Shown in pieces: positions 1 through 64,000 of a stretch of 64,000 bases of DNA. Numbering within the stretch: position 1 is the stretch's first letter; every line of letters starts with the position of its first letter. The position numbers were made by a program, and so were the translations under genes. Source of the DNA: Mycolicibacterium sp. TY81. GTDB lineage: Bacteria; Actinomycetota; Actinomycetes; Mycobacteriales; Mycobacteriaceae. A model generated the notes under the pieces. It was not told the origin of the DNA. It saw nothing but the letters and a program-made list of their open reading frames with translations, and made no database searches. Location: NCBI RefSeq assembly GCF_018326285.1, contig NZ_AP023362.1, forward strand, positions 2,790,001 through 2,854,000, in the 5' to 3' direction.

Positions 1-1
1 G

Positions 2-604
2 CACGACCAGGTGGGCAACCGGGCGATCGGTGACCGCCCGTCGCAGAACCTCGACTTCGGGCAGCTGGCGATCAAGGCCGCGCTGGTCCTCGGATCGCCC
101 TATACGGCAATGCTTTTCATGGGCGAGGAGTGGGGCGCGTCGACACCGTTCCAGTTCTTCAGTTCACATCCCGAACCCGAACTCGCGCGCGCGACGGCCG
201 AGGGCCGCAAGGCCGAGTTCGCCGATCACGGCTGGGCCGCCGACGACATCCCCGATCCGCAGGATCCGGCGACGTTTCAGCGTTCCAAACTCGACTGGGA
301 CGAGGTCGGCACCGGCGAGCACGCCCGCCTGCTGCAGCTCTACCGCGACCTGATCACGTTGCGGCGCACCGAACCCGACTTCGCCGACCCGTGGCTGGAC
401 CACCTGCGCGTCGAGTTCGACGAGGCCGACCGCTGGATCGTGATGCATCGTGGTGCGTTCGCCGTGGCGTGCAACCTCGGCGAACAGCCCGTTGCCGTAC
501 CCGTCACCGGTGAGTCGGTCCTGTCCTCGGCCGAGCCTCAGATCGGGACAACCGCCACGACACTGCCCGGCCACAGCTTCGCGGTCCTCCGTCGACGCCC
601 CTAG
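2..604 (+). CDS. treZ: Malto-oligosyltrehalose trehalohydrolase, C-terminal part
   Basis: This is the last 200 codons of TreZ, open to the left edge of the window. TreZ is a GH13 enzyme that releases trehalose from maltooligosyl-trehalose made by TreY, in the cytoplasmic glycogen-to-trehalose route. The visible part has the family segment SPYTAMLFMGEEWGA, followed by FQFFSSH and the long helical stretch EGRKAEF, then a small beta-rich C-terminal domain. The catalytic part lies outside the window. It converges on ilvA, and the two stop codons interlock in one CTAG (601-604). In M. tuberculosis treZ (Rv1562c) also lies near ilvA (Rv1559), which supports the call. Confidence 0.92.
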   Translation, partial: HDQVGNRAIGDRPSQNLDFGQLAIKAALVLGSPYTAMLFMGEEWGASTPFQFFSSHPEPELARATAEGRKAEFADHGWAADDIPDPQDPATFQRSKLDWDEVGTGEHARLLQLYRDLITLRRTEPDFADPWLDHLRVEFDEADRWIVMHRGAFAVACNLGEQPVAVPVTGESVLSSAEPQIGTTATTLPGHSFAVLRRRP

Positions 605-1884
605 GTCAGGTAACGGTACGCCGGTGACCCCGGCTCCAACGGCTCCACGTGGATGCCCGAATTGTGCATCCGCTCGAGCAGTCCGTCGAAGTTGGCGGCC
701 GACCCGAGTTCGATGCCGACGAGCGCCGCGCCGGTCTCCCGGTTGTTGCGCTTGACGTATTCGAACAGGGTGATGTCGTCGTTGGGCCCGAGCACCTCGT
801 CCAGGAACCGCCGCAGCGCGCCGGGCTCCTGCGGGAAGTCCACCAGGAAGTAATGCTTGAGACCCAGGTGCACCAGTGACCGCTCGAGCACCTCGCCGTA
901 GCGCGAGACGTCGTTGTTGCCACCGGAGATCAGGCACACGACCGTCGAGCCGGCCTCGACACCGTTCTCCATCAACGCCGCCACGGACAGCGCGCCCGCG
1001 GGCTCGGCGATGATGCCCTCGTTCTGGTACAGGTCGAGCATCGCGGTGCACACCGCGCCTTCGTCGACGGTCGTCACCGACACCATGTCGCCGGCCGCGG
1101 CGAGCGCCGCGTAGGTCAGCTCCCCGGCCCGCGCCACCGCCGCGCCGTCGACGAACTGGTCGACGTGCTCCAGCGTGACCGGCTCGCCCTTGGCCAGCGC
1201 CGCGATCATCGACGCCGCACCGGCGGGCTCGGCGCCGAGCACGGCGGTCGCCTTGGTGTGCGCGGTCAGGTAGGTGGTGATGCCGCTGATGCAGCCGCCG
1301 CCGCCGACCGGCACGATCACCAGGTCGGGCTCGCCGTCCAGCTGCTCGAGGATCTCGACGGCGATGGTGCCCTGCCCGGCCATGGTGCGCAGGTCGTCGT
1401 ACGGCGGGACCAGCGTGGCCCCCGTCCGGGCGACGTCCTCGAGCGCGGCCTCGGCGGCCAGGTCGTAGGTGGCGCCGCCGACGATCAGCTCGATGAAGTC
1501 ACCGCCGTGGTAGCGGATGCGGTCCCGCTTCTGTTTGGGGGTCTTGGCCGGGACGTAGACGCGGCCGTGCACACCCATCGAGCGGCAGGCCAGCGCGAAA
1601 CCCTGGGCGTGGTTGCCCGCCGACGAGCACACCACGCCGGCGGCCTTCTCCTCGTCGGAGAGCTGCATCAGCAGGTTGTAGGCACCCCGCAGTTTGTACG
1701 AGCGCACCGCCTGCAGGTCCTCACGCTTGAGGTACACCTGGGCGCCGGTCAGCGCCGACAGCCGATCGCTGTACTGCAGCGGGGTGCGGGTGACCACCGA
1801 GGAAATTCGCCGGGCAGCCGCATCGATGTCGGCCGCGGCAAGCGGCGACGTCCTGTGGGTTCCCTGGCTCAGCTCGGCAGACAC
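601..1884 (-). CDS. ilvA: Threonine dehydratase (biosynthetic type)
   Basis: A 427-residue PLP enzyme that deaminates threonine to 2-oxobutanoate, the first step of isoleucine synthesis. The PLP lysine is K64 in SYKLRGAYN. A phosphate-binding glycine loop, VPVGGGGCISG, is near residue 192. The C-terminal 90 residues (from about 335, HYFLVDFPQEPGAL) form the ACT-like regulatory domain, so this is the allosteric biosynthetic type rather than the short catabolic one. Length fits the mycobacterial Rv1559 protein. The start lies 36 bp from the divergent membrane-protein gene, so promoters must overlap there. The stop shares CTAG with treZ. Confidence 0.95.
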   Translation of the reverse strand: MSAELSQGTHRTSPLAAADIDAAARRISSVVTRTPLQYSDRLSALTGAQVYLKREDLQAVRSYKLRGAYNLLMQLSDEEKAAGVVCSSAGNHAQGFALACRSMGVHGRVYVPAKTPKQKRDRIRYHGGDFIELIVGGATYDLAAEAALEDVARTGATLVPPYDDLRTMAGQGTIAVEILEQLDGEPDLVIVPVGGGGCISGITTYLTAHTKATAVLGAEPAGAASMIAALAKGEPVTLEHVDQFVDGAAVARAGELTYAALAAAGDMVSVTTVDEGAVCTAMLDLYQNEGIIAEPAGALSVAALMENGVEAGSTVVCLISGGNNDVSRYGEVLERSLVHLGLKHYFLVDFPQEPGALRRFLDEVLGPNDDITLFEYVKRNNRETGAALVGIELGSAANFDGLLERMHNSGIHVEPLEPGSPAYRYLT

Positions 1885-1920
1885 CGTCTAATGGTGTCAT
1901 CTCGGTGCAAAACTGAGCGC

Positions 1921-2664
1921 ATGGACCCCACTCCAGAACCCTTGCCGCCGGCGGTCAGGACATTCGTCGAGCGCACCCACCGCCTGACGAGCAGCGCGGA
2001 ACACCACGTGCCGTCCTGGCTGCGGCCCGGCGCGCCCGAGAACCGGCTACCGGTGATCGCCGCCATCCTCGGCGCGGTCCTGCTGCAATGGTCCGTCCCC
2101 GAGCAGTACACCGTGGTGCCCCGCTGGCCGCTGATCGGCCTGGAACTCCTGCTCGTGGTCGTGCTGCTGATCATCAACCCGGTGCGGATGTCCCGGGAGA
2201 CCACCGTCGGCAAGTGGGCGATGTGGCTGCTGACGGCGGCCATCACCGCCGACAACACGACGTCGGCGATCGTCCTCGACGTCCACATCCTGTCCGGTCA
2301 GGTCTCCAACAATGCCGGGCTGTTGCTGGGCAGCGGCGCGGCGATCTTCATCACCAACGTCATCGTGTTCGGCATCTGGTTCTGGGAGCTGGACCGCGGT
2401 GGGCCGTTCGCCCGGCGGTCCGGCGACGACCCGTACCCGGACTTCCAGTTCCCCCAGATGAGCGATCCGCAGAACGCCGAACCCGGTTGGCGCCCAACAT
2501 TTGTCGACTACCTGTACGTCAGCTACACCAACGTCGTGGCGTTCTCGCCCACAGACACCATGCCGCTGTCCCGGTGGGCCAAGATGATGATGACGCTGCA
2601 GTCGCTGGTCTCGATCTCGACGACCGCGCTCGTCATCGCGCGTGCGGTCAACGTGCTGAAGTAG
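1921..2664 (+). CDS. Multi-pass membrane protein of unknown function
   Basis: A 247-residue protein with about four hydrophobic segments: around residues 41-56 (LPVIAAILGAVLLQW), 67-85, 97-110 and 130-150, plus a C-terminal one ending in IARAVNVLK. It resembles actinobacterial predicted membrane proteins of the DUF1345 type, whose role is not established. The cytosolic-looking tail FSPTDTMPLSRWAKMMMTLQ is a conserved-looking signature. The frame is open far upstream, but that stretch is antisense to ilvA. The ATG at 1921 is the first start after ilvA and fits the hydrophobic pattern. It ends 18 bp from the convergent patatin gene. Confidence 0.7.
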   Translation: MDPTPEPLPPAVRTFVERTHRLTSSAEHHVPSWLRPGAPENRLPVIAAILGAVLLQWSVPEQYTVVPRWPLIGLELLLVVVLLIINPVRMSRETTVGKWAMWLLTAAITADNTTSAIVLDVHILSGQVSNNAGLLLGSGAAIFITNVIVFGIWFWELDRGGPFARRSGDDPYPDFQFPQMSDPQNAEPGWRPTFVDYLYVSYTNVVAFSPTDTMPLSRWAKMMMTLQSLVSISTTALVIARAVNVLK

Positions 2665-2682
2665 GGCCCCGGTACGCCGGAT

Positions 2683-3534
2683 TCAGCCGCAGTCGCGGTG
2701 CGGTTCCAGCAGCTCGGCCTGCCCCACCTCGGGGCGGGTGGTCGGCAACCAGCGTCGCGTCGACTCGAGCGACCGTTCGATGAGTTCACCCGAGCGGGAG
2801 AAGTCGATCGGCGACACCCGCACCGGACACAACGGCGGCACCACATGCAGTTCGACCAATGCCTCGAACCGCTCGACGTCCGTCGCCAGCCGCCGGTTGA
2901 TCGCCAGCGTGAACGCGTGCATCGCCATCGCCAGCGCCGCCCGGGGCGGTTGTGGCATGGCGCACGAGTAACCCGTCGGCAGCACCCACACCTCGGTCGC
3001 GCCCAGTTCCACCGCATAGGACAGCGGTGTGTTGTTCACCACGCCACCGTCGACCAGATCGCGTCCGCCGATCCGCACCGGCGGCAGGACCGCCGGGATG
3101 GCGGCGCTGGCGACGATCGCGTCTACGGCGTCGCCCGACGACAGGAGGACGTCCTGCCCGGAGAGCACGTCGGTGGCCACCACGTGCAGCGGCGTCGGCG
3201 CGTCCTGCAGCCGGCGGAACCGCAGATTCTGCCGCAGCAGGGTGCGGATCCCGATGTCGGAGACCAGATGCGGCCGGCGCCCGAGGAACCCCAGCAGTCC
3301 CATACTCGGGCTGGTCGGGAACACTTTGCGGCGCGACAGCGTCCGCCAGAGGTCGGCCAGCGCCAGGGCCCCGTCGTGGTCGGACCGCCCGGCGATCCAC
3401 GCGCCGTTGAGGGCCCCGACAGAGGTGCCGACGATGAGGTCCGGCTTGATTCCCGCCTCGGCCAGCCCCAGCAGCATGCCCACCTGGACGGAGCCCAGGC
3501 TGCCGCCGCCGGACAGCACGAACGCCGTCGTCAT
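2683..3534 (-). CDS. Patatin-like phospholipase
   Basis: A 283-residue serine hydrolase of the patatin family, which cleaves acyl ester bonds of lipids with a Ser-Asp dyad. The oxyanion glycine motif is SGGGSLG (8-14). The nucleophile is S38 in GTSVG, and the acid is D162 in VDGGVVNN. No signal peptide or membrane segment is visible, so it should be cytoplasmic or peripheral. The ATG at 3534 was chosen because it forms an ATGA overlap with the stop of the upstream kinase gene and directly precedes the oxyanion motif. The tight coupling suggests the kinase and lipase are made together, for example in lipid or membrane signalling. Confidence 0.88.
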   Translation of the reverse strand: MTTAFVLSGGGSLGSVQVGMLLGLAEAGIKPDLIVGTSVGALNGAWIAGRSDHDGALALADLWRTLSRRKVFPTSPSMGLLGFLGRRPHLVSDIGIRTLLRQNLRFRRLQDAPTPLHVVATDVLSGQDVLLSSGDAVDAIVASAAIPAVLPPVRIGGRDLVDGGVVNNTPLSYAVELGATEVWVLPTGYSCAMPQPPRAALAMAMHAFTLAINRRLATDVERFEALVELHVVPPLCPVRVSPIDFSRSGELIERSLESTRRWLPTTRPEVGQAELLEPHRDCG

Positions 3535-4988
3535 GATCCTTCGCCCTCCGGCGCGGGCCGTAATGGAAGCCGGACGACGAAGGTGGTGTGCCACGGTTGT
3601 GAGACCGCGAACAAATCTCCGCCGTGCCGGTTGACGACGATCTGCCTGGCCAGATGCAGGCCCAGGCCGGTACCTTCGCCGAGCGGTCTGGTGGTGAAGA
3701 ACGGGTCGAAGATGCGCCCACGGACGTCGGCGGGAATCCCGCTGCCGGTGTCACTGATCTCGATCCGGACGGCATCGTCCTCGAATCGGCTGCGCACCGT
3801 GAGCGTCCCCGAGCCGAGGGGTCGCATCGCGGCGATCGCGTTCTCGATGATGCGCGTCCACACCTGATTGAGTTCAGCTGGGTAACACAGCAATTCGGGT
3901 GTCGACGGATCGAAGTCCGTGATCACTTCCACCGGCGTACCCGCGCCGATCCGTCCGGCGAACATCCGCAGGGTACTGGTCAGCAGGGCGCCGATCTCGG
4001 CGAACTGGAACGGCGCACTGTTCAGCTGGGTGTACTGCTTGACGTCGGCGACCAGGCCCGAAATCCGATGCGCCGCTTCATTGAGCTGATGCGTCAGCAG
4101 TTCGGCCTCGGCCCGGTGCCGCAACCACGTCATGGCGCGGGGCAACCAGTCCGGCCGGTAATCACCCGGCAGCAGCTGTTCGAGCCATGCGCAGTCCAAT
4201 CCGACCTCGACGAACGTCGGCGCCATGTCCCAGGCGTCCGCTATACCTTGGCTGGACAACCATTCACAGACCTCGTCCTCGAGGTCGCTCGCCCGCATCG
4301 CCGACAGCCGCTGTCCGGACGCCGCGGCCACCTTCGCGACCACGTCGGCCTGCGCCGCGGCCAGGAAAGTCAGCGCCGCACTGTCGAATTCGCTGTCCAT
4401 GAGCGGCACCGTGAGAGCATCCAAGCGGCCGCGCAGGTCGGTCGCGGCGCGGACGACGGCTGCCACCGGGTTGTTGAGTTCGTGTGTCAATCCGGCCGAG
4501 AGCTGTCCGAGTGCCAGCATCCGGTCCCGTTCGTCGGCGACGCGGTGCTGCTTCTCCGCGGTCTCCGCCAGCCCGTCGATGAGATGGACCGCCATCGGGA
4601 ACTGGGTCTTGACGAAGGCACCGAATTCGCCGGCAGGCATGACGAAGAACCGGCTCGGCCGGGTGGCCCGCACCGAGAACCGGTTCCGGTCATGCCCGAC
4701 GGGACTGAACGCCGACCGGGCACCGAAGTAGACGCCGGGCTGCGACGTTCGATCGATCTCGAGTTCCCGGCCTCCGGCACGCTTCGAGAGCACCAACTCG
4801 CCATCGATGAGAACCCGCAGCGGTGTGACGGGATCACCTTCGGTGATGACCGGGCCCGGGTCGAAGACCTCGATGTGACCGGCGTGACACAGCTGCGCCA
4901 GCTGCTCGTCCGTCAGCGACTCGAACAGGAACAGCGCCTTCAGTTCCTCTGGTCGGCACTGCTGCAGGTCACCACTGACGTCTCCCAC
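3531..4988 (-). CDS. Sensor histidine kinase with N-terminal cyclic-nucleotide-binding domain
   Basis: A 485-residue soluble histidine kinase. Residues about 15-135 form a cNMP-binding-like beta roll (LFLFESLTDEQL...FFVMPAGEF). The H-box is SAGLTHELNNP, with phosphoacceptor H169. The ATPase domain has the N-box IIENAIAAM, the G1 box DTGSGIP and the F/G2 region FDPFFTTRPLGEGTGLGL. No transmembrane segment is seen, so it senses a cytosolic signal. No response regulator gene is adjacent. Its stop overlaps the start of the patatin gene by 4 bp (ATGA). Whether the nucleotide pocket really binds cAMP cannot be told from sequence alone. Confidence 0.87.
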   Translation of the reverse strand: MGDVSGDLQQCRPEELKALFLFESLTDEQLAQLCHAGHIEVFDPGPVITEGDPVTPLRVLIDGELVLSKRAGGRELEIDRTSQPGVYFGARSAFSPVGHDRNRFSVRATRPSRFFVMPAGEFGAFVKTQFPMAVHLIDGLAETAEKQHRVADERDRMLALGQLSAGLTHELNNPVAAVVRAATDLRGRLDALTVPLMDSEFDSAALTFLAAAQADVVAKVAAASGQRLSAMRASDLEDEVCEWLSSQGIADAWDMAPTFVEVGLDCAWLEQLLPGDYRPDWLPRAMTWLRHRAEAELLTHQLNEAAHRISGLVADVKQYTQLNSAPFQFAEIGALLTSTLRMFAGRIGAGTPVEVITDFDPSTPELLCYPAELNQVWTRIIENAIAAMRPLGSGTLTVRSRFEDDAVRIEISDTGSGIPADVRGRIFDPFFTTRPLGEGTGLGLHLARQIVVNRHGGDLFAVSQPWHTTFVVRLPLRPAPEGEGS

Positions 4989-5105
4989 GTCGACACACTA
5001 AGCCCCGCCGGGCCCGAATCGCGCACCCTGCTCGTTGCTCGCGAAGATCGGTCGTCGCCCGTGCCCCACAGATGGCCCCGACGCCCAGTGCCACCGGTCA
5101 CTGAA

Positions 5106-5136
5106 TTGCTCACCCCACCGGAACTTCGGCTAGAGT
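5106..5136 (+). promoter_or_regulatory. Possible promoter for a plus-strand RNA
   Basis: A -10-like TAGAGT (5131-5136) lies 19 bp after a -35-like TTGCTC (5106-5111), directly before a region able to fold into a long stem. The match is modest and the spacer is long. It would start transcription near 5142 on the plus strand, away from the kinase gene. Confidence 0.3.
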
Positions 5137-5240
5137 GAAGACCGCCAGGCCGCAGTAACCCCGGGCCCCAAATTTCGCCGCCACGAGCGGCCTACCGCCG
5201 AGAGGCGTTCTGCGGTCTGGCTTTAACTTCTCAGCTGTAT
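5137..5240 (+). ncRNA. Candidate structured RNA in intergenic region
   Basis: The region between the kinase start and the next gene end (4989-5265) has no convincing coding frame. It contains CCAGGCCGCAG (5145-5155) and CTGCGGTCTGG (5210-5220), which pair over 11 positions with a single G-U. GAAG (5137-5140) and CTTC (5227-5230) could extend the stem loosely. The enclosed 54 bases are GC-rich and could form further hairpins. I do not recognise a known riboswitch or sRNA family. It could also be the leader of something on the minus strand, since stems are symmetric. Confidence 0.35.
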
Positions 5241-5241
5241 C

Positions 5242-5257
5242 CCGCCGATATCGGCGG
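5242..5257. repeat. Perfect 16-bp palindrome
   Basis: CCGCCGATATCGGCGG is its own reverse complement. It lies 9 bp downstream of the stop of the minus-strand gene at 5266-5904 and after the possible RNA on the plus strand. It has no loop and no T-run, so it is a poor intrinsic terminator. It may instead be a protein site or transcript end stabiliser. Confidence 0.5.
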
Positions 5258-5265
5258 TGACAGCG

Positions 5266-5904
5266 TCAATCCAGCGAATCGCTGCGCCACAACCCGGCCG
5301 CGGCGTGGAGCTCGTTGGCGATCCGGGTGAACGTCACGGCACGGTCGGTCAGCTCCGCGGCGCGCTCCGGCGCCGTGTTCGTCGCATCCTCGGCCAGGCT
5401 CGTGCAGCCGGCCGCACTCACCCGGCAGTATGCCGCCGCGCGTTCCAGCGCCACGGCGAAATCCCCCTCGAAGACGCCACGCAGAATCCGGTCGGCGAGC
5501 TCGCGGATCTCCGTCGGCCCGACGGGCGTCTCCGCACCGGCGACCACGGGGTAGATCGAATGCAGCACCTCCGTGCCGCGGCCGAACATCAGACTCGCCG
5601 CGTAGGGGTCGGTGCGGATCGACAGCCGCAGCAGATAGACGCGCCACAGCGCACCGGGCAGACTGCGCGGCCCGGCCCCGGCCCACAACTCGGCGATGGT
5701 CTCGATGCCGTGCTCGTCGGTGTACGCCACCAGCCGGGAGACCACGTCGGGGTCCGGATAGCTGCGCACACGTTCCAGCAGCGCCGCCGCGGTCTCGTGG
5801 GCAACGCGGCTGTCCTGCACGGGATCCTCGACATCGTGGAACGCCTCGAAGCCGCGGCCCAGGAACTTGGTCGGCTTGTGTATCCGCCGACGGTCGTCAG
5901 TCAT
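5266..5904 (-). CDS. Conserved mycobacterial hypothetical protein
   Basis: A 212-residue, mostly helical protein with no signal peptide, membrane segment or catalytic motif that I can see. It begins MTDDRRRIHKPTKFLGRG and contains the segments ALWRVYLLRLSIRTDPYAAS and AAAYCRVSAAGCTSLAEDA. I remember close relatives across mycobacteria, sometimes labelled as an RNA polymerase beta subunit. Nothing here supports that name, because length and motifs do not fit. It lies between the kinase-patatin pair and the zinc-finger-like gene, all on the minus strand. Function unknown. Confidence 0.75.
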   Translation of the reverse strand: MTDDRRRIHKPTKFLGRGFEAFHDVEDPVQDSRVAHETAAALLERVRSYPDPDVVSRLVAYTDEHGIETIAELWAGAGPRSLPGALWRVYLLRLSIRTDPYAASLMFGRGTEVLHSIYPVVAGAETPVGPTEIRELADRILRGVFEGDFAVALERAAAYCRVSAAGCTSLAEDATNTAPERAAELTDRAVTFTRIANELHAAAGLWRSDSLD

Positions 5905-5964
5905 GCACCAATTCTTTCCCGCCGCCGCGCACCGTCAGCGGCTCTTCCTGTCGCTGCGCTCGCC

Positions 5965-6291
5965 CTAACGCCATCCGTCGGCGTCTTTGGCGGCCTGCAG
6001 CAGCACCTCACACAATTCTTTCAATTCGGTGGGTCCGGCGCCTTCGGCAACTGCCGTCGCGACGTCCTCGGCCGCACACCGTACCTGATAAACGCGGTCC
6101 GAGAGCGCCGCCGCTTCTTCGGCGCTGAGCACCACCGAGTCCTCGGCGAGGTTGGTCCCCTTGACCATGGCCCGCTGTTCATAGGCCCGCTGGCGGCACG
6201 ACTGGCGGCAGTACTGGCGACGACGGCCCATGCCCGCGTCGGCCACCTCCCGGCCACACCACCGGCATGGCTGGGCCTTCGAACGCTTCAC
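5965..6291 (-). CDS. Small putative zinc-binding protein next to rbpA
   Basis: A 108-residue protein. Its N-terminal half has a C-x2-C and C-x3-C pattern, CRWCGREV and QYCRQSCRQRAYEQR, typical of a small zinc ribbon rich in arginine. The second half is an acidic helix (LSAEEAAALSDRVYQV). It may bind nucleic acid, but this is inference. The GTG at 6291 starts just before the KRSKAQPCRWC motif. An ATG at 6333 would add 14 residues, and neither has a good ribosome-binding site. It is divergent from rbpA, as Rv2049c is in M. tuberculosis. Function unknown. Confidence 0.7.
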   Translation of the reverse strand: MKRSKAQPCRWCGREVADAGMGRRRQYCRQSCRQRAYEQRAMVKGTNLAEDSVVLSAEEAAALSDRVYQVRCAAEDVATAVAEGAGPTELKELCEVLLQAAKDADGWR

Positions 6292-6408
6292 GGTCGTGAC
6301 TGTATCCGCCGGCCGGCCGAACGCCGGTATCATGGACAATCGAGTCGGGAACTTCACGGCGCTGGACTGCGTTGATTCCCTGTCGCTATACCAAGGGAGT
6401 GATTGACG

Positions 6409-6744
6409 ATGGCTGATCGTGTTCTGCGAGGTAGTCGCCTCGGAGCTGTGAGCTACGAGACCGACCGCAACCATGACCTGGCACCGCGGCAGGTGGCCCG
6501 CTACCGCACCGACAACGGCGAGGAATTCGAAGTTCCGTTCGCCGACGACGCGGAAATCCCCGGCACCTGGGCGTGCAAGAACGGCATGGAAGGCACCCTG
6601 CTCGAGGGTGACGTGCCCGAGCCCAAGAAGGTCAAGCCGCCGCGTACCCACTGGGACATGCTGCTCGAGCGTCGTTCCGTCGAAGAGCTCGAAGAGCTGC
6701 TCAAGGAGCGCCTGGAGCTGATCAAGACCCGCCGCCGCGGCTGA
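6409..6744 (+). CDS. rbpA: RNA polymerase-binding protein RbpA
   Basis: A 111-residue protein nearly identical to mycobacterial RbpA (MADRVLRGSRLGAVSYETDR...). RbpA binds RNA polymerase and the principal sigma factors, stabilises the open complex and is essential in mycobacteria. In order: a flexible N-terminal tail, a core domain around residues 26-70 (VARYRTDNGEEFEVPF), a basic linker (PKKVKPPRTHW) and the helical sigma-interaction domain at the end (RSVEELEELLKERLELI). The ATG at 6409 follows AAGGGAG (6393-6399) at good spacing. A perfect bidirectional terminator follows the gene. Confidence 0.98.
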   Translation: MADRVLRGSRLGAVSYETDRNHDLAPRQVARYRTDNGEEFEVPFADDAEIPGTWACKNGMEGTLLEGDVPEPKKVKPPRTHWDMLLERRSVEELEELLKERLELIKTRRRG

Positions 6745-6760
6745 TCTGATTGCGCCAACG

Positions 6761-6790
6761 AAAAAGCCCCGCCGCGAGGCGGGGCTTTTT
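6761..6790. terminator. Bidirectional terminator between rbpA and ppm1
   Basis: A perfect 13-bp inverted repeat (6761-6773 with 6778-6790) closes a GCGA tetraloop. It starts with AAAAA and ends with TTTTT, so it gives a GC-rich hairpin plus T-run on both strands. It separates two converging genes. Confidence 0.95.
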
Positions 6791-6804
6791 CGTGCTGACG
6801 TCAG

Positions 6805-7566
6805 CTAGCGGACGACGCCGCGGGCCCGGTCCAGCCGGCCGCGGATACCCCACTTCGCCACCTGCGACATGGCCTCGCGGATGTTGGATCCGCTCATCTT
6901 CGAGACGCCCAGTTCGCGCTCGGTGAACGTGATGGGCACCTCGACGACGGTGAAGCCCGCGTTGATGGCGCGCCACGTCAGGTCGATCTGGAAGCAATAG
7001 CCCTTCGAATCGACGTCGTCGAGGCCGATCTTCTCCAGCACGTCGTGCCGGTAGGCGCGGTAGCCGGCCGTGATGTCGTGAATCTTGACGCCCAGCAGCA
7101 CGCGGGCGTAGGTGTTCGCGGTGCGCGACAGGACGAGCCGGCGACGCGGCCAGTTGCGGATGGCGCCGCCCGGGACGTACCGCGACCCGATGGCCAGGTC
7201 GGCGCCGGCGTCGACGGCGTCCAGCAGGCGGTACAGCTCCTCGGGCGCATGGCTGCCGTCGGCGTCCATCTCGACCAGCACGCTGTAGCCGCGGCCCAGG
7301 CCCCAGGCGAACCCGGCGAGGTACGCGGCGCCCAGACCGCCCTTGCCGGCACGGTGCATGACGTGCACGCGGTCGGGATCTGCCAGCGCCAACTCGTCGG
7401 CCAGCTGGCCGGTGCCGTCGGGGCTGTCGTCGTCGACGACGAGCACGTGGACGTCCGGACGGGCGGCGTGCACCCGGCCGACGATCAACGGCAGGTTCTC
7501 GCGCTCGTTGTAGGTCGGAATGATGACCAGCGTGCGCTGACTCGGACGGTCCTCGCCCATGGTCAT
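6805..7566 (-). CDS. ppm1: Polyprenol monophosphomannose synthase
   Basis: A 253-residue GT2 glycosyltransferase that moves mannose from GDP-mannose to polyprenyl phosphate, giving the donor for lipoarabinomannan, higher PIMs and protein mannosylation. It has the GT2 start [13 protein letters not shown], the nucleotide-binding [10 protein letters not shown] and the metal motif EMDADGSH. No C-terminal membrane anchor is seen, as in M. smegmatis, where the synthase is separate from the membrane-bound Lnt. In M. tuberculosis the two are fused. The start ATG (7566) overlaps the lnt stop as TAATG. A second ATG at 7560 is also possible. Confidence 0.94.
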
Positions 7567-9356
7567 TACCCCTGTTCGTTCTCGGTGTCGGTGTCGGTGT
7601 CAGGCCCGGCTGCACTGCCGTCCTGACGCTCCGCAGCCGCCTGGCGGCGGCGCACGAGCTTCCTATTGTGCAACATGGCTGCCAGAAGAGCCGAAACGCC
7701 GACCCCGATGAGCACACCGTTGAGGACCGGTCCCCACCTCGTGGCGAACGTCAGATCGGTCTTCAACCGCACCTGGCGGTCCAGGTAGCCGGGCTGGAAG
7801 AACTCGGTGCGCTCGAGGACCTGGCCGTTCGGCGCGACCACGGCGCTGATGCCGGTGGTACCGGCGACGACGACGTACCGGTCGTGTTCGACGGCGCGCA
7901 GCCGGGCGAACGCCAGCTGCTGCACGCTCATCGGTTCGTCGAACGTCGCGTTGTTCGCGGGCACCGCCAGCAGCTGCGCGCCGTTCAACACCGACTGCCG
8001 GGCGGCACGGTCGAAGATGACCTCCCAGCAGGTCGTCACCCCGATCGGCACCCCCGCGGCGGTGACGACGCCGGTGCCGTGGCCCGGTACGAAGTAGCCG
8101 GCCCGATCGGCGTACGGCGACAGCATCCGGAAGAAGCTGCGCCAGGGCAGGTATTCCCCGAACGGCTGGACGATGGCCTTGTCGTGGCGCTCCCCCGGCC
8201 CGTCCGTCCCGTTCCACACGATCACCGAGTTGGTGGTCACCGGGTGCTCCGGCGTGTACTCCGGGGCAGCCAGCACGGTGCCCACCAGAATCGGCGCGTG
8301 AATCGCGGAGGATGCGGCCGAGATCAGTTCCGCGGCGTCGGCGTTGACCAGCGGGTCGATGTCCGACGAGTTCTCGGGCCAGATCACCACCGTCGGTTGC
8401 GGTGCGCGCCCGGCGCGGACGTCCTCGGCCAGCAGCTTGGTTTCGTGGACGTGGTTGTCGAGCACCGCGCGCCGCTGGGCGTTGAAGTCCAGGCCGAGAC
8501 GCGGCACGTTGCCCTGGACCGCGGCGACGTTGATCGCGGGGTCGTCACCCGCACCGGCACCGGCCTTGCGGACGTGCGGCCAGGCCAGCACGGTGAGCAG
8601 CAGCACCACGGCGATGCAGATGCCCGGGATGAAGACCTCCGGTGGGGCCGCGGCACCCGTGCGGTGATCGTGCCGCCAGTGCCTGACCGCCTCGAGCACG
8701 ATGGCAGTTGCGCAGAAACCGGTGAGCGCCACCGCGAACGACACCAGCGGCGCACCGCCGAGCTGCGCGAGCGGCAGCAGTGGGCTGTCGGTCTGGCCGA
8801 AGGCCACGACGCCCCACGGGAAGCCGCCGAACGGCACCGTCGACTTGAGCCATTCGGCCGATACCCACAGCGCCGCGAACCACAGCGGCCAGGCCGGCAG
8901 GCGCCGCACGAGAACCGCGGTCAGGCCGAACACCCCGGTGAAGAACGCCTCCAACGCCGCCAGCATCAGCCATGGCACGGGGCCGACGAAGTTGCTGATC
9001 CACGGCAGCAGCAGCGTGTAGAACACCATCCCGGCCAGCATGCTGTAGCCGAAACCGCCTGCGGGCGTGGTGCGTTCGTCGATCAGCACCCAGGCCAGCA
9101 GCGCCAGCGCGACGAACGACAGGTACCAGAGGTCGTACGGCGGGAAGCTCGCACACAGCAGCAGACCGGCGACGACGGCGGCGGCCAGCCGGATCAACCG
9201 GGGCTCGAAGAACCGGCGCAGGCCGGCGACGATGCGTGCACCGCGGCCGGGCCTCTGGGGCTCTTCGGGTGCGTCGGGGGTTTCGGGCTCCGCCTCGGTC
9301 TCGGTCTCGGCCTCGTCCGGTACGTGTTCCTGTACCTCTTCGGTGTCCTCAGCCAT
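7566..9356 (-). CDS. lnt: Apolipoprotein N-acyltransferase
   Basis: A 596-residue integral membrane enzyme that adds the third acyl chain to the N-terminal cysteine of lipoproteins. After an acidic, Glu/Thr-rich N-terminal tail of about 35 residues there are some six membrane helices (about 65-250). Then comes the periplasmic nitrilase domain with the Glu-Lys-Cys triad: E328 (IWPENSS), K393 ([14 protein letters not shown]) and C443 ([10 protein letters not shown]). A final helix precedes a tail with an Asp-Thr repeat. It overlaps the upstream amidohydrolase by 8 bp and abuts ppm1, so the three form one operon. Confidence 0.95.
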
Positions 9357-10965
9357 GGATCAGCTCACCGCGGTGCACGGTCTGCAGGCAGGTCGGCAGC
9401 TCGTCATCGGGTCCCAGGGGCGGCAGCGCCGGCACCCGTGACCGTGGATCGGTCGACCAGCGCTGCACGGCGTCGGCCGGCGCGGTGACGTCGAGGGCGT
9501 CGGCGCCGCCGGGCACCTGCCAGACGGCGTACGAGGCGACGGCGCCCGGCACCAGCGTGCCCGTCATGCCGTCACGGACACCGCCGGCCCGCCAGGCGCC
9601 GCGGCTGGCCGCGAGGAATGCCGACCGCGCCGAGATGGCACTGCCGGCCGTCCGGTGACTGATGGCCGCGCGCACGGATTCCCACGGATTGATGCTGGTG
9701 ACAGGACTGTCCGAACCGAAGGCGAGGGGCACGCCTTGCGATGCTAACAGCGCGAACGGGTTCAAACCCCGTGCTCGATCGACACCGAGACGCTGGGCGT
9801 ACATACCGTCGGCGCCGCCCCACAGCGCGTCGAAATTCGGCTGCATGCTGGCGACCACGCCCCACGCGCCGAGCTTGCGCGCCTGTTCGGCGTCGACCAT
9901 CTCGAGGTGCTCCAGCCGGTGCCCACAACGCGCCACCGCGGGTGCCCCGAACGCGGCCACGGTGCGCTCCAGCGCGTCGACGACGGTGGCGACCGCGGCA
10001 TCGCCGATGACGTGGAAGCCCGCGGTGATGCCGGCCTCGGTGCAGGCCAGCAGATGTGCGGTGACGGCGTCGGTGTCCAGGTAGGTGTTGCCGCAACAGC
10101 TCGGCGCATCGGTGTAGGGCTGCTGCAGCCAGGCGGTGCGGGAGCCCAGCGCGCCGTCGATGAAGAGGTCACCGGCCAGACCCTGGGCTCCGGTCCGGGC
10201 CATCAGGTCGCGGGCGGCGGCCGCGTCGACGACGGCCTCGCCCCAGTAGCCAACGATGTCGACGCCGTGTTCGGTGGCGCGCAGGTCGGCCCAGTCGTCG
10301 AGACCGCCGATCTCGGGTCCCGCGCACTCGTGCACCGCGACGATGCCGTTGCGGGCGGCCAGGTCGAGCGCGGCGCGCTGGGCGTCACGGCGTTGCGTCG
10401 CACTGAGCAGATCGCGGGCCGCGGCACGGACGCGGTGGTGGGCGTCGGCGGTCAGTGGTCCCTGCGCGGAGAAGCCCGCGGCGTCGGCGAGCCCGGGCAC
10501 CAGCTGCCGCAGGCCGGTCGTCGCGACGGCCGAGTGCACGTCGACCCGGGCCAGGTAGGCAGGCCGCCCGCCGAGGACGCCGTCGAGGTCGGCGGTGGTC
10601 GGGACGACGCGCTCGGGCCAGCCGGATTCGTCCCAGCCGTGGCCCCAGATGACGCCGTCCGCGTGCTGCGCGGCGTGCTCGGTCAGCAAGGTCAGCAGAT
10701 GCGGCAGCGACGTCGCGGTACGCAGGTCGAGCCCGACCACGGTGAGCCCGGTGGCGGTCAGGTGCACGTGGCTGTCGACGAACGCCGGCGCCACGAACGC
10801 GCCCTCGAGGTCGACGACGGTGGCGTCGGGGTGCAGCGCCCGGCCGACGTCATCGGAACCGAGCCAGGCCACCACGCCGTCGCGGATCGCGATCGCGGTG
10901 GCGTCGGGCGCCGCAGGGCTGTGAATACGACCGCCCAGCAGCAGCGTCGTCGCAAAGGTGGTCAC
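9349..10965 (-). CDS. Amidohydrolase family protein (YtcJ-like)
   Basis: A 538-residue metal-dependent hydrolase. It shows the metal motif [12 protein letters not shown] near residue 64, the TIM-barrel segments [20 protein letters not shown] and HRLEHLEM, and the late aspartate motif [13 protein letters not shown]. This order is typical of the YtcJ or metal-dependent amidohydrolase-3 group, whose substrates are mostly unknown. The start is a GTG at 10965 giving [15 protein letters not shown]. The 3' end overlaps lnt by 8 bp. It sits between fxsA and lnt, an insertion relative to the order I recall from M. tuberculosis. Confidence 0.85.
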
Positions 10966-10986
10966 GAAGGTGACAGGTTAGTCCGT

Positions 10987-11475
10987 TCAGCCGGCGTGCC
11001 GCTGCGCGGCGACCGGTGAGCTGTCGATGACCTCGATCACTTCGCCGTCGATGTACTCACCGCGACCGCGGTAGCGCTCGTCGTGGTTGATGTAGATCAC
11101 CTGGGTCGGGAAATCCATCGGGGTGAGCCGACGGCCGAACAGGGCATTGGCTGCCGGGCGCACCGCGCGCCGGGTGAACGGCACCAGCATGAGCGCGCCG
11201 AGCACCGAGCTGGCCAGCCCGGGAACCACGACCAGAACCGTGCCGAGAGCCACCAACAGGCTGTCGGTGGCCAGCGTCGGGTCGGCGGATCGAGCGCTCA
11301 GCGCGTCGGACAACCTGCTGAAATGCCGGGTGATCTGCGTGCCCGCGATGGCCAGGCCGACGGCAAAAGTGGCCAGCAGCGCCAGCAACGTCCAAGCCAC
11401 ACCGATGGTCGAGGCGAGGGCTGCCAGCACCGCGACCTCGACCAGGGCATAAACCAGAAATAGTCGCATCGCCAT
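10987..11475 (-). CDS. fxsA: FxsA family membrane protein
   Basis: A 162-residue small membrane protein of the FxsA family, named after suppression of F exclusion of phage T7 in E. coli. Its normal role in actinobacteria is unknown. Two hydrophobic segments at the start (LFLVYALVEVAVLAALAS and LLALLATFAVGLAIAG) and a third around residues 95-125 fit the family. They are followed by the conserved FTRRAVRPAANALFGRRL and a polar C-terminus. ATG 11475 was chosen, and ATG 11469 (MRLFLV) is equally plausible. An rv2053c-like gene lies in the same order relative to lnt/ppm1 in other mycobacteria. Confidence 0.85.
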   Translation of the reverse strand: MAMRLFLVYALVEVAVLAALASTIGVAWTLLALLATFAVGLAIAGTQITRHFSRLSDALSARSADPTLATDSLLVALGTVLVVVPGLASSVLGALMLVPFTRRAVRPAANALFGRRLTPMDFPTQVIYINHDERYRGRGEYIDGEVIEVIDSSPVAAQRHAG

Positions 11476-11509
11476 GCACTGGACAACGCGGAAACGCCGG
11501 AATTGGTTC

Positions 11510-11902
11510 CTAGCCGCCGGGAAGCGGCTCGACCTCGATGGCGGCGTGCACCTTGTCGACACCGCCGCGGATGATGGCCTGCGGAATCCACCACCAGGCG
11601 TGCCACCAGTAGCGCCTGGTCACCATGTCGAAAACACGCTTGGTCTCGGACTTCGGCAGGTTGCGGGCGATGGCCTCGACCGGTTCGCCCTTGACCTTTC
11701 CGAGCGCGCCACATTTCTGGATCGTGACCCGCGGCGTGTTCTTGATCCGCTTGGTCTTCCACGAGCCGTCGTCGGTGCTGATCAGCAGCTTGCCCTCGTG
11801 CGGCACGCCCCAGACCGGCGTGGGCTTGGGCCGGCCGTCCTTCGTGAAGGTGGTCAGCAGCAGGTACTTCTCGCGGTACACGTCTTCGAACTTCGGAGCC
11901 AT
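11510..11902 (-). CDS. PPOX-class F420-dependent oxidoreductase, Rv2061 family (copy 1)
   Basis: A 130-residue split-barrel flavin/deazaflavin enzyme. It has YLLLTTFTKDGRPKPTPVWGVPHEGKL, then the conserved KTKRIKNTPRVTIQKC, and a Trp-rich tail RYWWHAWWWIP that may touch membrane or substrate. The family is predicted to use reduced F420, but the natural substrate is unknown. It starts 4 bp downstream of the purU stop, so it belongs to the same operon. It is paralogous to the gene at 12794-13174 on the other side of purU. Confidence 0.85.
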   Translation of the reverse strand: MAPKFEDVYREKYLLLTTFTKDGRPKPTPVWGVPHEGKLLISTDDGSWKTKRIKNTPRVTIQKCGALGKVKGEPVEAIARNLPKSETKRVFDMVTRRYWWHAWWWIPQAIIRGGVDKVHAAIEVEPLPGG

Positions 11903-11906
11903 GCGT

Positions 11907-12797
11907 CTAGAAGACCACGGTTTCGTTGCCGTGGCGCAGGATCCGGTCCTGGCAGTGCCACAGGACGGCCCGGGACAGCACAGCCCGTTCCACGTCGGCG
12001 CCGAGGCGAACGAGTTCTTCGACGCTGTGGGTGTGGTCGACGCGCACGACGTCCTGCTCGATGATCGGGCCCTCGTCCAGGTCCTCGGTCACGTAGTGCG
12101 CGGTGGCGCCGACGAGCTTCACGCCGCGCTCCTTGGCCCGCCGGTACGGCGTGGCGCCGACGAACGCCGGCAGGAACGAATGGTGGATGTTGATCAGCGG
12201 ACACCCGATGGCCCCGAGGAACTCGGGCGTGATGATCTGCATGTACCGGGCCAGCACCACCAGATCGACGTTGCCCTTGAGCAGCTCGAGCTGGCGCTGT
12301 TCGGCCTGCTCCCGGATGTCGCGGCTGGCCGGGATGTGCACGAACGGCACCCCGAACGCGCGGACCTGCTCGGCGAGGTCGGCGTGGTTGGAAATCACCA
12401 TCACCACCGTCATGTCGAGTTCGCCGCGCCGGTTGCGCCACAGCAGGTCGAGCAGGCAGTGGTCGGCGGTCGACGCCATGATCGCCACCCGCTTGGGTTT
12501 GGACGCATCGGCGAACCGGTAGTCCATGTCGAATTCGACTGCCACGGCCTGGAATTCGCGCTCCAGGTCGGGCTGGGCCGCGGCCAGCCCCGGCAGATGA
12601 AAGACGGTGCGCTGCAGGAAGACGCCGTCTTCGGGAGCCGTCGAGTGCTGGTCCAGCGAGATGATGTTGGCGCCGGACTTGGTGAGGAACGTCGACACCG
12701 CGGCGATGACACCACGACGGTCCGGGCAGTTGAGCAACAGCCGCCCGATGTCCTTGTGGCGCGGCAGCTTTGGCGCGCCGGCAGGGAATTGACTCAC
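11907..12797 (-). CDS. purU: Formyltetrahydrofolate deformylase
   Basis: A 296-residue enzyme that hydrolyses 10-formyl-THF to formate and THF, balancing one-carbon pools for purine and glycine synthesis. The N-terminal ACT domain (about 15-100) begins IGRLLLNCPDRRGVIAAVS. The formyltransferase fold follows, with INIHHSFLPAFVGATPYRRA and HYVTEDLDEGPII carrying the catalytic His and Asp. The GTG start at 12797 overlaps the stop of the preceding F420 gene as GTGA and gives the usual family length. Longer in-frame extensions only read through that gene. Confidence 0.94.
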   Translation of the reverse strand: MSQFPAGAPKLPRHKDIGRLLLNCPDRRGVIAAVSTFLTKSGANIISLDQHSTAPEDGVFLQRTVFHLPGLAAAQPDLEREFQAVAVEFDMDYRFADASKPKRVAIMASTADHCLLDLLWRNRRGELDMTVVMVISNHADLAEQVRAFGVPFVHIPASRDIREQAEQRQLELLKGNVDLVVLARYMQIITPEFLGAIGCPLINIHHSFLPAFVGATPYRRAKERGVKLVGATAHYVTEDLDEGPIIEQDVVRVDHTHSVEELVRLGADVERAVLSRAVLWHCQDRILRHGNETVVF

Positions 12798-13174
12798 GCC
12801 GCCCGCAGCTCCAGTGCGACGTTGTTCTCCATGCCGCCGCGCAGCTTGGAGAAGAAGTTGAAGGCCTTGCCGAGCAATCCGTAGCGCTTGCCGATGCCGT
12901 CGTAGACCGTGCCCAGCTGCGACTGGTCCAAGATCGCCGCCTTGGCCTCGACGGCCTCGCTCTTCGGGTTGCCGCGCATGTCGCACTTGGCGACCGTCAC
13001 ACGCGGGGTGTTCCGGATCCGCTTGACCTTCCAGGCCTTGGCCTCGGAGATGACCAGCAACCGGTCACCGTCCGGGACCGCCCAGACGGCGGTCGGCTTG
13101 GGCCGGCCGTCCTTGGTGAACGTGGTCAGCAGGACGTAGTTCGCGGTGGCGACATCGGCGAAGGTGAGGGCCAT
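12794..13174 (-). CDS. PPOX-class F420-dependent oxidoreductase, Rv2061 family (copy 2)
   Basis: A 126-residue paralogue of the gene downstream of purU. It has the same signature segments, YVLLTTFTKDGRPKPTAVWAVP and KVKRIRNTPRVTVAKCD, but a different C-terminus (KAFNFFSKLRGGMENNVALEL). It is the first gene of the operon and is translationally coupled to purU by GTGA. The family is assigned as probable F420-dependent, with no known substrate. In M. tuberculosis Rv2061c adjoins cobN, and here the cob cluster begins about 3 kb away. Confidence 0.86.
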   Translation of the reverse strand: MALTFADVATANYVLLTTFTKDGRPKPTAVWAVPDGDRLLVISEAKAWKVKRIRNTPRVTVAKCDMRGNPKSEAVEAKAAILDQSQLGTVYDGIGKRYGLLGKAFNFFSKLRGGMENNVALELRAA

Positions 13175-13374
13175 GGCGATGAGGTTAGTCGGCCGCTGTC
13201 AGGCCAGCGCTCCGAACTGGTTCGCCGGTCGCGAAACGCGCGGTTGGCCACAACCGTCACACGCGGCCACGGGGTAGGCCAGTCCCGAATGCAACCACAC
13301 GGCGATTTCAGGGCCGATTTTCCGCCACCCAGTTGCGTTCGAGAACGGCTCGGCGGTCCAGCACGCGTCAAGCG

Positions 13375-14865
13375 CTACGTCTTGTCGTGCGGTAGGTGGG
13401 GCGGGGTCGGGATGGGCGGCTGTGGAATCACCGGGTACTCGCCGGTGTATCCGACACGCTTGGCCGCGATCGCCAGGACGTTGCCACGCACCGCGTACCA
13501 GCCGCCGGTGAGTAACGGGACCAGCAGGATGATGGCGATCAGATTCCAGTAGTTCTCGTAACACATCAGCGCGGTCACCGCGACGAGGAACACCAGCGTC
13601 GCATAGCTGGTGTACGGCGTTCCGGGCAACCGGAAGCTGGGCCGCTGCAGGATGCCCTTGGCTTCCCAGCGGTACAGCTGAAGCTGGCAGGCGACGATCA
13701 TCCCCCAGGTGAAGATGATGCCCAGCGCCGACAGGTCGAGCGCGATGTTGAAAGCATCTTCGGGTACGAACAGGTTGAGGACGACGCCCAGCAGGGTGAG
13801 CACGGCGGTCAGTGCGATACCGCCGAACGGTACGCCGTTGCGGTTCATCTTCGCGGTGAACGCGGGGCCGCTGCCGTTCATCGCCATCGAGCGCAGCACG
13901 CGGCCGGTCGAGTACAAGCCGGCGTTGAGGCTGGACATCGCGGCGGTGAGCACCACCATGTTCATGATGCCACCGGCCGCAGGCACCCCAATCTTGGAAA
14001 AGAAAGTCACGAAAGGACTTTCCCCCTTGTGGTACGCGGTGTACGGCAGCAGCAGCGCCAACACCACCAACGAGCCGACGTAGAAGATTCCGATACGCGC
14101 GACCACGGAGTTGATCGCCCGTGGCATCACCTTGGCGGGCTCCGCGGTCTCCCCGGCGGCGATGCCGACGAGTTCGACTGCGGCGTAAGCGAAAATGACA
14201 CCGGACGTGACGATCACCAACGAGAACAGGCCGGTCGGGAAGAGTCCGCCACTATCGGCGATCACGCCGAAGCCTGTTGTCTGGCCGTTGATTTCGAAGC
14301 GGCCGCCGAGGAATACGATACCGACCACCAGGAACGTGACCAGCGCGGCGACCTTGATGATCGAGGCCCAGAATTCCATTTCACCGAACAGCTTCACCGA
14401 GATCATGTTCAGGGTCACCACGATTCCCAGCGCGATGAGCGCGATCAACCATTGCGGTATCGCCTTGAACATGCCCCAGTAGTGCATATACAGGGCAACC
14501 GCGGTGACATCGACGATCGCGGTGGCCGCCCAGTTGAAGAAGTAGAGCCAACCGGTGACGAAAGCTGTTTTCTCACCGAAGAATTCGCGCGCGTATGACA
14601 CGAATGACCCGGAGGACGGCCGGTGCAGTACGAGTTCACCGAGGGCCCGCAAGATGAAGAAGACGAAAACGCCGCAGAAGGCATACACCAGGAACAGGCC
14701 CGGGCCGGCCGAGTGCAGGCGGCTGCCCGCGCCCATGAACAAGCCGGTGCCGATGGCGCCGCCGATCGCGATCATCTGGATCTGACGCGGCTTGAGCGCC
14801 TTGTGATACCCCTCGTCTTCGTGCGCAAGCGCCGAATGGTCGTAACTCGTTGATTCAGTGGTCAT
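13375..14865 (-). CDS. Amino-acid permease, AnsP-like
   Basis: A 496-residue APC-superfamily transporter with about 12 membrane helices. The consensus start of helix 1 is [23 protein letters not shown], and [22 protein letters not shown] is typical of the amino-acid transporter family. Overall it most resembles mycobacterial L-asparagine permeases (AnsP1/AnsP2), but substrate cannot be read from sequence. ATG 14865 is preferred because GGGGA lies 8 bp upstream; ATG 14883 is the alternative. The C-terminus is Pro-rich ([14 protein letters not shown]). The 200 bp on its 3' side (13175-13374) show no gene. Confidence 0.88.
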
Positions 14866-15042
14866 TCGGTTCCCCGTTGCCATCGAATGGGTGCGGTCGC
14901 CGCGGGGCGGCTTCGATGTCGTCCGCACGGGAGGTCGGCCCAACACTGCTCTGAAAATCCTGCGCGTGGCCCCACAAAAACAGTAAGTCGAATGCTCCGC
15001 ACATGTCGGCTCACGCTGTAAATACTGGGTGAACCATAAATT

Positions 15043-15960
15043 TCAGCGGCGCGACCATGCCGGCCATCGTCGGCGGCGGCCCTGCGGCGCCGGGACATCC
15101 CGCATGATCTTCGCGACGATGGCGACAAACTCGGTGCATGAGTCATAGCGCGCAGACGGATCTTTCGCGAGTGCCTTCGCGAACACCGAATTCAGCGCCG
15201 TGGGCAGCCAGGAGCGGCGTGAGGTGAGCGCCGGCACCTCGTCGTGTAGATGGGCATAAGTGATGGCGAACGTTGTGGGGCGCGGATACGGCGGCAGACC
15301 GGTCAACCACTCACACATGGTGCAGGCCAACGCGTAGACATCCGTTTGCGGCGACAACTGTTGAGCGGCAAGGAGTTCCGGAGCCGCGTAAGCAATCGAC
15401 CCGCGAACCCGGCCATTGCGGGCCAGCGGTTTGGCGTCGTCCAGCAACTGCGCGATACCGAAATCGGTCAGGAACGCAGAGCGCTGGTCGGCGCTCAGCA
15501 AGATGTTGGCGGGCTTGACATCCCGGTGTATCACGTCCATCTGATGCGCGTAGTCCAAGGCCGAGGCAATCTGCGTCGACGCCCGGACGATCGCATCGAG
15601 TTCCGGCTCCTGGTCCGGTCCGGGTATCAATACCGTCGACTCGGGACCGTCGACGTACTGCATGGAGAGCCACAGCCTGACGGGCTGCGCGGCATGTTCG
15701 GTTACCCCACCGTCACCGGCCCGCAGCTCCCCGTGCTCATACACCGCCACAATGTGCGGATGCGTCAGCCGGGACGCGATGCTGAACTCCCGGTTCAGCC
15801 GCTCGGCCACCCGGTCATTGGCATCCTGGTTGCGAAAAACCTTCAGCGCCACCGAAACCGATTCGGCCGGCCGACGAGCCCGATACACGTCGGCGCTGCT
15901 ACCACTGCCGAGATGGCCTTCGATGACGTAACCGGCGACCACCGCACCGATCTCGAACAC
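15043..15960 (-). CDS. Serine/threonine protein kinase, soluble
   Basis: A 305-residue Hanks-type kinase. Glycine loop HLGSGSSADVY, ATP lysine K40 (VALKVF), catalytic D147 in VIHRDVKPANIL, and D166 of DFG are all present, as is the APE motif (AAPELL). Unlike PknA/B it has no transmembrane or sensory domain: it ends soon after the kinase fold in a basic tail, RRRRWPAWSRR. It thus resembles the soluble PknG/PknK class only in lacking a membrane anchor. Start is GTG at 15960. It lies 66 bp downstream of cobN on the same strand, with no clear functional link. Confidence 0.88.
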   Translation of the reverse strand: MFEIGAVVAGYVIEGHLGSGSSADVYRARRPAESVSVALKVFRNQDANDRVAERLNREFSIASRLTHPHIVAVYEHGELRAGDGGVTEHAAQPVRLWLSMQYVDGPESTVLIPGPDQEPELDAIVRASTQIASALDYAHQMDVIHRDVKPANILLSADQRSAFLTDFGIAQLLDDAKPLARNGRVRGSIAYAAPELLAAQQLSPQTDVYALACTMCEWLTGLPPYPRPTTFAITYAHLHDEVPALTSRRSWLPTALNSVFAKALAKDPSARYDSCTEFVAIVAKIMRDVPAPQGRRRRWPAWSRR

Positions 15961-16026
15961 CGAGCCAGGATAACTGCGCGCGTCGGATTTCTCCCGGCCA
16001 AGTTTCTCCGGCCACGGAGCTCCCGG

Positions 16027-19000
16027 CTAACCCTCCAACTCCCCTTCGGTCTCCAGCAGCACCTGCTTGAGTCCGTCGAGCGTCGCGGATTCCGGTTCGG
16101 CCCACATACCCCGGCCGGCGGCCTCGAGCAGCCGCTCGGCCATGCCGTGCAGCGCCCATGGATTGGACTCGGACATGAACTTGCGGTTCTCCGGGTCGAG
16201 CACGTAGCTCTGCGTCAGCTGCTCGTACATCCAGTCGGCCATGACGCCCGCGGTGGCGTCGTAGCCGAACAGGTAGTCGACGGTGGCCGCCATCTCGAAG
16301 GCGCCCTTGTAGCCGTGCCGGCGCATGGCCGTCATCCAGCGCGGGTTGACGACACGCGCCCGGAACACCCGCGTGGTCTCTTCGGACAGCGTGCGGGTGC
16401 GGACGGCGTCGGGCCGGGTGTTGTCGCCGATGTACGCGGCGGGGTCCTTGCCGGTCAGCGCCCGGACCGTCGCGACCATGCCGCCGTGGTACTGGAAGTA
16501 GTCGTCGGAGTCGGCGATGTCGTGCTCGCGGGTGTCGGTGTTCTTGGCCGCCACCGAGATTCGCCGGTACGCCCGGTTCATGTCGTCGGTCGCCGGTGCG
16601 CCGTCGAGGCCGCGGCCGTACGCGAAACCGCCCCACGCGGTGTACACCTCGGCCAGGTCGGCGTCGTCGCGCCAGTTGCGGCTGTCGATGAGCTGCAGCA
16701 AACCGGCGCCGTACGTTCCCGGCTTGGAACCGAAAATCCTTGTGGTGGCGCGCCTCTGGTCGCCGTGGTCGGCGATGTCGACCTGCGAGTGGGCGCGGAC
16801 GTAGTTGTCCTCGGCCGGCTCGTCGAGTCCCGCCACCAGCTGGACGGCGTCGTCGAGCATCGTGACCACGTGCGGGAAGGCATCGCGGAAAAAGCCGGAG
16901 ATGCGGACGGTGACGTCGATGCGCGGGCGGCCCAGCTCGGCCGGCGCGATGGGCTCCAGCCCGACCACACGGCGGGACGCGTCGTCCCAGATGGGCCGAA
17001 CACCCAGCAGCGCAAGCACTTCGGCGATGTCGTCGCCTGCGGTGCGCATCGCCGAGGTGCCCCACACCGACAGTCCGACCGATTCGGGCCAGCGGCCGTA
17101 GTCGGTGCGGTAGCGCTCCAGCAGCGAATCCGCCATCGCCACACCCGTTTCCCACGCCAGCTTCGACGGGACCGCCTTGGGGTCGACGGAGTAGAAGTTG
17201 CGTCCCGTGGGCAGCACGTTGACCAGGCCGCGCAACGGCGATCCCGAGGGCCCGGCCGCGATGAAGCCGCCGCCGAGGGCGTGCAGGATCTGGTCGATCT
17301 CGCGGTTCGTCGCGCGTAGCCGCGGCACCACCTCGGTGGCGGCGAACCGCAGCACCTTGGCGACCTCGGCGTTGTCGGTGATGCCGTCGACGGCGGCGGC
17401 ATCCCAGCCCGACTTCTGCAGTGCCGCAACCAGTTCCCGGGCCTGGCCTTCGGCCGCGTCGACGGCCTCGCGCTCGGCAGAGCCGTCCTCGGCGAGCCCG
17501 AGCGCCTCGCGCAGGCCCGGCACCGACTGCTCGCCACCGAACAACTGCCGCGCCCGCAGGATGGCCAGCACCAGGTCCAGTTCGGCCTCACCGTCCGGCG
17601 CCTGGCCCAGGATGTGCAGGCCGTCGCGGATCTGGACGTCCTTGATCTCGCACAGCCAGCCATCGACGTGCAGCAGCATGTCGTCGAACACGTCCTCGTC
17701 GGGCCGGTCCTCCAACCCCAGATCGTGGTCCATCTTGGCGGCGCGCATCAGCGTCCAGATCTGCTGACGGATCGCCGGGAGCTTGCCGGGGTCCAGCGCC
17801 GAGATGGTCGAGTGCTCGTCGAGCAGCTGCTCCAGCCGGGCGATGTCGCCGTAGGTCTCGGCGCGGGCCATCGGCGGGATCAGGTGGTCGACCAGCACCG
17901 CGTGGGCCCGGCGCTTGGCCTGCGTGCCCTCGCCGGGATCGTTGACCAGGAACGGGTAGACGAGCGGCAGGTCGCCGAGCGCGGCGTCGGTGCCACACGC
18001 CGCGGACATGCCGAGCGTCTTGCCGGGCAGCCATTCCAGGTTGCCGTGCTTGCCCAGGTGGATCATCACGTCGGCGCCGAAGTGCTTGTTGATCCAGTGA
18101 TAGGCCGCCAGGTAGTGGTGGCTCGGCGGCAGGTCCGGGTCGTGGTAGATCGCGACGGGGTTCTCGCCGAAACCGCGCGGCGGCTGGACGATCAGCACGA
18201 TGTTGTCGGAAACCATTGCCGCGATGACGATTTCACCGTCGGGGTCCTGCGAGCGGTCGACGAACAGCTCGCCCGGCGCCGCGCCCCAGTGCTCGGTGAC
18301 GGCATCGGTGAGTTCGGCGGGCAGCGTCGCGAACCAGGCGCGGTAGTCCTTGGCGGACACCCGGACCGGGTTGGCCTCGAGCGCCTCGGTGCTGAGCCAG
18401 TCGGGGTCCTGGCCGCCCTTTTCGATCATGGCGTGGATCAGGGCATCGCCATCCTCGGCGTCGACGCCGGGAATGTCGCCGATGCGGTAGCCGGCGTCGC
18501 GCATGGCGCGCAGCAGCGCGACGGCGCTGGCCGGGGTGTCGAGTCCGACGGCGTTGCCGATGCGGGCGTGCTTGGTCGGGTACGCCGAGAACACCAGGGC
18601 CACACGCTTTTCCGCCGGCGAGATGTGCTTCAACCGGGCGTGCCGGACGGCCAGCCGCGCGACACGCTCGCAGCGCTCGGGGTCGGCGACGTACGAGATC
18701 AGACCCTCGCTGTCGATCTCCTTGAACGAGAACGGGACGGTGATGATGCGGCCGTCGAACTCCGGCACCGCCACCTGCGATGCGACATCCAGCGGCGTCA
18801 GACCGTCGTCGTTCTCGTCCCATTGGGCACGCGAACTGGTCAGGCACAGACCCTGCAGGATGGGGATGTCGAGGGCCGCCAGGTGCGCGACGTTCCAGTT
18901 GTCGTCGTCGCCGCCGGCGCTCGCGAGGGCAGGCGTCGCACCGCCGGCCGCCAGCACCGTGGTGATGAGGGCGTCGGCGGTCGCCAGCAGCTCGATGAGC

Positions 19001-19590
19001 TCGGGTTCGGCGGTGCGCAGCGAGGCGCAGAAAATCGGGAGCGGACGGCCGCCGGCCTCCTCGATGGTCCGGCACAGCGCGTCGATGTAGGCGGTGTTGC
19101 CGGCCAGTTGCTGGGCGCGGTAGTAGAGCACCGCGACGGTCGGGCCGTCGGCGTCCGACGCGCGCTCGATCAGGCCCCAGCTCGGGGTGGACTCGGGCTC
19201 ACCGAAGCCGAAGCCGGTCATCAGGACGGTGTCGGAGAGGAAGGCGTGCAGATGGCGCAGGTTGGTCACGCCGCCCTGCGCCAGGTAGATGTGCGCTTGC
19301 AGCGCGACGCCGGCCGGGACGGTCGAGTGACTCATCAGGTCGGCGTCGGGCGTCTGCTCCCCCGACAGCACCACCGTCGGGACACCGGTGGCGACGACGG
19401 CGTCGATGTCGTCCTGCCAGGTGCGATAGCCGCCCAACACCCGAACCACGGCCAGGTCCGCACCGGCCAGGAGGTCCGCCAGTTCGCCGTCGATCAACCG
19501 CGACGGATTGGCCCACCGGTACTCGGCGCCGCTGGCGCGGGCGGTGATCAGATCGGTGTCGGACGTCGAGAGCAGCAGTACGGTCGGCAC
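16027..19590 (-). CDS. cobN: Cobaltochelatase subunit CobN
   Basis: A 1187-residue large subunit of the aerobic cobaltochelatase, which inserts Co2+ into hydrogenobyrinate a,c-diamide with CobS and CobT or ChlI/ChlD-like partners. Recognisable parts are [35 protein letters not shown], the central [21 protein letters not shown] and the C-terminal [36 protein letters not shown]. Length matches the family. The GTG start at 19590 gives [14 protein letters not shown]. It is the first gene after a terminator that ends a 36-codon gene, so it probably has its own promoter at 19591-19655. Confidence 0.96.
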   Translation of the reverse strand: [1187 protein letters not shown]

Positions 19591-19655
19591 CGACTATTCG
19601 TACCGCACCGGCAGGCTCGCGTGGCCTCTGCCCTTGGTTGACCGCAAAAGCAACA

Positions 19656-19684
19656 GCGGGCGGGTTGCTGTGCAACCCGCCCGC
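19656..19684 (-). terminator. Terminator between the 36-aa gene and cobN
   Basis: A perfect 13-bp GC-rich stem (19656-19668 with 19672-19684) with a TGT loop is followed on the minus strand by TGTTGCTTTTG. It sits 27 bp after the stop of the small gene and 65 bp before the cobN start. It could also work as an attenuator for cobN read-through. Confidence 0.8.
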
Positions 19685-19710
19685 CGGCGGTCTCATCTAC
19701 CTCGCTGTGG

Positions 19711-19821
19711 TCAGCGCTGGTTGGTCTCCCACCGCTGGTACCACGTCTTACCCTGGTAGGGCAGGCCCGCGGCCACGATGAGAGCGAAGACGCCACCAAC
19801 GTACAGAGCGAAATCGGACAT
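19711..19821 (-). CDS. 36-residue single-span membrane microprotein
   Basis: A small gene with an ideal ribosome-binding site, AAGGAGGG (19827-19834), 5 bp before its ATG, and its own terminator. The product has one hydrophobic helix (residues 4-20, ALYVGGVFALIVAAGLP) followed by a basic, aromatic tail (YQGKTWYQRWETNQR). I do not recognise the family. It resembles small transporter or complex subunits such as KdpF in layout only. It is divergent from cobG and lies upstream of cobN, so a role in cobalt or corrin handling is conceivable but unproven. Confidence 0.7.
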   Translation of the reverse strand: MSDFALYVGGVFALIVAAGLPYQGKTWYQRWETNQR

Positions 19822-19898
19822 TGCGTCCCTCCTTAGGTCATCCGGATGCGATGTAGCAAGCGGAAGTTCGTGTTCAACGGTACGGGCCGATGCCTTGA

Positions 19899-19915
19899 TT
19901 ACAAGGGACTTGTAA
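19899..19915. promoter_or_regulatory. Operator-like palindrome between microprotein gene and cobG
   Basis: TTACAAG and CTTGTAA form a perfect 7-bp inverted repeat around GGA. It lies in the 162-bp divergent region, 78 bp upstream of the small gene's ATG and 69 bp before the cobG start. The form suits a dimeric regulator. Which one is unknown. Confidence 0.5.
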
Positions 19916-19983
19916 GGCACGGAACAGCCCGGAAACGGCAGTGGCCCACTTCACAATTTGCGGCACAACGTAACGTGGACAAG

Positions 19984-21105
19984 GTGATTCGCAGCCGTGA
20001 CGACGACGCCTGCCCGGGCGCCCTGCAGGTGCACCAGGCGGCCGACGGTGACCTGGCCCGCATCCGCCTGGCCGGCGGCATGATCACTGCTGCACAGCTG
20101 GAGGCACTGGCCCTCGCGGCGCCCGAATTCGGTTCGCCGGCAATGGAACTGACCTCGCGCGGCAACATCCAGGTGCGCGGGATCCACGATGCCGCGGGGC
20201 TGGCCGCGGCGGTCCAGGCGGCGGGCCTGCTGCCCTCGGCAACCCACGAGCGCGTCCGCAATATCGTGGCGTCTCCGCTGTCGGGCCGCAGCGGCGGGCT
20301 GGGCGACGTCCGCGCCGTCGTGCGCGACCTGGATTCCGGCCTGCAAAACCGCCCTGACCTGGCCGAACTGCCCGGCAGGTTCTGGTTCGGCGTCGACGAC
20401 GGCCGCGGTGACATCTCGGGCCTGGCGCCCGACGTGAGCACCCATCTGGTCTCTGCCGAGACGGCCGCCGTGCTGGTGGCGGGCCGCGACACCGGCGTGC
20501 GGATCGCCGCCACGCAGGCCTCGGAGACCCTGCTGAACCTGGCCCACAGCTTCCAGAACATTCGCGGGAATCGTTGGCGAACAAGCGAATTGGAGCACGC
20601 CGGCGTCCTCCTGGACGCGGCCGGGCTGAACCCGACCGAGCCGGCGGGCGCGACCTGGGTGCCCGTCGACGTTCCGCCGGTCGGCTGGATCACCCAGGAC
20701 GACGGCCGGATCACGTTGGGCGCCGCCGTCCCGTTGGGTGTGCTGCGGGCCCGCACCGCCGAGTTTGTGGCCGCCATCACCGCTCCCGTGGTGGTCACAC
20801 CATGGCGCTCGTTACTCATCTGTGACCTCGAGGAGGGCATCGCCGACACCTCCCTGCGGGTGCTGGCGCCCATGGGCCTGATCTTCGACGAGCACTCCCC
20901 CTGGCTGTCGATCAGCTCCTGCACCGGCAGCCCGGGGTGCGCCAAGTCACTGACCGACGTGCGCAGTGACGCGGCCGCGGCGGCGGAGTCGGGCGAGCCC
21001 GGCGGCCGCCGGCATTTCGTCGGCTGCGAGCGCGCGTGCGGCAGCCCGTCCGTCGGTGAGGTGCTGGTGGCGACCAACTCGGGGTACGAACCGCGCCACC
21101 CGTAG
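19984..21105 (+). CDS. cobG: Precorrin-3B synthase
   Basis: A 373-residue enzyme of the nitrite/sulfite reductase family that ring-contracts precorrin-3A in the oxygen-dependent B12 pathway. Two ferredoxin-like half domains are visible, with ELTSRGNIQVRGI in the first. The 4Fe-4S cysteines lie in SSCTGSPGCAKS and VGCERACGSPSVGE near the end. The GTG at 19984 starts just before the conserved DDDACPGALQVHQAADG. A GTG at 19975 is possible, and neither has a strong ribosome-binding site. cobH follows after 9 bp. Presence of CobG marks the aerobic route. Confidence 0.92.
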   Translation: MIRSRDDDACPGALQVHQAADGDLARIRLAGGMITAAQLEALALAAPEFGSPAMELTSRGNIQVRGIHDAAGLAAAVQAAGLLPSATHERVRNIVASPLSGRSGGLGDVRAVVRDLDSGLQNRPDLAELPGRFWFGVDDGRGDISGLAPDVSTHLVSAETAAVLVAGRDTGVRIAATQASETLLNLAHSFQNIRGNRWRTSELEHAGVLLDAAGLNPTEPAGATWVPVDVPPVGWITQDDGRITLGAAVPLGVLRARTAEFVAAITAPVVVTPWRSLLICDLEEGIADTSLRVLAPMGLIFDEHSPWLSISSCTGSPGCAKSLTDVRSDAAAAAESGEPGGRRHFVGCERACGSPSVGEVLVATNSGYEPRHP

Positions 21106-21114
21106 GGTTATCGC

Positions 21115-21741
21115 GTGCTCGACTACGTCCGCGACGCTGCGGAGATCTACCGACAGTCGTTCGCGACCATCCGCGCCGAGGCGGATCTGGCGCGATTTCC
21201 CGACGACGTCTCGCGCGTCGTCGTCCGTCTGATCCACACCTGCGGCCAGGTCGACGTCACCGAGCACGTCGCCTACACCGACGACGTGGTGACCCGCACG
21301 CATGCCGCGCTGGCCGCCGGGGCGCCGATCCTGTGCGATTCGTCGATGGTGGCTGCGGGCATCACGCGCTCACGCCTGCCCGCGAACAACGACGTGGTGT
21401 CGCTGGTCGCCGACCCGGGCGCGCCCGCGATGGCCGCGAAACTCGGCAGCACCCGGTCCGCGGCGGCCGTCGATCTGTGGGCCGACCGGCTCGGGGGCGC
21501 CGTGCTGGCCATCGGCAACGCGCCGACGGCCTTGTTCCGGTTGCTCGAGCTGCTGGACGAGGGCGCGCCGGTGCCCGCCGCGGTGCTGGGCGGCCCCGTG
21601 GGCTTCGTCGGCTCGGCGCAGTCGAAGGACGAACTGATCGCGCGACCGCGCGGCATGGACTATCTGGTGGTGACGGGGCGGCGTGGCGGTAGTGCCATGG
21701 CTGCCGCCGCGGTGAACGCGATTGCGAGTGAACGCGAGTGA
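21115..21741 (+). CDS. cobH: Precorrin-8X methylmutase
   Basis: A 208-residue CbiC/CobH family enzyme that moves the C11 methyl group to C12 to give hydrogenobyrinate. The catalytic histidine is H41 in [10 protein letters not shown]. Other conserved parts are [15 protein letters not shown] and [14 protein letters not shown]. It starts with GTG at 21115 immediately after cobG. Its last codons lie in a GTGAACGCGAGTGAGG stretch that leads into the cobIJ ribosome-binding region. It is cotranscribed with cobG and cobIJ. Confidence 0.95.
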
Positions 21742-21769
21742 GGCTCGCCGAACGAGCAGAAGGTGGACG

Positions 21770-23239
21770 ATGACAACGGGAACTCTCTTCGGCGTCGGCC
21801 TCGGTCCGGGCGACCCGGAATTGGTGACGGTCAAGGCCGCGCGCGTGATCGGCGAGGCCGACGTGGTGGCGTACCACAGTGCGCGCCACGGCCACAGCAT
21901 CGCGCGCCGCATCGCCGAGCCGTATCTGCGCGCCGGCCAGATCGAGGAGCACCTCGTCTACCCGGTGACGACGGAGACGACGTCGCATCCGGGCGGGTAC
22001 GACGGCGCCATCGAGGACTTCTACGCCGAGGCCGCCGAGCGGATCGCCACCCACCTGGCCGCGGGCCGCAACGTGGCGCTGCTGGCCGAGGGCGACCCGC
22101 TGTTCTACAGCTCCTACATGCACATGCACACGCGGCTCACCGAGCGGTTCCACGCCGTCATCGTGCCGGGCGTGACGTCCGTCAGCGCCGCGTCGGCGGC
22201 CATCTCGACGCCGCTGGTGCAGGGCGAGCAGGTGCTCACCATCCTGCCCGGCACGCTGCCGGCCGGCGAGCTGCAACGCCGCCTCGCGGACACCGACGCC
22301 GCCGTCGTGATGAAGTTGGGCCGCTCGTACCCTGCTGTGCGGCAGGCACTTTCGTCGGCCGGACGGCTGGATGAGGCGTTCTATGTCGAGCGCGCGAGCA
22401 CCGAGGCGCAGCGAGTGCTGCCGGCCGCCGACGTCGACGAGACGACGGTGCCGTACTTCTCCATCGCGATCCTTCCGGGCGGACAACGTGCGGCCCGCAC
22501 TGGCGGCAGTGTTGTCGTGGTCGGCCTGGGCCCGGGCGATCCGGAGTGGACGACGACACAGACCCGCCGCGAGCTGGCGGCCGCCACCGACCTGATCGGC
22601 TACGGACCGTACCTGGACCGCGTCCCGGATCGTCCCGGCCAGCAGCGGCACCCGAGCGACAACACCGACGAACGTGCCCGCGCCGAACTGGCCTGCAGGC
22701 TGGCCCAGCAGGGCCGGACCGTCGCCGTGGTGTCCTCCGGTGACCCCGGCGTGTTCGCGATGGCGACCGCGGTGCTCGAGGAGGCCCAGCAGTGGCCGGG
22801 CGTCCAGGTCCGGGTGGTCCCGGCGATGACCGCCGCGCAGGCCGTGGCCAGCCGCGTCGGTGCCCCGCTCGGCCATGACTACGTGGTGATCTCGCTGTCC
22901 GACCGGCTCAAGCCCTGGGACATCATCGCCCAGCGCGTCACCGCGGCCGCCCGCGCCGACTTCGTGCTCGCGATCTACAACCCGGCCTCGAAGACCCGCA
23001 CCTGGCAGGTGGCCGCGATGCAGGATCTGCTGCTGGAGTACCGCGACCCGAACACGCCGGTGATCATCGGTCGCGACGTGGCCGGGCCGAACGAAACCGT
23101 GCGCGTGGTGCGCCTGGCCGACCTCAAGCCGGCCGAGATCGACATGCGCTGCCTGCTGATCGTCGGCTCGTCGCAGACGGTGTGGCACAGCACCCCCGAG
23201 GGCGACCGGGTGTTCACCCCGCGGTATTACCCCCACTGA
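21770..23239 (+). CDS. cobIJ: Precorrin-2 C20- / precorrin-3B C17-methyltransferase fusion
   Basis: A 489-residue fusion of two SAM-dependent corrin methyltransferases. Residues 1-240 are CobI (FGVGLGPGDPELVTVKA, AEGDPLFYSSYMHMH). Residues 245-489 are CobJ (VVVVGLGPGDPEWTT, SSGDPGVFAMATAVLE, LAIYNPASKTRTWQ). Each half repeats the glycine-rich SAM-binding start of the family. The same fusion is known in M. tuberculosis (Rv2066). ATG 21770 follows AGAAGG closely. This leader (GAGCAGAAGG...CGATG) resembles the repeated mini-ORF leader seen before cobL and the GT4 gene. Confidence 0.96.
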   Translation: MTTGTLFGVGLGPGDPELVTVKAARVIGEADVVAYHSARHGHSIARRIAEPYLRAGQIEEHLVYPVTTETTSHPGGYDGAIEDFYAEAAERIATHLAAGRNVALLAEGDPLFYSSYMHMHTRLTERFHAVIVPGVTSVSAASAAISTPLVQGEQVLTILPGTLPAGELQRRLADTDAAVVMKLGRSYPAVRQALSSAGRLDEAFYVERASTEAQRVLPAADVDETTVPYFSIAILPGGQRAARTGGSVVVVGLGPGDPEWTTTQTRRELAAATDLIGYGPYLDRVPDRPGQQRHPSDNTDERARAELACRLAQQGRTVAVVSSGDPGVFAMATAVLEEAQQWPGVQVRVVPAMTAAQAVASRVGAPLGHDYVVISLSDRLKPWDIIAQRVTAAARADFVLAIYNPASKTRTWQVAAMQDLLLEYRDPNTPVIIGRDVAGPNETVRVVRLADLKPAEIDMRCLLIVGSSQTVWHSTPEGDRVFTPRYYPH

Positions 23240-23267
23240 TTCGATTGGGCCACTAGGGTTTCCGGAC

Positions 23268-25145
23268 ATGAGCGAAAGCCCTCGAGTCACGCGCCTGGTC
23301 ATGTACAAGCACGGCATGGCGCTGGTCGAACGCAGTGGCCCGGTCGACGGTGATTTCGCCCTGACGTTCCGCCACGCCCAGATGAAGGACGTGCTCAAGT
23401 CGCTGTCGGTGGTGGGTACGGGTACCGACCTGGCGGTCGGCGCGGTCTCGTTCGACACCCCCACCGACCCGCACAGCCAACTGGGTGGCCGCGGGGTGCA
23501 GATCGAGTCCGGCAATGCGCTGCGCGGACTGTTCGACGGCCTGCGCGGCCGCACCGTCGAAGTCGACTGCGGCGCCATGCGCCATCGGGGCGAGGTGATC
23601 GGCGTCGACGAATCGGCGAAGTACCGCCAGGTGCTGGTCCTGCGCACAGACGCGGGGTCGGTCAGCCTGATCGAACTGGCCGACGTCGCTGCCGTCACGC
23701 TGGCGGAGGAACCATCGCGCGACAACCTCGAGTACCTGCTGGACCGGTCGCGCGCGCTGACCGCGGGCCAGAATTGCCAACTGGGCGTACAGGTTCGGGG
23801 CAGCGGGACCGTCCAGGTGTCCTACGTGGTGCCGGCGCCGCTGTGGCGGCTGTCGTACCGTCTGGTGCGCGATGGTGACGGCCTGGTGTTGACCGCGATG
23901 GGCATCGTGCACAACCCGGTCGACGAGGACCTCACCGACATCGCGTTGACGCTGACCACCGGCGAACCGGTCTCCTTCGACATCGACCTGTACGAGAGCA
24001 AGCACGCGTATCGGGAGGTTGTCGAGGAAAGCCGCCGCGGTGCGGTGCCCGTGGCCGCCGCCGCGAAAACCCGGTCGCCGGCCGAGGTATCGGCGGCGAT
24101 GGCGATGCCCGCACCTGCCGGCGCCGGGTTTTTCGATGCGTATGCCGACGCCGTCGACGATGTCGAAACCGCCGACCGCGGTGAGTATTTCGAGTACCGG
24201 CTGAGTACCCCGGTGTCACTCAAACGCGGCGGCGCGTCGATGATTCCCCTGGCGGTACAGGCCGTGGACGGCGTCCGGCGCGAACTGGTCTGGACCGGCC
24301 ATGACCGCTCCCCCGAGATCGTCCTCGTCTTCACCAACACCGCGGGCATCGTGCTCGAGGAAGGCCCCGCCGTCATCTACGAGCAGGACGCCTACGCCGG
24401 CGAAGCGATGGTGCCCTTCACCGCCCGCGACGCGAAGGTGCGGCTGCCGTTCGCGAAAGACCTTGCGGTGCGGTGCCGGCACACCTCGACCGTCAGCGAC
24501 GTCACCGCCCGCGTGCGCCTGGCCCGCGCCGCGCTGGTCCACGAGCAGCGGCGCGAGCGACTCCATACCCTGCGGGTCGAGAACGACCATGCCGAACCGG
24601 TCGAGGTGATCTTCGAGATCGTCCGTTTTCAGGGACACCGCGTGGAAGCGCGGGACAACGTCACCGCGATCGCCGACGACGGGACCAACCACCGGATCAC
24701 GGTCACCGCGGCCGGCCACGGCGCCGTCGAAGCCACGGTGCTGGAAAGCTGGCCGCTGTCCAGCGAGATCGACTACGAGCACCTCGCGCCGGGTCAGCTC
24801 GAGGAGTGGCTGGCCGACCGGTCCCTCGACGCCGCCACCATCACCGCGCTCGGCGAAGTCCTGGACAAGTGGGCGACCGCCGAGCGGCTGGAGTCGGGCG
24901 CCGAGCAGGTCGAGGCCGCGCGCTCGGGTGACTACGAGGCGCAGAGCCGAATCTCCGAGCAGCTCAACGTCCTCGGCACCGACGGCCCCGAAGGCGAGCT
25001 ACGGCGCCGGCTCATCGTGGACCTCGAGTCGCTGCGGGACCGCAGCACCGCGCAGGGCGAGAAGGTCCGTCAGCTCCGCGACGACGCGGAAGCGCACCGG
25101 CGGGCCGCTTGGGACGAACTCCAGCGTCTCATCGACGCGCCCTGA
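23268..25145 (+). CDS. DUF4139-type protein of unknown function
   Basis: A 625-residue protein with no signal peptide or membrane segment. Its layout is an N-terminal beta-rich region beginning RVTRLVMYKHGMALVERSG, a middle region with the DUF4139-like segments SYVVPAPLWRLSYRLV and RREYFEYRLSTPV-like sequence, and a helical coiled C-terminus from about 560. Function of the family is not known. It starts 28 bp after cobIJ and is probably cotranscribed with the cob genes. Its last 17 bp overlap the end of cobK on the opposite strand. Such a protein inside a B12 cluster is unusual. Confidence 0.75.
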   Translation: MSESPRVTRLVMYKHGMALVERSGPVDGDFALTFRHAQMKDVLKSLSVVGTGTDLAVGAVSFDTPTDPHSQLGGRGVQIESGNALRGLFDGLRGRTVEVDCGAMRHRGEVIGVDESAKYRQVLVLRTDAGSVSLIELADVAAVTLAEEPSRDNLEYLLDRSRALTAGQNCQLGVQVRGSGTVQVSYVVPAPLWRLSYRLVRDGDGLVLTAMGIVHNPVDEDLTDIALTLTTGEPVSFDIDLYESKHAYREVVEESRRGAVPVAAAAKTRSPAEVSAAMAMPAPAGAGFFDAYADAVDDVETADRGEYFEYRLSTPVSLKRGGASMIPLAVQAVDGVRRELVWTGHDRSPEIVLVFTNTAGIVLEEGPAVIYEQDAYAGEAMVPFTARDAKVRLPFAKDLAVRCRHTSTVSDVTARVRLARAALVHEQRRERLHTLRVENDHAEPVEVIFEIVRFQGHRVEARDNVTAIADDGTNHRITVTAAGHGAVEATVLESWPLSSEIDYEHLAPGQLEEWLADRSLDAATITALGEVLDKWATAERLESGAEQVEAARSGDYEAQSRISEQLNVLGTDGPEGELRRRLIVDLESLRDRSTAQGEKVRQLRDDAEAHRRAAWDELQRLIDAP

Positions 25146-25854
25146 CCCACGCTTCGGCTTCGTCGACGGTAGCGGCAGTCGCCACGCTTCCGGGCAGCGC
25201 CGGGCGGTCCACCATGATCACCGGAACATTCAGCGCCGCAGCGGCATCCAGCTTCGCGCGCGTCATGCCGCCGCCGCTGTTCTTCGTGACGAGGGCATCG
25301 ATGCGGTGGTCACGCAGCAGCGCCAGCTCGTTGTCGTAGTCGTACGGGCCGCGCGACAGCAGGATGTGGTGCTGCGGCGGCAGCGTATCGGCATCCGGCG
25401 GCGTGACGGCACGGATCAGGAACCAGGCGTCCGACGCGCGGAAAGCCGTCGTGCCCGAACGTCCCGTGGTGAGGAAGACCCGTTGGTAGCCGCGGTCTTC
25501 GACGGTCTGCGCAGCCTGCCGGTCGTCGGCGACGACGATGGCGTCGCCGTGCGGCCACGCCGGCCGCGCCAGGACCAGGTGCGGCAGTTGCAGGCCGGCG
25601 CAGGCCCGGGCGGCATTGGCGGTGATGGTGGCGGCGAACGGGTGCGTGGCGTCGACGACGGCGGTGATCTCGTTGTCCTGCAGGTAGGTTCGCAGGCCGT
25701 CAACGCCGCCGAAGCCGCCGATCCTGACCGGGCCCACGGGTAGCGCCGGGTCGGGCACGCGACCGGCCAGGGAACTGATCAGCTCGATGCCGGGGTGCAG
25801 CCGCTTGGCCAATGCCCGCGCCTCGGACGTCCCGCCCAGGAGCAGAAGCTTCAC
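25129..25854 (-). CDS. cobK: Precorrin-6A reductase
   Basis: A 241-residue NADPH-dependent reductase of the CbiJ/CobK family that reduces precorrin-6A to 6B. It has the Rossmann start LLLLGGTSEARALA, the conserved VDATHPFAATITANA, FLTTGRSG, and the C-terminal LVTKNSGGGMTRAKLDAA. It starts at GTG 25854. It is the last gene of the minus-strand cob operon, separated from cobM by a 106-bp gap that holds an inverted-repeat element. The 3' end overlaps the DUF4139 gene tail to tail. Confidence 0.95.
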   Translation of the reverse strand: MKLLLLGGTSEARALAKRLHPGIELISSLAGRVPDPALPVGPVRIGGFGGVDGLRTYLQDNEITAVVDATHPFAATITANAARACAGLQLPHLVLARPAWPHGDAIVVADDRQAAQTVEDRGYQRVFLTTGRSGTTAFRASDAWFLIRAVTPPDADTLPPQHHILLSRGPYDYDNELALLRDHRIDALVTKNSGGGMTRAKLDAAAALNVPVIMVDRPALPGSVATAATVDEAEAWVRARR

Positions 25855-25871
25855 CGGTCACCTTCCCAGTG

Positions 25872-25936
25872 CCCGCGACACGGACGTTCCGCCCGCGACA
25901 CGCCGTCGGCGGCGTGCCGAACGTCTATCTCGCGGG
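25872..25936. repeat. Imperfect inverted-repeat element between cobM and cobK
   Basis: An inner perfect hairpin, CACGCCG/CGGCGTG (25899-25916), lies inside outer arms at 25872-25889 and 25919-25936 that match at 14 of 18 positions (CCCGCGA...GACGTTC with GAACGTC...TCGCGGG). CCCGCGACAC also occurs twice as a direct repeat. I recall similar TCTATCTCGCGGG palindromes between genes in other mycobacteria, so it may be a dispersed repeat. It could attenuate cobK expression. Confidence 0.6.
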
Positions 25937-25960
25937 TTGTTGCCAGTGGCGGCTCCGCCA

Positions 25961-26716
25961 TCAATGTGTCGCCCCGCGGCGCCGGCCGCTCGAATACAGG
26001 TAACTGTCGGTGAACCCCTGGGCACCCAGCGCGTCGCCGACGAAGATCACCGCGGTCTTGGTGATGCCCGCCGCTTTGGTCCGCTCGGCCAGCTCGGACA
26101 GGGTGCAGGTGATGACCTGCTCGCTCGGCCAGCTGACGAAAGCCACCACCGCGCAGGGAGTTTCGGGGCAGTACCCACCCTCGAGCAGTTGGGGGACGAT
26201 GTTGTCGATCTGCGCAGCCGCCAGGTGCAGCACCAACGTGGCACCGGGCTTGGACAGGGACACCAAATCCTCGCCGTGCGGCATCGCGGTCGACAGCGTC
26301 GCGACCCGGGACAGGGTGACGGTCTGGGCCACGCCGGGCACCGTCAGCTCTCGCCCGAGTGCCGCGGCGGCAGCGGCGAAAGCCGGTACGCCGGGCACGA
26401 TTTCGTAGTCGATACCGAGCTCGTCCAGCCGGCGGCACTGTTCGGCCACCGCGCTGTAGATCGAGGGATCCCCCGAGTGCAGGCGCGCCACGTCGAGTCC
26501 GGCTTCGTGTGCGGCGACCAACTCGCCGATGATCTGCTCCAGGTTGAGCGGACCGGTGTCGACGATCCGTGCGTCGGGCGGGCATTCCGCCAGCAGGTCG
26601 TCGGGCATGATGGAGCCGGCGTACAGACAGACGCGACACGACCGCAGCAGCCGCTGCCCGCGCACGGTGATGAGATCGGCGGCGCCGGGTCCCGCGCCGA
26701 TGAAGTACACCGTCAT
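25961..26716 (-). CDS. cobM: Precorrin-4 C11-methyltransferase
   Basis: A 251-residue SAM-dependent methyltransferase that methylates C11 of precorrin-4. It has the family start YFIGAGPGAADLITVRGQ, the central LHSGDPSIYSAVAEQ and the active-region EIVPGVPAFAAAAAALG. ATG 26716 overlaps the cobL stop as ATGA, so the two are translationally coupled. Longer upstream reading frames only shadow cobL. Confidence 0.96.
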   Translation of the reverse strand: MTVYFIGAGPGAADLITVRGQRLLRSCRVCLYAGSIMPDDLLAECPPDARIVDTGPLNLEQIIGELVAAHEAGLDVARLHSGDPSIYSAVAEQCRRLDELGIDYEIVPGVPAFAAAAAALGRELTVPGVAQTVTLSRVATLSTAMPHGEDLVSLSKPGATLVLHLAAAQIDNIVPQLLEGGYCPETPCAVVAFVSWPSEQVITCTLSELAERTKAAGITKTAVIFVGDALGAQGFTDSYLYSSGRRRGATH

Positions 26717-27900
26717 TTCTTGACCACCGTCCACTGGGTTATCGGCAATGCCGGGCGCCAACCGGTGAAGCCACCGAGCGGTTCGCCGTGATAGTGCTGG
26801 AAGCGGCGCAGTTCGCCGCCCAGTTTCGAATAGAGCTGCACCACAAAGGCTTCCGACTCTGCCGTCACCGCGTTGGCGACCAGCCGGCCGCCGGATTCGA
26901 GCGCGTCGAAGCAGGCGTCGAACAGCCCCGGTTGGGTGAGGCCACCACCGATGAAGATGGTGTCCGGGCCGGCCACATCCTGGAATCCTTCCGGCGCCGC
27001 GCCGCGCACGTCCACGGTGACGCCGAACTTGGTGACGTTGTTGGCGATCCGCTCGCGGCGCACCTCGTCGCGCTCGAACGCGACGGCCCGGCCGCCCGAT
27101 GCGCGACACCATTCGATCGCGATGCTGCCCGACCCCGAGCCGATGTCCCACAGCACGCGGCCGGGGCGCGGCTGCAACGCGGTCAGCGCCAGCGCCCGAA
27201 TGGTCTGTTTGGTGATCTGCCCGTCGTGATCGAAGGCCGTGTCCGCCACGACCGTCCCGATGCGCAGGTCGGGTGCGTACCGCACAGCAATGACATTGAG
27301 TGCGTCGACGTGCGGGGCACTGGCGTCCCACTCCCCTGCGGTCATCGTGGTGATGCGTTCGGCCGGGCCGCCGAGCTGTTCCAAAACCGTGAACTCCGAT
27401 TGGCCACGACGGGTTTCGGTGAGCAGCCGGGCCAACGCCCGCGGGGTGTCGGCTCCCTTGGACAACACCACCGCCCGGCCACCGGGGCGGATGGCGGTTT
27501 GCGGTGCGGCGTTGACGAGGCTGATCACCTCGGTGTCCTGCACGCTCCAGCCCAGTCGCGCGCACGCCAGCGTCACCGAGGACACGTGCGGCAGCACCGT
27601 CACACGGTCCCGGCCGAACAGCCGGATGAGGGTTGCGCCGATGCCGTGCAGCATCGGGTCGCCGGACGCCACGACGTGCACGTCCCCCAGCCCGTCGAAC
27701 AACGTGGGCAGGGCCGCCAGCATCGGCGACGGCCAGGCCCGCCGCTCGGCGGTGACGTCGGCGTCCAGCAGGTCCAGCTGTCGCGGACCGCCGAAAATCA
27801 CTGTCGCGCTGTGTAGTTCGCCCCGGGCGGCCTGGCCCAGTCCGGCCATCCCGTCGGCGCCGATGCCGACGACGGTGATCTTGCCTTCGTTCTCCGTCAT
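26713..27900 (-). CDS. cobL: Precorrin-6Y C5,15-methyltransferase (decarboxylating)
   Basis: A 395-residue two-domain enzyme. The N-terminal CbiE-like half (ITVVGIGADGMAGL, VVASGDPMLHGIGATL) and the C-terminal CbiT-like half (LWDIGSGSGSIAIEW, FIGGGLTQPGLFD) together methylate C5 and C15 and decarboxylate the acetate side chain. ATG 27900 overlaps the stop of an 11-codon mini-ORF as ATGA, and its own stop overlaps cobM as ATGA. The start is preceded by the AGAGGG of that mini-ORF, which probably serves as ribosome-binding site. Confidence 0.95.
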   Translation of the reverse strand: MTENEGKITVVGIGADGMAGLGQAARGELHSATVIFGGPRQLDLLDADVTAERRAWPSPMLAALPTLFDGLGDVHVVASGDPMLHGIGATLIRLFGRDRVTVLPHVSSVTLACARLGWSVQDTEVISLVNAAPQTAIRPGGRAVVLSKGADTPRALARLLTETRRGQSEFTVLEQLGGPAERITTMTAGEWDASAPHVDALNVIAVRYAPDLRIGTVVADTAFDHDGQITKQTIRALALTALQPRPGRVLWDIGSGSGSIAIEWCRASGGRAVAFERDEVRRERIANNVTKFGVTVDVRGAAPEGFQDVAGPDTIFIGGGLTQPGLFDACFDALESGGRLVANAVTAESEAFVVQLYSKLGGELRRFQHYHGEPLGGFTGWRPALPITQWTVVKK

Positions 27901-27932
27901 CGGTGCCCTCTGCTCTTCGCGCAAGCGCTCAT
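27897..27932 (-). CDS. 11-codon mini-ORF coupling the SDR gene to cobL
   Basis: This reads [11 protein letters not shown]. Its ATG overlaps the SDR stop (ATGA at 27929-27932) and its TGA overlaps the cobL start (ATGA at 27897-27900). Near-identical mini-ORFs occur in tandem at 57200-57267. Conservation of peptide and DNA at an unrelated junction argues it is a repeated element. Whether the peptide matters, or only the translation-coupling and ribosome-binding DNA, is unknown. Confidence 0.6.
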   Translation of the reverse strand: MSACAKSRGHR

Positions 27933-28687
27933 CGCGGCATCTTCCGCCAGATGGCGTTCGGCACAAAACGAGTCGCGAAGATCAGCGGGCGGATACCCCA
28001 CGGCACCCAGACCGCGGCCTTGCCCTTGCGCAGCGCCGTCGCGGCAGCTTCGGCGACCTGCGCGGGCGTGCTCGACATCGGTGCCGGGTCCATGCCCTCG
28101 GTCATCCGGCCGATCACGAAGCCGGGTCGCACGATGAGCAACTGGATGCCGGTGCCGTGCAGCGCGTCGGCCAGCCCGCACGCGAAGCCGTCCAGGCCCG
28201 CCTTGGCCGAACCGTAGACGTAGTTGGCCCGGCGGACCCGCGCGCCGGCGATCGACGAGAACACCACCAGCCGTCCCCGGCCGGCGGCGCGCATGCGCTG
28301 CGTCAGCAGCGTCAGCAGGTTCACCTGGGCCACGTAGTCGGTGTGGACGACGGCCACCGCGTGCGCGGCATCGTCCTCGGCCCGGGCCTGGTCACCGAGG
28401 ACGCCGAAGGCCAGGACCGCGGTACCGATGGGCCCGTGCCCGGCTTCGATCGCGCTGACCAGCGCGGCATGCGAGGTCAGGTCGTCGGCGTCGAACTCGC
28501 AGGTGTGGACCTCCGCGGCGCCGGCCGTGCGCACCGCCTGCACCTCGTCCACCAGTTGATCGGCCCGGCGCGCGGCCAGCACCACCGTGTTGCCCGGCGC
28601 CAGCCGGACGGCCAGTTCCAGGCCGATCTCACTGCGGCCGCCGAAGACGACGACCACCTCGCCGCCGGTATCCGCCGTGTCGTTCAC
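27929..28687 (-). CDS. Short-chain dehydrogenase, Rv2073c-like
   Basis: A 252-residue SDR. The cofactor motif is [11 protein letters not shown], close to the N-terminus. The catalytic region reads [27 protein letters not shown] with Ser, Tyr and Lys in the expected spacing. The C-terminal tail is hydrophobic and basic ([26 protein letters not shown]), resembling the membrane-associating tail of DprE2-like SDRs. GTG 28687 gives the length of M. tuberculosis Rv2073c, which adjoins cobL there too. Substrate unknown. It is the first gene of the SDR-cobL-cobM(-cobK) unit and is divergent from the F420 gene. Confidence 0.88.
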
Positions 28688-28719
28688 GGCTGCGATTATC
28701 ACCTGCGCTACTTTTGGTG

Positions 28720-29136
28720 ATGATGGCGAAGGCAACGACACGGCTCACCAGTGACGCGCTGGCATTCCTCACCGAGCGTCATCTGGCGATGCTGACCACC
28801 CTGCGGTCGGACAATTCCCCGCACGTGGTGGCGGTCGGTTTCACCTTCGACCCGAAGACCCACATCGCGCGCGTCATCACCACCGGCGGTTCCCAGAAGG
28901 CCCTCAACGCCGCCCAGCGCGGTGTCGCCGTGCTGAGTCAGGTCGACGGTGCCCGGTGGCTGTCCCTCGAAGGCAAGTCGACCGTCAGCAACGACGCCGA
29001 CGACGTCCGCGACGCCGAACTGCGCTACGCCCAGCGCTACCGCACGCCGCGGGTGAACCCGCGGCGCGTGGTGATCGAGGTCCGCATCGAACGCGTCCTC
29101 GGCTCCAGCGAGCTGCTGGACCGCGGCGAGGCGTAG
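28720..29136 (+). CDS. F420-dependent biliverdin reductase homologue (Rv2074-like)
   Basis: A 138-residue FDOR-B split-barrel protein. It is very close to M. tuberculosis Rv2074, reported to reduce biliverdin to bilirubin with F420H2. The block [22 protein letters not shown] and the block [18 protein letters not shown] are conserved, with [22 protein letters not shown] near the end. ATG 28720 was chosen; ATG 28723 and GTG 28717 are adjacent options. Only 32 bp separate it from the divergent SDR gene and no ribosome-binding site is evident, so a leaderless transcript is likely. Confidence 0.9.
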
Positions 29137-29238
29137 TCCGCTTTTCAGTCTCGGCTCCGGAGACCTGCCGATTGTGGTGACGGTCCGACGCCCAGCGCAA
29201 TCGCTCTGATTTCAACGGTTCCGGGTGACACGTGTGCA

Positions 29239-29261
29239 GGTGCCGCAGCGGATGCGGCACC
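29239..29261. terminator. Hairpin in the gap after the Rv2074-like gene
   Basis: GGTGCCGCA and TGCGGCACC form a perfect 9-bp stem around GCGGA. It lies 102 bp after the plus-strand stop and 47 bp beyond the HNH stop on the other strand. No T-run follows, so it is a weak terminator at best. I see nothing else in 29137-29307. Confidence 0.4.
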
Positions 29262-29307
29262 GCCGGCGCGACGTGGTGTCGTGCCGTTGAGCGTCAGTGA
29301 CGCTGTA

Positions 29308-30712
29308 TCACCTTGCGGGACTGTCACTTTCGCCACCCTCGTCTCCGCTCTCCGCCGGGTAGAGCGTCGGATGCCAGTAGTGGTTGGTTCTTGGCTGGCC
29401 CACATCTAAGAGTGGTGGTGGGGTCCAGTGGATGCGGCCGTCGGGGCCCATGGTGGTGGTCCAGCCGCCGGTGTCGGCCAGGCGATTGTGGGGCCCGCAG
29501 GCCAGGGTGAGGTTGGTGATGTCGGTGGGTCCGTCATCGCGCCAGTTGGTGTTGACGTGATGGGCCTGAGAGCGCGATGCGGGGGCGGTGCAGTTGGGTT
29601 TGGTGCAGCCCAGGTCGCGGGCGAACAAAGCGAAACGTTGGGCGACAGTGGCGGTACGACGTGCTCGGCCCATGTACAGCGGTTGTTCGGTGTGGTCGTC
29701 AAAGACGACGAGGTAGTGGTCGGCTCCGGCGGCGGCCATCTGAACCAGGTCTTTGACCGGGAGTTTCGTGCCGGTGTGCGTGAGCGCCATGCCGGTGCGC
29801 TTCTCGAGGTCGGTGACGGTACAGGTGCCGATCACCGCGACAGGAAATCCGTTGTGTTCGCCGAGCATGCCGGTCTTCAGGATCATGCGGCCGACCATCT
29901 TGTACGCGTCATGGCGGCGCTGGGCGGCGGTACGGGTGTCGTTGTCGATCTGTTCCTGGGTCGGTGTACCCGAGATGCAGGGCACGGCGTCGGCGGGGTT
30001 GCACATGCCGGGGGCGGCCCATTTGTCGTAGATCGCATCCCAGTAAGCACGGGTCTCGGCGTCGATGGTGCCGCTGACCTCGGAGGTGCCATCGGAGCGC
30101 TGCTTGCCATGGTTGATGGCGCGTTTCGGGTCGGGTTCAGAGTCGTCAGGCTCGGGCCCGTCCTGATCCAGCCGATACAACAGATCAGCAGCGACTTTGC
30201 GGAGGTCCTCGGGGGTTTTGATTCGGGCATCGGCCACCAGATCCGCCTCACACTGGGCGAGAGTGACCGGGTCGGCCGCCCACAACGGCAACTTCCCGAA
30301 AAACCAGCTGATCACCTGCACATGCTCACCGTTGATCGCACCCCTCACCGAGCGCGGCGGCGACCAGCTCCCACACCGGACCCAACGGCTCCCCGGTGAT
30401 CGCCGAGCGCGGACCCAAATTATCCGTATCGCGGACCCGGCGGCGGGCCTCCTCCCGACTGATCCGCAACCGCACATGCAACACCTCAGGCCAATCCTTG
30501 GCCCCGATCCCCTTGGCCGCGGCCTGGGTCTGTGCCGCCGCCAGAATCTGGTGATCGACAGCCTCGGCCGCACACCTCAAGGTTTCGCGGCGGGACTGCA
30601 CCTCCAACAGCGTCCGCACGTCCAGGCCGGTGTAGTCGAGATTGTTGACCGCCACGACCGCGTCCTCGAGCGCCGCGTAGGCGGTCAGGACAGCGGCACG
30701 GTCGGAAGGCAT
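29308..30712 (-). pseudogene. DUF222/HNH endonuclease (13E12 type), frameshifted
   Basis: Two overlapping frames together make one DUF222-HNH protein of about 465 residues. The N-terminal part starts at ATG 30712 (MPSDRAAVLTAY) and runs in frame to about 30345 (VWELVAAALGEG). It then hits a stop at 30326, while the continuation AINGEHVQVISWFF lies in another frame and runs to 29308. One extra G in the G4 run at 30340-30343 (minus strand) explains the break. The C-terminal HNH part is intact: CTKPNC...QAHHVNTNWRDDGPTDITNLTLACGPHN. A perfect SOS box sits at the start. It could be a real mutation, a sequencing error or, less likely, recoding. Confidence 0.82.
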
Positions 30713-30714
30713 AT

Positions 30715-30730
30715 TCGAACAATAGTTCGA
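30715..30730. promoter_or_regulatory. SOS box (LexA operator)
   Basis: TCGAAC-N4-GTTCGA is a perfect match to the mycobacterial LexA consensus. It ends 2 bp before the ATG of the HNH gene. TATTGT on the minus strand inside the box is placed for a -10 of a leaderless transcript, so LexA would block initiation directly. Several 13E12 family genes are known to be SOS regulated in M. tuberculosis. Confidence 0.9.
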
Positions 30731-30942
30731 CTCGCCGACAATTCGGTGTGCCGAAAGAGACCCTAGTTGCCCAGCGTGACCAGCGCAAACAAAGTGACCA
30801 AAGTTTTTTGGCGCACGACGACTCAGGACAAGAGCAACCTGATTGTCGGCCAGCACTCGGTCGGCGAGATGTCCGCAGACGCGACACCGAGACTGCAGCC
30901 ATCAGCAAAACCGACCACCAGACGGCCACGGTCCACAACTGC

Positions 30943-30963
30943 GACAACTATTCGTCATAAGAT
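30943..30963 (+). promoter_or_regulatory. Operator and -10 of the IclR gene
   Basis: GACAACTATTCGTCA (30943-30957) is identical to a 15-mer at 32023-32037 before the secreted-protein operon. In both places a -10-like hexamer follows directly (here TAAGAT, 30958-30963). The shared box is probably the IclR binding site giving autoregulation. Confidence 0.6.
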
Positions 30964-30994
30964 GCTCAGCGTCCCCAGACCGGCAGGAGCATCG

Positions 30995-31891
30995 ATGGCA
31001 CGCGGCACTCCGCTGGAAGACAGCGCACGCGCAGGCTCACCGCCCACCGACCGCGTCGTCAGCATCATCGAACTCCTGGCGCAGCAGTCCGAACCGAGTT
31101 CGGTGGCCTCCATCGCGTCCCGACTCGACCTCAACCGCGCGACCGTCACCTCGATCCTGCTGGCGCTGGAGCGCGCGGGTTGGGTTGTGCGCCTTGCCGA
31201 TCGGAGCTACACGCTCGGACCGGGCATGCTCGGCGTCGCCGAGGCCGTGCGCAATGCCCTGCCCCTGCCGGAGAACCACACCGAGGTCCTGCAAAACCTG
31301 GCAGATGCCACCAAGTGTGGCGTGTCGCTGGCCATGGTCGGCACCACCGAGATGACGTTCGTCAGCGTGGTGCGCGGCGTCGGCCACATCCCGGGCGGTG
31401 TGAGTGTCGGCGTCCGCCTGCCGTTGACGCCGCCGGCCGGTGCGACGGTGATCGCGCGCCGCGACGCGGCGAGCCAACAACAGTGGCTGGCCGGGGCACC
31501 ACAGGAGCAGCGCGCCGAGTTCGGCAACCTGCTCGACCAACTCCGCAGGGACGGCGTCGCGATATTCGATTTCGGCGATTCCAGCCCCGAGGTGCTGGGC
31601 GTACTGGGCGATGTCGCCGAACTGCTCTCCGAGCACCCCCGGCGCAGTGCGCTCCGGCAGCGCGTTTTCGAGACACTGGTCAGCCTCGGCGGTAAGCCTT
31701 ACAGCACAGCGCAGCTCGAGTCCCCCGAGCCATTGGCCGTGAGCTATCTGAGCACCGCCGTGGACAACGCGGCCGGCCATCCCGCCTACGAGATACAGCT
31801 CGGGCCGCTGGATCCGTCGGTGAGCGCCGCCGATCGCGCGCGGTACATCCACGAATTGCGCTCGGCCGCAGCAAAGCTCAGCCAGCACTAG
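30995..31891 (+). CDS. IclR-family transcriptional regulator
   Basis: A 298-residue regulator. The N-terminal winged HTH (about 15-75) reads DRVVSIIELLAQQSEPSSVASIASRL then NRATVTSILLALERAGWV and TLGPGMLGV. The rest is the ligand-sensing domain (VSLAMVGTTEMTFVSVV...VGVRLPLTPPAGATVIA). ATG 30995 has AGGAG 5 bp upstream; an ATG at 30962 lacks one. The gene faces the secreted-protein/P450 operon 160 bp downstream, and both share an identical 15-bp upstream box. It therefore very likely controls that operon and itself. Confidence 0.9.
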   Translation: MARGTPLEDSARAGSPPTDRVVSIIELLAQQSEPSSVASIASRLDLNRATVTSILLALERAGWVVRLADRSYTLGPGMLGVAEAVRNALPLPENHTEVLQNLADATKCGVSLAMVGTTEMTFVSVVRGVGHIPGGVSVGVRLPLTPPAGATVIARRDAASQQQWLAGAPQEQRAEFGNLLDQLRRDGVAIFDFGDSSPEVLGVLGDVAELLSEHPRRSALRQRVFETLVSLGGKPYSTAQLESPEPLAVSYLSTAVDNAAGHPAYEIQLGPLDPSVSAADRARYIHELRSAAAKLSQH

Positions 31892-32009
31892 TCATCACCA
31901 CTGCGCCACCCGCCGGTCAACCGGCGGGCACTTTCGCGACCCACTCACCGGAAATCAATGCTTGCGCGGCTGTCGCCGGGATGCTTACCATCTGCCCGTC
32001 GCCAATTAT

Positions 32010-32044
32010 TTGTCACTCAACTGACAACTATTCGTCACTATATC
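32010..32044 (+). promoter_or_regulatory. Operator/promoter of the secreted-protein-P450 operon
   Basis: The box GACAACTATTCGTCA (32023-32037) repeats the one before the IclR gene. It overlaps a perfect inverted repeat, TTGTCA-N6-TGACAA (32010-32027). A -10-like TATATC follows at 32039-32044. Two overlapping sites suggest cooperative IclR binding. Confidence 0.6.
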
Positions 32045-32054
32045 GGGAGCATGG

Positions 32055-34550
32055 ATGGACACAGCGACGACGCTGCATCGCATTGGTAGCTCGGCCGGAT
32101 CGGGTCACGCCCGGTTCATCGGCCGCGTAGGCGCACTGGCCGTTGCCCTCGGAATCGGCATCGCCGTCGCGAACAGTCCTGCCATCTGCCTCGCCGACAC
32201 CGGCGCCAGCACCAGCACCGGCACCTCCGCGTCGTCGACCGACAAACCGTCGCCGGCCACCAAGCCGAAGGCGGAGAAACCCACCAAGAAGGCGAAAAAG
32301 CCCAAGCACCAGAAGGATTCGGCGGCCAAGAGCGATCAGGACGCAGCCGCCGCCACGACACCGGACCAGCCCGGGGACACCGAGACCCCGAAGCCCGGCG
32401 ACAGCGACACCGCCGAACAGAAGCCGGCCACGACGAAGCCCGGGTCCGGCAACCCGGCCGAAACCGCGAAGCCGACAATCAAGAAATCCCGGCAGAACCA
32501 ACTTCGCAACGCGGTACCCAAACCTGCCGTGTCGGTCCCCCAGTCGACCGCCGCGACGAGCCAGACCAAACCCAAGACGAACCCGGCACCCGCCTCGACC
32601 GCGGCGGTCACCGCCGCGAAACCAGCTGCCGCGCAGGCACCTTCAGTGGAGTCCGCCGCCAACACCGTCTCGACGGCCCTGTCCACCGCCGCGACCAAGA
32701 TCAACACCCTCACGGCGACAACGCATCCAGTCTCCACGGCGGCCACCGGCGGCAACTTCGTCACGCACGTGGTGTCGAGCCTGCTGGGCGCAATCGGGTT
32801 GGTCCCGCACGCCGGAACCAGCCCCGCCGCTCCGCCGCAGGCGCCGGTGTTGTGGACCCTGTTCAGCTGGATTCGCCGCGAGATCGGCAACACCTTCTTC
32901 AACTCCTCGCCGCTCATCAACTACAAGCAGACCGAGACCAGCCAGACTTTCGGTGGTGTCATCAAGGGTGACTTGAAAGCCACCGACGCCAACGGCGACA
33001 AGCTCACCTACACCGTCGACAAGGGCCCGACGAAGGGCAGCGTGACGGTCCGTCCGGACGGCACCTTCACGTACACCCCAAGCGACGCACTGGCATTCAG
33101 CGGCGGCACCGACTCGTTCACGGTCACCGTCGACGACCGGCCCGGCAATCCGTTCCACATCAACCTGCTGAAGCTGTTCCAGCCGAACGCCGGCGCCACC
33201 ACCACCGAGACCGTCACCGTCACGGTGAAGCCGACCAGTCCGCTCGGCACCGCCGACCAGATCGCGCTGGAACAGAAGGCCCAGGAGATCGTCAACACCC
33301 CGCAGGTGCAGGCCGCCATCGAGGCACTCAAGCAGGCCTGGCTGGCGCATGCGCAGCAGCGGTTCGGCCTCGTCGGCGGTGTCGATGCCGAGAACCTCGC
33401 ATTGCTGGACGCAGCCGCCCGGGAACATGCACTCAATGCCGCGATGACGGTCGTCAACAACGACCCCGACAACCCACTGGTGATGGCCGTCGATATGCGG
33501 GCACACAGCTGGTACGGCACCGACACCCACGGCGGCCGGTTCATCTACGACAACCCCGACACCATCTACCGCACCATCCCGGTGCGCAGCGGTTCGACGT
33601 ACGTCATCAGCGGCAAGTACCTCGGCGGTGTCCCTGTCGACGGCAACTTCGGCGTCTACGCCGACATCAGCGACGCTCTGCCGATCGGCAACCTGGCGGC
33701 GAAGGACCTCGTGGTCAACGCCGACGGCACGTTCACCATCACAGCGGACGGCAATCCCACCCAGCCGGGACAGACCAACCACATCTATCTACCGCCGGAG
33801 GCCCAGCAGATCTTCGTCCGGTACACGATGGCGGACTGGACCACCGAATCAGCACCGAGCCTCACGGTCACCCGCACGGGCGGTCCGGCGGGCGCCCCCG
33901 CGGAGAGCTTCGACGAGATGGTCGCTCACACCGTCAGCATCGTCCAGAATTTCCAGACGAGCGCGCACAATACGGCGCTCGACATCGTCACCCTCAACCT
34001 GCAGACCGGCCAGCTCAAGCCGCCCAACACGCTGACGCAGCCGTTCAACTTCCCCGGCACGCTGGTGTCACAGAAGCAGAGCCTCGGCTACTTCCAACTG
34101 GCCGACAACCAGGCTCTCGTCATCACGATCAACCCCGGCAACGCCGGATACTTCGTGGTGCCGGTGACCAACGACTGGGAACTGTCACCCGGTGACGGCA
34201 CCGCGCAGACGAGCCTCAACAACGCGCAGTCCATCGCCAACCCGGACGGCACCTACACCCTCGTCATCTCCCCCGACGACCCCGGTGTGGCCAACTGGGT
34301 CTCCACCGGCGGCCTCAACCAGGGCACCCTCTACATCCGGTTCCAGGCACTCGACGCCACCTCGTCGGCCGTGCCGATGATCGTCTCGCAGCAGGTCGTC
34401 ACCCTCGATCAGCTCGGCACCGTGCTGCCGGCCGGCACCAAGTACGTGACCGACGCCGAACGACAGGCCCAGCTCGCCGCCCGCCAGGACGGCTACAACG
34501 ACCGCTTCGGCCCCTTCCCGCAGATCACCACAGGAGCACAGTCCGCATGA
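32055..34550 (+). CDS. Secreted multi-domain protein: Ala/Lys/Pro-rich stalk, Ig-like domain, DUF1214-like C-terminus
   Basis: An 831-residue exported protein. The N-terminus (HARFIGRVGALAVALGIGIAVANSP...LAD) is a signal peptide of the type found on mycobacterial surface proteins, with cleavage near residue 47. Residues 50-230 are low complexity, rich in Lys, Pro, Thr and Ala. Residues about 290-390 form a VCBS/cadherin-like Ig domain (DANGDKLTYTVDKGP...RPDGTFTYTP). The rest resembles DUF1254/DUF1214 proteins (YDNPDTIYRTIPVRSGSTYVI, NADGTFTI, FVRYTMADWTTE); this last call is tentative. GGGAG lies 5 bp before ATG 32055. Its stop overlaps the P450 start (ATGA). Confidence 0.75.
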   Translation: MDTATTLHRIGSSAGSGHARFIGRVGALAVALGIGIAVANSPAICLADTGASTSTGTSASSTDKPSPATKPKAEKPTKKAKKPKHQKDSAAKSDQDAAAATTPDQPGDTETPKPGDSDTAEQKPATTKPGSGNPAETAKPTIKKSRQNQLRNAVPKPAVSVPQSTAATSQTKPKTNPAPASTAAVTAAKPAAAQAPSVESAANTVSTALSTAATKINTLTATTHPVSTAATGGNFVTHVVSSLLGAIGLVPHAGTSPAAPPQAPVLWTLFSWIRREIGNTFFNSSPLINYKQTETSQTFGGVIKGDLKATDANGDKLTYTVDKGPTKGSVTVRPDGTFTYTPSDALAFSGGTDSFTVTVDDRPGNPFHINLLKLFQPNAGATTTETVTVTVKPTSPLGTADQIALEQKAQEIVNTPQVQAAIEALKQAWLAHAQQRFGLVGGVDAENLALLDAAAREHALNAAMTVVNNDPDNPLVMAVDMRAHSWYGTDTHGGRFIYDNPDTIYRTIPVRSGSTYVISGKYLGGVPVDGNFGVYADISDALPIGNLAAKDLVVNADGTFTITADGNPTQPGQTNHIYLPPEAQQIFVRYTMADWTTESAPSLTVTRTGGPAGAPAESFDEMVAHTVSIVQNFQTSAHNTALDIVTLNLQTGQLKPPNTLTQPFNFPGTLVSQKQSLGYFQLADNQALVITINPGNAGYFVVPVTNDWELSPGDGTAQTSLNNAQSIANPDGTYTLVISPDDPGVANWVSTGGLNQGTLYIRFQALDATSSAVPMIVSQQVVTLDQLGTVLPAGTKYVTDAERQAQLAARQDGYNDRFGPFPQITTGAQSA

Positions 34551-35758
34551 CCGCCACCGCCGTCACCTTCACCCCCGGTTCCGCTGCCACCTGGCGCAGC
34601 CCCTGGGCCATGTATGCCGCACTGCGCGAACATGATCCGGTTCACCACGTGGTCCCCGCGCACGCCCCCGACAAGGACTACTGGGTGCTGTCGCGTTACG
34701 CCGACATCTCCGCGGCGGCCAAGGACCACGAGACCTTCTCGTCGGCCGAGGGTCTCACCTTCAACTACGACGACATGGAAGCCGTTGGCATCAAAGACAA
34801 TCCGCCGATGGTGATGCAGGACCCGCCGGTCCACACCACCTTCCGGCGGCTGGTGGCCAAGGGATTCACCCCGCGGCAGGTCACCGCGATCGAACCCAAG
34901 GTGCGCGAATTCGTGGTGGACCGCATCGAGAAGTTGCGCGCCAAGGGCGGCGGCGACATCATCACCGAGTTTCTCAAACCCATGCCCACCATGGTGGTCG
35001 CGCATTATCTCGGTGTCCCGGAAAAGGATTGGGATCGGTTCGACGCGTGGACCGATGCCATCGTCGCCGCAAACTCCACCGGGCACCAGCCCGCGGCCGC
35101 CCCCGCCATCGCCGAATTGTTCACCTACTTCAACGAATTGATCGCCTACCGCCAGGAGCATCCCGAGGACGACACCGTCTCGCACCTGGTGGCAGCCGGC
35201 TTCGGCGCCGACGGCGACATGTCCGGAATCCTGTCCATCCTGGGCTTCGCGTTCACGATGATCACCGGCGGCAACGACACCACGACCGGAATGCTCGGTG
35301 GCGCAGTGCAACTGCTCACCGCCCGCCGCGATCAGCGACAGCTCCTGATCGACGACCCGGCACTCATCCCGGATGCCGTGGAGGAACTGCTGCGGCTCAC
35401 CTCGCCGGTGCAGGGCCTGGCACGGATGACGACCCGTGACGTCGAGATCGAGGGCACCACGATTCCGGCCGGCCGCAAGACCTTCCTGCTGTACGGCTCG
35501 GGCAACCGCGACCACCGGCAATGGGGACCCGATGCCGAGGAGCTGAACGTGCTGCGCCGCCCCGCTCAAATCCTCACGTTCAGCCACGGCAACCACCACT
35601 GTCTCGGCGCAGCGGCGGCCCGCATGCAGGCTCGCGTCGCGCTCGAGGAGCTCCTGACCCGGTGCCCGGATTTCGACGTGGACGCCGACGCGGTCGAGTA
35701 CGCCGAAGGCAGCTATGTGCGCCGCCCCACGCACCTTCCGTTCACGGCGGGGTCATGA
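34547..35758 (+). CDS. Cytochrome P450
   Basis: A 403-residue class I bacterial P450. The I-helix oxygen motif is ITGGNDTTTG, the K-helix is EELLR, and the heme loop is FSHGNHHCLGAAAAR with thiolate C352. No membrane anchor is present, as expected for a soluble enzyme fed by a ferredoxin. Stop/start overlaps (ATGA) tie it to the secreted protein before it and to the ferredoxin after it. Substrate is unknown. The neighbouring acyl-CoA ligase points to a carboxylic acid, aromatic or terpenoid, as the pathway substrate. Confidence 0.93.
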   Translation: MTATAVTFTPGSAATWRSPWAMYAALREHDPVHHVVPAHAPDKDYWVLSRYADISAAAKDHETFSSAEGLTFNYDDMEAVGIKDNPPMVMQDPPVHTTFRRLVAKGFTPRQVTAIEPKVREFVVDRIEKLRAKGGGDIITEFLKPMPTMVVAHYLGVPEKDWDRFDAWTDAIVAANSTGHQPAAAPAIAELFTYFNELIAYRQEHPEDDTVSHLVAAGFGADGDMSGILSILGFAFTMITGGNDTTTGMLGGAVQLLTARRDQRQLLIDDPALIPDAVEELLRLTSPVQGLARMTTRDVEIEGTTIPAGRKTFLLYGSGNRDHRQWGPDAEELNVLRRPAQILTFSHGNHHCLGAAAARMQARVALEELLTRCPDFDVDADAVEYAEGSYVRRPTHLPFTAGS

Positions 35759-35946
35759 GCCGGGTGGAGGTCGACCCCGAGATCTGCATCGGCATGGGCA
35801 TGTGCGAGGGCATCAGCGCAGCGTTCCGGGTCGGCGACGGCGGCACGGTCGACATCGGTGACACCGCCGATGTCGACCCGGTGGTGTTGCGCCGGGCCGT
35901 GGCGGCGTGTCCGACGGGTGCGTTGCGCATGGCCGACGACGTGTAA
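35755..35946 (+). CDS. Small 3Fe-4S-type ferredoxin
   Basis: A 63-residue ferredoxin. Cluster ligands are C11 and C17 in CIGMGMCEGI and C52 in CPTGAL. The position where 4Fe-4S proteins have a fourth Cys is M14, so a 3Fe-4S cluster is expected. Such single-cluster ferredoxins are the usual redox partners of mycobacterial P450s. It overlaps the P450 by ATGA, and an 80-bp gap follows before the ligase gene. Confidence 0.92.
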   Translation: MSRVEVDPEICIGMGMCEGISAAFRVGDGGTVDIGDTADVDPVVLRRAVAACPTGALRMADDV

Positions 35947-36026
35947 CGCGGCACCACAGCCGGCCCGCCGACGGCAACCAACCGGCATGACGCACGTCAC
36001 CCGGGCATGGTTCGATCTAAGACGCC

Positions 36027-37646
36027 ATGACTATCGCGAGCCCTTTCCCCGAGGTCCAGATCCCGACCACGGCTGTCTCCGAGTACATCTTCGGTGATCT
36101 GGCCGAGTCGGACGCCGATCGCATCGCCATCACCGAGGTCGCAACCGGTGCCGAGTACACCTACCGCGAACTGGCGGGCCGGATCGAGGCGTTCGCCGGC
36201 GCGCTGGCCGCCCGTGGCCTGGGCGTCGGCGACGTGGTCGGCCTGCTGGCGCCGAACAGTGCCGCGTTCGCCGTCGCCTTCCACGGCATCCTCCGGTCCG
36301 GTGCCACGGCCACGACCATCAACGCGCTGTTCACGGCGAAGGACGTCGCGAAGCAACTGACCGACTCCGGGGCCGCCATGCTGATCACCGTCACGGCGCT
36401 GGCGCCGCAGGCGCTGCAGGCCGCCGCCGAGGTCGGGCTGGCCGCCGATCGTGTCGTCGTGCTCGACGGCCCGGGCACGGCGGCCGACGGTCATCCCAAT
36501 GCCGCCGAGCTGCTCGACGCCGCGCTGCCCGCACCCGAGGTCAGCTTCGACCCGGCGACGCATCTGGCGGCCCTGCCCTACAGCTCGGGCACCACGGGAA
36601 ACCCCAAGGGCGTCATGCTCACCCACACGAATCTCGCGGCGAATGTGGCGCAGATTCGTCCGATCCAGGGCCTGGTTCCCGAGGACCGGGTACTCGCGGT
36701 GCTGCCGTTCTTCCACATCTACGGCATGACGGTGCTGCTCAACTCCGTCCTGCATGCCCGGGCCCGCCTGGTGATCATGCCCAGCTTCGATCTCGCGCTC
36801 TTCCTCAAGACCATCCAGGACCACAAGTGCACGTTCGCGTTCATCGCGCCGCCGGTCGCGGTGGCGCTGGCGAAGCACCCGATGGTCGACTCGTACCGGC
36901 TCGATTCCCTGAAAGGGCTCATGTCGGGCGCCGCGCCGCTCGATGACGACCTCGGCATGGCGGTCTCCGACCGGCTCGGCTGCCCCATCGTGCAGGGCTA
37001 CGGCATGAGTGAGCTGAGCCCGGTGAGCCACTGCATGCCGTTCGACGGCGGCCGCGAACTCGTCGGCGCCGTGGCACCGTTGAGCTCGTGCGGCTGGACG
37101 GTGCCGAACGCCGTCAGCAAGATCGTCGACCCCGATACGGGCGCCGAGATCGGCCGGCCCGAGCACGGTCTCAGCGAGGTCGGCGAACTGTGCTTCCGCG
37201 GACCCAACGTCATGGCCGGTTACCTCAACAACGACGCCGCCACCCGCGAGACCATCGACGACGACGGCTTCCTGCACACCGGTGACCTGGCCCGCGTCGA
37301 CGCCAGCGGCTGCATCTACATCGTCGACCGGCTCAAGGAGCTCATCAAGTACAAGGGCTACCAGGTGCCGCCGGCCGAACTCGAGGCCGTGCTGCTGACG
37401 CACCCCGGTATCGCCGATACGGCAGTGGTCGGGGTCCGTGATCCGGAGTCGGGCGAGGAAGTGCCCAAGGCATTCGTGGTGCTGCAACCGGAGTCGGCGT
37501 TGACGGGCGACGAGATCATGGATTTCGTCGCCGGCCAGGTCGCGCCGTACAAGAAGGTGCGGCAGGTCGCGTTCATCGATGCGATCCCGAAGTCCGCAGC
37601 CGGCAAGATTCTGCGCCGCGAACTGCGCGACATCCGCGAGGTCTAG
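36027..37646 (+). CDS. Acyl-CoA ligase, 4-coumarate-CoA-ligase-like
   Basis: A 539-residue AMP-forming ligase (ANL family). The P-loop is YSSGTTGNPKG, then GYGMSELSPVS, TGDLARVD and the hinge DRLKELIKYKGYQVPPAELE. The catalytic lysine is in PKSAAGKILRREL at the C-terminus. Overall it is closest to plant-type 4CL-like proteins used by bacteria for aromatic or branched carboxylic acids. It may activate the substrate or product of the upstream P450. Its stop codon interlocks with that of the converging gene in a CTAG (37643-37646). Confidence 0.9.
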   Translation: MTIASPFPEVQIPTTAVSEYIFGDLAESDADRIAITEVATGAEYTYRELAGRIEAFAGALAARGLGVGDVVGLLAPNSAAFAVAFHGILRSGATATTINALFTAKDVAKQLTDSGAAMLITVTALAPQALQAAAEVGLAADRVVVLDGPGTAADGHPNAAELLDAALPAPEVSFDPATHLAALPYSSGTTGNPKGVMLTHTNLAANVAQIRPIQGLVPEDRVLAVLPFFHIYGMTVLLNSVLHARARLVIMPSFDLALFLKTIQDHKCTFAFIAPPVAVALAKHPMVDSYRLDSLKGLMSGAAPLDDDLGMAVSDRLGCPIVQGYGMSELSPVSHCMPFDGGRELVGAVAPLSSCGWTVPNAVSKIVDPDTGAEIGRPEHGLSEVGELCFRGPNVMAGYLNNDAATRETIDDDGFLHTGDLARVDASGCIYIVDRLKELIKYKGYQVPPAELEAVLLTHPGIADTAVVGVRDPESGEEVPKAFVVLQPESALTGDEIMDFVAGQVAPYKKVRQVAFIDAIPKSAAGKILRRELRDIREV

Positions 37647-38320
37647 TGCGGGATCGGCTGGCCGACGTCGCGTGCGGCCCGGGCCTGGCGATATCCGACC
37701 ACGAGCCCGATGAGCGGCATCAACACCAGGCCGGCCAGTCCGAACAGATCGCCGCGCACCCCGATCGGCTCGGCGGCGGCCCACACCGGGACACCGGTGT
37801 GATCGGCCGACAGCAGATCCGCTTCGCCCTCCACAGGTGGCGCGGCCGGCGCCTGAACTTCGACGGCCGGTGGGGCCGTCGGGGCCGCCCACCACGAACT
37901 CCCGGCCGTCGTGCCGGTGTGCTGTTCGGCGGCGACGACCGGCACCGCCGGGTTCGGGGGTGTGAACACCGGCACCGCAGCGGGGTTGTCGGAGCCGCTG
38001 CCCGACTGGGCGCCGGGCGCGGTGTTGTTGCCCTTGCCGTTCGCCTTCGAGGATTTGCCGGTGTTGGTCTGACCGGCCACCGACGAATTGGCGCCGGAAT
38101 TGCCGCGTGAACCCGAGCCACCGTTGCCGGAGTTGCCGCCGCCGTTGGCGCGCGGCGAGCCGCTCTTGCTGGAACCAGTCTTGCCGGAGCTGCTGTTGCC
38201 ACCGTTGCCGTTGGACCCGCCGGGATCGGCGGCGGCGACGGCCATCGAGGGGCCGGCCATCACCAGAAACGCCGACACCGAAAGACCGGCAACCGTCAGC
38301 AGCGCATCGTCACGGCGCAT
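37643..38320 (-). CDS. Secreted/membrane-anchored Gly-Ser-Asn-rich protein
   Basis: A 225-residue protein. An N-terminal signal sequence (LLTVAGLSVSAFLVMAGPSMAVAAAD) is followed by about 75 residues of Gly/Ser/Asn/Lys repeats (SNGNGGNSSSGKTGSSKSG-like). Then comes a Pro/Ala/Val region and a C-terminal hydrophobic span (LFGLAGLVLMPLIGLVVGY) with a basic tail RQARAAR. This layout is that of a surface protein held by its C-terminus. No LPXTG sorting motif is visible. I do not recognise the family. It converges on the ligase gene. Confidence 0.7.
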   Translation of the reverse strand: MRRDDALLTVAGLSVSAFLVMAGPSMAVAAADPGGSNGNGGNSSSGKTGSSKSGSPRANGGGNSGNGGSGSRGNSGANSSVAGQTNTGKSSKANGKGNNTAPGAQSGSGSDNPAAVPVFTPPNPAVPVVAAEQHTGTTAGSSWWAAPTAPPAVEVQAPAAPPVEGEADLLSADHTGVPVWAAAEPIGVRGDLFGLAGLVLMPLIGLVVGYRQARAARDVGQPIPH

Positions 38321-38433
38321 GTCTGCCCCCGATCAGTTCCGCTGAGTGGCAACCCCCTGCGCACTCCGGTTCCTCATCATGGCATGCCACCGGGCCGGGG
38401 TTGACGATTTCCGCAGTCGTCGCGGGTCAGGGT

Positions 38434-39444
38434 TCAGGCGGCGTCCGGGTCCTGTGCGATGCCGTCCGCGGCCTTGCGCAGCAGCGTCAACGCGGTGCGC
38501 GCCCACGTCTGCGTCGCGCCGGCGAGCCCGCAGGCGGGCGTCAGGCCGACGCGCTCGCGCAACACCGTCCGCGCGAATCCGAGCCGGTCGGTGACGCTCG
38601 CCGCGGCGGCGGCCACCGTTTCGACCGGCACCGGCCGCTCCGGGGCGACGCCCGGCAGGACGCCCAGCATGATGGTCCGGCCTGCCTCGACCCACTCCCC
38701 GATACCGTCGAGGTCTGCCGCGGTCAGCTTGGTCACGTCGATGGAGATGGCGCTGAATGCGGTGCGCGCCAGGGTTTTCCACGGCACGTCCGCGGCGCAC
38801 ACGTGAATGCTCGCCTGTCCCCCGACGGTCGCGATGCACTCGTCGAGCAGGCTGGCGGCGAGCAGCGCGTCGACCGGCGCCACCGGCGACATCCGGGTCA
38901 CGCCGGCCAGCCGCCCGGCCAGTGCGGCGGGCAGTGACGGCTCGTCGAACTGCACGACGACGTCGGCCTCGCAGCGCCGCGCGACCTCGGCGCGGTGATG
39001 TGCGACGCCCTCGGCGAGGGAGCCGGCCAGGTCCCGCAGTGCGCCGGCATCGGTGATGGCCCGGTGGCCTCCGGGCAGTTCGAGTTCGGCGGCCAGCGTC
39101 AGCGGACCGGGGACCTGCACCTTGATGGTCCGTCCGGTCCCGCGCAGTCCGGCTTTCTCCCACGCCTCTTCGAGCGCGTCGACGTCCTCGTCGAGAAGGC
39201 CTGTGGCGCGGCGCACGACGGCGCTGCGGCCGGGCGCGATGCGGTAACCGCGGGGCACGGTGTCGATGCCGATGTCGACGAGCAGCGCACCCGCCCGTCC
39301 GATGATGTCGGCGCCCACGCCACGTGCGGGCAGTTCCACCAGATGCGGCAGCGCGGGCAGTTCACCGACCACGACTGCCGCCGCTTCCCGTGCGACTGTC
39401 CCCGGCCACGAGCCGATACCGGTTGCCTGGGCGAAAACAGTCAC
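38434..39444 (-). CDS. MetE C-terminal-domain-like protein (Rv3015c-like)
   Basis: A 336-residue protein with the fold of the cobalamin-independent methionine synthase catalytic domain. It has TGIGSWPGT at the start, VQVPGPLTLAAEL, QFDEPSLPA, and the likely zinc ligands in IHVCAAD and TPACGLAG. It lacks the N-terminal half of true MetE, so folate-dependent methionine synthesis is doubtful. It is more likely a methyltransferase with another donor. Rv3015c is the equivalent in M. tuberculosis and is of unknown function. It lies upstream of the ArsR gene's 3' end by 10 bp on the same strand. Confidence 0.82.
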   Translation of the reverse strand: MTVFAQATGIGSWPGTVAREAAAVVVGELPALPHLVELPARGVGADIIGRAGALLVDIGIDTVPRGYRIAPGRSAVVRRATGLLDEDVDALEEAWEKAGLRGTGRTIKVQVPGPLTLAAELELPGGHRAITDAGALRDLAGSLAEGVAHHRAEVARRCEADVVVQFDEPSLPAALAGRLAGVTRMSPVAPVDALLAASLLDECIATVGGQASIHVCAADVPWKTLARTAFSAISIDVTKLTAADLDGIGEWVEAGRTIMLGVLPGVAPERPVPVETVAAAAASVTDRLGFARTVLRERVGLTPACGLAGATQTWARTALTLLRKAADGIAQDPDAA

Positions 39445-39454
39445 GCAGCCAACA

Positions 39455-39799
39455 CTATTCGATGGGGTCTGCGGCCGGATCTTCCACGTAGCTCCGCAGC
39501 CGGTCCAGGGCCCGGTCCCAGCGCTTCGACAGCGCGGTCAGGTACTCACTGGCCTCGGCGAGCGGGTCGGGCTGTATCCGCCAGATGCGCTCACGCCCGT
39601 GCCGGCTGCTGGTCACCAGCCCCACCGCCTCCAACAGCAGCAGATGTTTGGTGGCCGCCTGCCGGGTCACCGGAATCACCTGTGACACTTGTAAAGTCGA
39701 GCACGGGCCGGCCTCGCAGAGGCGCACGACGATACGCAGCCGATTGGGGTCGCCGAGCGCGTCGAACAACGGCGCCCGGTCTTCGACAGCCGTACTCAC
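39455..39799 (-). CDS. ArsR-family transcriptional regulator
   Basis: A 114-residue winged-helix regulator: FDALGDPNRLRIVVRLCEAGPCSTLQVSQ, recognition helix VTRQAATKHLLLLEAVGLV, and wing SSRHGRERIWRI. No clear metal-binding ELCVCDL motif is present. It belongs to the ArsR type paired with SRPBCC proteins rather than to metal sensors. GTG 39799 overlaps the SRPBCC stop as GTGA. Two identical-arm palindromes upstream of the pair are the probable autoregulatory operators. Confidence 0.88.
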   Translation of the reverse strand: MSTAVEDRAPLFDALGDPNRLRIVVRLCEAGPCSTLQVSQVIPVTRQAATKHLLLLEAVGLVTSSRHGRERIWRIQPDPLAEASEYLTALSKRWDRALDRLRSYVEDPAADPIE

Positions 39800-40284
39800 A
39801 CGAGTTCGTCCAGGTACTTGCGTACCAGTTTCGTCTGGGCTTCCCAGCCGCCACTGTTGGCTTCGAACGCCGCGGCCCGGCGTTCGGCCGGGATGTTGTC
39901 GAACCCGGACTCGACGATCTGCAACAACACACCGTCGGCAGTCTCGGTGAGTGTGAACTCGACCAGCGTGGTCGGCTCGTCGTCGTAGTCGGCGTCCGGT
40001 TCGACGGCGTACGGATGCCAGCGGAAAGCCAGACGACGCGGCGGTTCGACCGCGACGATCTGCCACACCGAGGATTTACCGGCGTGCGGCTCCTGCGCGG
40101 CAGCGACCTCGTCGTCGACCTCGGTCGGGGTGATCACCCCGGTCACCGATTCGCCCGCGACGAACGGTCCGTCGAACCGGATGCCGAACCAGCGACCGAA
40201 CTCGTCGGAGTTGGCGATGGCGTGCCACACCCGGTCGAGCGGGGCGCGCAGAGTGACTTCTTTTTCGATGCGATCGGAATTCAT
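39796..40284 (-). CDS. SRPBCC (AHSA1-like) domain protein
   Basis: A 162-residue START/Bet v1-fold protein. It begins RIEKEVTLRAPLDRVWHAIANSDEFGRWFG, the typical AHSA1 start, and ends GGWEAQTKLVRKYLDELV. These proteins bind hydrophobic ligands in a deep pocket and are often cotranscribed with ArsR regulators. ATG 40284 has a strong ribosome-binding site (CAGGAGG, 40291-40297) that is itself inside a palindromic operator. It is the first gene of the two-gene unit. Confidence 0.88.
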   Translation of the reverse strand: MNSDRIEKEVTLRAPLDRVWHAIANSDEFGRWFGIRFDGPFVAGESVTGVITPTEVDDEVAAAQEPHAGKSSVWQIVAVEPPRRLAFRWHPYAVEPDADYDDEPTTLVEFTLTETADGVLLQIVESGFDNIPAERRAAAFEANSGGWEAQTKLVRKYLDELV

Positions 40285-40286
40285 AA

Positions 40287-40302
40287 GCAACCTCCTGGTT
40301 GC
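40287..40302. promoter_or_regulatory. ArsR operator copy 1, overlapping the ribosome-binding site
   Basis: GCAACC-N4-GGTTGC, a perfect 6-bp inverted repeat. It covers the AGGAGG before the SRPBCC start. The same arms recur at 40333-40348. Confidence 0.75.
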
Positions 40303-40332
40303 CTATCACGTTACGACCGCACTCCAGGAAAC

Positions 40333-40348
40333 GCAACCATTTGGTTGC
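40333..40348. promoter_or_regulatory. ArsR operator copy 2
   Basis: A second GCAACC-N4-GGTTGC, 46 bp upstream centre to centre from copy 1. A possible -35 TTGCGT overlaps it on the minus strand, with a weak -10 TAACGT 17 bp on. Two copies could allow looping or joint occlusion of the promoter. Confidence 0.75.
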
Positions 40349-40360
40349 CTTGGGATGGCG

Positions 40361-41428
40361 TCAGCGCGTGATCGTGGCGCTGGCGATGACCTCGTCGCCG
40401 TCCGGGTCGCGGCGGTAGAGCACCATGGTCTGACCAGGGGCGACGCCGCGCAGCGGCGTGCGCAGCTGCACGTCGAGCGCGCCGTCGGCGAACTCGGCGA
40501 CCGCGTCGGCCAGCCCGCCGTGCGCGCGCACCTGGACCAGGCATTCCACCGGCCCATCGAACGGCACACCCGAGGTGAACACCGGACGCTCGCCGGTCAA
40601 TGCGTGGATCTCGAGATCCTCGACACCGCCGACATGCACCGTCCCGGTCTCGGCGTCGATGCCCGTGACGTAGCGCGGCAGGCCGTCCGGCCCCGGGCCG
40701 GCGATGCCCAAGCCCTTGCGCTGGCCGATGGTGAACCCGTGCACGCCGTCATGTTCGGCGAGCTTCGTGCCGCCCGCGTCGACGACCGCGCCCGGCCGGA
40801 TACCGATACGCGCGCCGAGGAAGGCGCGGGTGTCACCGGACGGGATGAAGCAGATGTCGTGGCTGTCCGGCTTGTCCGCCACGGCCAGCCCGCGGTCGGC
40901 GGCCTCCTGCCGGATCTGCGGCTTGGGGGTGTCACCGATCGGGAACAGCGCGTGGCTGAGTTGTTCGGCCGTCAGCACCCCGAGGACGTAGGACTGGTCC
41001 TTGTCCGCGTCGACGGCACGGCGCAACCGGCCGTCCTCCAGCCGCGCGTAGTGGCCGGTCGCCACCGCGTCGAATCCCAGCGCCAGCGCGCGCGCCGACA
41101 GCGCCGAGAACTTGATCTTCTCGTTGCAGCGCACGCAGGGGTTCGGCGTCTCGCCGCGGGCGTACGACTCGACGAAGTCGTCGATGACGTCTTCCTTGAA
41201 GCGGTCCGCGAAATCCCAGACGTAGAACGGGATTTCCAGGATGTCGGCGACACGGCGGGCGTCGCCGGCGTCCTCCTTCGAGCAGCAGCCGCGCGACCCG
41301 GTGCGCAGGGTGCCGGGCGCGGTGGACAGCGCCAGGTGCACGCCCACCACGTCATGGCCGGCGTCGACCATGCGCGCCGCGGCCACCGAGGAGTCGACTC
41401 CCCCGCTCATCGCTACCAGAACCCGCAT
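40361..41428 (-). CDS. mnmA: tRNA-specific 2-thiouridylase
   Basis: A 355-residue enzyme that makes 2-thiouridine at position 34 of tRNA Lys, Glu and Gln, taking sulfur from IscS. The PP-loop ATP motif is [12 protein letters not shown]. Catalytic cysteines are C101 (NPCVRCN) and C193 (HDICFIPSG). C-terminal barrel segments [14 protein letters not shown] and [11 protein letters not shown] are present. It starts 2 bp after the iscS stop, and this pairing fits the sulfur relay between the two proteins. Confidence 0.96.
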
Positions 41429-41430
41429 GA

Positions 41431-42618
41431 CTACCTTCCCAACCCGGCACTGGCCAGTGCGGCCTGACGCGCCCGCTCGACCGCGGCCGGCAGCACGGCC
41501 AGCGCGGCATCGATGTCGGCGTCAGAACTGGTGTGCCCCAACGAAAATCGGAGTGATCCACGGGCACTCGCCGGATCGGCGCCCATCGCGATCAAGACGT
41601 GTGACGGCTGTGCGACGCCCGCCGTGCAGGCCGAGCCCGTCGAGCATTCGATGCCCTTGGCGTCCAGCAGCATCAGCAGGGCATCGCCTTCGCAGCCACG
41701 AAAAGTGAAGTGCGCGTTGCCCGGAAGCCGGTTCTCGCCGGTGCCACCGTTGAGCACGACGTCGTCGATACCCGACAGCACACCGTCGACCAGCCGGTCG
41801 CGCAAGGCGCCGATCCGGGTGCGGTACCCGTCCAGGCCCTCCACCGCGACGCGTGCGGCGGCCGCCATGGCCACCACGCCCGCGACATCCGGTGTGCCCG
41901 AACGCACGTCACGCTCCTGGCCGCCGCCGTGCAGCAGCGGCACGCACGCGACATCACGGCGCAGCAGCAGGGCGCCGACGCCGGTGGGGCCACCGAACTT
42001 GTGTGCCGCCACGCTCATGGCGGACAGCCCGCTCGCGGCGAAATCGACGGCCACCGCACCGATCGCCTGGATGGCATCACTGTGGATCGGCACGCCGAAT
42101 TCGGCAGCGACAGCGGCCAATTCAGCGACCGGCTGGATGGTGCCGACCTCGTTGTTGGCCCACATCACGCTGACGAGCGCGACATCGTCGTGGGATTCGA
42201 GAATCTCGCGCAGGGCTTGGGCGGACGTGGCGCCGGTGGCGTCCACGGGCAGCCAGGTCACCTCCGCACCCTCGTGTTCGACGAGCCACTCGACGGCGTC
42301 GAGCACGGCATGGTGCTCGATGGGCGACGTCACGATCCGGCGGCGTCCCGGACAGCTGTCGCGGCGGGCCCAGAAGATGCCCTTGACCGCCAGGTTGTCA
42401 CTCTCGGTACCGCCGGCCGTGAAGATCACCTCGGAGGGCCGGGCGCCCAGCTGTTGGGCCAGGGACTCGCGGGCCTCCTCCATCCGGCGCCGCGCGGCCC
42501 GCCCCGACGTGTGCAGCGACGACGCGTTGCCGCCGGCCGCCAGGACCGCCGTCATCGCCTCGATGGCAGCGGGCTGCATCGGGGTCGTGGCGGCGTGGTC
42601 CAGATATGCGGGGCTCAT
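41431..42618 (-). CDS. iscS: Cysteine desulfurase
   Basis: A 395-residue PLP enzyme that removes sulfur from cysteine for Fe-S clusters and tRNA thiolation. It starts [11 protein letters not shown], the PLP lysine is K207 ([12 protein letters not shown]) and the persulfide cysteine is C331 in [11 protein letters not shown]. HxD and EHHAVL segments are in place. It is adjacent to mnmA (2-bp gap), as in M. tuberculosis Rv3025c-Rv3024c. The start ATG 42618 is well placed. Confidence 0.96.
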
Positions 42619-42651
42619 GGCCTGTCCAGGATACCGGCCGGGCCAAACCGG

Positions 42652-43506
42652 TCAGGCTGCCAGCGCGCGCCCGTGAACAGCGGCGACGGGCAGCGGACCC
42701 ACCTGGTGCACCGCGGCCTGGCAGCGGCCGGCCAGATCACGCCGGTCGGTACCGGGCAATTGCAGCGACTGCACCTGCATGTGGCACACCGTCAGCTTGG
42801 CGGTGATGACGCGTTTGATCGACGTCAGCAGCGAATCGTCGCCGATGAACGCCGGGATGGTGGACTGCGCGCCGTTGCGGTGCCGGTAGGTCAGCTGCAG
42901 CGGCTGGACGGGACGTCCGGTGTCGATGGCGGCCTGGAACATCGCCGGCGCGAAGGTGCCGTGCCCCAGGCCGCACCACGTGGTGCCCTCCGGGAACGCC
43001 ACGACGGTTTGACCTGCGGAGAGCCGGTCCCCGACGGTGCGGACGACGTCGGGCAGGCCGCGCAGGCTGTGCCGGTCGATCGGGATGACCTTGAGCAGCC
43101 GGGCCACGAACCCGAGTGCGGGCCACTCGATGAGATCGGCACGCGCCACGAAAGAGCCGGGCATCACGGCGCCGATCGCGAAGATGTCGACCCAGGACAC
43201 GTGCCCGGCGACCACCAGCACGCCGCTCAGGTTGCGGATGGGGCCACCGGAAACCGTGATCCGCACGCCCAGGCACCGCAACATCAGGCGGCAGTACAGG
43301 CGCTGGATGCGGGACTTGCCGGGCAGTGGCACCGCGAGCAGCGGCAGCGCCGGCAGCAGCAGCATCGTCATGATCAGCCGGACGGTCGTGCGCAGCACGA
43401 CGACGAACGGGCGGCTGATGTGCACGGAGTCGACCCGGATGCAGCTGGCGTCGCACGACGCCTTCGGCAGCCAGGCGTGCTCCGCCGCCGTCACCGGCGT
43501 GGTCAC
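42652..43506 (-). CDS. PlsC-like 1-acylglycerol-3-phosphate acyltransferase (Rv3026c-like)
   Basis: A 284-residue membrane-associated acyltransferase. A hydrophobic segment (LIMTMLLLPALPLLAVPL, about 42-60) precedes the catalytic HX4D motif in AGHVSWVDIFA. FVARADLIEWP, FPEGTTWCGLG and a C-terminal basic part follow. GTG 43506 overlaps the stop of the GNAT gene (GTGA), so the two are coupled. The pair GNAT + PlsC resembles OlsB + OlsA, which make lyso-ornithine lipid and ornithine lipid. Whether mycobacteria do the same with Rv3027c/Rv3026c is not established. Confidence 0.86.
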   Translation of the reverse strand: MTTPVTAAEHAWLPKASCDASCIRVDSVHISRPFVVVLRTTVRLIMTMLLLPALPLLAVPLPGKSRIQRLYCRLMLRCLGVRITVSGGPIRNLSGVLVVAGHVSWVDIFAIGAVMPGSFVARADLIEWPALGFVARLLKVIPIDRHSLRGLPDVVRTVGDRLSAGQTVVAFPEGTTWCGLGHGTFAPAMFQAAIDTGRPVQPLQLTYRHRNGAQSTIPAFIGDDSLLTSIKRVITAKLTVCHMQVQSLQLPGTDRRDLAGRCQAAVHQVGPLPVAAVHGRALAA

Positions 43507-44336
43507 TGCGCGGCCTTGTCGGTCGCGGCAGCCGCCGAACGCAGCCGGGTCAGGTACCGGACGTCGGCTTCGCGCTTGTCCAGCAGGGCCGGGAAGTCGC
43601 CGACACCGAAGTCGGGGTCGTAGGCCGGGTCGCCGCACACCTTGGCGCCGAGACGCAGGTAGCCGCGCATCAGCGGCGGCACCGTCACGCGGGCCGGCGG
43701 CTCGATGTCGTCGAGCAGCTTGCCGTCGATGATCACCGGGCGGTACGGGCGCACCTTGTACTCCGAGGCGTGCCGCTTGTTGACGAAGTCGCGGACGCCG
43801 CGAATCTGACTGGCCGGGGCTTCGTCGGGGCTGCCTTGGATGGGTACCGACACGCAGCCGGTGACGTAGTCGTAGCCGCTGTGGTCCAGGTAGGCCAGGA
43901 TGCCGCCCCACATGAGCAGCACGACGGCGCCGTTGCGGTGGTCTGCGCGCACCACGGCGCGCCCCATCTCCACCAGCGACGGGCGCAGGCTGTCGAGCGC
44001 GCTGACGTCGAATTCCGTTGCGGTGTACAGCCCGCCCGCGGCGATGGCGCCGGGCGGAGGCAGCATGCGGTAGCAGCCGACGTACTCGCCGGTGTTGTCG
44101 TCCCGGACCAACAGGTGGTCGCAGAACTCGTCGAATCGGTCGGCGTCCCGGCCACTTTCGAAACCGGGGCTGTCGTCGGTGAGGGTGTAGCCCGGCTCCG
44201 AGGTGAACACGTGGTGACGAAGCCGTTGCGCGGCCTCGATGTGTTCCCGGTCGGCCGACAGCAGCAGCGTGTAGCGCGGGGTGCCGGTCGATGAACTGGT
44301 GTCGTCAGGGGCGATGAGTACAGAACTAGTGCTCAT
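43503..44336 (-). CDS. GNAT / hemolysin-like acyltransferase (Rv3027c-like, OlsB-like)
   Basis: A 277-residue protein of the acyl-homoserine-lactone-synthase-like GNAT group. It has RLRHHVFTSEPGY, DRFDEFCDHLLVRD, VGCYRMLPP, and then a domain with EMGRAVVRADHRNGAVVLLMWGGI. OlsB relatives N-acylate ornithine using acyl-ACP. The start at ATG 44336 (MSTSSVLIAPDD) matches the M. tuberculosis homologue as I remember it, although the ribosome-binding site is weak. It is followed by coupled plsC. The 134 bp before it (44337-44470) show no gene. Confidence 0.82.
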   Translation of the reverse strand: MSTSSVLIAPDDTSSSTGTPRYTLLLSADREHIEAAQRLRHHVFTSEPGYTLTDDSPGFESGRDADRFDEFCDHLLVRDDNTGEYVGCYRMLPPPGAIAAGGLYTATEFDVSALDSLRPSLVEMGRAVVRADHRNGAVVLLMWGGILAYLDHSGYDYVTGCVSVPIQGSPDEAPASQIRGVRDFVNKRHASEYKVRPYRPVIIDGKLLDDIEPPARVTVPPLMRGYLRLGAKVCGDPAYDPDFGVGDFPALLDKREADVRYLTRLRSAAAATDKAAQ

Positions 44337-44470
44337 GTTCTGCACGGTGACGGAGCCGTTCGGCGCGGCGGCATCAATCACGTAACGCGTCGATGACCGG
44401 TTGCGAAACATCACGGTCCATTGCATTCGGCGCATGATGCCGCGATGAGGAGCCGCTTCTGACAAGGGTT

Positions 44471-45019
44471 TCAGGCACTGTCCCGGTGTGCCAGCGCAAC
44501 GCGCAGCTGCCGCCGGCCGCGGGAGACCCGCGACATCACCGTGCCCATGGGCACTCCCATGAGCCCGGCGGTCTCGGCGTAGGTGTAGCCCTGAACCTCC
44601 ACATAGAACAGCGCGGTCCGCGCGCCTTCGGACAGCTCCCCGAACGCGGCCTCGACATCTCCGTCGGCCATGAGGTCGAGCAGCTCGACCTCTGCCGAAC
44701 GGCGGGCAGTCGACTGTTCGTGGCCGGCCGCGGTGATCGCCTCCAGCGGCACCTCCGGTGGGCGCGACGCCCGATGGCGATGTCTGCTGACCCACCGATT
44801 GTGCAAGATGCGGAAAAGCCAAGCGTTGAGATTGGTGCCCTGCTGAAACGACCCGAACCCCTGATACGCGTGTAACAAGGTGTCCTGCAAGAGATCTTCG
44901 GCGTCGGCTTCGCAGCGTGTCAGCCGGCGGGCGCCGCGGCCGAGGGCGTCGAGCAACGGCACGGCATCCGCGACAAACCGGGCCGCAAGGTCAGCGTCCG
45001 GCACCGGCGCTGCCGTCAC
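44471..45019 (-). CDS. ECF sigma factor
   Basis: A 182-residue extracytoplasmic-function sigma factor. Region 2 reads AEDLLQDTLLHAYQGF and NLNAWLFRILHNRWVSRHRHR. Region 4 reads EGARTALFYVEVQGYTYAETAGLMGVPMGTVMSRVSRGRRQLR. It resembles the SigH/RpoE group. No anti-sigma factor gene is next to it, which is unusual for that group. GTG 45019 has AGGGGAG 8 bp upstream. A conserved 22-bp sequence (45094-45115), shared with three other nearby operons, lies 75 bp before the start. Confidence 0.9.
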   Translation of the reverse strand: MTAAPVPDADLAARFVADAVPLLDALGRGARRLTRCEADAEDLLQDTLLHAYQGFGSFQQGTNLNAWLFRILHNRWVSRHRHRASRPPEVPLEAITAAGHEQSTARRSAEVELLDLMADGDVEAAFGELSEGARTALFYVEVQGYTYAETAGLMGVPMGTVMSRVSRGRRQLRVALAHRDSA

Positions 45020-45093
45020 GATCGAAACTCCCCTCGCCTGTGACCGCGCAGGGTGCGCCGCCGAACTCAGACTCGCCGGAAAGCGCCTGTGGC

Positions 45094-45115
45094 GAACCAT
45101 TGAAAGTTCGTGGTC
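45094..45115 (-). promoter_or_regulatory. Shared 22-bp regulatory element, site 1
   Basis: This is one of four copies of the plus-strand pattern GRACC-N3-GRMASTYCGTRGTC. It lies 75 bp upstream of the sigma factor start and 115 bp upstream of the MBL gene on the other strand, so it may serve both. Confidence 0.7.
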
Positions 45116-45230
45116 GGTACCGGAATCCGTGGTGCGCCCTGCGATGGATGACTTCGCGCGCCGGCCCGCGTTCAACCCCGCACAGGGTCAAATCCATGAC
45201 GCTGCCGAATGTGTGCCAGAAGGAGACAAC

Positions 45231-46145
45231 GTGAGCTTGGACAACATTTCCCACCTCGGTCAGACGGGGCTCGACGAGTTGGTTCCGTCGCGTTACGCGG
45301 TGCCGGTCGGCGATATCGAGGTACTGGTCATCAGCGACGGCGTACTGCCGATCACGGCGTCGACGCTGGGCACCAATGTCCCGCCCGCCGAACTGACGGG
45401 GTGGCTGGACGACAACTTCCTGCCGCCCGAGATCGTCGACTGGCCGCTGAACATCGTGGTGGTCCGCAGCGGCGACCAGACGATCCTGGTCGACGCCGGA
45501 CTCGGGCTGGAGTTCCCGGACTTCCCGCGCGCCGGACAGACGGTCCAGCGGCTGGAGGCAGCTGGTGTCGATCTCGCCTCGGTGACCGACGTCGTGCTGA
45601 CCCACATGCACATGGACCACGTCGGCGGACTGATCACCGAGGGCGTGAAGGAACGGTTCCGGCCGGACCTGCGCGTGCATGCGGCCACCGCCGAGGCCGA
45701 GTTCTGGGCGGCACCCGACTTCTCCCGGACGGTCATGCCGCAGCCGATCCCCGACGTGCTGCGGCGCTCGGCCACGCAGTTCCTGACCGACTACAGCGGC
45801 CAATTGCGGACGTTCGAGACGGACTACGAGGTCGCGCCGGGCGTGCTCGTCTCGCGTACGGGTGGTCACACGCCCGGGCACAGCGTGGTCCGCCTCGAAT
45901 CGCGCGGCGAGAAGCTGACCTTCGCCGGCGACGCCGTGTTCGCCCCCGGCTTCGATAATCCGGAGTGGCAGAACGGCTTCGAGCACGACCCCGAGGAGGC
46001 GGCCCGCGTCCGCATCCGCCTGCTGCGCGAGATCGCGGCCACCGGCGAGGCCCTCGTCGCCACGCACCTGCCGTTCCCGTCGGTGTGCCACGTGGCGGCC
46101 GTCGGCGACGCTTTCCGGTGCGTGCCCGCGACCTGGGACTACTGA
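45231..46145 (+). CDS. MBL-fold metallo-hydrolase
   Basis: A 304-residue metallo-beta-lactamase-fold hydrolase. The zinc motif is LTHMHMDHVGGL. Later ligands are in RTGGHTPGHSVV and FAGDAVF, with LVATHLPFPSVCH at the end. It resembles the lactonase/organophosphate-hydrolase-like branch, but the substrate cannot be fixed. The GTG at 45231 has AGGAG 5 bp upstream. The open frame upstream is antisense to the sigma factor. It is divergent from the sigma gene and ends in a strong terminator. Confidence 0.87.
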   Translation: MSLDNISHLGQTGLDELVPSRYAVPVGDIEVLVISDGVLPITASTLGTNVPPAELTGWLDDNFLPPEIVDWPLNIVVVRSGDQTILVDAGLGLEFPDFPRAGQTVQRLEAAGVDLASVTDVVLTHMHMDHVGGLITEGVKERFRPDLRVHAATAEAEFWAAPDFSRTVMPQPIPDVLRRSATQFLTDYSGQLRTFETDYEVAPGVLVSRTGGHTPGHSVVRLESRGEKLTFAGDAVFAPGFDNPEWQNGFEHDPEEAARVRIRLLREIAATGEALVATHLPFPSVCHVAAVGDAFRCVPATWDY

Positions 46146-46160
46146 CCGCTGAGCACGAGA

Positions 46161-46194
46161 ACGGCCCCCGGACCTGTTGTCCGGGGGCCGTTTT
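46161..46194. terminator. Strong intrinsic terminator after the MBL gene
   Basis: A perfect 13-bp GC-rich stem (46161-46173 with 46179-46191) and CTGTT loop, followed by TTT. It lies 16 bp after the MBL stop and 16 bp from the end of the converging SDR gene. The opposite strand lacks a T-run of that quality. Confidence 0.93.
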
Positions 46195-46209
46195 CGGTGA
46201 GGCGGGCGG

Positions 46210-46929
46210 TCAGGCAGCCGCGCCGCCGCCATCGGCATGCAGCGTCGACCCGGTGACGAAGCTCGACCGTGGCGACGCCAGGAACAGCACCGCCTGCGCG
46301 ATCTCGGCCGGCTGTGCCGTCCGGCCCAGCGGCAGCATGCGCCCCAGTTCGTCGTTGGTGTCGCCCCATTCGGCAGCCACCCCCGGCGTCGCCGTCGGCC
46401 CGGGAGCCACGCTGTTGACACGCACACCGTGCGGCCCGAATTCTGTTGCCCACGTGCGGGTCAACGATTCCAGCGCAGCCTTGGACGCGCTGTAACTGGA
46501 TGCCCCCGGCACGCCCTTGAACGCGACCATGGACGTGACATTGACGATGCTCCCCCGGCCCCGGCGCAGCATGCCAGGGACCAGAGCCGCCACCAGGAAA
46601 TAAGCGCCGCGCACGTTGGTGTCGAAGGTGGACTCGAAGGTCGCCACGTCCTGCTCCACGGTCAGTGCACCCGGGAAGCTGGCGGCGTTGTTGACCACGA
46701 TGTCGACATCACCGCATTGGCGGGCAAGGCTTTTCACTGATTCCAGGTCGGCCAGGTCCGCGGGGATGAACCGCACCCCGAGTTCGGCGGCCGCCGCGGC
46801 GCCACGGTCGGCGGAGCGTCCGGTGATGATCACCGTCGCACCTTCGGCCGCCAGCAGGCGCGCGGTCTCGAACCCGATGCCGGCCGTCCCGCCCGTCACG
46901 AGCGCGGTCAGCCCGGTCAGCTCTGTCAC
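46210..46929 (-). CDS. Short-chain dehydrogenase/reductase
   Basis: A 239-residue classical SDR. Cofactor motif VTGGTAGIGFETARLL, NNAAS, catalytic Ser in VNVTSMVA, YSASK with Tyr and Lys, and VRVNSVAPGPTATP. Probably NAD(P)-dependent oxidation or reduction of a small alcohol or ketone, substrate unknown. The GTG start overlaps the stop of the NmrA-like gene (GTGA), so both are made from one transcript whose promoter carries regulatory site 2. Confidence 0.92.
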   Translation of the reverse strand: MTELTGLTALVTGGTAGIGFETARLLAAEGATVIITGRSADRGAAAAAELGVRFIPADLADLESVKSLARQCGDVDIVVNNAASFPGALTVEQDVATFESTFDTNVRGAYFLVAALVPGMLRRGRGSIVNVTSMVAFKGVPGASSYSASKAALESLTRTWATEFGPHGVRVNSVAPGPTATPGVAAEWGDTNDELGRMLPLGRTAQPAEIAQAVLFLASPRSSFVTGSTLHADGGGAAA

Positions 46930-47669
46930 CGGGCCGCCAGCCAGTCCGCCAGGTGCAGGTCCGAGATGATGGCATCGCCGCTGGTGACCAAACCGGTGTC
47001 GCCGACCTTGGTGCCGAAGTAGGTGGCTGCCGGGTCGACGACGATCGGCAGGCTCTCACCGCGGTGGGCCAGCGCCAGTTTGGCCAGGCCCGCGAACGTC
47101 AGTTTGTCCGGCCCGCCGATGTTCACGATCCCGTTGGCGGGTGCGTCCTGGGCGACGCGGGCCACTTCGGCGGCGACGTCGGCGCCGGCGATCGGCTGGA
47201 TGAGGCCCTCGGGCACCCGCACTTCGCCGTCGACGGTCAGCGATGCGGTGATCGCGTCGGCGAACTCATGGAACTGGGTGGCCCGCACGATCGTGTAGGG
47301 CAGCCCCGACTCGGTGATGATGCGCTCCTGGGCGACCTTGGCCCGCATGTAGCCGCTGTCGGGCAGACCGTCGCAGCCGACGATGGACAGTGCCACGTAG
47401 TGGCCGACGCCGGTCTCCTTCGCGGCGGCCACCAAGTTGGTCGCCGACCGGGTGAAGAAGTCCAGTACCGGGCCGTCGGAGAAGTCCGGCGAGTTGACGA
47501 CGTCGACCAGCACGTCGGAGCCGGCGAGGGCCTCGGTCAGGCCCGCGCCGGTGAGGACATCGGCACCTGAGTCCCGAGAAGCCGCCACGGTCTGGTGACC
47601 GGCCTCGTTAAGCAGGGCCACGACCTTCGAACCGATCTGGCCGCTGGCACCCATCACAGTGATCTTCAT
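46926..47669 (-). CDS. NmrA-like NAD(P)-binding protein
   Basis: A 247-residue atypical SDR (NAD(P)H-binding/NmrA type). It starts MKITVMGASGQIGSKV, the Rossmann glycine motif. VGHYVALSIVGCDGLPDSGYMRAKVAQE and LPYTIVRATQFHEF are typical of the group. Such proteins may be redox sensors or reductases. GAAAGGG lies about 8 bp before ATG 47669. It is the first gene of the two-gene unit, and the 22-bp element at 47735-47756 lies 66 bp upstream. Confidence 0.88.
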   Translation of the reverse strand: MKITVMGASGQIGSKVVALLNEAGHQTVAASRDSGADVLTGAGLTEALAGSDVLVDVVNSPDFSDGPVLDFFTRSATNLVAAAKETGVGHYVALSIVGCDGLPDSGYMRAKVAQERIITESGLPYTIVRATQFHEFADAITASLTVDGEVRVPEGLIQPIAGADVAAEVARVAQDAPANGIVNIGGPDKLTFAGLAKLALAHRGESLPIVVDPAATYFGTKVGDTGLVTSGDAIISDLHLADWLAAR

Positions 47670-47734
47670 CAGACACACCCTTTCGAATTGTTTCGGTTGT
47701 GCGGCTTCCACACTCGCAGTCGCCGCAGGCCCGC

Positions 47735-47756
47735 GAACCCCGGAAAGTCCGTAGTC
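47735..47756 (-). promoter_or_regulatory. Shared 22-bp regulatory element, site 2
   Basis: Second copy of the GRACC...CGTRGTC pattern, here ending CCGTAGTC. It lies in the 96-bp gap between the nitroreductase end and the NmrA-like gene, 66 bp before the latter's ATG. Confidence 0.7.
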
Positions 47757-47765
47757 CGCCGGCGG

Positions 47766-48425
47766 TCAGTCCAGGAACACCACGTTGTCGCCGATCGGAT
47801 TGCGCGGCGTGTCAAGGTGGTTCGCCGGAAACGCCGGGTCGGCGTAGCCGATCGAGATGCCGCACAGGATCGTGAGTTCCTCGGGAATGCCGAGCTGCGC
47901 ACGCAGCACCTCGGGATACAAGCTGATCGACACCTGGACACAGCTGCCGAGGCCCCGCTCGGTCAATGCCAGCATCAGCGTCTGCAGGAACATCCCGACA
48001 CCCATCGCGTCGACCGAGCCGAAATCGCGGTGCATGCACACCACCCCGGCGACGGGCGCCCGGAAGAATTCCCAATTGCGCCGCTGCGCCGCCCAGCGGC
48101 CCGCCGCGTCGCCGCGTTCGATGCCCATCGCGCCGTACACCAGGGCACCGCTCTCGCGGCGCAGATGCGCGAACCGGGGCGGCAGACCGGCCGAGCCCAC
48201 CTCAGGCGGCGTCGTATCGACGGCCGCGAGCAGCGCCTCGACCAATCGTGCGCGCCGTTCCCCGGTGACGAGGTAGACGTGCCACGGCTGGGTGTTGGAG
48301 TTCGACGGTGCCCGGATCGCCAGCTCCAACGCCTCGTCGAGCAGCTCCCGCGGAACCGGCTTGTCCGGCAGGAACATCCGTGCGGACCGGCGCGACCGGA
48401 CGATGTCGCCGAACCCGGTCGTCAT
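47766..48425 (-). CDS. Nitroreductase family protein
   Basis: A 219-residue FMN-dependent nitroreductase-fold protein. The N-terminal FMN-phosphate motif is IVRSRRSARMF, followed by RAPSNSNTQPWHVYLV. The C-terminal LTERGLGSCVQVS and GIPEELTILCGISIGYAD are typical. Likely reduces nitro, quinone or enone compounds using NAD(P)H. ATG 48425 overlaps the cupin stop as ATGA, making this the second gene of a coupled pair. Confidence 0.92.
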   Translation of the reverse strand: MTTGFGDIVRSRRSARMFLPDKPVPRELLDEALELAIRAPSNSNTQPWHVYLVTGERRARLVEALLAAVDTTPPEVGSAGLPPRFAHLRRESGALVYGAMGIERGDAAGRWAAQRRNWEFFRAPVAGVVCMHRDFGSVDAMGVGMFLQTLMLALTERGLGSCVQVSISLYPEVLRAQLGIPEELTILCGISIGYADPAFPANHLDTPRNPIGDNVVFLD

Positions 48426-48820
48426 CGGACTCGCCGGTCCTTGCGGGTTTCGAGTTCGTCGTCATCGACGACGACGAGCATCGGCACGCCGGGCGTGCAG
48501 ATCATCGTCACGAGAAAGCGCAGCCGGACGTCGGTGCGGTTGTTGGCGTCCGAGTAGTGGATGACGTCGCCACCCGGCTCCCAGAATGCCTCCCCCGCTT
48601 TGATCACCCGCGGCGCTTCACCCTCCAACTCGAAGAGCATCTCGCCTTCCAAGACATAACCGAACGACGGTCCACCGGGATGACGATGCGGCGGAGCGCC
48701 CGCGCTCCCCGCCGGCCACTCGATGATCGACGTCATCACGTGGGCGTCGGCCGGGATGAACGGCGGCGTCACGGTCTGGATGGTGGTGATCGCCTTCATC
48801 AGGTCGGCACTATCGAACAT
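48422..48820 (-). CDS. Cupin-domain protein
   Basis: A 132-residue single cupin. Motif 1 contains PHRHPGGPSFGYVLEGEMLFELEGE, with His ligands and Glu; motif 2 contains WEPGGDVIHYSDANN. A metal in the barrel is likely. Role may be dioxygenase-like or ligand sensing. The ATG has GAGGAG 6 bp upstream (48826-48831 region). It is the promoter-proximal gene of the cupin-nitroreductase pair, with regulatory site 3 at 92 bp upstream. Confidence 0.9.
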   Translation of the reverse strand: MFDSADLMKAITTIQTVTPPFIPADAHVMTSIIEWPAGSAGAPPHRHPGGPSFGYVLEGEMLFELEGEAPRVIKAGEAFWEPGGDVIHYSDANNRTDVRLRFLVTMICTPGVPMLVVVDDDELETRKDRRVR

Positions 48821-48884
48821 TGTTGCTCCTCAGTTGAATCCAGGCCTGACCGATCGGAATGCCGACAGGCAGGACGCTCGGTAT

Positions 48885-49775
48885 TCAGCTTCGTCGCGAT
48901 GCGGCCTGGTGGGACCCTTGGAACTCCGTAGTCGAAACCGGGTGGAGCCACCGGGCGATATTGGCGACGTAGTCCTTGAAGACCGCCAGCCGCGACGGGT
49001 CGTCCTTGATCTGTGTGCCGGGAAGATCGGACACGAACGACGGTGCCCCCGCGGCGAGGTCCCAGTTGTAATCGGCGAAGTGGTGGAAGGTGGACTCGGC
49101 GACCACGCGGCCCATCGGCCGCCCGGCCGGACATCGTTCACCGTCGACCACGACGGCGAGGTTGAAGTGCCGGCCGGTCGCGGTACTGCGGCCCCTCGCG
49201 ATTGCCTGGGCGTACGGACCTTTCGCAGTCACCATGCCCTCATGCGGATGCGCGGGGAACCATTCGATGTGCCCGCTGGCGGTGTGGTTCGTTCTCAGCA
49301 GTTCGTGTGGCTCGCCGTCGACCAACACCGGCTGGTAGTCGCCGTTGGCACCGGAGTGGTAGTTGGGCCACGAGATGTGCGGATTGTCCTGGTCGTCGCA
49401 CAGCTCGCGAGGGTCGACGGTCTCGTCGTGGAATTCGTTGACCACGCCCAGGATTCCGAGGCGGTTCAGGCAGCACCCCAGGTCCTGGTGATCGCGCGCG
49501 GTGAGCACCCCGCCGCCGCGCTCGCGGAACCGGCGGATGCCGTCGGCGTCGGCGGCCGTCAGACCGTCGCCGACGTCGACCGCCAGCAGCCACAGCTGGT
49601 CGAAATCGAGCTCGTCCAGACGGGCCAGTACCGGGTCGTCGGTGAGACATGACCGATTGCGTGCGGTCACGTGGTGACCGCACGCTCTCAGTTCGTCCGC
49701 GACCATCGAGAACCGGCTGACGTCCCAATCGTCGGCGCACTCGGTGATCGTCGTCTGCAACAGGATGCGGGACAC
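48885..49775 (-). CDS. ThuA/GATase-like protein of unknown function
   Basis: A 296-residue protein with features of the ThuA (class I glutamine-amidotransferase-like) fold. It starts [33 protein letters not shown], then [44 protein letters not shown]. There is a late His-rich part ([11 protein letters not shown]). The amidotransferase catalytic triad is not clear. The start is GTG 49775. Its 3' coding end contains regulatory site 3 of the next operon, and site 4 lies 65 bp upstream. Function unknown. Confidence 0.72.
48912..48933 (-). promoter_or_regulatory. Shared 22-bp regulatory element, site 3
   Basis: Third copy, ending TCCGTAGTC. It lies inside the last codons of the ThuA-like gene (encoding VSTTEFQG), 92 bp before the cupin ATG. 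Conservation of this sequence at a coding end, at the right place for the next operon, favours a regulatory role. Confidence 0.65.
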
Positions 49776-49839
49776 AGAACTCTTTCATGTCAAGGGTTTT
49801 CGCGGAACGCGATCAGCATGGCCGATGGCGGACCGCGCC

Positions 49840-49861
49840 GGACCCTTGACAGTTCGTGGTC
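49840..49861 (-). promoter_or_regulatory. Shared 22-bp regulatory element, site 4
   Basis: Fourth copy, ending TTCGTGGTC. It lies between the LAL regulator stop and the ThuA-like start, 65 bp before the latter, giving that gene its own promoter rather than read-through. Confidence 0.7.
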
Positions 49862-49872
49862 TGTGGCGCGAG

Positions 49873-52662
49873 TCAGCCGGCGGGGAACAGCGTGCGCAAC
49901 TGCCGCCGCGACGTGATGCCGAGCTTGACGAAGACCTTGCGCAGGTGCCATTCGACGGTGTGCGTGCTGATGAACAGCTGGGCACCGATCTCCTGGTTGG
50001 TCAGACCGGCGGCGGCAAGTTCGGCGATCTGGGCCTCTTGCGTCGTCAGCTCGTCACCCGAACTGACCGGCTCTTTGCGGACCTTCTTCCCGGCGGCGAT
50101 CAGCTCGCGTCGCGTGCGCTCCGCGAACGCCTCGGCTCCCATCCGGTTGAACATCTCGAATGCCGCGCCGAGGTGCTCCCGCGCCGCCACGCGCCGGTTC
50201 ATGCGGCGCAGCCATTCCCCGTAACACAGATGGGCCCGGGCCAGCAGGAACACGACGCCGGTACGCCCGAGTCGTTCGATGGCCTCGGCGTACCGGACGT
50301 CGGCGTCTTCGTCGTCGGCCACCAGGGCGCGCGCGTACGCGAACGCCCCCAGCCCCCAGTCGGTGCCGCTGGTACCCGCACGTCCGGCCAGCTGCTGCGC
50401 AGCCCACTGCCCGGTTTCCTCGTCGCCGATGCGCGTCGCCGCTTCGACGAGCTCGATCAGACCCCAGCAGTAGAAGCCCAGATCGTCGAACTGGCAACAG
50501 TTCCTGGCCGCCGCGAACGCTTCGGCGTAGCGCCCGAGTCCGTTGTAGACGACAGCCGAAAGAAACCCCGTGACCCCGAGTACCCGGCCTTCGCCGCGGG
50601 CCGCCGCGTCGGCCGCGGCGGACTCGATGAGGCCCACGGCGTCGACCGCGACCCCGCGAAACGCCGCCAACGACAGCGAGTGGTACCGCAACGGGGCGTA
50701 GTCGGTCGCCGCCGAGATGACGGCGGCCTCGGCGATAAGTGCTGCCGCCGTGTCGAATTCGCCTGCGAGCAGATGAACGCCGGCCCCGAACGCGAGTGCG
50801 GGCGGAAGTACGGCCAAGGCGCCGGCGTCGCGCGCCTGGCGTATCGCGGCGGTGGCCAGCAGCCGGTGGATGCCGTCATCCCAAATCTCGCCGACGGCCG
50901 ACTCCTGAATGATGGCCAGGCCCAACGGCATCCACCGCAGGAACTGACCGTCGGCGTCCTGTGCGTGCCGGCACATGAGCTCCAGCGCGGCGCGCATCTG
51001 TTCGGCACCACCGCCGGTGACGATCCGGCTCGCCACCCCGCTCAGCAGCAGGTCCACCGGCCGATGCAACGCGGCCGCATCTCCGAGCGCCGCGCCCGCG
51101 GCCTCGGCCACCTGCACCACCATGTCCGTCCCACCGAGCCGGCCCGCATACATCGCCGCGGCGAGCGCCTCGAGGTATGTCTCGTGGGCCAGCCCGGCGT
51201 CGAGCCTCTCGAGGTCGCGTGCCGCGGCGAGCAGCTTCTGCACGGCGTCGCTGAGCGGCGGCACGCCGGGCCCGCCGCCGCGACTGCGGGCGAACTGCAT
51301 CTCCGCCCGCAACCGATCCACTTGCGCCCGTTGCAGATCCGTCAGTGGCCCGAGTTCGGCGATCGCCAGGAGCTCATACGCCGCAGCCGGTGCCGCCGCG
51401 TCGCGCTTGGCCTGTGCCGCCGCGAGCGCGCGTGCCGCACGCAAGGCCGGGTCCGCGGTGAGCACCGTCGCACGTTCCAGGAAGGCCGCGGCCGCGGCGA
51501 CGCCGCCCTTGCTCTGCGCCCGTCCGGCGGATCGCTCCAGATCCGCGGCCACTGCGTCGTCGGGCCCCGCCGCCGCGTGCGCGAAATGCCACGCGCGGCG
51601 GTCCGGATCCTGCCGCGGGTCGGTGGCCTCGGCCAGCGCCCGATGTACCGATCGGCGCGCGTTCACATCGGCCGCACGGTAGACAGCCGACCGCATCAAC
51701 GGATGGCCGAAACGCACACGCGCGCCGAACTCGATGAGTCCGGCCGCCTCGGCCGGCGCCAGCGCGCTGACGGACAGTCCCAAAATCGTTGCGGCCCGCT
51801 GGAACAGCGCCGCATCCCCAACCGAGTCGGCGGCGGCGAGAAACAACAGTTGCTGGGCCGCCGGTGGCAGCGCCTCGACGCGACGCCGGTAGCCGTCCTC
51901 GACCTGCCGCGTCACACTGCGCCCGGTGCCCATGTTCCAGAAGCCACCGGCGAGCTCGGCGGCAGAAACACTGCGGGGAACCTCGAGGAGCGCCAACGGG
52001 ATTCCCCGCGTCTCGGCGACCACACGGTCGCGCACCCGTTCGTCGACCCGACCCAACAGCACCGAGTCGAGCAGGTCGCGGGCGTCGGCATCGGACAGCC
52101 CGGTGACCGTCAGCTCCGGCAGCGGCCCCAGCGCCTCTGCTCCGGCGTCACGGGCCGCGAACAACAGCACAACGGGCTCGGCGAGGAAGCGGCGCGCCAC
52201 GAAGGCAAGGGTCTGCAGCGATACCTGATCGAGCCACTGCGCGTCGTCGACCACACACAACAGCGGCTGGTCCGCCGTCGCGGCGGCCAACAGGCTCAGC
52301 ACCGCGAGGCCCACCAGGAAACGGTCCGGCGCCGCCCCGGCGCCGCGGCCGAAGGCCACGTCCAATGCCCCGCGCTGCGGCGTCGGCAATTCGTCGAGGT
52401 GCTGCATCAGCGGCGCGCACAGCTGCTGCAGGCCCGCGTACGCCAGCTCCATATCGGACTCGACGCCCGTCACCTGAATACAGCGGAATCCGTCGGCAGC
52501 GTCCACCGTATGCCGCAGCAGCGCAGTCTTCCCGACCCCCGCCTCGCCGCGCAGGACGAGGACCTGACTGCTGCCCGAGCGCGCGGCCGACAACAGGCCG
52601 CGCAGCGTCGTGATCTCTCTGTCGCGGCCACGCAAGACCGGCGCGCGATCCTGGCTCGCCAT
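49873..52662 (-). CDS. LuxR-type LAL regulator with AAA ATPase domain
   Basis: A 929-residue large ATP-binding LuxR-family regulator. An N-terminal STAND-type ATPase (Walker [14 protein letters not shown], Walker [13 protein letters not shown]) is followed by a long helical TPR-like sensor region. The C-terminal LuxR helix-turn-helix reads [41 protein letters not shown]. Such proteins activate targets when a ligand releases ATPase-mediated inhibition. ATG 52662 was chosen; GTG 52671 is possible. It adjoins the four-operon group carrying the 22-bp element and is the obvious candidate to bind it. Confidence 0.93.
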
Positions 52663-52708
52663 CGGCACCACCGTTTCTGGTTGCTGTCAGCAGTCCTGCC
52701 CAGACACA

Positions 52709-52742
52709 AAGGTGCCCCAAAACCGAAGTTTTGGGGCACCTT
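52709..52742 (-). terminator. Terminator of etfBA
   Basis: A perfect 15-bp stem (52709-52723 with 52728-52742) around a CGAA loop, rich in A/T next to the loop. It lies 24 bp after the etfA stop and 46 bp upstream of the LAL regulator. The T content around the stem is only moderate, so it may also act as a transcript-end stabiliser. Confidence 0.85.
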
Positions 52743-52766
52743 CGCTTCTGCTCACGCAGAGAAAAA

Positions 52767-53723
52767 TCAGCCCTTGCGAGCCTTGATGGCGTCGGTCAGC
52801 TGCGGGGCGACCTGGAACAGGTCACCCACGATGCCGAGGTCGGCGATCTCGAAGATCGGGGCCTCTTCGTCCTTGTTGACCGCGACGATGGTCTTGGACG
52901 TCTGCATGCCGGCGCGGTGCTGGATGGCGCCCGAGATACCGAGGGCGATGTACAGCTGCGGGGCAACGGTCTTACCGGTCTGGCCGACCTGGAACTGACC
53001 GCCGTAGTAGCCCGAGTCGACCGCGGCACGCGAAGCACCGACAGCACCGCCGAGCGAGTCGGCCAGGGCCTCGACGACCGCGAAGTTGTCGGCGCTGCCG
53101 ACACCACGGCCACCGGCGACCACGACGCTGGCCTCGGTGAGCTCCGGACGGTCACCGGCGACGGCCGGCTCGCGCGAGGTGATCTTGGTGGCGTTCTCGG
53201 CCTGGGCCGGAACCTCGACGTTGACGACCTCACCGGCGCCGTCGGCCGGGGCGGCCTCGACGGAACCCGGACGGACAGCGATCACCGGGAGCACGTCGTT
53301 GGCCTGCGCCTCGACGGTGTAAGCGCCACCGAAGATGCTGTGGACGGCGATGCCGCCGGCCTTGACGTCGACGACGTCGACCAGCAGGCCGGCACCCAGG
53401 CGGGCGGCCAGACGACCGGCGACCTCTTTGCCCTCGGTGCTGGCGACAGTCAGCACGGCGGCCGGGCCGGCGGACTCGACGAGAGCCTCCAGCACGTCGA
53501 CGGTCGGGGTGACCAGGTAGTTCGCCGCGTCAGCCGACTCTGCGACGTAGATCTTGGCCGCACCGGCGGCCTTGAGGGCGTCGGTCAGCGGCGCGGCGGT
53601 GCCGGGGGCACCCACCACAACTGCCGACGGCTCACCGAGCACACGGGCAGCGGTGATCAGTTCGGTGCTCACCTTCTTGAGGGCACCATCGGCGTGCTCG
53701 ACGAGCACAAGTACTTCAGCCAT
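52767..53723 (-). CDS. etfA: Electron transfer flavoprotein alpha subunit
   Basis: A 318-residue subunit of the FAD-containing ETF heterodimer that takes electrons from acyl-CoA dehydrogenases in beta-oxidation and hands them to a membrane oxidoreductase. The C-terminal FAD domain has [55 protein letters not shown] and [12 protein letters not shown], all hallmarks. It follows etfB by 46 bp, as in M. tuberculosis Rv3029c-Rv3028c. Confidence 0.97.
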
Positions 53724-53769
53724 GCGTATTTGCCTCTGTGTCTTTCTGGAAGTTTCGGTGTGGTGGGGG

Positions 53770-54570
53770 CTAGATCAGCTTCTGACCAACGAGGTACTCG
53801 GCGATCTTGTTGCCGCCCTCGCCCTCGTCGGCGATCTTCTCGCCCGCGGCCTTGGCCGGCTTCGGCGTCGACGACAGCACCTTGCTGCTGGCGTTGGCGA
53901 CACCGACCTCGTCGGCCTCGACACCGATCTCAGCCAGCGTCAGCACGGTGACCGGCTTCTTCTTGGCGGCCATGATGCCCTTGAACGACGGGAAGCGGGC
54001 TTCACCGATGCGCTCGTTGACGCTCACGACGGCGGGCAGGGTGGCCTCGAGGCCGAAGACGCCCTCGTCGGTCTCACGCTCGCCGGTGACCTTGCCGTTC
54101 TCGACGGAGATGCTGCGCAGCGAGGTCAGCTGCGGCAGGCCCAGCAGCTCGGCGATGACGGCCGGAACCGCGCCACCGACACCGTCGGTGGACTCGTTGC
54201 CACCGATGACCAGCTCGGCGCCCTCGATGGTGCCCAGCGCGCGGGCCAGGGTCCAACCGGTCTGGACGATGTCCGAACCCTTGAGCTGGTCGTCCTTCAC
54301 GTGCACCGCGTTGTCGGCGCCCATGGACAGAGCCTTGCGGATGGCCTCGGTGGCCCGCTCCGGTCCGACGGTCAGCACGGTGACGGTGCCGGCGCCGCCG
54401 GCGGCCTCTTCCTTCTCCTTGATCTGCAGCGCAGCCTCGACGGCGCGCTCGTTGATCTCGTCGAGCACCGCGTCCGCGGACTCGCGGTCGAGGGTGAAGT
54501 CGCCGTCGTTGAGCTTGCGCTCCGACTCATAGTCAGGGACCTGTTTGATCAGGACCACGATGTTCGTCAT
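53770..54570 (-). CDS. etfB: Electron transfer flavoprotein beta subunit
   Basis: A 266-residue partner of EtfA, binding AMP and forming the ETF dimer. It starts IVVLIKQVPDYESERKL and has NERAVEAALQIKE, VLTVGPERATEAIRKALSMGADNAVHV and IGGNESTDGVGGAVPAVIAELLGLPQLT. It is first in the etfB-etfA operon. The 264-bp region upstream (54571-54834), shared with the divergent methyltransferase, contains the palindrome at 54642-54657. Confidence 0.97.
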   Translation of the reverse strand: MTNIVVLIKQVPDYESERKLNDGDFTLDRESADAVLDEINERAVEAALQIKEKEEAAGGAGTVTVLTVGPERATEAIRKALSMGADNAVHVKDDQLKGSDIVQTGWTLARALGTIEGAELVIGGNESTDGVGGAVPAVIAELLGLPQLTSLRSISVENGKVTGERETDEGVFGLEATLPAVVSVNERIGEARFPSFKGIMAAKKKPVTVLTLAEIGVEADEVGVANASSKVLSSTPKPAKAAGEKIADEGEGGNKIAEYLVGQKLI

Positions 54571-54641
54571 GGGTGTGGTTCGTCCTCCTCGATGAGGCCG
54601 GCGGTCGGCCTGGCATTCACGATTAACGCAACGACCAACAT

Positions 54642-54657
54642 GTTACTACTCGGTAAC
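54642..54657. promoter_or_regulatory. Operator-like inverted repeat before etfB
   Basis: GTTAC-N6-GTAAC lies 72 bp upstream of etfB in the divergent region with the MGLP genes. It has the size and shape of a TetR-family operator, which often controls fatty-acid oxidation genes. The regulator is unknown. Confidence 0.45.
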
Positions 54658-54834
54658 TTATGTGGCATGGCGCAGGAACACCATAGCTGGTCGAACGCGG
54701 CCCGAGGATGCCGCCTTTTGTTTTCTTGACCACACTCGAGGCGGTTGGGCAACATGGCAGAACCAGCAGGTGGGACGGCCCAACCGATCGGGCATGGGAT
54801 CAGCGGTACCACTCTGGGCTAGCCTGCCTATCTA

Positions 54835-55641
54835 ATGAGCACTTTTCCCGAAACCCAGCCGGACAGCCACGCGGCAAAGTCAGTGCCAGTGATGCCACTG
54901 ACCGGTGAGCGCACCGTCCCGGACCTGGCCGAGGAGAACTACTGGTTCCGGCGCCACGAGGTGGTGTACCGGCGACTGGTCGAGCGCTGCCGCGACCGCG
55001 ACGTCCTGGAGGCCGGTGCCGGCGAGGGCTACGGCGCCGACCTCATCGCCGACGTCGCGCGCCGGGTGATCGGGCTCGACTACGACGAGTCCTCGGTGGC
55101 GCACATCCGCGCCCGCTACCCGAGAGTCGAGATGCTGCACGGCAACCTGGCCGCGCTGCCACTCCCCGATGCCTCCGTCGACGTCGTGGTCAACTTCCAG
55201 GTGATCGAACACCTTTGGGACCAAGGACAATTCGTCGCCGAGTGCCTGCGCGTGCTGCGCCCGGGCGGCGTCCTCCTGATGTCGACGCCGAACCGGATCA
55301 CCTTCACCCCCGGCAGCGACACCCCGCTGAACCCGTTCCACACCCGGGAACTCAACGCCGCCGAGATGACCGAGCTGCTGACCGAACAGGGCTTCGTCAT
55401 GGAGGCCATGCTGGGCGTCTATCACGGCGCCGGACTGCGTGAGCTCGACGCTCGGCACGGCGGCTCCATCATCCAGGCCCAGATCGACCGCGCCGTGGCC
55501 GATGCACCCTGGCCCGCGGACCTGCTGGCCGACGTGGCCGCGGTGACCATCGACGACTTCGATCTGCTCGCAGCTGATGCCGCAAACAGCCCGAACATCG
55601 ACGACAGCCTCGACCTGGTGGCAATCGCGGTGCGGCCGTGA
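54835..55641 (+). CDS. SAM-dependent methyltransferase of the MGLP cluster (Rv3030-like)
   Basis: A 268-residue class I methyltransferase. Motif I is VLEAGAGEGYGADLIADVA, followed by GLDYDESSVAHI, VDVVVNFQVIEHLWD and LRPGGVLLMSTPN. In M. tuberculosis Rv3030 is in the gene group linked to 6-O-methylglucose lipopolysaccharides, so it likely methylates glucose units of MGLP. GTGA couples its stop to the GH57 gene. ATG 54835 starts a divergent transcript from etfBA. Confidence 0.88.
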   Translation: MSTFPETQPDSHAAKSVPVMPLTGERTVPDLAEENYWFRRHEVVYRRLVERCRDRDVLEAGAGEGYGADLIADVARRVIGLDYDESSVAHIRARYPRVEMLHGNLAALPLPDASVDVVVNFQVIEHLWDQGQFVAECLRVLRPGGVLLMSTPNRITFTPGSDTPLNPFHTRELNAAEMTELLTEQGFVMEAMLGVYHGAGLRELDARHGGSIIQAQIDRAVADAPWPADLLADVAAVTIDDFDLLAADAANSPNIDDSLDLVAIAVRP

Positions 55642-57203
55642 GTGATTCATCGAGCACACCAGTACCGGGGATGTTCACCCTGGTGCTGCATACGCACCTG
55701 CCGTGGCTGGCCCATCATGGCCGCTGGCCGGTCGGTGAGGAGTGGCTGTACCAGTCGTGGGCGACGGCCTATCTGCCCCTGACGCGCGTGCTGCGCGAGC
55801 TGGCGGAGGAAGGCCGCGGTCACCTGCTGACGCTGGGCATGACGCCCGTCGTCACCGCTCAGCTCGACGATCCGTACTGCCTGGCGGGTATGCAGCAGTG
55901 GCTGTCCAACTGGCAGCTGCGCGCGCTGGAGGCGACGACCGTCCGTGACGGCGGCGGCGCCCCGGAGACCTTCAACTCGCCGGAAGCGTTGCGCGCCTTC
56001 GGTGTTCACGAGCACCAGCAGGCCGGTGCGGCACTGGCCGAGTTCGCCGATCACTGGCAGCACGGCGGCAGCCCGGTGCTGCGGCAGCTCATCGGCGCGG
56101 GCACCATCGAACTGCTCGGCGGCCCGCTGTCGCATCCGTTCCAGCCGCTGCTCAACCCCCGGCTGCGCGAGTTCGCGCTGCGCGAGGGCCTGGCCGACGC
56201 CGGCGCCCGCTTCGCGCACACCCCCGGCGGCATCTGGGCGCCCGAATGCGCCTACGCCCCCGGCATGGAGACCGGCTACGCGGCCGCCGGCGTCACCCAC
56301 TTCATGGTCGACGGCCCGTCGCTGCACGGCGACACCGCGCTCGGCCGTCCCGTGGGCGAGTCGGACGTCGTCGCCTTCGGTCGCGACCTGCAGGTCAGTT
56401 ACCGCGTGTGGTCGCCCAAGTCCGGCTACCCGGGGCACCCGGCCTACCGCGACTTCCACACCTACGACCACCTGACCGGCCTCAAGCCGGCCCGCGTCAC
56501 CGGACGCACCATCCCGTCGGAGTCCAAGGCGCCGTACGAACCGGAACGGGCCACCGCCGCCATCGACGCGCACGTCGCGGATTTCGTGAACACCGTGCGG
56601 CGCCGACTGCTCTCGGAGTCCGAGCGCACCGGCCGCCCGGCCCACGTCGTCGCCGCTTTCGACACCGAGCTGTTCGGGCACTGGTGGCACGAGGGACCGG
56701 AGTGGCTGGGCCGGGTATTGCGCGCGCTGCCGGCCGCCGGTGTCCGGGTCGGCACCCTGTCGGACGCGATCGCGGGCGGCTTCGTCGGCTCCCCCGTCGA
56801 ACTGCCGCCCAGTTCCTGGGGTTCGGGCAAGGACTGGCAGGTCTGGTCCGGCGAGCAGGTCGCCGACTTCGTGACGCTCAACGCCGAGGTCGTGGATACC
56901 GCGCTGACCACGGTGGACAAGGTGCTCGCACAGGATTCGGCGTACCCGGCACGTGACCGCGTGGCCGACCAGATCCTGCGGGAAGCCCTGCTGACCGTCT
57001 CGAGCGACTGGCCGTTCATGGTGAGCAAAGACACCGCGGCGGAATATGCTCGCTATCGCGCGCACCTGCACGCGCACGCCACCCGGGAGATCGCCGGTGC
57101 CCTCGCGTCTGGACGACGCGATCAGGCCCAGAAACTCGCGGAAGGTTGGAACCGCGCCGACGGACTGTTCGGCGCCCTGGACGCGCGGAGGTTGCCGCGA
57201 TGA
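55638..57203 (+). CDS. GH57 alpha-glucan enzyme (Rv3031-like branching enzyme)
   Basis: A 521-residue GH57 protein. Early motif HTHLPWLAHHG, nucleophile E203 in GGIWAPECAYAPG, and acid/base D342 in AFDTELFGHWWHEG. It carries the C-terminal helical domain of GH57 branching enzymes. In the MGLP pathway it is thought to introduce alpha-1,6 branches. It is coupled to the methyltransferase gene (GTGA) and, through two mini-ORFs, to the following glycosyltransferase. Confidence 0.93.
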   Translation: MSDSSSTPVPGMFTLVLHTHLPWLAHHGRWPVGEEWLYQSWATAYLPLTRVLRELAEEGRGHLLTLGMTPVVTAQLDDPYCLAGMQQWLSNWQLRALEATTVRDGGGAPETFNSPEALRAFGVHEHQQAGAALAEFADHWQHGGSPVLRQLIGAGTIELLGGPLSHPFQPLLNPRLREFALREGLADAGARFAHTPGGIWAPECAYAPGMETGYAAAGVTHFMVDGPSLHGDTALGRPVGESDVVAFGRDLQVSYRVWSPKSGYPGHPAYRDFHTYDHLTGLKPARVTGRTIPSESKAPYEPERATAAIDAHVADFVNTVRRRLLSESERTGRPAHVVAAFDTELFGHWWHEGPEWLGRVLRALPAAGVRVGTLSDAIAGGFVGSPVELPPSSWGSGKDWQVWSGEQVADFVTLNAEVVDTALTTVDKVLAQDSAYPARDRVADQILREALLTVSSDWPFMVSKDTAAEYARYRAHLHAHATREIAGALASGRRDQAQKLAEGWNRADGLFGALDARRLPR

Positions 57204-57235
57204 GCACTTGCGCGAAGAGCCGAGTGCACCGATGA
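57200..57235 (+). CDS. 11-codon mini-ORF, tandem copy 1
   Basis: This reads MSTCAKSRVHR. Its ATG overlaps the GH57 stop as ATGA and its TGA overlaps the second mini-ORF's ATG. DNA is highly similar to the mini-ORF before cobL. Its own internal purine run (CCGAGTG) is degenerate compared with the other copies. Confidence 0.55.
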   Translation: MSTCAKSRVHR

Positions 57236-57267
57236 GCGCTTGCGCGAAGAGCAGAAGGCAACGATGA
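57232..57267 (+). CDS. 11-codon mini-ORF, tandem copy 2
   Basis: This reads [11 protein letters not shown], 32 bp after copy 1. Its TGA overlaps the ATG of the glycosyltransferase (ATGA at 57264-57267). AGAAGG within it is well placed as the ribosome-binding site of that gene. Confidence 0.6.
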   Translation: MSACAKSRRQR

Positions 57268-58493
57268 AAATCCTCATGGTCTCGTGGGAGTACCCACCCG
57301 TGGTGATCGGCGGCCTCGGACGCCACGTCCACCATCTGGCCGTCGAGCTCGCGGCCGTCGGCCACGAGGTCGTGGTGCTGTGTCGTCGCCCCGCGGGCAC
57401 CGACCCCAGCACGCACCCCACCACCAACGAGGTGCACGAGGGTGTGTGGGTGATCTCGGCGGCCCTCGATCCGAACGAGTTCACCTTCGGCACCGACATG
57501 ATGGCCTGGACCCTGGCCATGGGCCACGCCATGATCCGCGCCGGACTGAGCCTGCGCGACTGGACCCCGGACGTCGTACACGCGCACGACTGGCTGGTCG
57601 CCCACCCCGCCGTCACGCTGGCCGAGTTCTTCGACGTGCCACTCGTCTCCACCATCCACGCCACCGAGGCCGGCCGGCACTCCGGCTGGCTCTCCGGCCC
57701 GGTGAGCCGCCAGGTGCACTCGCTGGAATCGTGGCTCGTGCACGAGTCCGACTCGCTGATCACCTGCTCGGTGTCCATGGGCGAGGAGATCACCGAGCTG
57801 TTCGGACCCGAGCTGCCCGACGTGAGCGTCATCTGCAACGGCATCGACACCGCCGGCTGGCCGTTCGCCATGCGCCGCAAGCACGACGGCCCGGCCGAGC
57901 TGCTGTTCGTCGGCCGGCTGGAGTACGAGAAGGGCGTTCATGACGTCATCGCCGCGCTGCCGCGCATCCGGCGGACCCACCCCGGCACCACGCTGACCGT
58001 CGCCGGTGACGGCACGCAGTACGAGTGGCTGGTCGAGGAAGCCCGCAAGGCCAAGGTCACGAAGGCCGTGAATTTCGTTGGCCGCGTGGATCATTCAGGG
58101 CTACTGGAGCTGCTGCACCGGGCCGACGCCGCAGTCCTGCCGAGCCACTACGAGCCGTTCGGCATCGTGGCGCTGGAAGCCGCCGCGGCCGGGACGCCGC
58201 TGGTGACGTCGAACGTCGGCGGGCTCGGCGAAGCGGTGATCAACGGCAAGACCGGCGTCTCCTGCCCGCCGCGCAACGTCGGCGCGCTGGCGTCCGCGGT
58301 CCGCAAGGTGCTCGACGACCCCGCGGGCGCGCAGCAGCGCGCCCTGGCCGCACGTGACCGGTTGAACCACGACTTCTCGTGGCAGACCGTGGCCGCCGAG
58401 ACCGCGGATGTCTACCTGGCCGCCAAGCGCGGCGAGCGACTGCCGCACGCGCGTCGTCCCATCGTGGAGCGCCCGCTGCCCGACCGCGGCTGA
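57264..58493 (+). CDS. GT4 alpha-glucosyltransferase (Rv3032-like)
   Basis: A 409-residue GT4 retaining glycosyltransferase. The N-terminal Rossmann domain starts ILMVSWEYPPVVIGGLGRHVHHLA; the C-terminal domain has LLFVGRLEYEKGVHDVI and the donor-site EX7E region in HYEPFGIVALEAAAAGTPLV. In M. tuberculosis Rv3032 elongates alpha-1,4-glucan for MGLP and contributes to glycogen. ATG 57264 overlaps the preceding mini-ORF stop and lies right at the Rossmann start. A terminator follows. Confidence 0.94.
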   Translation: MKILMVSWEYPPVVIGGLGRHVHHLAVELAAVGHEVVVLCRRPAGTDPSTHPTTNEVHEGVWVISAALDPNEFTFGTDMMAWTLAMGHAMIRAGLSLRDWTPDVVHAHDWLVAHPAVTLAEFFDVPLVSTIHATEAGRHSGWLSGPVSRQVHSLESWLVHESDSLITCSVSMGEEITELFGPELPDVSVICNGIDTAGWPFAMRRKHDGPAELLFVGRLEYEKGVHDVIAALPRIRRTHPGTTLTVAGDGTQYEWLVEEARKAKVTKAVNFVGRVDHSGLLELLHRADAAVLPSHYEPFGIVALEAAAAGTPLVTSNVGGLGEAVINGKTGVSCPPRNVGALASAVRKVLDDPAGAQQRALAARDRLNHDFSWQTVAAETADVYLAAKRGERLPHARRPIVERPLPDRG

Positions 58494-58517
58494 GAGTTCT
58501 TCACCGCAAATCCATAG

Positions 58518-58549
58518 AACTGTCCCTTTTCCCTGGAAGAGGGACAGTT
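58518..58549 (+). terminator. Terminator after the glycosyltransferase gene
   Basis: AACTGTCCC (58518-58526) pairs with GGGACAGTT (58541-58549), and the stem extends inward with one G-U to about 15 pairs. TTTT follows the stem. It ends the GT4 transcript 25 bp after the stop. Confidence 0.85.
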
Positions 58550-58576
58550 TTGTGCTGACTTGCGGACTTTCGACCC

Positions 58577-58605
58577 TTGACGCATATACCCCCCGGGGGT
58601 ACAAA
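58577..58605 (+). promoter_or_regulatory. mmcO promoter with RicR-type copper operator
   Basis: TACCC-N5-GGGTA (58587-58601) matches the palindrome of the mycobacterial copper repressor RicR. It lies in the 17-bp spacer between TTGACG (58577-58582) and TACAAA (58600-58605). Initiation would fall at about 58613, exactly at the GTG, so the mRNA is probably leaderless. Promoter elements are inferred. Confidence 0.8.
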
Positions 58606-58612
58606 CGGCAGG

Positions 58613-60115
58613 GTGTTCACTCGCCGTAGTTTCCTGATCGCCTCCGCCGTCACGGGCGCATCCGCACTCGCCGGCGTCGCCGCGTGTAGCAAGACGCCGG
58701 CCGCGGCCGGCGGTATCGACCAGAAGGCCATCGCCGCTGCCGAGGCTGCCCGCCCGCACACCGGGCGCACCGTCTCGGTGGCGCTGCGCCCGCAGCCGGC
58801 CACCGTCGACCTGGGCGGTGTCACGGTGCAGACCCTCGCGTACGGCGATCAGGTGCCCGGCCCGCTGATCCGCGCGTCGGTGGGCGACGAGCTGTCGGTC
58901 CGCGTGTCCAACGGGCTCGACCATGACACGTCGGTGCACTGGCACGGCATCGCCCTGCGCAACGACATGGACGGCGCGGCACCCGCGACGCCGAACATCA
59001 AGCCCGGCAACGACTTCACGTACGCGTTCTCGGCCCCGCATGCCGGCACCTACTGGGCACATCCGCACACCGGTCTGGACGCGGACTACGGGCTGTACCT
59101 GCCGGTCGTCATCGACGATCCCGCGGAGCGCGGCCGCTACGACGCGGAATGGATTGTGGTCCTTGATGACTGGACCTCGGGTGCCGGTAAGTCGCCCCAG
59201 CAGATCTACGACGGCCTGCGCGCGATGGCCGGCATGGGACACATGGGCGGCCACGACATGAGTGGCATGGGTGACATGCCCGGTATGGCGGGAATGGCGA
59301 CGAGCCCGCTGCTCGGCGGCGACGCCGGCGACGTCAAGTACCCGTACTTCGTCGCCAACGGCCGGATTCCCGCCGCACCAACGGTTTTCAATGCCAAGCC
59401 GGGTCAGCGCATCCGGCTGCGCATCATCAACGCCGGCGCCGACACCGCGTTCCGGGTGGCACTGGCCGGGCACCGCATGACCGTCACGCACACCGACGGC
59501 TTCCCCGTTGACCCGGTGGACGTGGACGCACTGCTGCTGGGTATGGGCGAGCGCTACGACGTCGTCGTCACCGCGGGCGACGGCGTCTTCCCGTTGGTGG
59601 CGGTGGCCGAGGGCAAGGACAGCGCCGCGCGCGCCATCCTGTCCACCGGCGCCGGCACCGCGCCGGACGCCGCGTTCCGCCCCGCGGAGCTGAACCGGAA
59701 GATCGGCACCGTCGCCGACTTCACGGCGACCTCGGCCGTCGACCTCGGTCCCATCACACCGGACGTCACGCTGGCCGCGGAACTCACCGGCTCGATGATG
59801 AAGTACGACTGGGGCATCAACGGGCGGGGCTTCGACAACCGCACGGCCCTGACCGTCCGACAGGGACAGCGCGCCCTCATGACCTTCACCAACTCGACGA
59901 CGATGTGGCATCCGATGCACCTGCACGGGCACACGTTCCAGGTGCTACAGCCCGACGGCCGGCGCGGCCCACGCAAGGACACACTGATCGTGCTGCCCAG
60001 GCAGAAGCTGACCGTCGCGCTCGTCGCCGACAACCCCGGTGAGTGGATGCTGCACTGCCACAACGCCTATCACCAGGAGGCGGGCATGATGACGACCCTG
60101 GACTACACGAGCTGA
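58613..60115 (+). CDS. mmcO: Multicopper oxidase MmcO (lipoprotein)
   Basis: A 500-residue periplasmic copper oxidase, protecting against copper by oxidising Cu(I). A Tat signal TRRSFLIASAVTG and lipobox (LAGVAAC) are at the start, so it is a Tat-exported lipoprotein as in M. tuberculosis Rv0846c. Copper motifs are HWHGIALRN, HTGLDADYGLY, HPMHLHGHTF and the C-terminal HCHNAYHQEAGM with T1 Cys and Met-type ligands. A Met/His-rich loop (GMGHMGGHDMSGMG) likely binds Cu(I). GTG 58613 directly follows the copper promoter. It sits inside the MGLP locus, where Rv3033 is in M. tuberculosis. Confidence 0.93.
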   Translation: MFTRRSFLIASAVTGASALAGVAACSKTPAAAGGIDQKAIAAAEAARPHTGRTVSVALRPQPATVDLGGVTVQTLAYGDQVPGPLIRASVGDELSVRVSNGLDHDTSVHWHGIALRNDMDGAAPATPNIKPGNDFTYAFSAPHAGTYWAHPHTGLDADYGLYLPVVIDDPAERGRYDAEWIVVLDDWTSGAGKSPQQIYDGLRAMAGMGHMGGHDMSGMGDMPGMAGMATSPLLGGDAGDVKYPYFVANGRIPAAPTVFNAKPGQRIRLRIINAGADTAFRVALAGHRMTVTHTDGFPVDPVDVDALLLGMGERYDVVVTAGDGVFPLVAVAEGKDSAARAILSTGAGTAPDAAFRPAELNRKIGTVADFTATSAVDLGPITPDVTLAAELTGSMMKYDWGINGRGFDNRTALTVRQGQRALMTFTNSTTMWHPMHLHGHTFQVLQPDGRRGPRKDTLIVLPRQKLTVALVADNPGEWMLHCHNAYHQEAGMMTTLDYTS

Positions 60116-60116
60116 G

Positions 60117-60854
60117 TTACCGGGAGCTCTTCTTACGCTCGATGTCGGCCAGGGCCCGGGCGAGTTCCTCGCGTTCGGCGGCCGAGGTCTCCCAGTCCAG
60201 CTTGCGGTTCTTGACCACCTTGGCCGGGGCGCCGACCGCGATGGAGAAGTCCGGAATCTCGCCCTTGACCACCGCGTGGGCGCCGAGCACACAGCCGCGG
60301 CCGATGCTGGTGTTGCGCAGGATGGTCACCTTGGCGGCGATCCAGGTGTCCGGCCCGATCCGCACCGGGCCCTTGATGATGCCCTGGTCCTTGATCGGCA
60401 GCTCCATGCTGTCCATCTTGTGGTCGAAGTCGCAGACGTAGCACCAGTCCGCCATGAGCGCCGACTCGCCGATCTCGATGTCCAGGTAGGTGTTGATGAC
60501 GTTGTCGCGTCCCAGCACCACCTTGTCACCGAACCGCAGCGAGCCCTCGTGGCAGCGGATGGTGTTCTTGTCGCCGATGTGGACCCAGCGGCCGATCTCC
60601 ATCTGCGCCAGCTCGGGCGTGCACTGGATCTCCACACCCTTGCCCAGGAACACCATGCCACGCGTGATGATGTGCGGGTTGGCCAGCTTGAACTTGAGCA
60701 GCCGGAAGTACCGCACCAGGTACCACGGGGTGTAGGCCTTGTTGTCGAGCACCCACTTCAGCGACTCACGGGTGAGGAACCGCGCCTGCCGCGGATCGCG
60801 CAGCCGCGAACCCCGCCATCGTTTGTGAATCGGTGCGCCCCACATCGTCGTCAT
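60117..60854 (-). CDS. Hexapeptide-repeat acyltransferase (Rv3034c-like)
   Basis: A 245-residue left-handed beta-helix acyltransferase. It has hexapeptide-type turns MEIGRWVHIGDKNTI, VVLGRDNVI, IEIGESALMADW, VRIGPDTWIAAKVTI and IGRGCVLGAHAVVKG. The last ends with the typical VGAPAKVVK. It probably O-acetylates or acylates sugar units of MGLP, which carry acyl groups, but this is inferred from the locus. Its stop lies 1 bp from the mmcO stop. Confidence 0.88.
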   Translation of the reverse strand: MTTMWGAPIHKRWRGSRLRDPRQARFLTRESLKWVLDNKAYTPWYLVRYFRLLKFKLANPHIITRGMVFLGKGVEIQCTPELAQMEIGRWVHIGDKNTIRCHEGSLRFGDKVVLGRDNVINTYLDIEIGESALMADWCYVCDFDHKMDSMELPIKDQGIIKGPVRIGPDTWIAAKVTILRNTSIGRGCVLGAHAVVKGEIPDFSIAVGAPAKVVKNRKLDWETSAAEREELARALADIERKKSSR

Positions 60855-60918
60855 GGCCGGAAAGCCTACGCGAGGCGAAATCGGACATTCGCGTGTCTCG
60901 GGCTAGTCTCGGGACTCG

Positions 60919-62214
60919 ATGCCTGCACACCGAATCCGCCGCCTCGCCACCGTTGCTGTTGCCGCGGTCACGCTGACCGTTGCCGGGTGCGGCAACACCG
61001 ACTCCTGGGTCAAGGCACACCCCTCGGACGGTTGGCCCGCGCAGTACGGCGACGCCGCCAACAGCAGCTACACCGCGCTGGCCGGGGCAAGCAGCCTGAA
61101 GCAGGACTGGGCCCGCTCGGCCAAGGGAAACATCGGCGCACAGGTGATCCTCGGCTCCGGCAGCTATCTGGCCATCAACGCGCAGTCGGCCAATGGTTGC
61201 TCCCTGATGGTGTGGGAAAGCGACCAGCACGGCCGCCAGCGCTGGTGCACCCGGCTGTGGCAGGGCGGCGGCATGTCCAGTCCCCTGTTCGACGGCTTCG
61301 ACAACATGTACGTCGGCCAGCCCGGCGCGATCATGTCGTTCCCGCCGACGCAGTGGATCCGCTGGCGCCAGCCCGTGATCGGGATGCCGACGACACCGCG
61401 CATCCTGTCGCCCGGTCAGCTCCTCGTGGTGACGCATCTGGGCCAGGTGCTGGTGTTCGACGCGCACCGTGGCCAGACCATCGGCGCCCCGCTGGACCTC
61501 GTCAGCGGCGTCGACCCCGCCGACTCGGCGCGCGGCCTGGCCGACTGCCAGCCCGCCAAGGCGGCCTGCCCCATCTCGGCGGCGCCCGCCTACTCCCCTG
61601 ACACCGACATGGTCGTCCTGGGCCTGTGGCAGCCGGGCACCGATGCCCCGGCCCTCGTCGGGCTCCGCTACCACGAGGGCCAGACACCGCTGCTGACCCG
61701 CGAATGGAGCAGCACCGCGGTCGGTGGCGGCCCCATCGCCAGCCCGGTGCTGTCGGCCGACGGCAAGACCGTCTACGTCAACGGCCGCGACCAGCACCTC
61801 TGGGCGGTGAATTCCGCCGACGGCAAGGCCAAGTGGTCGGTCAACCTCGGCTTCCAGCCACAGACGCCGCCGTCGGTGACGCCGGACGGTCTGGTGGTCG
61901 CCGGCGGCGGGCCGCAAACCAAGCTCACCGCGGTCAAGGACAAGGGCGACAAGGGTGAGGTGGCGTGGACGCGCAGCGACGTCGAGCCGCTGACGACGGC
62001 CACGCGCGCCGGCACCGACGTCGGGTACGTGGTGGTCCGGGACGGCCAGGCCGGCCAGGCGTTGGTCGTCTTCTCCCCCGCCGACGGCCACACCGTGAAC
62101 AGCTATCCACTGCCGGGCGCCACGGGCTGGCCGGTCGGGGTGTCAGTCGGGCACGACAAGCGCGTCATCACCGCGACGAGCGACGGCCAGGTCTACGCGT
62201 TCGCCCCAGCCTGA
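60919..62214 (+). CDS. PQQ-like beta-propeller lipoprotein (Rv3035-like)
   Basis: A 431-residue exported lipoprotein. Signal peptide with lipobox VAGC (C24). The rest is repeated beta blades: SLKQDWARSAKGNIGAQV, GMSSPLFDGFDNMYVG, IASPVLSADGKTVYVNGRDQHLWAV, KWSVNLGF and SDGQVYAFAP. This is the BamB/PQQ-enzyme-like propeller fold, without evident catalytic residues. Role is likely scaffolding or sugar binding at the envelope. It is divergent from the acyltransferase by 64 bp and ends at the 22-bp palindrome. Confidence 0.85.
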   Translation: MPAHRIRRLATVAVAAVTLTVAGCGNTDSWVKAHPSDGWPAQYGDAANSSYTALAGASSLKQDWARSAKGNIGAQVILGSGSYLAINAQSANGCSLMVWESDQHGRQRWCTRLWQGGGMSSPLFDGFDNMYVGQPGAIMSFPPTQWIRWRQPVIGMPTTPRILSPGQLLVVTHLGQVLVFDAHRGQTIGAPLDLVSGVDPADSARGLADCQPAKAACPISAAPAYSPDTDMVVLGLWQPGTDAPALVGLRYHEGQTPLLTREWSSTAVGGGPIASPVLSADGKTVYVNGRDQHLWAVNSADGKAKWSVNLGFQPQTPPSVTPDGLVVAGGGPQTKLTAVKDKGDKGEVAWTRSDVEPLTTATRAGTDVGYVVVRDGQAGQALVVFSPADGHTVNSYPLPGATGWPVGVSVGHDKRVITATSDGQVYAFAPA

Positions 62215-62219
62215 TCAGG

Positions 62220-62268
62220 GATTTGTGCACGATTTTCCGCGCTTGCCGCGGAAAATCGTGCACAAATC
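62220..62268. terminator. Long perfect palindrome between converging genes
   Basis: A perfect 22-bp inverted repeat (62220-62241 with 62247-62268) with a CTTGC loop lies between the converging genes, 5 bp after one stop and 1 bp from the other. The arms hold TTTGTGCAC and GATTTTCC. It could end both transcripts. I remember similar GTGCACGATTTTCCGCG palindromes elsewhere in mycobacteria, so it may be a repeat family. Confidence 0.8.
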
Positions 62269-62269
62269 A

Positions 62270-62965
62270 CTAGGCGAGCATGGACTCGATCGGCGCTCGC
62301 GGCACCGTCACCTGCACCGCGCCGGCGGATTCCGGTAGCACCTGTCCCTGGCTGAAGAAGAAGATCAGCGAGTCGTTGGTGATCGCGAAGTTCTGGTAGG
62401 TCTCCGGATCCAGCCCGGCGGCCGGCGGCATCAGCACCGGCTGCGCTGACTGGCGGATCAGTTCGCCCTGAACCAGCGGCAGGATCACCGGAAAAGGTTG
62501 TGCGCCAGGTACGAACAGATTGTCGATGGTGATCGGCCTGCGCTGGACCAGGTCCCACGTGAACGTCTTGTAGAAGGTCTGCGGATGCGCACCGCCGACA
62601 TCCTGGAACGTCTTGAACACGACCGACTGGGTGTTCCGGGGCGGGATCGCCGCGGTGTACTGCGTCGCGGTGGTGTCCAGCTCGTACGAGGTCTCGTGCG
62701 GTCCGGGCATCTTCGCGACGTTGACGTACCCGTCGCGGGTCTGCGTGATGTAGTCGACCACGGCCTGCTGATCCGGGTAGTCGATGGGATAGCTGATGTT
62801 GAGCGCGTAGCCGCGGGTGGTGTCGCGAATCTGACACATCCGTGAGCCGTCGACGACGCCGCCCAGCTCCGGGCATTTCGCCGGGGTCGCGGCCGCAAGA
62901 GGCATGCCGAGCCAACCGACCGCCCCTGTTGCAGCGATCACTGCGGCGAGTGCGGGAAGGCGCAT
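62270..62965 (-). CDS. Secreted protein, Rv3036c-like (DUF3298 type)
   Basis: A 231-residue exported protein. The signal peptide is MRLPALAAVIAATGAVGWLG with a cleavage site near ATPA, so it should be secreted. The mature part has CPELGGVVDGSRMCQIRDTTRGYALNISYP, DYITQTRDGYVNVAKMP and FKTFQDVGGAHPQTFYKTFTWDL, then RRPITIDNLFV typical of RsiV/DUF3298-like proteins. The M. tuberculosis homologue has been reported as an esterase. GGAGG lies about 10 bp before ATG 62965. It is in the MGLP neighbourhood. Confidence 0.85.
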   Translation of the reverse strand: MRLPALAAVIAATGAVGWLGMPLAAATPAKCPELGGVVDGSRMCQIRDTTRGYALNISYPIDYPDQQAVVDYITQTRDGYVNVAKMPGPHETSYELDTTATQYTAAIPPRNTQSVVFKTFQDVGGAHPQTFYKTFTWDLVQRRPITIDNLFVPGAQPFPVILPLVQGELIRQSAQPVLMPPAAGLDPETYQNFAITNDSLIFFFSQGQVLPESAGAVQVTVPRAPIESMLA

Positions 62966-63067
62966 CTGGTGAATCCTCCAGGGATCAAGAAATGGCGGCA
63001 AGTCGCCGCCGGTTCCAGCGTACCTGTCGGCCCTACCCGTCCCGGCCATGAACTGCGACCTGGCGAT

Positions 63068-64000
63068 TCAGCGCGACGGCCGGCAAATGAAGGCCGTCGG
63101 CCGGGCGGCGGCGCCCGCACCGATGCGCGTGATCACCACAGAGAGCTGCGCACCCGAGCGCTGCAGCTTCAGCTTGGCGCGCAACGCATCCGGGTCGATG
63201 TCGACGCCGCGCACCAGAATTTCGACGGCCGACGCCCCGTGCGCGGACAGCGCCTGCCGGAGCCGCTTCTCGTTGTAGGCGATCTGCTCGATGACCTCGA
63301 AACCCCTTGTGCCGCTTGGCAACTCGTCGCCAGACAGGTACGCGATCGCCGGGTCGAGCTGCCACAGGCCGTGCCGCGCCGCATAGTGGCGCACCAGACC
63401 GGCGCGCACCACCGCGCCGTCGGGGTCGACGATCCACCGCCCCGCGGGCCCCGAGGGACAGTCGCCGGGGTCGGCATCGGTGAATTCCTCGGCCACCTGG
63501 CCGTTCTTGTCGAGCACCGTGGCCCGGCGCGTAACGCCGGATGGCGCCAGCCCCGGTGACCACAGACAGGCCTCCCGGACGCTGCCGGCCAACGACGTGA
63601 TCTGCACCTCGCCGCTGAATCCCAGCTCGGCCAGTTGGCCGAAATCGACGCCGGGAGCGCATTTCACCACCAGGTCGCGGCCCTGGTAGACCTCGAGCAG
63701 CTCGTCCAGCGGCGGGGCGTAATCACGGGGGTCGAACTTGCGGCGCCCCGAACTGCGCCGCGCCGGGTCGACGACCACCACGGTGTCCCGCGTGATCGGG
63801 CGGAGCGCGTCCGCGCGGCACAGCAGCGCCCGGTCGCCCACGTTGTGCCGCGCCATGGCCAGCCGGACCGCGTCCAGGTCGCTGCCGACGAGATGCGACG
63901 CCGAATCAGCCGAATTACTCAGCGCGGCAAGTTCTGTCCCGACGGAACACGTCGCATCGTGCACGAGGCGGCCGGACAACCGCCGCGCCCGATGAACGGC
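63068..64000 (-). CDS. THUMP-like class I methyltransferase (Rv3037c-like), 5' end cut
   Basis: The frame is open to the window edge, so only the last 310 or so residues are seen. SAM motif I is VHDATCSVGTELAALS, followed by GSDLDAVRLAMARHNVGDRA and VVVVDPARRSSGRRKFDPRDYAPP. A THUMP-like C-terminal part (EVIEQIAYNEKRLRQAL, EILVRGVDIDPDALRAKLKL) follows. The full protein in M. tuberculosis is about 358 residues. It is placed in the MGLP gene group by proximity, but the fold is also that of RNA methyltransferases. Confidence 0.85.
   Translation of the reverse strand, partial: AVHRARRLSGRLVHDATCSVGTELAALSNSADSASHLVGSDLDAVRLAMARHNVGDRALLCRADALRPITRDTVVVVDPARRSSGRRKFDPRDYAPPLDELLEVYQGRDLVVKCAPGVDFGQLAELGFSGEVQITSLAGSVREACLWSPGLAPSGVTRRATVLDKNGQVAEEFTDADPGDCPSGPAGRWIVDPDGAVVRAGLVRHYAARHGLWQLDPAIAYLSGDELPSGTRGFEVIEQIAYNEKRLRQALSAHGASAVEILVRGVDIDPDALRAKLKLQRSGAQLSVVITRIGAGAAARPTAFICRPSR

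Follow-up and report, generated by a model that had tools for sequence, protein, structure and literature searches.

A 22-bp promoter-like element marks a predicted LAL-type regulon in Mycolicibacterium

Four copies of a 22-bp element in Mycolicibacterium sp. TY81 probably represent the activator-dependent promoters of one regulon of a LAL (MalT-type) regulator (probability about 0.8). The initial annotation had called this an undescribed regulon, and that reading is strongly supported: the element shows a conserved promoter-like anatomy, is co-inherited with the LAL gene and recurs before the same gene families.

Results

The analysed window comprises 64,000 nucleotides (contig NZ_AP023362.1, positions 2,790,001 to 2,854,000). 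All four 22-mers lie where the initial annotation had placed them and fit GRACCNNNGRMASTYCGTRGTC with 0 mismatches; its count of 13 identical columns out of 22 was confirmed by eye. Scores below refer to R1, a 61-base profile around the site that was built from 29 sites including these four.

45094..45115, minus strand: 22-bp element, site 1, preceding the ECF sigma gene; minus strand reads GACCACGAACTTTCAATGGTTC; R1 40.5 bits
47735..47756, minus strand: 22-bp element, site 2, preceding the NmrA-SDR pair; R1 46.8 bits
48912..48933, minus strand: 22-bp element, site 3, preceding the cupin-nitroreductase pair, in the end of the ThuA-like ORF; R1 36.0 bits
49840..49861, minus strand: 22-bp element, site 4, preceding the ThuA-like gene, 11 bp past the LAL stop codon; R1 40.0 bits
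44471..45019, minus strand: predicted target, ECF sigma factor, SigH-like (PF04542/PF08281; TIGR02947 below cut-off)
45234..46145, plus strand: MBL-fold hydrolase, divergent from the ECF gene (PF00753)
46210..46929, minus strand: predicted target, short-chain dehydrogenase (SDR; PF13561)
46926..47669, minus strand: predicted target, NmrA-like NAD(P)-binding protein (PF13460/PF05368)
47766..48425, minus strand: predicted target, nitroreductase (PF00881)
48422..48820, minus strand: predicted target, cupin (PF07883)
48885..49775, minus strand: predicted target, ThuA-like protein (name from the initial annotation), without Pfam or NCBIfam family
49873..52671, minus strand: LAL regulator, 932 aa (Walker A, AAA_16, GerE), proposed binder of the element

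The sites are separated from the start codons by 74 bp (45019, ECF, GTG), 65 bp (47669, NmrA), 91 bp (48820, cupin) and 64 bp (49775, ThuA-like), in agreement with the 65-92 bp given earlier. The site said to fall within coding sequence is that at 48912-48933, inside the end of ORF 48885-49775. Sites are likewise close to the end of the ThuA-like gene in four other loci (L152, L153, L155 and L170). L170 is the locus of M. llatzerense, and M. frederiksbergense (L163) carries the locus as well.

Chance had been called a poor explanation of the sites, and randomization bore this out. The window contains 5 matches at up to 3 mismatches, a number not attained in any of its 100 dinucleotide-shuffled versions (mean 0.82). 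The first family listed by an unguided repeat search of 44900-50100 consisted of these four copies. The full-genome search suggested earlier found exact matches to the 22-bp pattern at these four sites only (6.47-Mb genome), plus one further match at 1 mismatch. At up to 3 mismatches the genome held 122 matches versus 75 for a reversed control pattern; such a loose pattern is common and by itself non-specific. It was therefore dropped as sole search tool, 2-3 mismatches giving too many matches.

Other classes of element were considered. Rfam gave no match at gathering score in 44000-53000, and a structured RNA element was rejected on this ground. An inverted repeat was also discarded: by eye, an imperfect CGGA-N3-TCCG occurs in the TTTCCGG version of the element and is absent from the TTTCAAGGG version. 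Literature matches listed for the motif letter strings all seemed unrelated by title, and among those listed for MadR, considered as a source of the half-site, none helped by title.

The class of LAL regulators has been outlined as large proteins with an N-terminal ATP-binding domain carrying a Walker A motif, a C-terminal LuxR-type HTH, and ATP- and ligand-dependent activation (PMC3282765). The protein next to site 4 has the corresponding architecture: 932 aa, a Walker A motif (GEAGVGKT) at residue 42 within an AAA_16 match (E 9.5e-20), and a GerE domain (PF00196) at residues 874-925 (E 4.2e-15). In loci that lack a site its HTH is nearly as conserved as in those that have one, and it is much alike in Nocardia, Streptosporangium and Nonomuraea, where sites were not found. 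Thus, the HTH sequence does not discriminate, and HTH comparison was rejected as a site predictor, the recognition region being near-identical in both groups of loci.

For the R1 alignment, 30 loci had been chosen by pattern alone, of which five were omitted: L052, L054 and L056 as likely chance, L041 as an incomplete locus and L059 for want of a family match. A known cluster family was present in 26 of the 30, and a LAL gene within 1.5 kb in 19. In the source genome the four sites scored 36-47 bits with R1, the highest score elsewhere being 13 bits. Across the genus, sites at E<=1e-3 occurred in 111 of 127 genomes with a close LAL gene (match at E<=1e-100) versus 2 of 71 without; removal of the 26 training genomes left 85 of 101 versus 2 of 71. 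These genomes and sites are mutually related, so that the counts are not independent, and since sites commonly lie beside the LAL gene, linkage could account for part of the co-occurrence. In one genome (G020), a site before NmrA-cupin-nitroreductase genes lies about 2.45 Mb away from the LAL gene, which points to control in trans.

The named LAL loci contained 87 sites at E<=0.5 (74 at E<=0.001), spread over 59 of 79 loci (53 at E<=0.001). All except one share the strand of the LAL gene; the single opposite site is weak and faces an MBL gene. Where the fetched LAL locus of a mycobacterial genome lacked a site, strong sites were found outside the locus (16 of 16 genomes). Sites were confined to 1 of 31 sampled genera. 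The model found none adjoining LAL relatives of Nocardia, Streptosporangium and Nonomuraea in the four loci or in the genomes, and none was seen by eye in stretches of three such loci.

Exceptions occur in both directions. G013 (strong site) and G048 (weaker site) are site-positive and LAL-negative, G013 having no LAL match at E<=1e-100. Conversely, 16 of the 127 LAL-positive genomes have no site at E<=1e-3; 14 of them hold just weaker LAL matches (E>1e-250). The other two, G114 and G153, have a close LAL match; G114 holds weak sites alone (15 and 13 bits), preceding ECF and nitroreductase genes.

The surroundings of the element were studied in 86 sites, the set of 87 minus one duplicate or cut-off site. 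In 79 of 86 sites an ANNNT motif lies 20 nt past the 22-mer, and in 6 it lies one base further (+21); its A and T each occur at the fixed offset in 79. ANNNT has been described as the core of the TANNNT -10 box, whose first T is not conserved here; the hexamer, SANNNT, starts 19 nt after the 22-mer. An ATG begins exactly 31 nt past the motif at 9 of 86 sites, against 4 or fewer at any other offset from 0 to 57. Leaderless genes have been reported as common in M. tuberculosis, and such a peak, as in leaderless genes, would put the start codon, and with it the transcription start, about 32 nt past the motif, and so the 22-mer at about -53 to -32 relative to that start. The element thus appears, from its sequence context, to be part of a promoter, and the placement derived from ANNNT and the ATG peak would be that of a class II activator. 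A SigA-type -10 box stands at fixed distance (+20/+21), and with the start so derived the position fits a site near -42 overlapping the -35 region. Predicted -10 boxes of the window are as follows.

45069..45074, minus strand: predicted -10 GAGTCT, site 1; predicted start about 45062, leader 43 nt
47710..47715, minus strand: predicted -10 GAGTGT, site 2; predicted start about 47703, leader 34 nt
48887..48892, minus strand: predicted -10 GAAGCT, site 3; predicted start about 48880, leader 60 nt
49815..49820, minus strand: predicted -10 CATGCT, site 4; predicted start about 49808, leader 33 nt
45127..45132, minus strand: CCACGG, an additional half-site lying 19 bp upstream of that in site 1

In the 29-site alignment, bases directly upstream of the 22-mer and between the 22-mer and the -10 box are not conserved. 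Within the element, the right half does not repeat the left one. Extra half-sites are enriched upstream in relatives at preferred distances of 7, 14 and 21 bp: CYACGR occurs within 45 bp upstream in 38 of 86 sites, whereas two control stretches gave counts of 10 and 4 out of 86. Within the window, one of the four sites has an upstream half-site within 60 bp.

Known target families lie within 200 bp of 83 of the 86 sites. The families that recur are ECF sigma factor, nitroreductase, ThuA-like protein, NmrA, MBL hydrolase, cupin and SDR. The MBL-fold hydrolase has no site ahead of it in the window; in some relatives its gene is the one that immediately follows a site. At E 0.001 the ThuA-like protein had no match in Pfam or NCBIfam, and its best sequence match in the PDB had E 0.59.

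Discussion

Two binders had been proposed for the element, the LAL regulator and the ECF sigma factor. Co-occurrence makes the LAL regulator the likely one. That the element is instead a promoter recognised by the ECF sigma factor itself, heading an autoregulated sigma regulon, seems unlikely to us. ECF sigma factors are often autoregulated, the gene immediately following a site is most often an ECF gene (38 of 86), and 61 of 63 genomes on a strict ECF list carry sites. On that same list, however, a close ECF relative is missing from 52 of 113 site-positive genomes, of which 50 have the LAL gene; the element is not confined to genomes with the sigma factor. The strict cut-off (E<=1.1e-53) was set by the analyst, who presumed the weaker matches found in almost every genome to be SigH. 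Because some site-adjacent sigma genes (in G012, G018, G141, G193 and G197) fall below it, a looser, hand-picked list was made, on which 42 site-positive genomes lack the ECF gene and 41 of them have the LAL gene. Genomes with ECF gene and site but no LAL gene number zero on the strict list; the looser one yields G013. Moreover, the usual spacer of ECF promoters is about 16-17, short of the 19 nt found here, and the -10 core is of SigA type. The ECF sigma factor, dispensable for site retention, is better read from these genomes as a target of the regulon.

Somewhat less probable still is a different regulator binding the element, with the LAL gene a mere linked neighbour or itself a target. 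In some loci (L039 and L045) the LAL gene does follow a site that points the same way, G013 has a site without a close LAL match, and another recurrent regulator would escape our maps, which covered ten window families. Yet sites at E<=1e-3 are confined to LAL-match genomes except for 2 of 113 (G013 and G048), and the tracking holds for sites distant from the LAL gene, as in G020. Chance similarity or a mobile repeat we regard as negligible: loose matches are frequent, as given above, whereas conservation across the genus, the fixed -10 offset, the orientation, the target families and the unconserved flanks count against this reading.

We infer that the LAL regulator binds the element directly and acts as an activator, not a repressor, and that sigma A is used; a ligand and the physiological role are likewise inferred. 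The protein would sense its ligand and bind ATP, and the activated form would bind GACYACGRACTTTCMRGGGTYC at about -53 to -32. Bound there, it would bring in RNA polymerase carrying the housekeeping sigma factor, and this sigma factor would read the [CG]ANNNT -10 box starting 19 nt past the element. Small operons of oxidoreductases and hydrolases would be switched on together with the ECF sigma factor, a target and perhaps a second tier. A further elaboration is possible, though doubtful: the regulator might read a variable array of YACGGA half-sites in 7-bp steps (7, 14, 21 bp) upstream of a composite -35/operator, array length setting promoter strength, and might head a cascade of two tiers, with the ECF sigma factor turned on via LAL and then feeding a second gene set.

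LAL regulators have been termed poorly studied (PMC3282765), and the literature matches listed included no mycobacterial LAL regulon for which a DNA site had been defined. For an orphan LAL regulator, the analysis predicts an operator, start sites and a list of directly testable target genes that recurs across the genus. An ECF sigma factor is predicted to stand under a LAL activator, and R1 can be used to annotate the regulon in further mycobacterial genomes.

MalT is a large ATP-binding regulator with a C-terminal LuxR HTH that activates several operons from direct-repeat sites. ATP binding, the HTH and the control of several operons would be common to both systems; in contrast, the MalT box sequence was not seen in the element, and the target genes are unrelated. 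MalT of E. coli is presented as the prototype LAL regulator (PMC6099782, PMC3282765). TpdR of Rhodococcus jostii TMP1 is described as a LAL-type activator at PTTMP, which has two 15-bp direct repeats, one spanning -51 to -37 and overlapping the -35 region (PMC6099782). Both are actinobacterial LAL systems, and the repeat TnnAAnnGCGGAnTC and CTACGGACT here have a short CGGAnT core in common. By eye, two copies of TnnAAnnGCGGAnTC are not present at our sites, CGGAnT being the only shared part. TpdR is described there for one operon, for tetramethylpyrazine breakdown, whereas several operons and an ECF sigma gene are marked here. SCO0877 and SCO7173 of Streptomyces coelicolor are actinobacterial members of the same class; they differ in being described as pleiotropic, acting on phosphate response and antibiotic production, with no common DNA element found in that account (PMC3282765).

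The regulon ECF protein is related to SigH-type sigma factors (TIGR02947, 163 bits), although below the family cut-off of 251.55 bits. NfnB (2wzv) is among the closest solved relatives of the nitroreductase at 47766..48425, and those of the MBL-fold hydrolase are a lactonase and methyl parathion hydrolase.

The element in the genome and across the genus

The initial annotation had placed one 22-bp element (GACYACGRACTTTCMRGGGTYC on the promoter strand) before four neighbouring transcription units. We confirmed every letter of the four sites, which lie on one strand and upstream of minus-strand genes:

45094-45115, minus strand: site 1, preceding the ECF sigma gene (start 45019)
47735-47756, minus strand: site 2, preceding the NmrA-SDR pair
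48912-48933, minus strand: site 3, preceding the cupin-nitroreductase pair
49840-49861, minus strand: site 4, preceding the ThuA-like gene
49873..52671, minus strand: LAL gene (MalT-type regulator, 932 aa), the proposed binder, adjoining site 4

A whole-genome pattern search of the 6,467,391 bases returned the exact pattern at these four sites only, and one mismatch added a single position. The pattern with up to three mismatches is not specific, since it is common in the genome (122 matches versus 75 for the reversed control pattern). An unguided repeat finder ranked the same four copies first.

Across the genus, the pattern with at most one mismatch was matched in 108 of 198 genomes. Thirty of these matches were retrieved as loci; 26 of them lay among gene families shared with the window, and 19 had a LAL gene within 1.5 kb. 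Three loci (L052, L054, L056) look like chance matches, while L059 holds a good-looking site with no family match nearby. These four and the incomplete locus L041 were left out of the alignment for R1, a 61-base profile built from sequence only (8 bases upstream, the 22-mer and 31 downstream) on 29 sites, namely 25 of the 30 loci plus the four window sites. R1 scored the window sites at 36-47 bits and the next-best genome position at 13 bits.

Sites co-occur with the LAL gene

Of the 198 genus genomes, 127 contained a close LAL relative (E<=1e-100). R1 sites (E<=1e-3) were present in 111 of these 127 versus 2 of the other 71, in a search whose filters are stricter and can lose weak sites (Fisher 6e-35, indicative only, given that the genomes are related to one another). 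Without the 26 genomes used to train R1, the counts were 85/101 versus 2/71. The two LAL-negative genomes with a site are G013 (E 7e-8) and G048 (E 2e-4), and G013 is the clearest exception. Its strong site faces a cupin gene (locus L242, 5578-6107), and the genome has no LAL match at E<=1e-100. For 14 of the 16 LAL-positive genomes that lack a site, even the best LAL match is weaker (E>1e-250). The other two, G114 and G153, have a close match and no site at E<=1e-3; G114 has weak sites (15 and 13 bits) upstream of ECF and nitroreductase genes.

We then considered 79 named LAL loci, taken from the best 80 of 487 found. At least one site was present in 59 of them at E<=0.5 (87 sites) and in 53 at E<=0.001 (74 sites). 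The LAL strand was shared by 86 of the 87; the sole opposite-strand site, in L161 (E 0.005), is oriented towards an MBL gene. Orientation can differ next to more distant LAL relatives (48-50% identity), as in L248 and L254, where the site points away from the LAL gene. Of 81 sites downstream of a same-strand LAL gene, 48 begin within 200 bp of its end. Linkage does not explain everything, because in genome G020 the NmrA-cupin-nitroreductase site and the LAL gene are about 2.45 Mb apart. Moreover, where the fetched LAL locus of a mycobacterial genome was site-free (16 genomes), strong sites were always present elsewhere (best E 2e-11 to 6e-7); eight of these genomes share site places with genus-search genomes and are probably identical to them. 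Two Nocardia genomes and those of Streptosporangium and Nonomuraea gave no R1 site (best E 0.07 to 0.24). In Nocardia kruczakiae (L225, 8884-10150), cupin and ThuA-like genes come after a 53% LAL relative, and R1 finds no site there; this is the same gene link with the operator different or lost.

Predicted promoter architecture

Promoter anatomy was read from 86 sites of the named LAL loci, a set that keeps several training sites or near copies, recurring related species and the misplaced site of L212. The strongest alignment columns are the 22-mer, then a downstream A and T four bases apart (79/86 sites each). This ANNNT starts 20 nt past the 22-mer in 79 sites and 21 nt past it in six. ATG peaks exactly 31 nt past the element (9/86 sites; at most four at every other offset from 0 to 57), and in L045, L049, L050, L060 and L061 an ATG or GTG there fits the target-gene start by eye. 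Many M. tuberculosis genes are leaderless, with a TANNNT -10 and no -35 consensus (PMC3898074). Combined with these leaderless genes, the ANNNT offset and the ATG peak point to the ATG as +1 and ANNNT as the -10 core. The 22-mer would then span about -53 to -32, which is the position of a class II activator. All four window sites fit this model, with a -10-like hexamer at the expected place.

Predicted -10 hexamers and leaders of the window sites
Site 1: GAGTCT; leader 43 nt (counted from the ECF start, 45019)
Site 2: GAGTGT; leader 34 nt
Site 3: GAAGCT; leader 60 nt
Site 4: CATGCT; leader 33 nt

An extra CYACGR occurs within 45 bp upstream of 38/86 sites, versus 10/86 and 4/86 in two control stretches, with favoured spacings of 7, 14 and 21 bp. 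In the window, site 1 is accompanied by such a copy 19 bp away; sites 2, 3 and 4 have none within 60 bp upstream. These putative half-sites resemble the direct repeats of the LAL operator of TpdR. The element itself shares only a CGGAnT core with the TpdR repeat.

The sigma factor as a probable target

The ECF sigma factor had been the alternative candidate for recognizing the element. Close relatives (E<=1.1e-53, a cut-off we chose to leave out presumed SigH) occur in 63 genomes, 61 of them with sites. However, 52 of 113 site-positive genomes have no close ECF relative, and 50 of those 52 carry the LAL gene; no genome on this strict list combines ECF and sites without the LAL gene. The cut-off misses some sigma genes beside sites. 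On a looser, hand-picked list, the sigma factor is missing from 42 site-positive genomes, of which 41 carry the LAL gene, and G013 then combines ECF and sites without the LAL gene. The commonest first gene downstream of the 86 sites encodes an ECF sigma factor (38), followed by nitroreductase (14), ThuA-like (12), NmrA (9), MBL (5), cupin (3) and SDR (2); three sites have none of the ten window families within 200 bp. The ECF sigma factor is best read as a target of the regulon.

Range, novelty and possible role

A family-wide draw of 251 genomes, covering 31 genera, gave sites (E<=1e-3) in 13 genomes, every one of them from the window's genus. Among the site-negative genomes listed individually, eight are of that genus; a further 218 site-negative genomes were not itemised. 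The window protein falls within the sequence definition of LAL regulators. No description of the element was found in open literature on mycobacterial LAL/LuxR regulators with a DNA site, judged from search listings, or for its letters among the first 30 titles of 1,007 matching papers, and excerpts from PMC3466318, which surveys the LuxR proteins of actinobacteria, describe none.

NfnB is among the nearest solved relatives of the nitroreductase, and the nearest structures to the MBL protein are a lactonase and methyl parathion hydrolase. Together these suggest a response to electrophiles or xenobiotics, a guess from protein families.

Conservation of the ThuA-like protein (48885-49775) is strong: 22 relatives, one from Nocardia, share 67-91% identity with it. 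Neither Pfam nor NCBIfam yielded a family for it at E 0.001. In close relatives, the site within the ThuA-like gene is followed by another MBL hydrolase, more distantly related (63-67% identity; L152 9889-10758; L153 9849-10757; L170 9850-10758); none was seen in the window's cluster. The ECF gene is immediately followed, in the same orientation (42652-44822), by genes for a GNAT protein (Acetyltransf_5, PF13444) and an acyltransferase (PF01553), a pair that we take to resemble ornithine-lipid synthesis enzymes; transcription from site 1 may continue into both. Within 41431-53723, an etfA and an iscS-like gene flank the cluster. In relatives (L249-L252, and L244 on the etfA side), the same place carries a site and a smaller set of these genes, and the 8 kb retrieved contain no LAL gene, so the interval seems to be a preferred location for the regulon.
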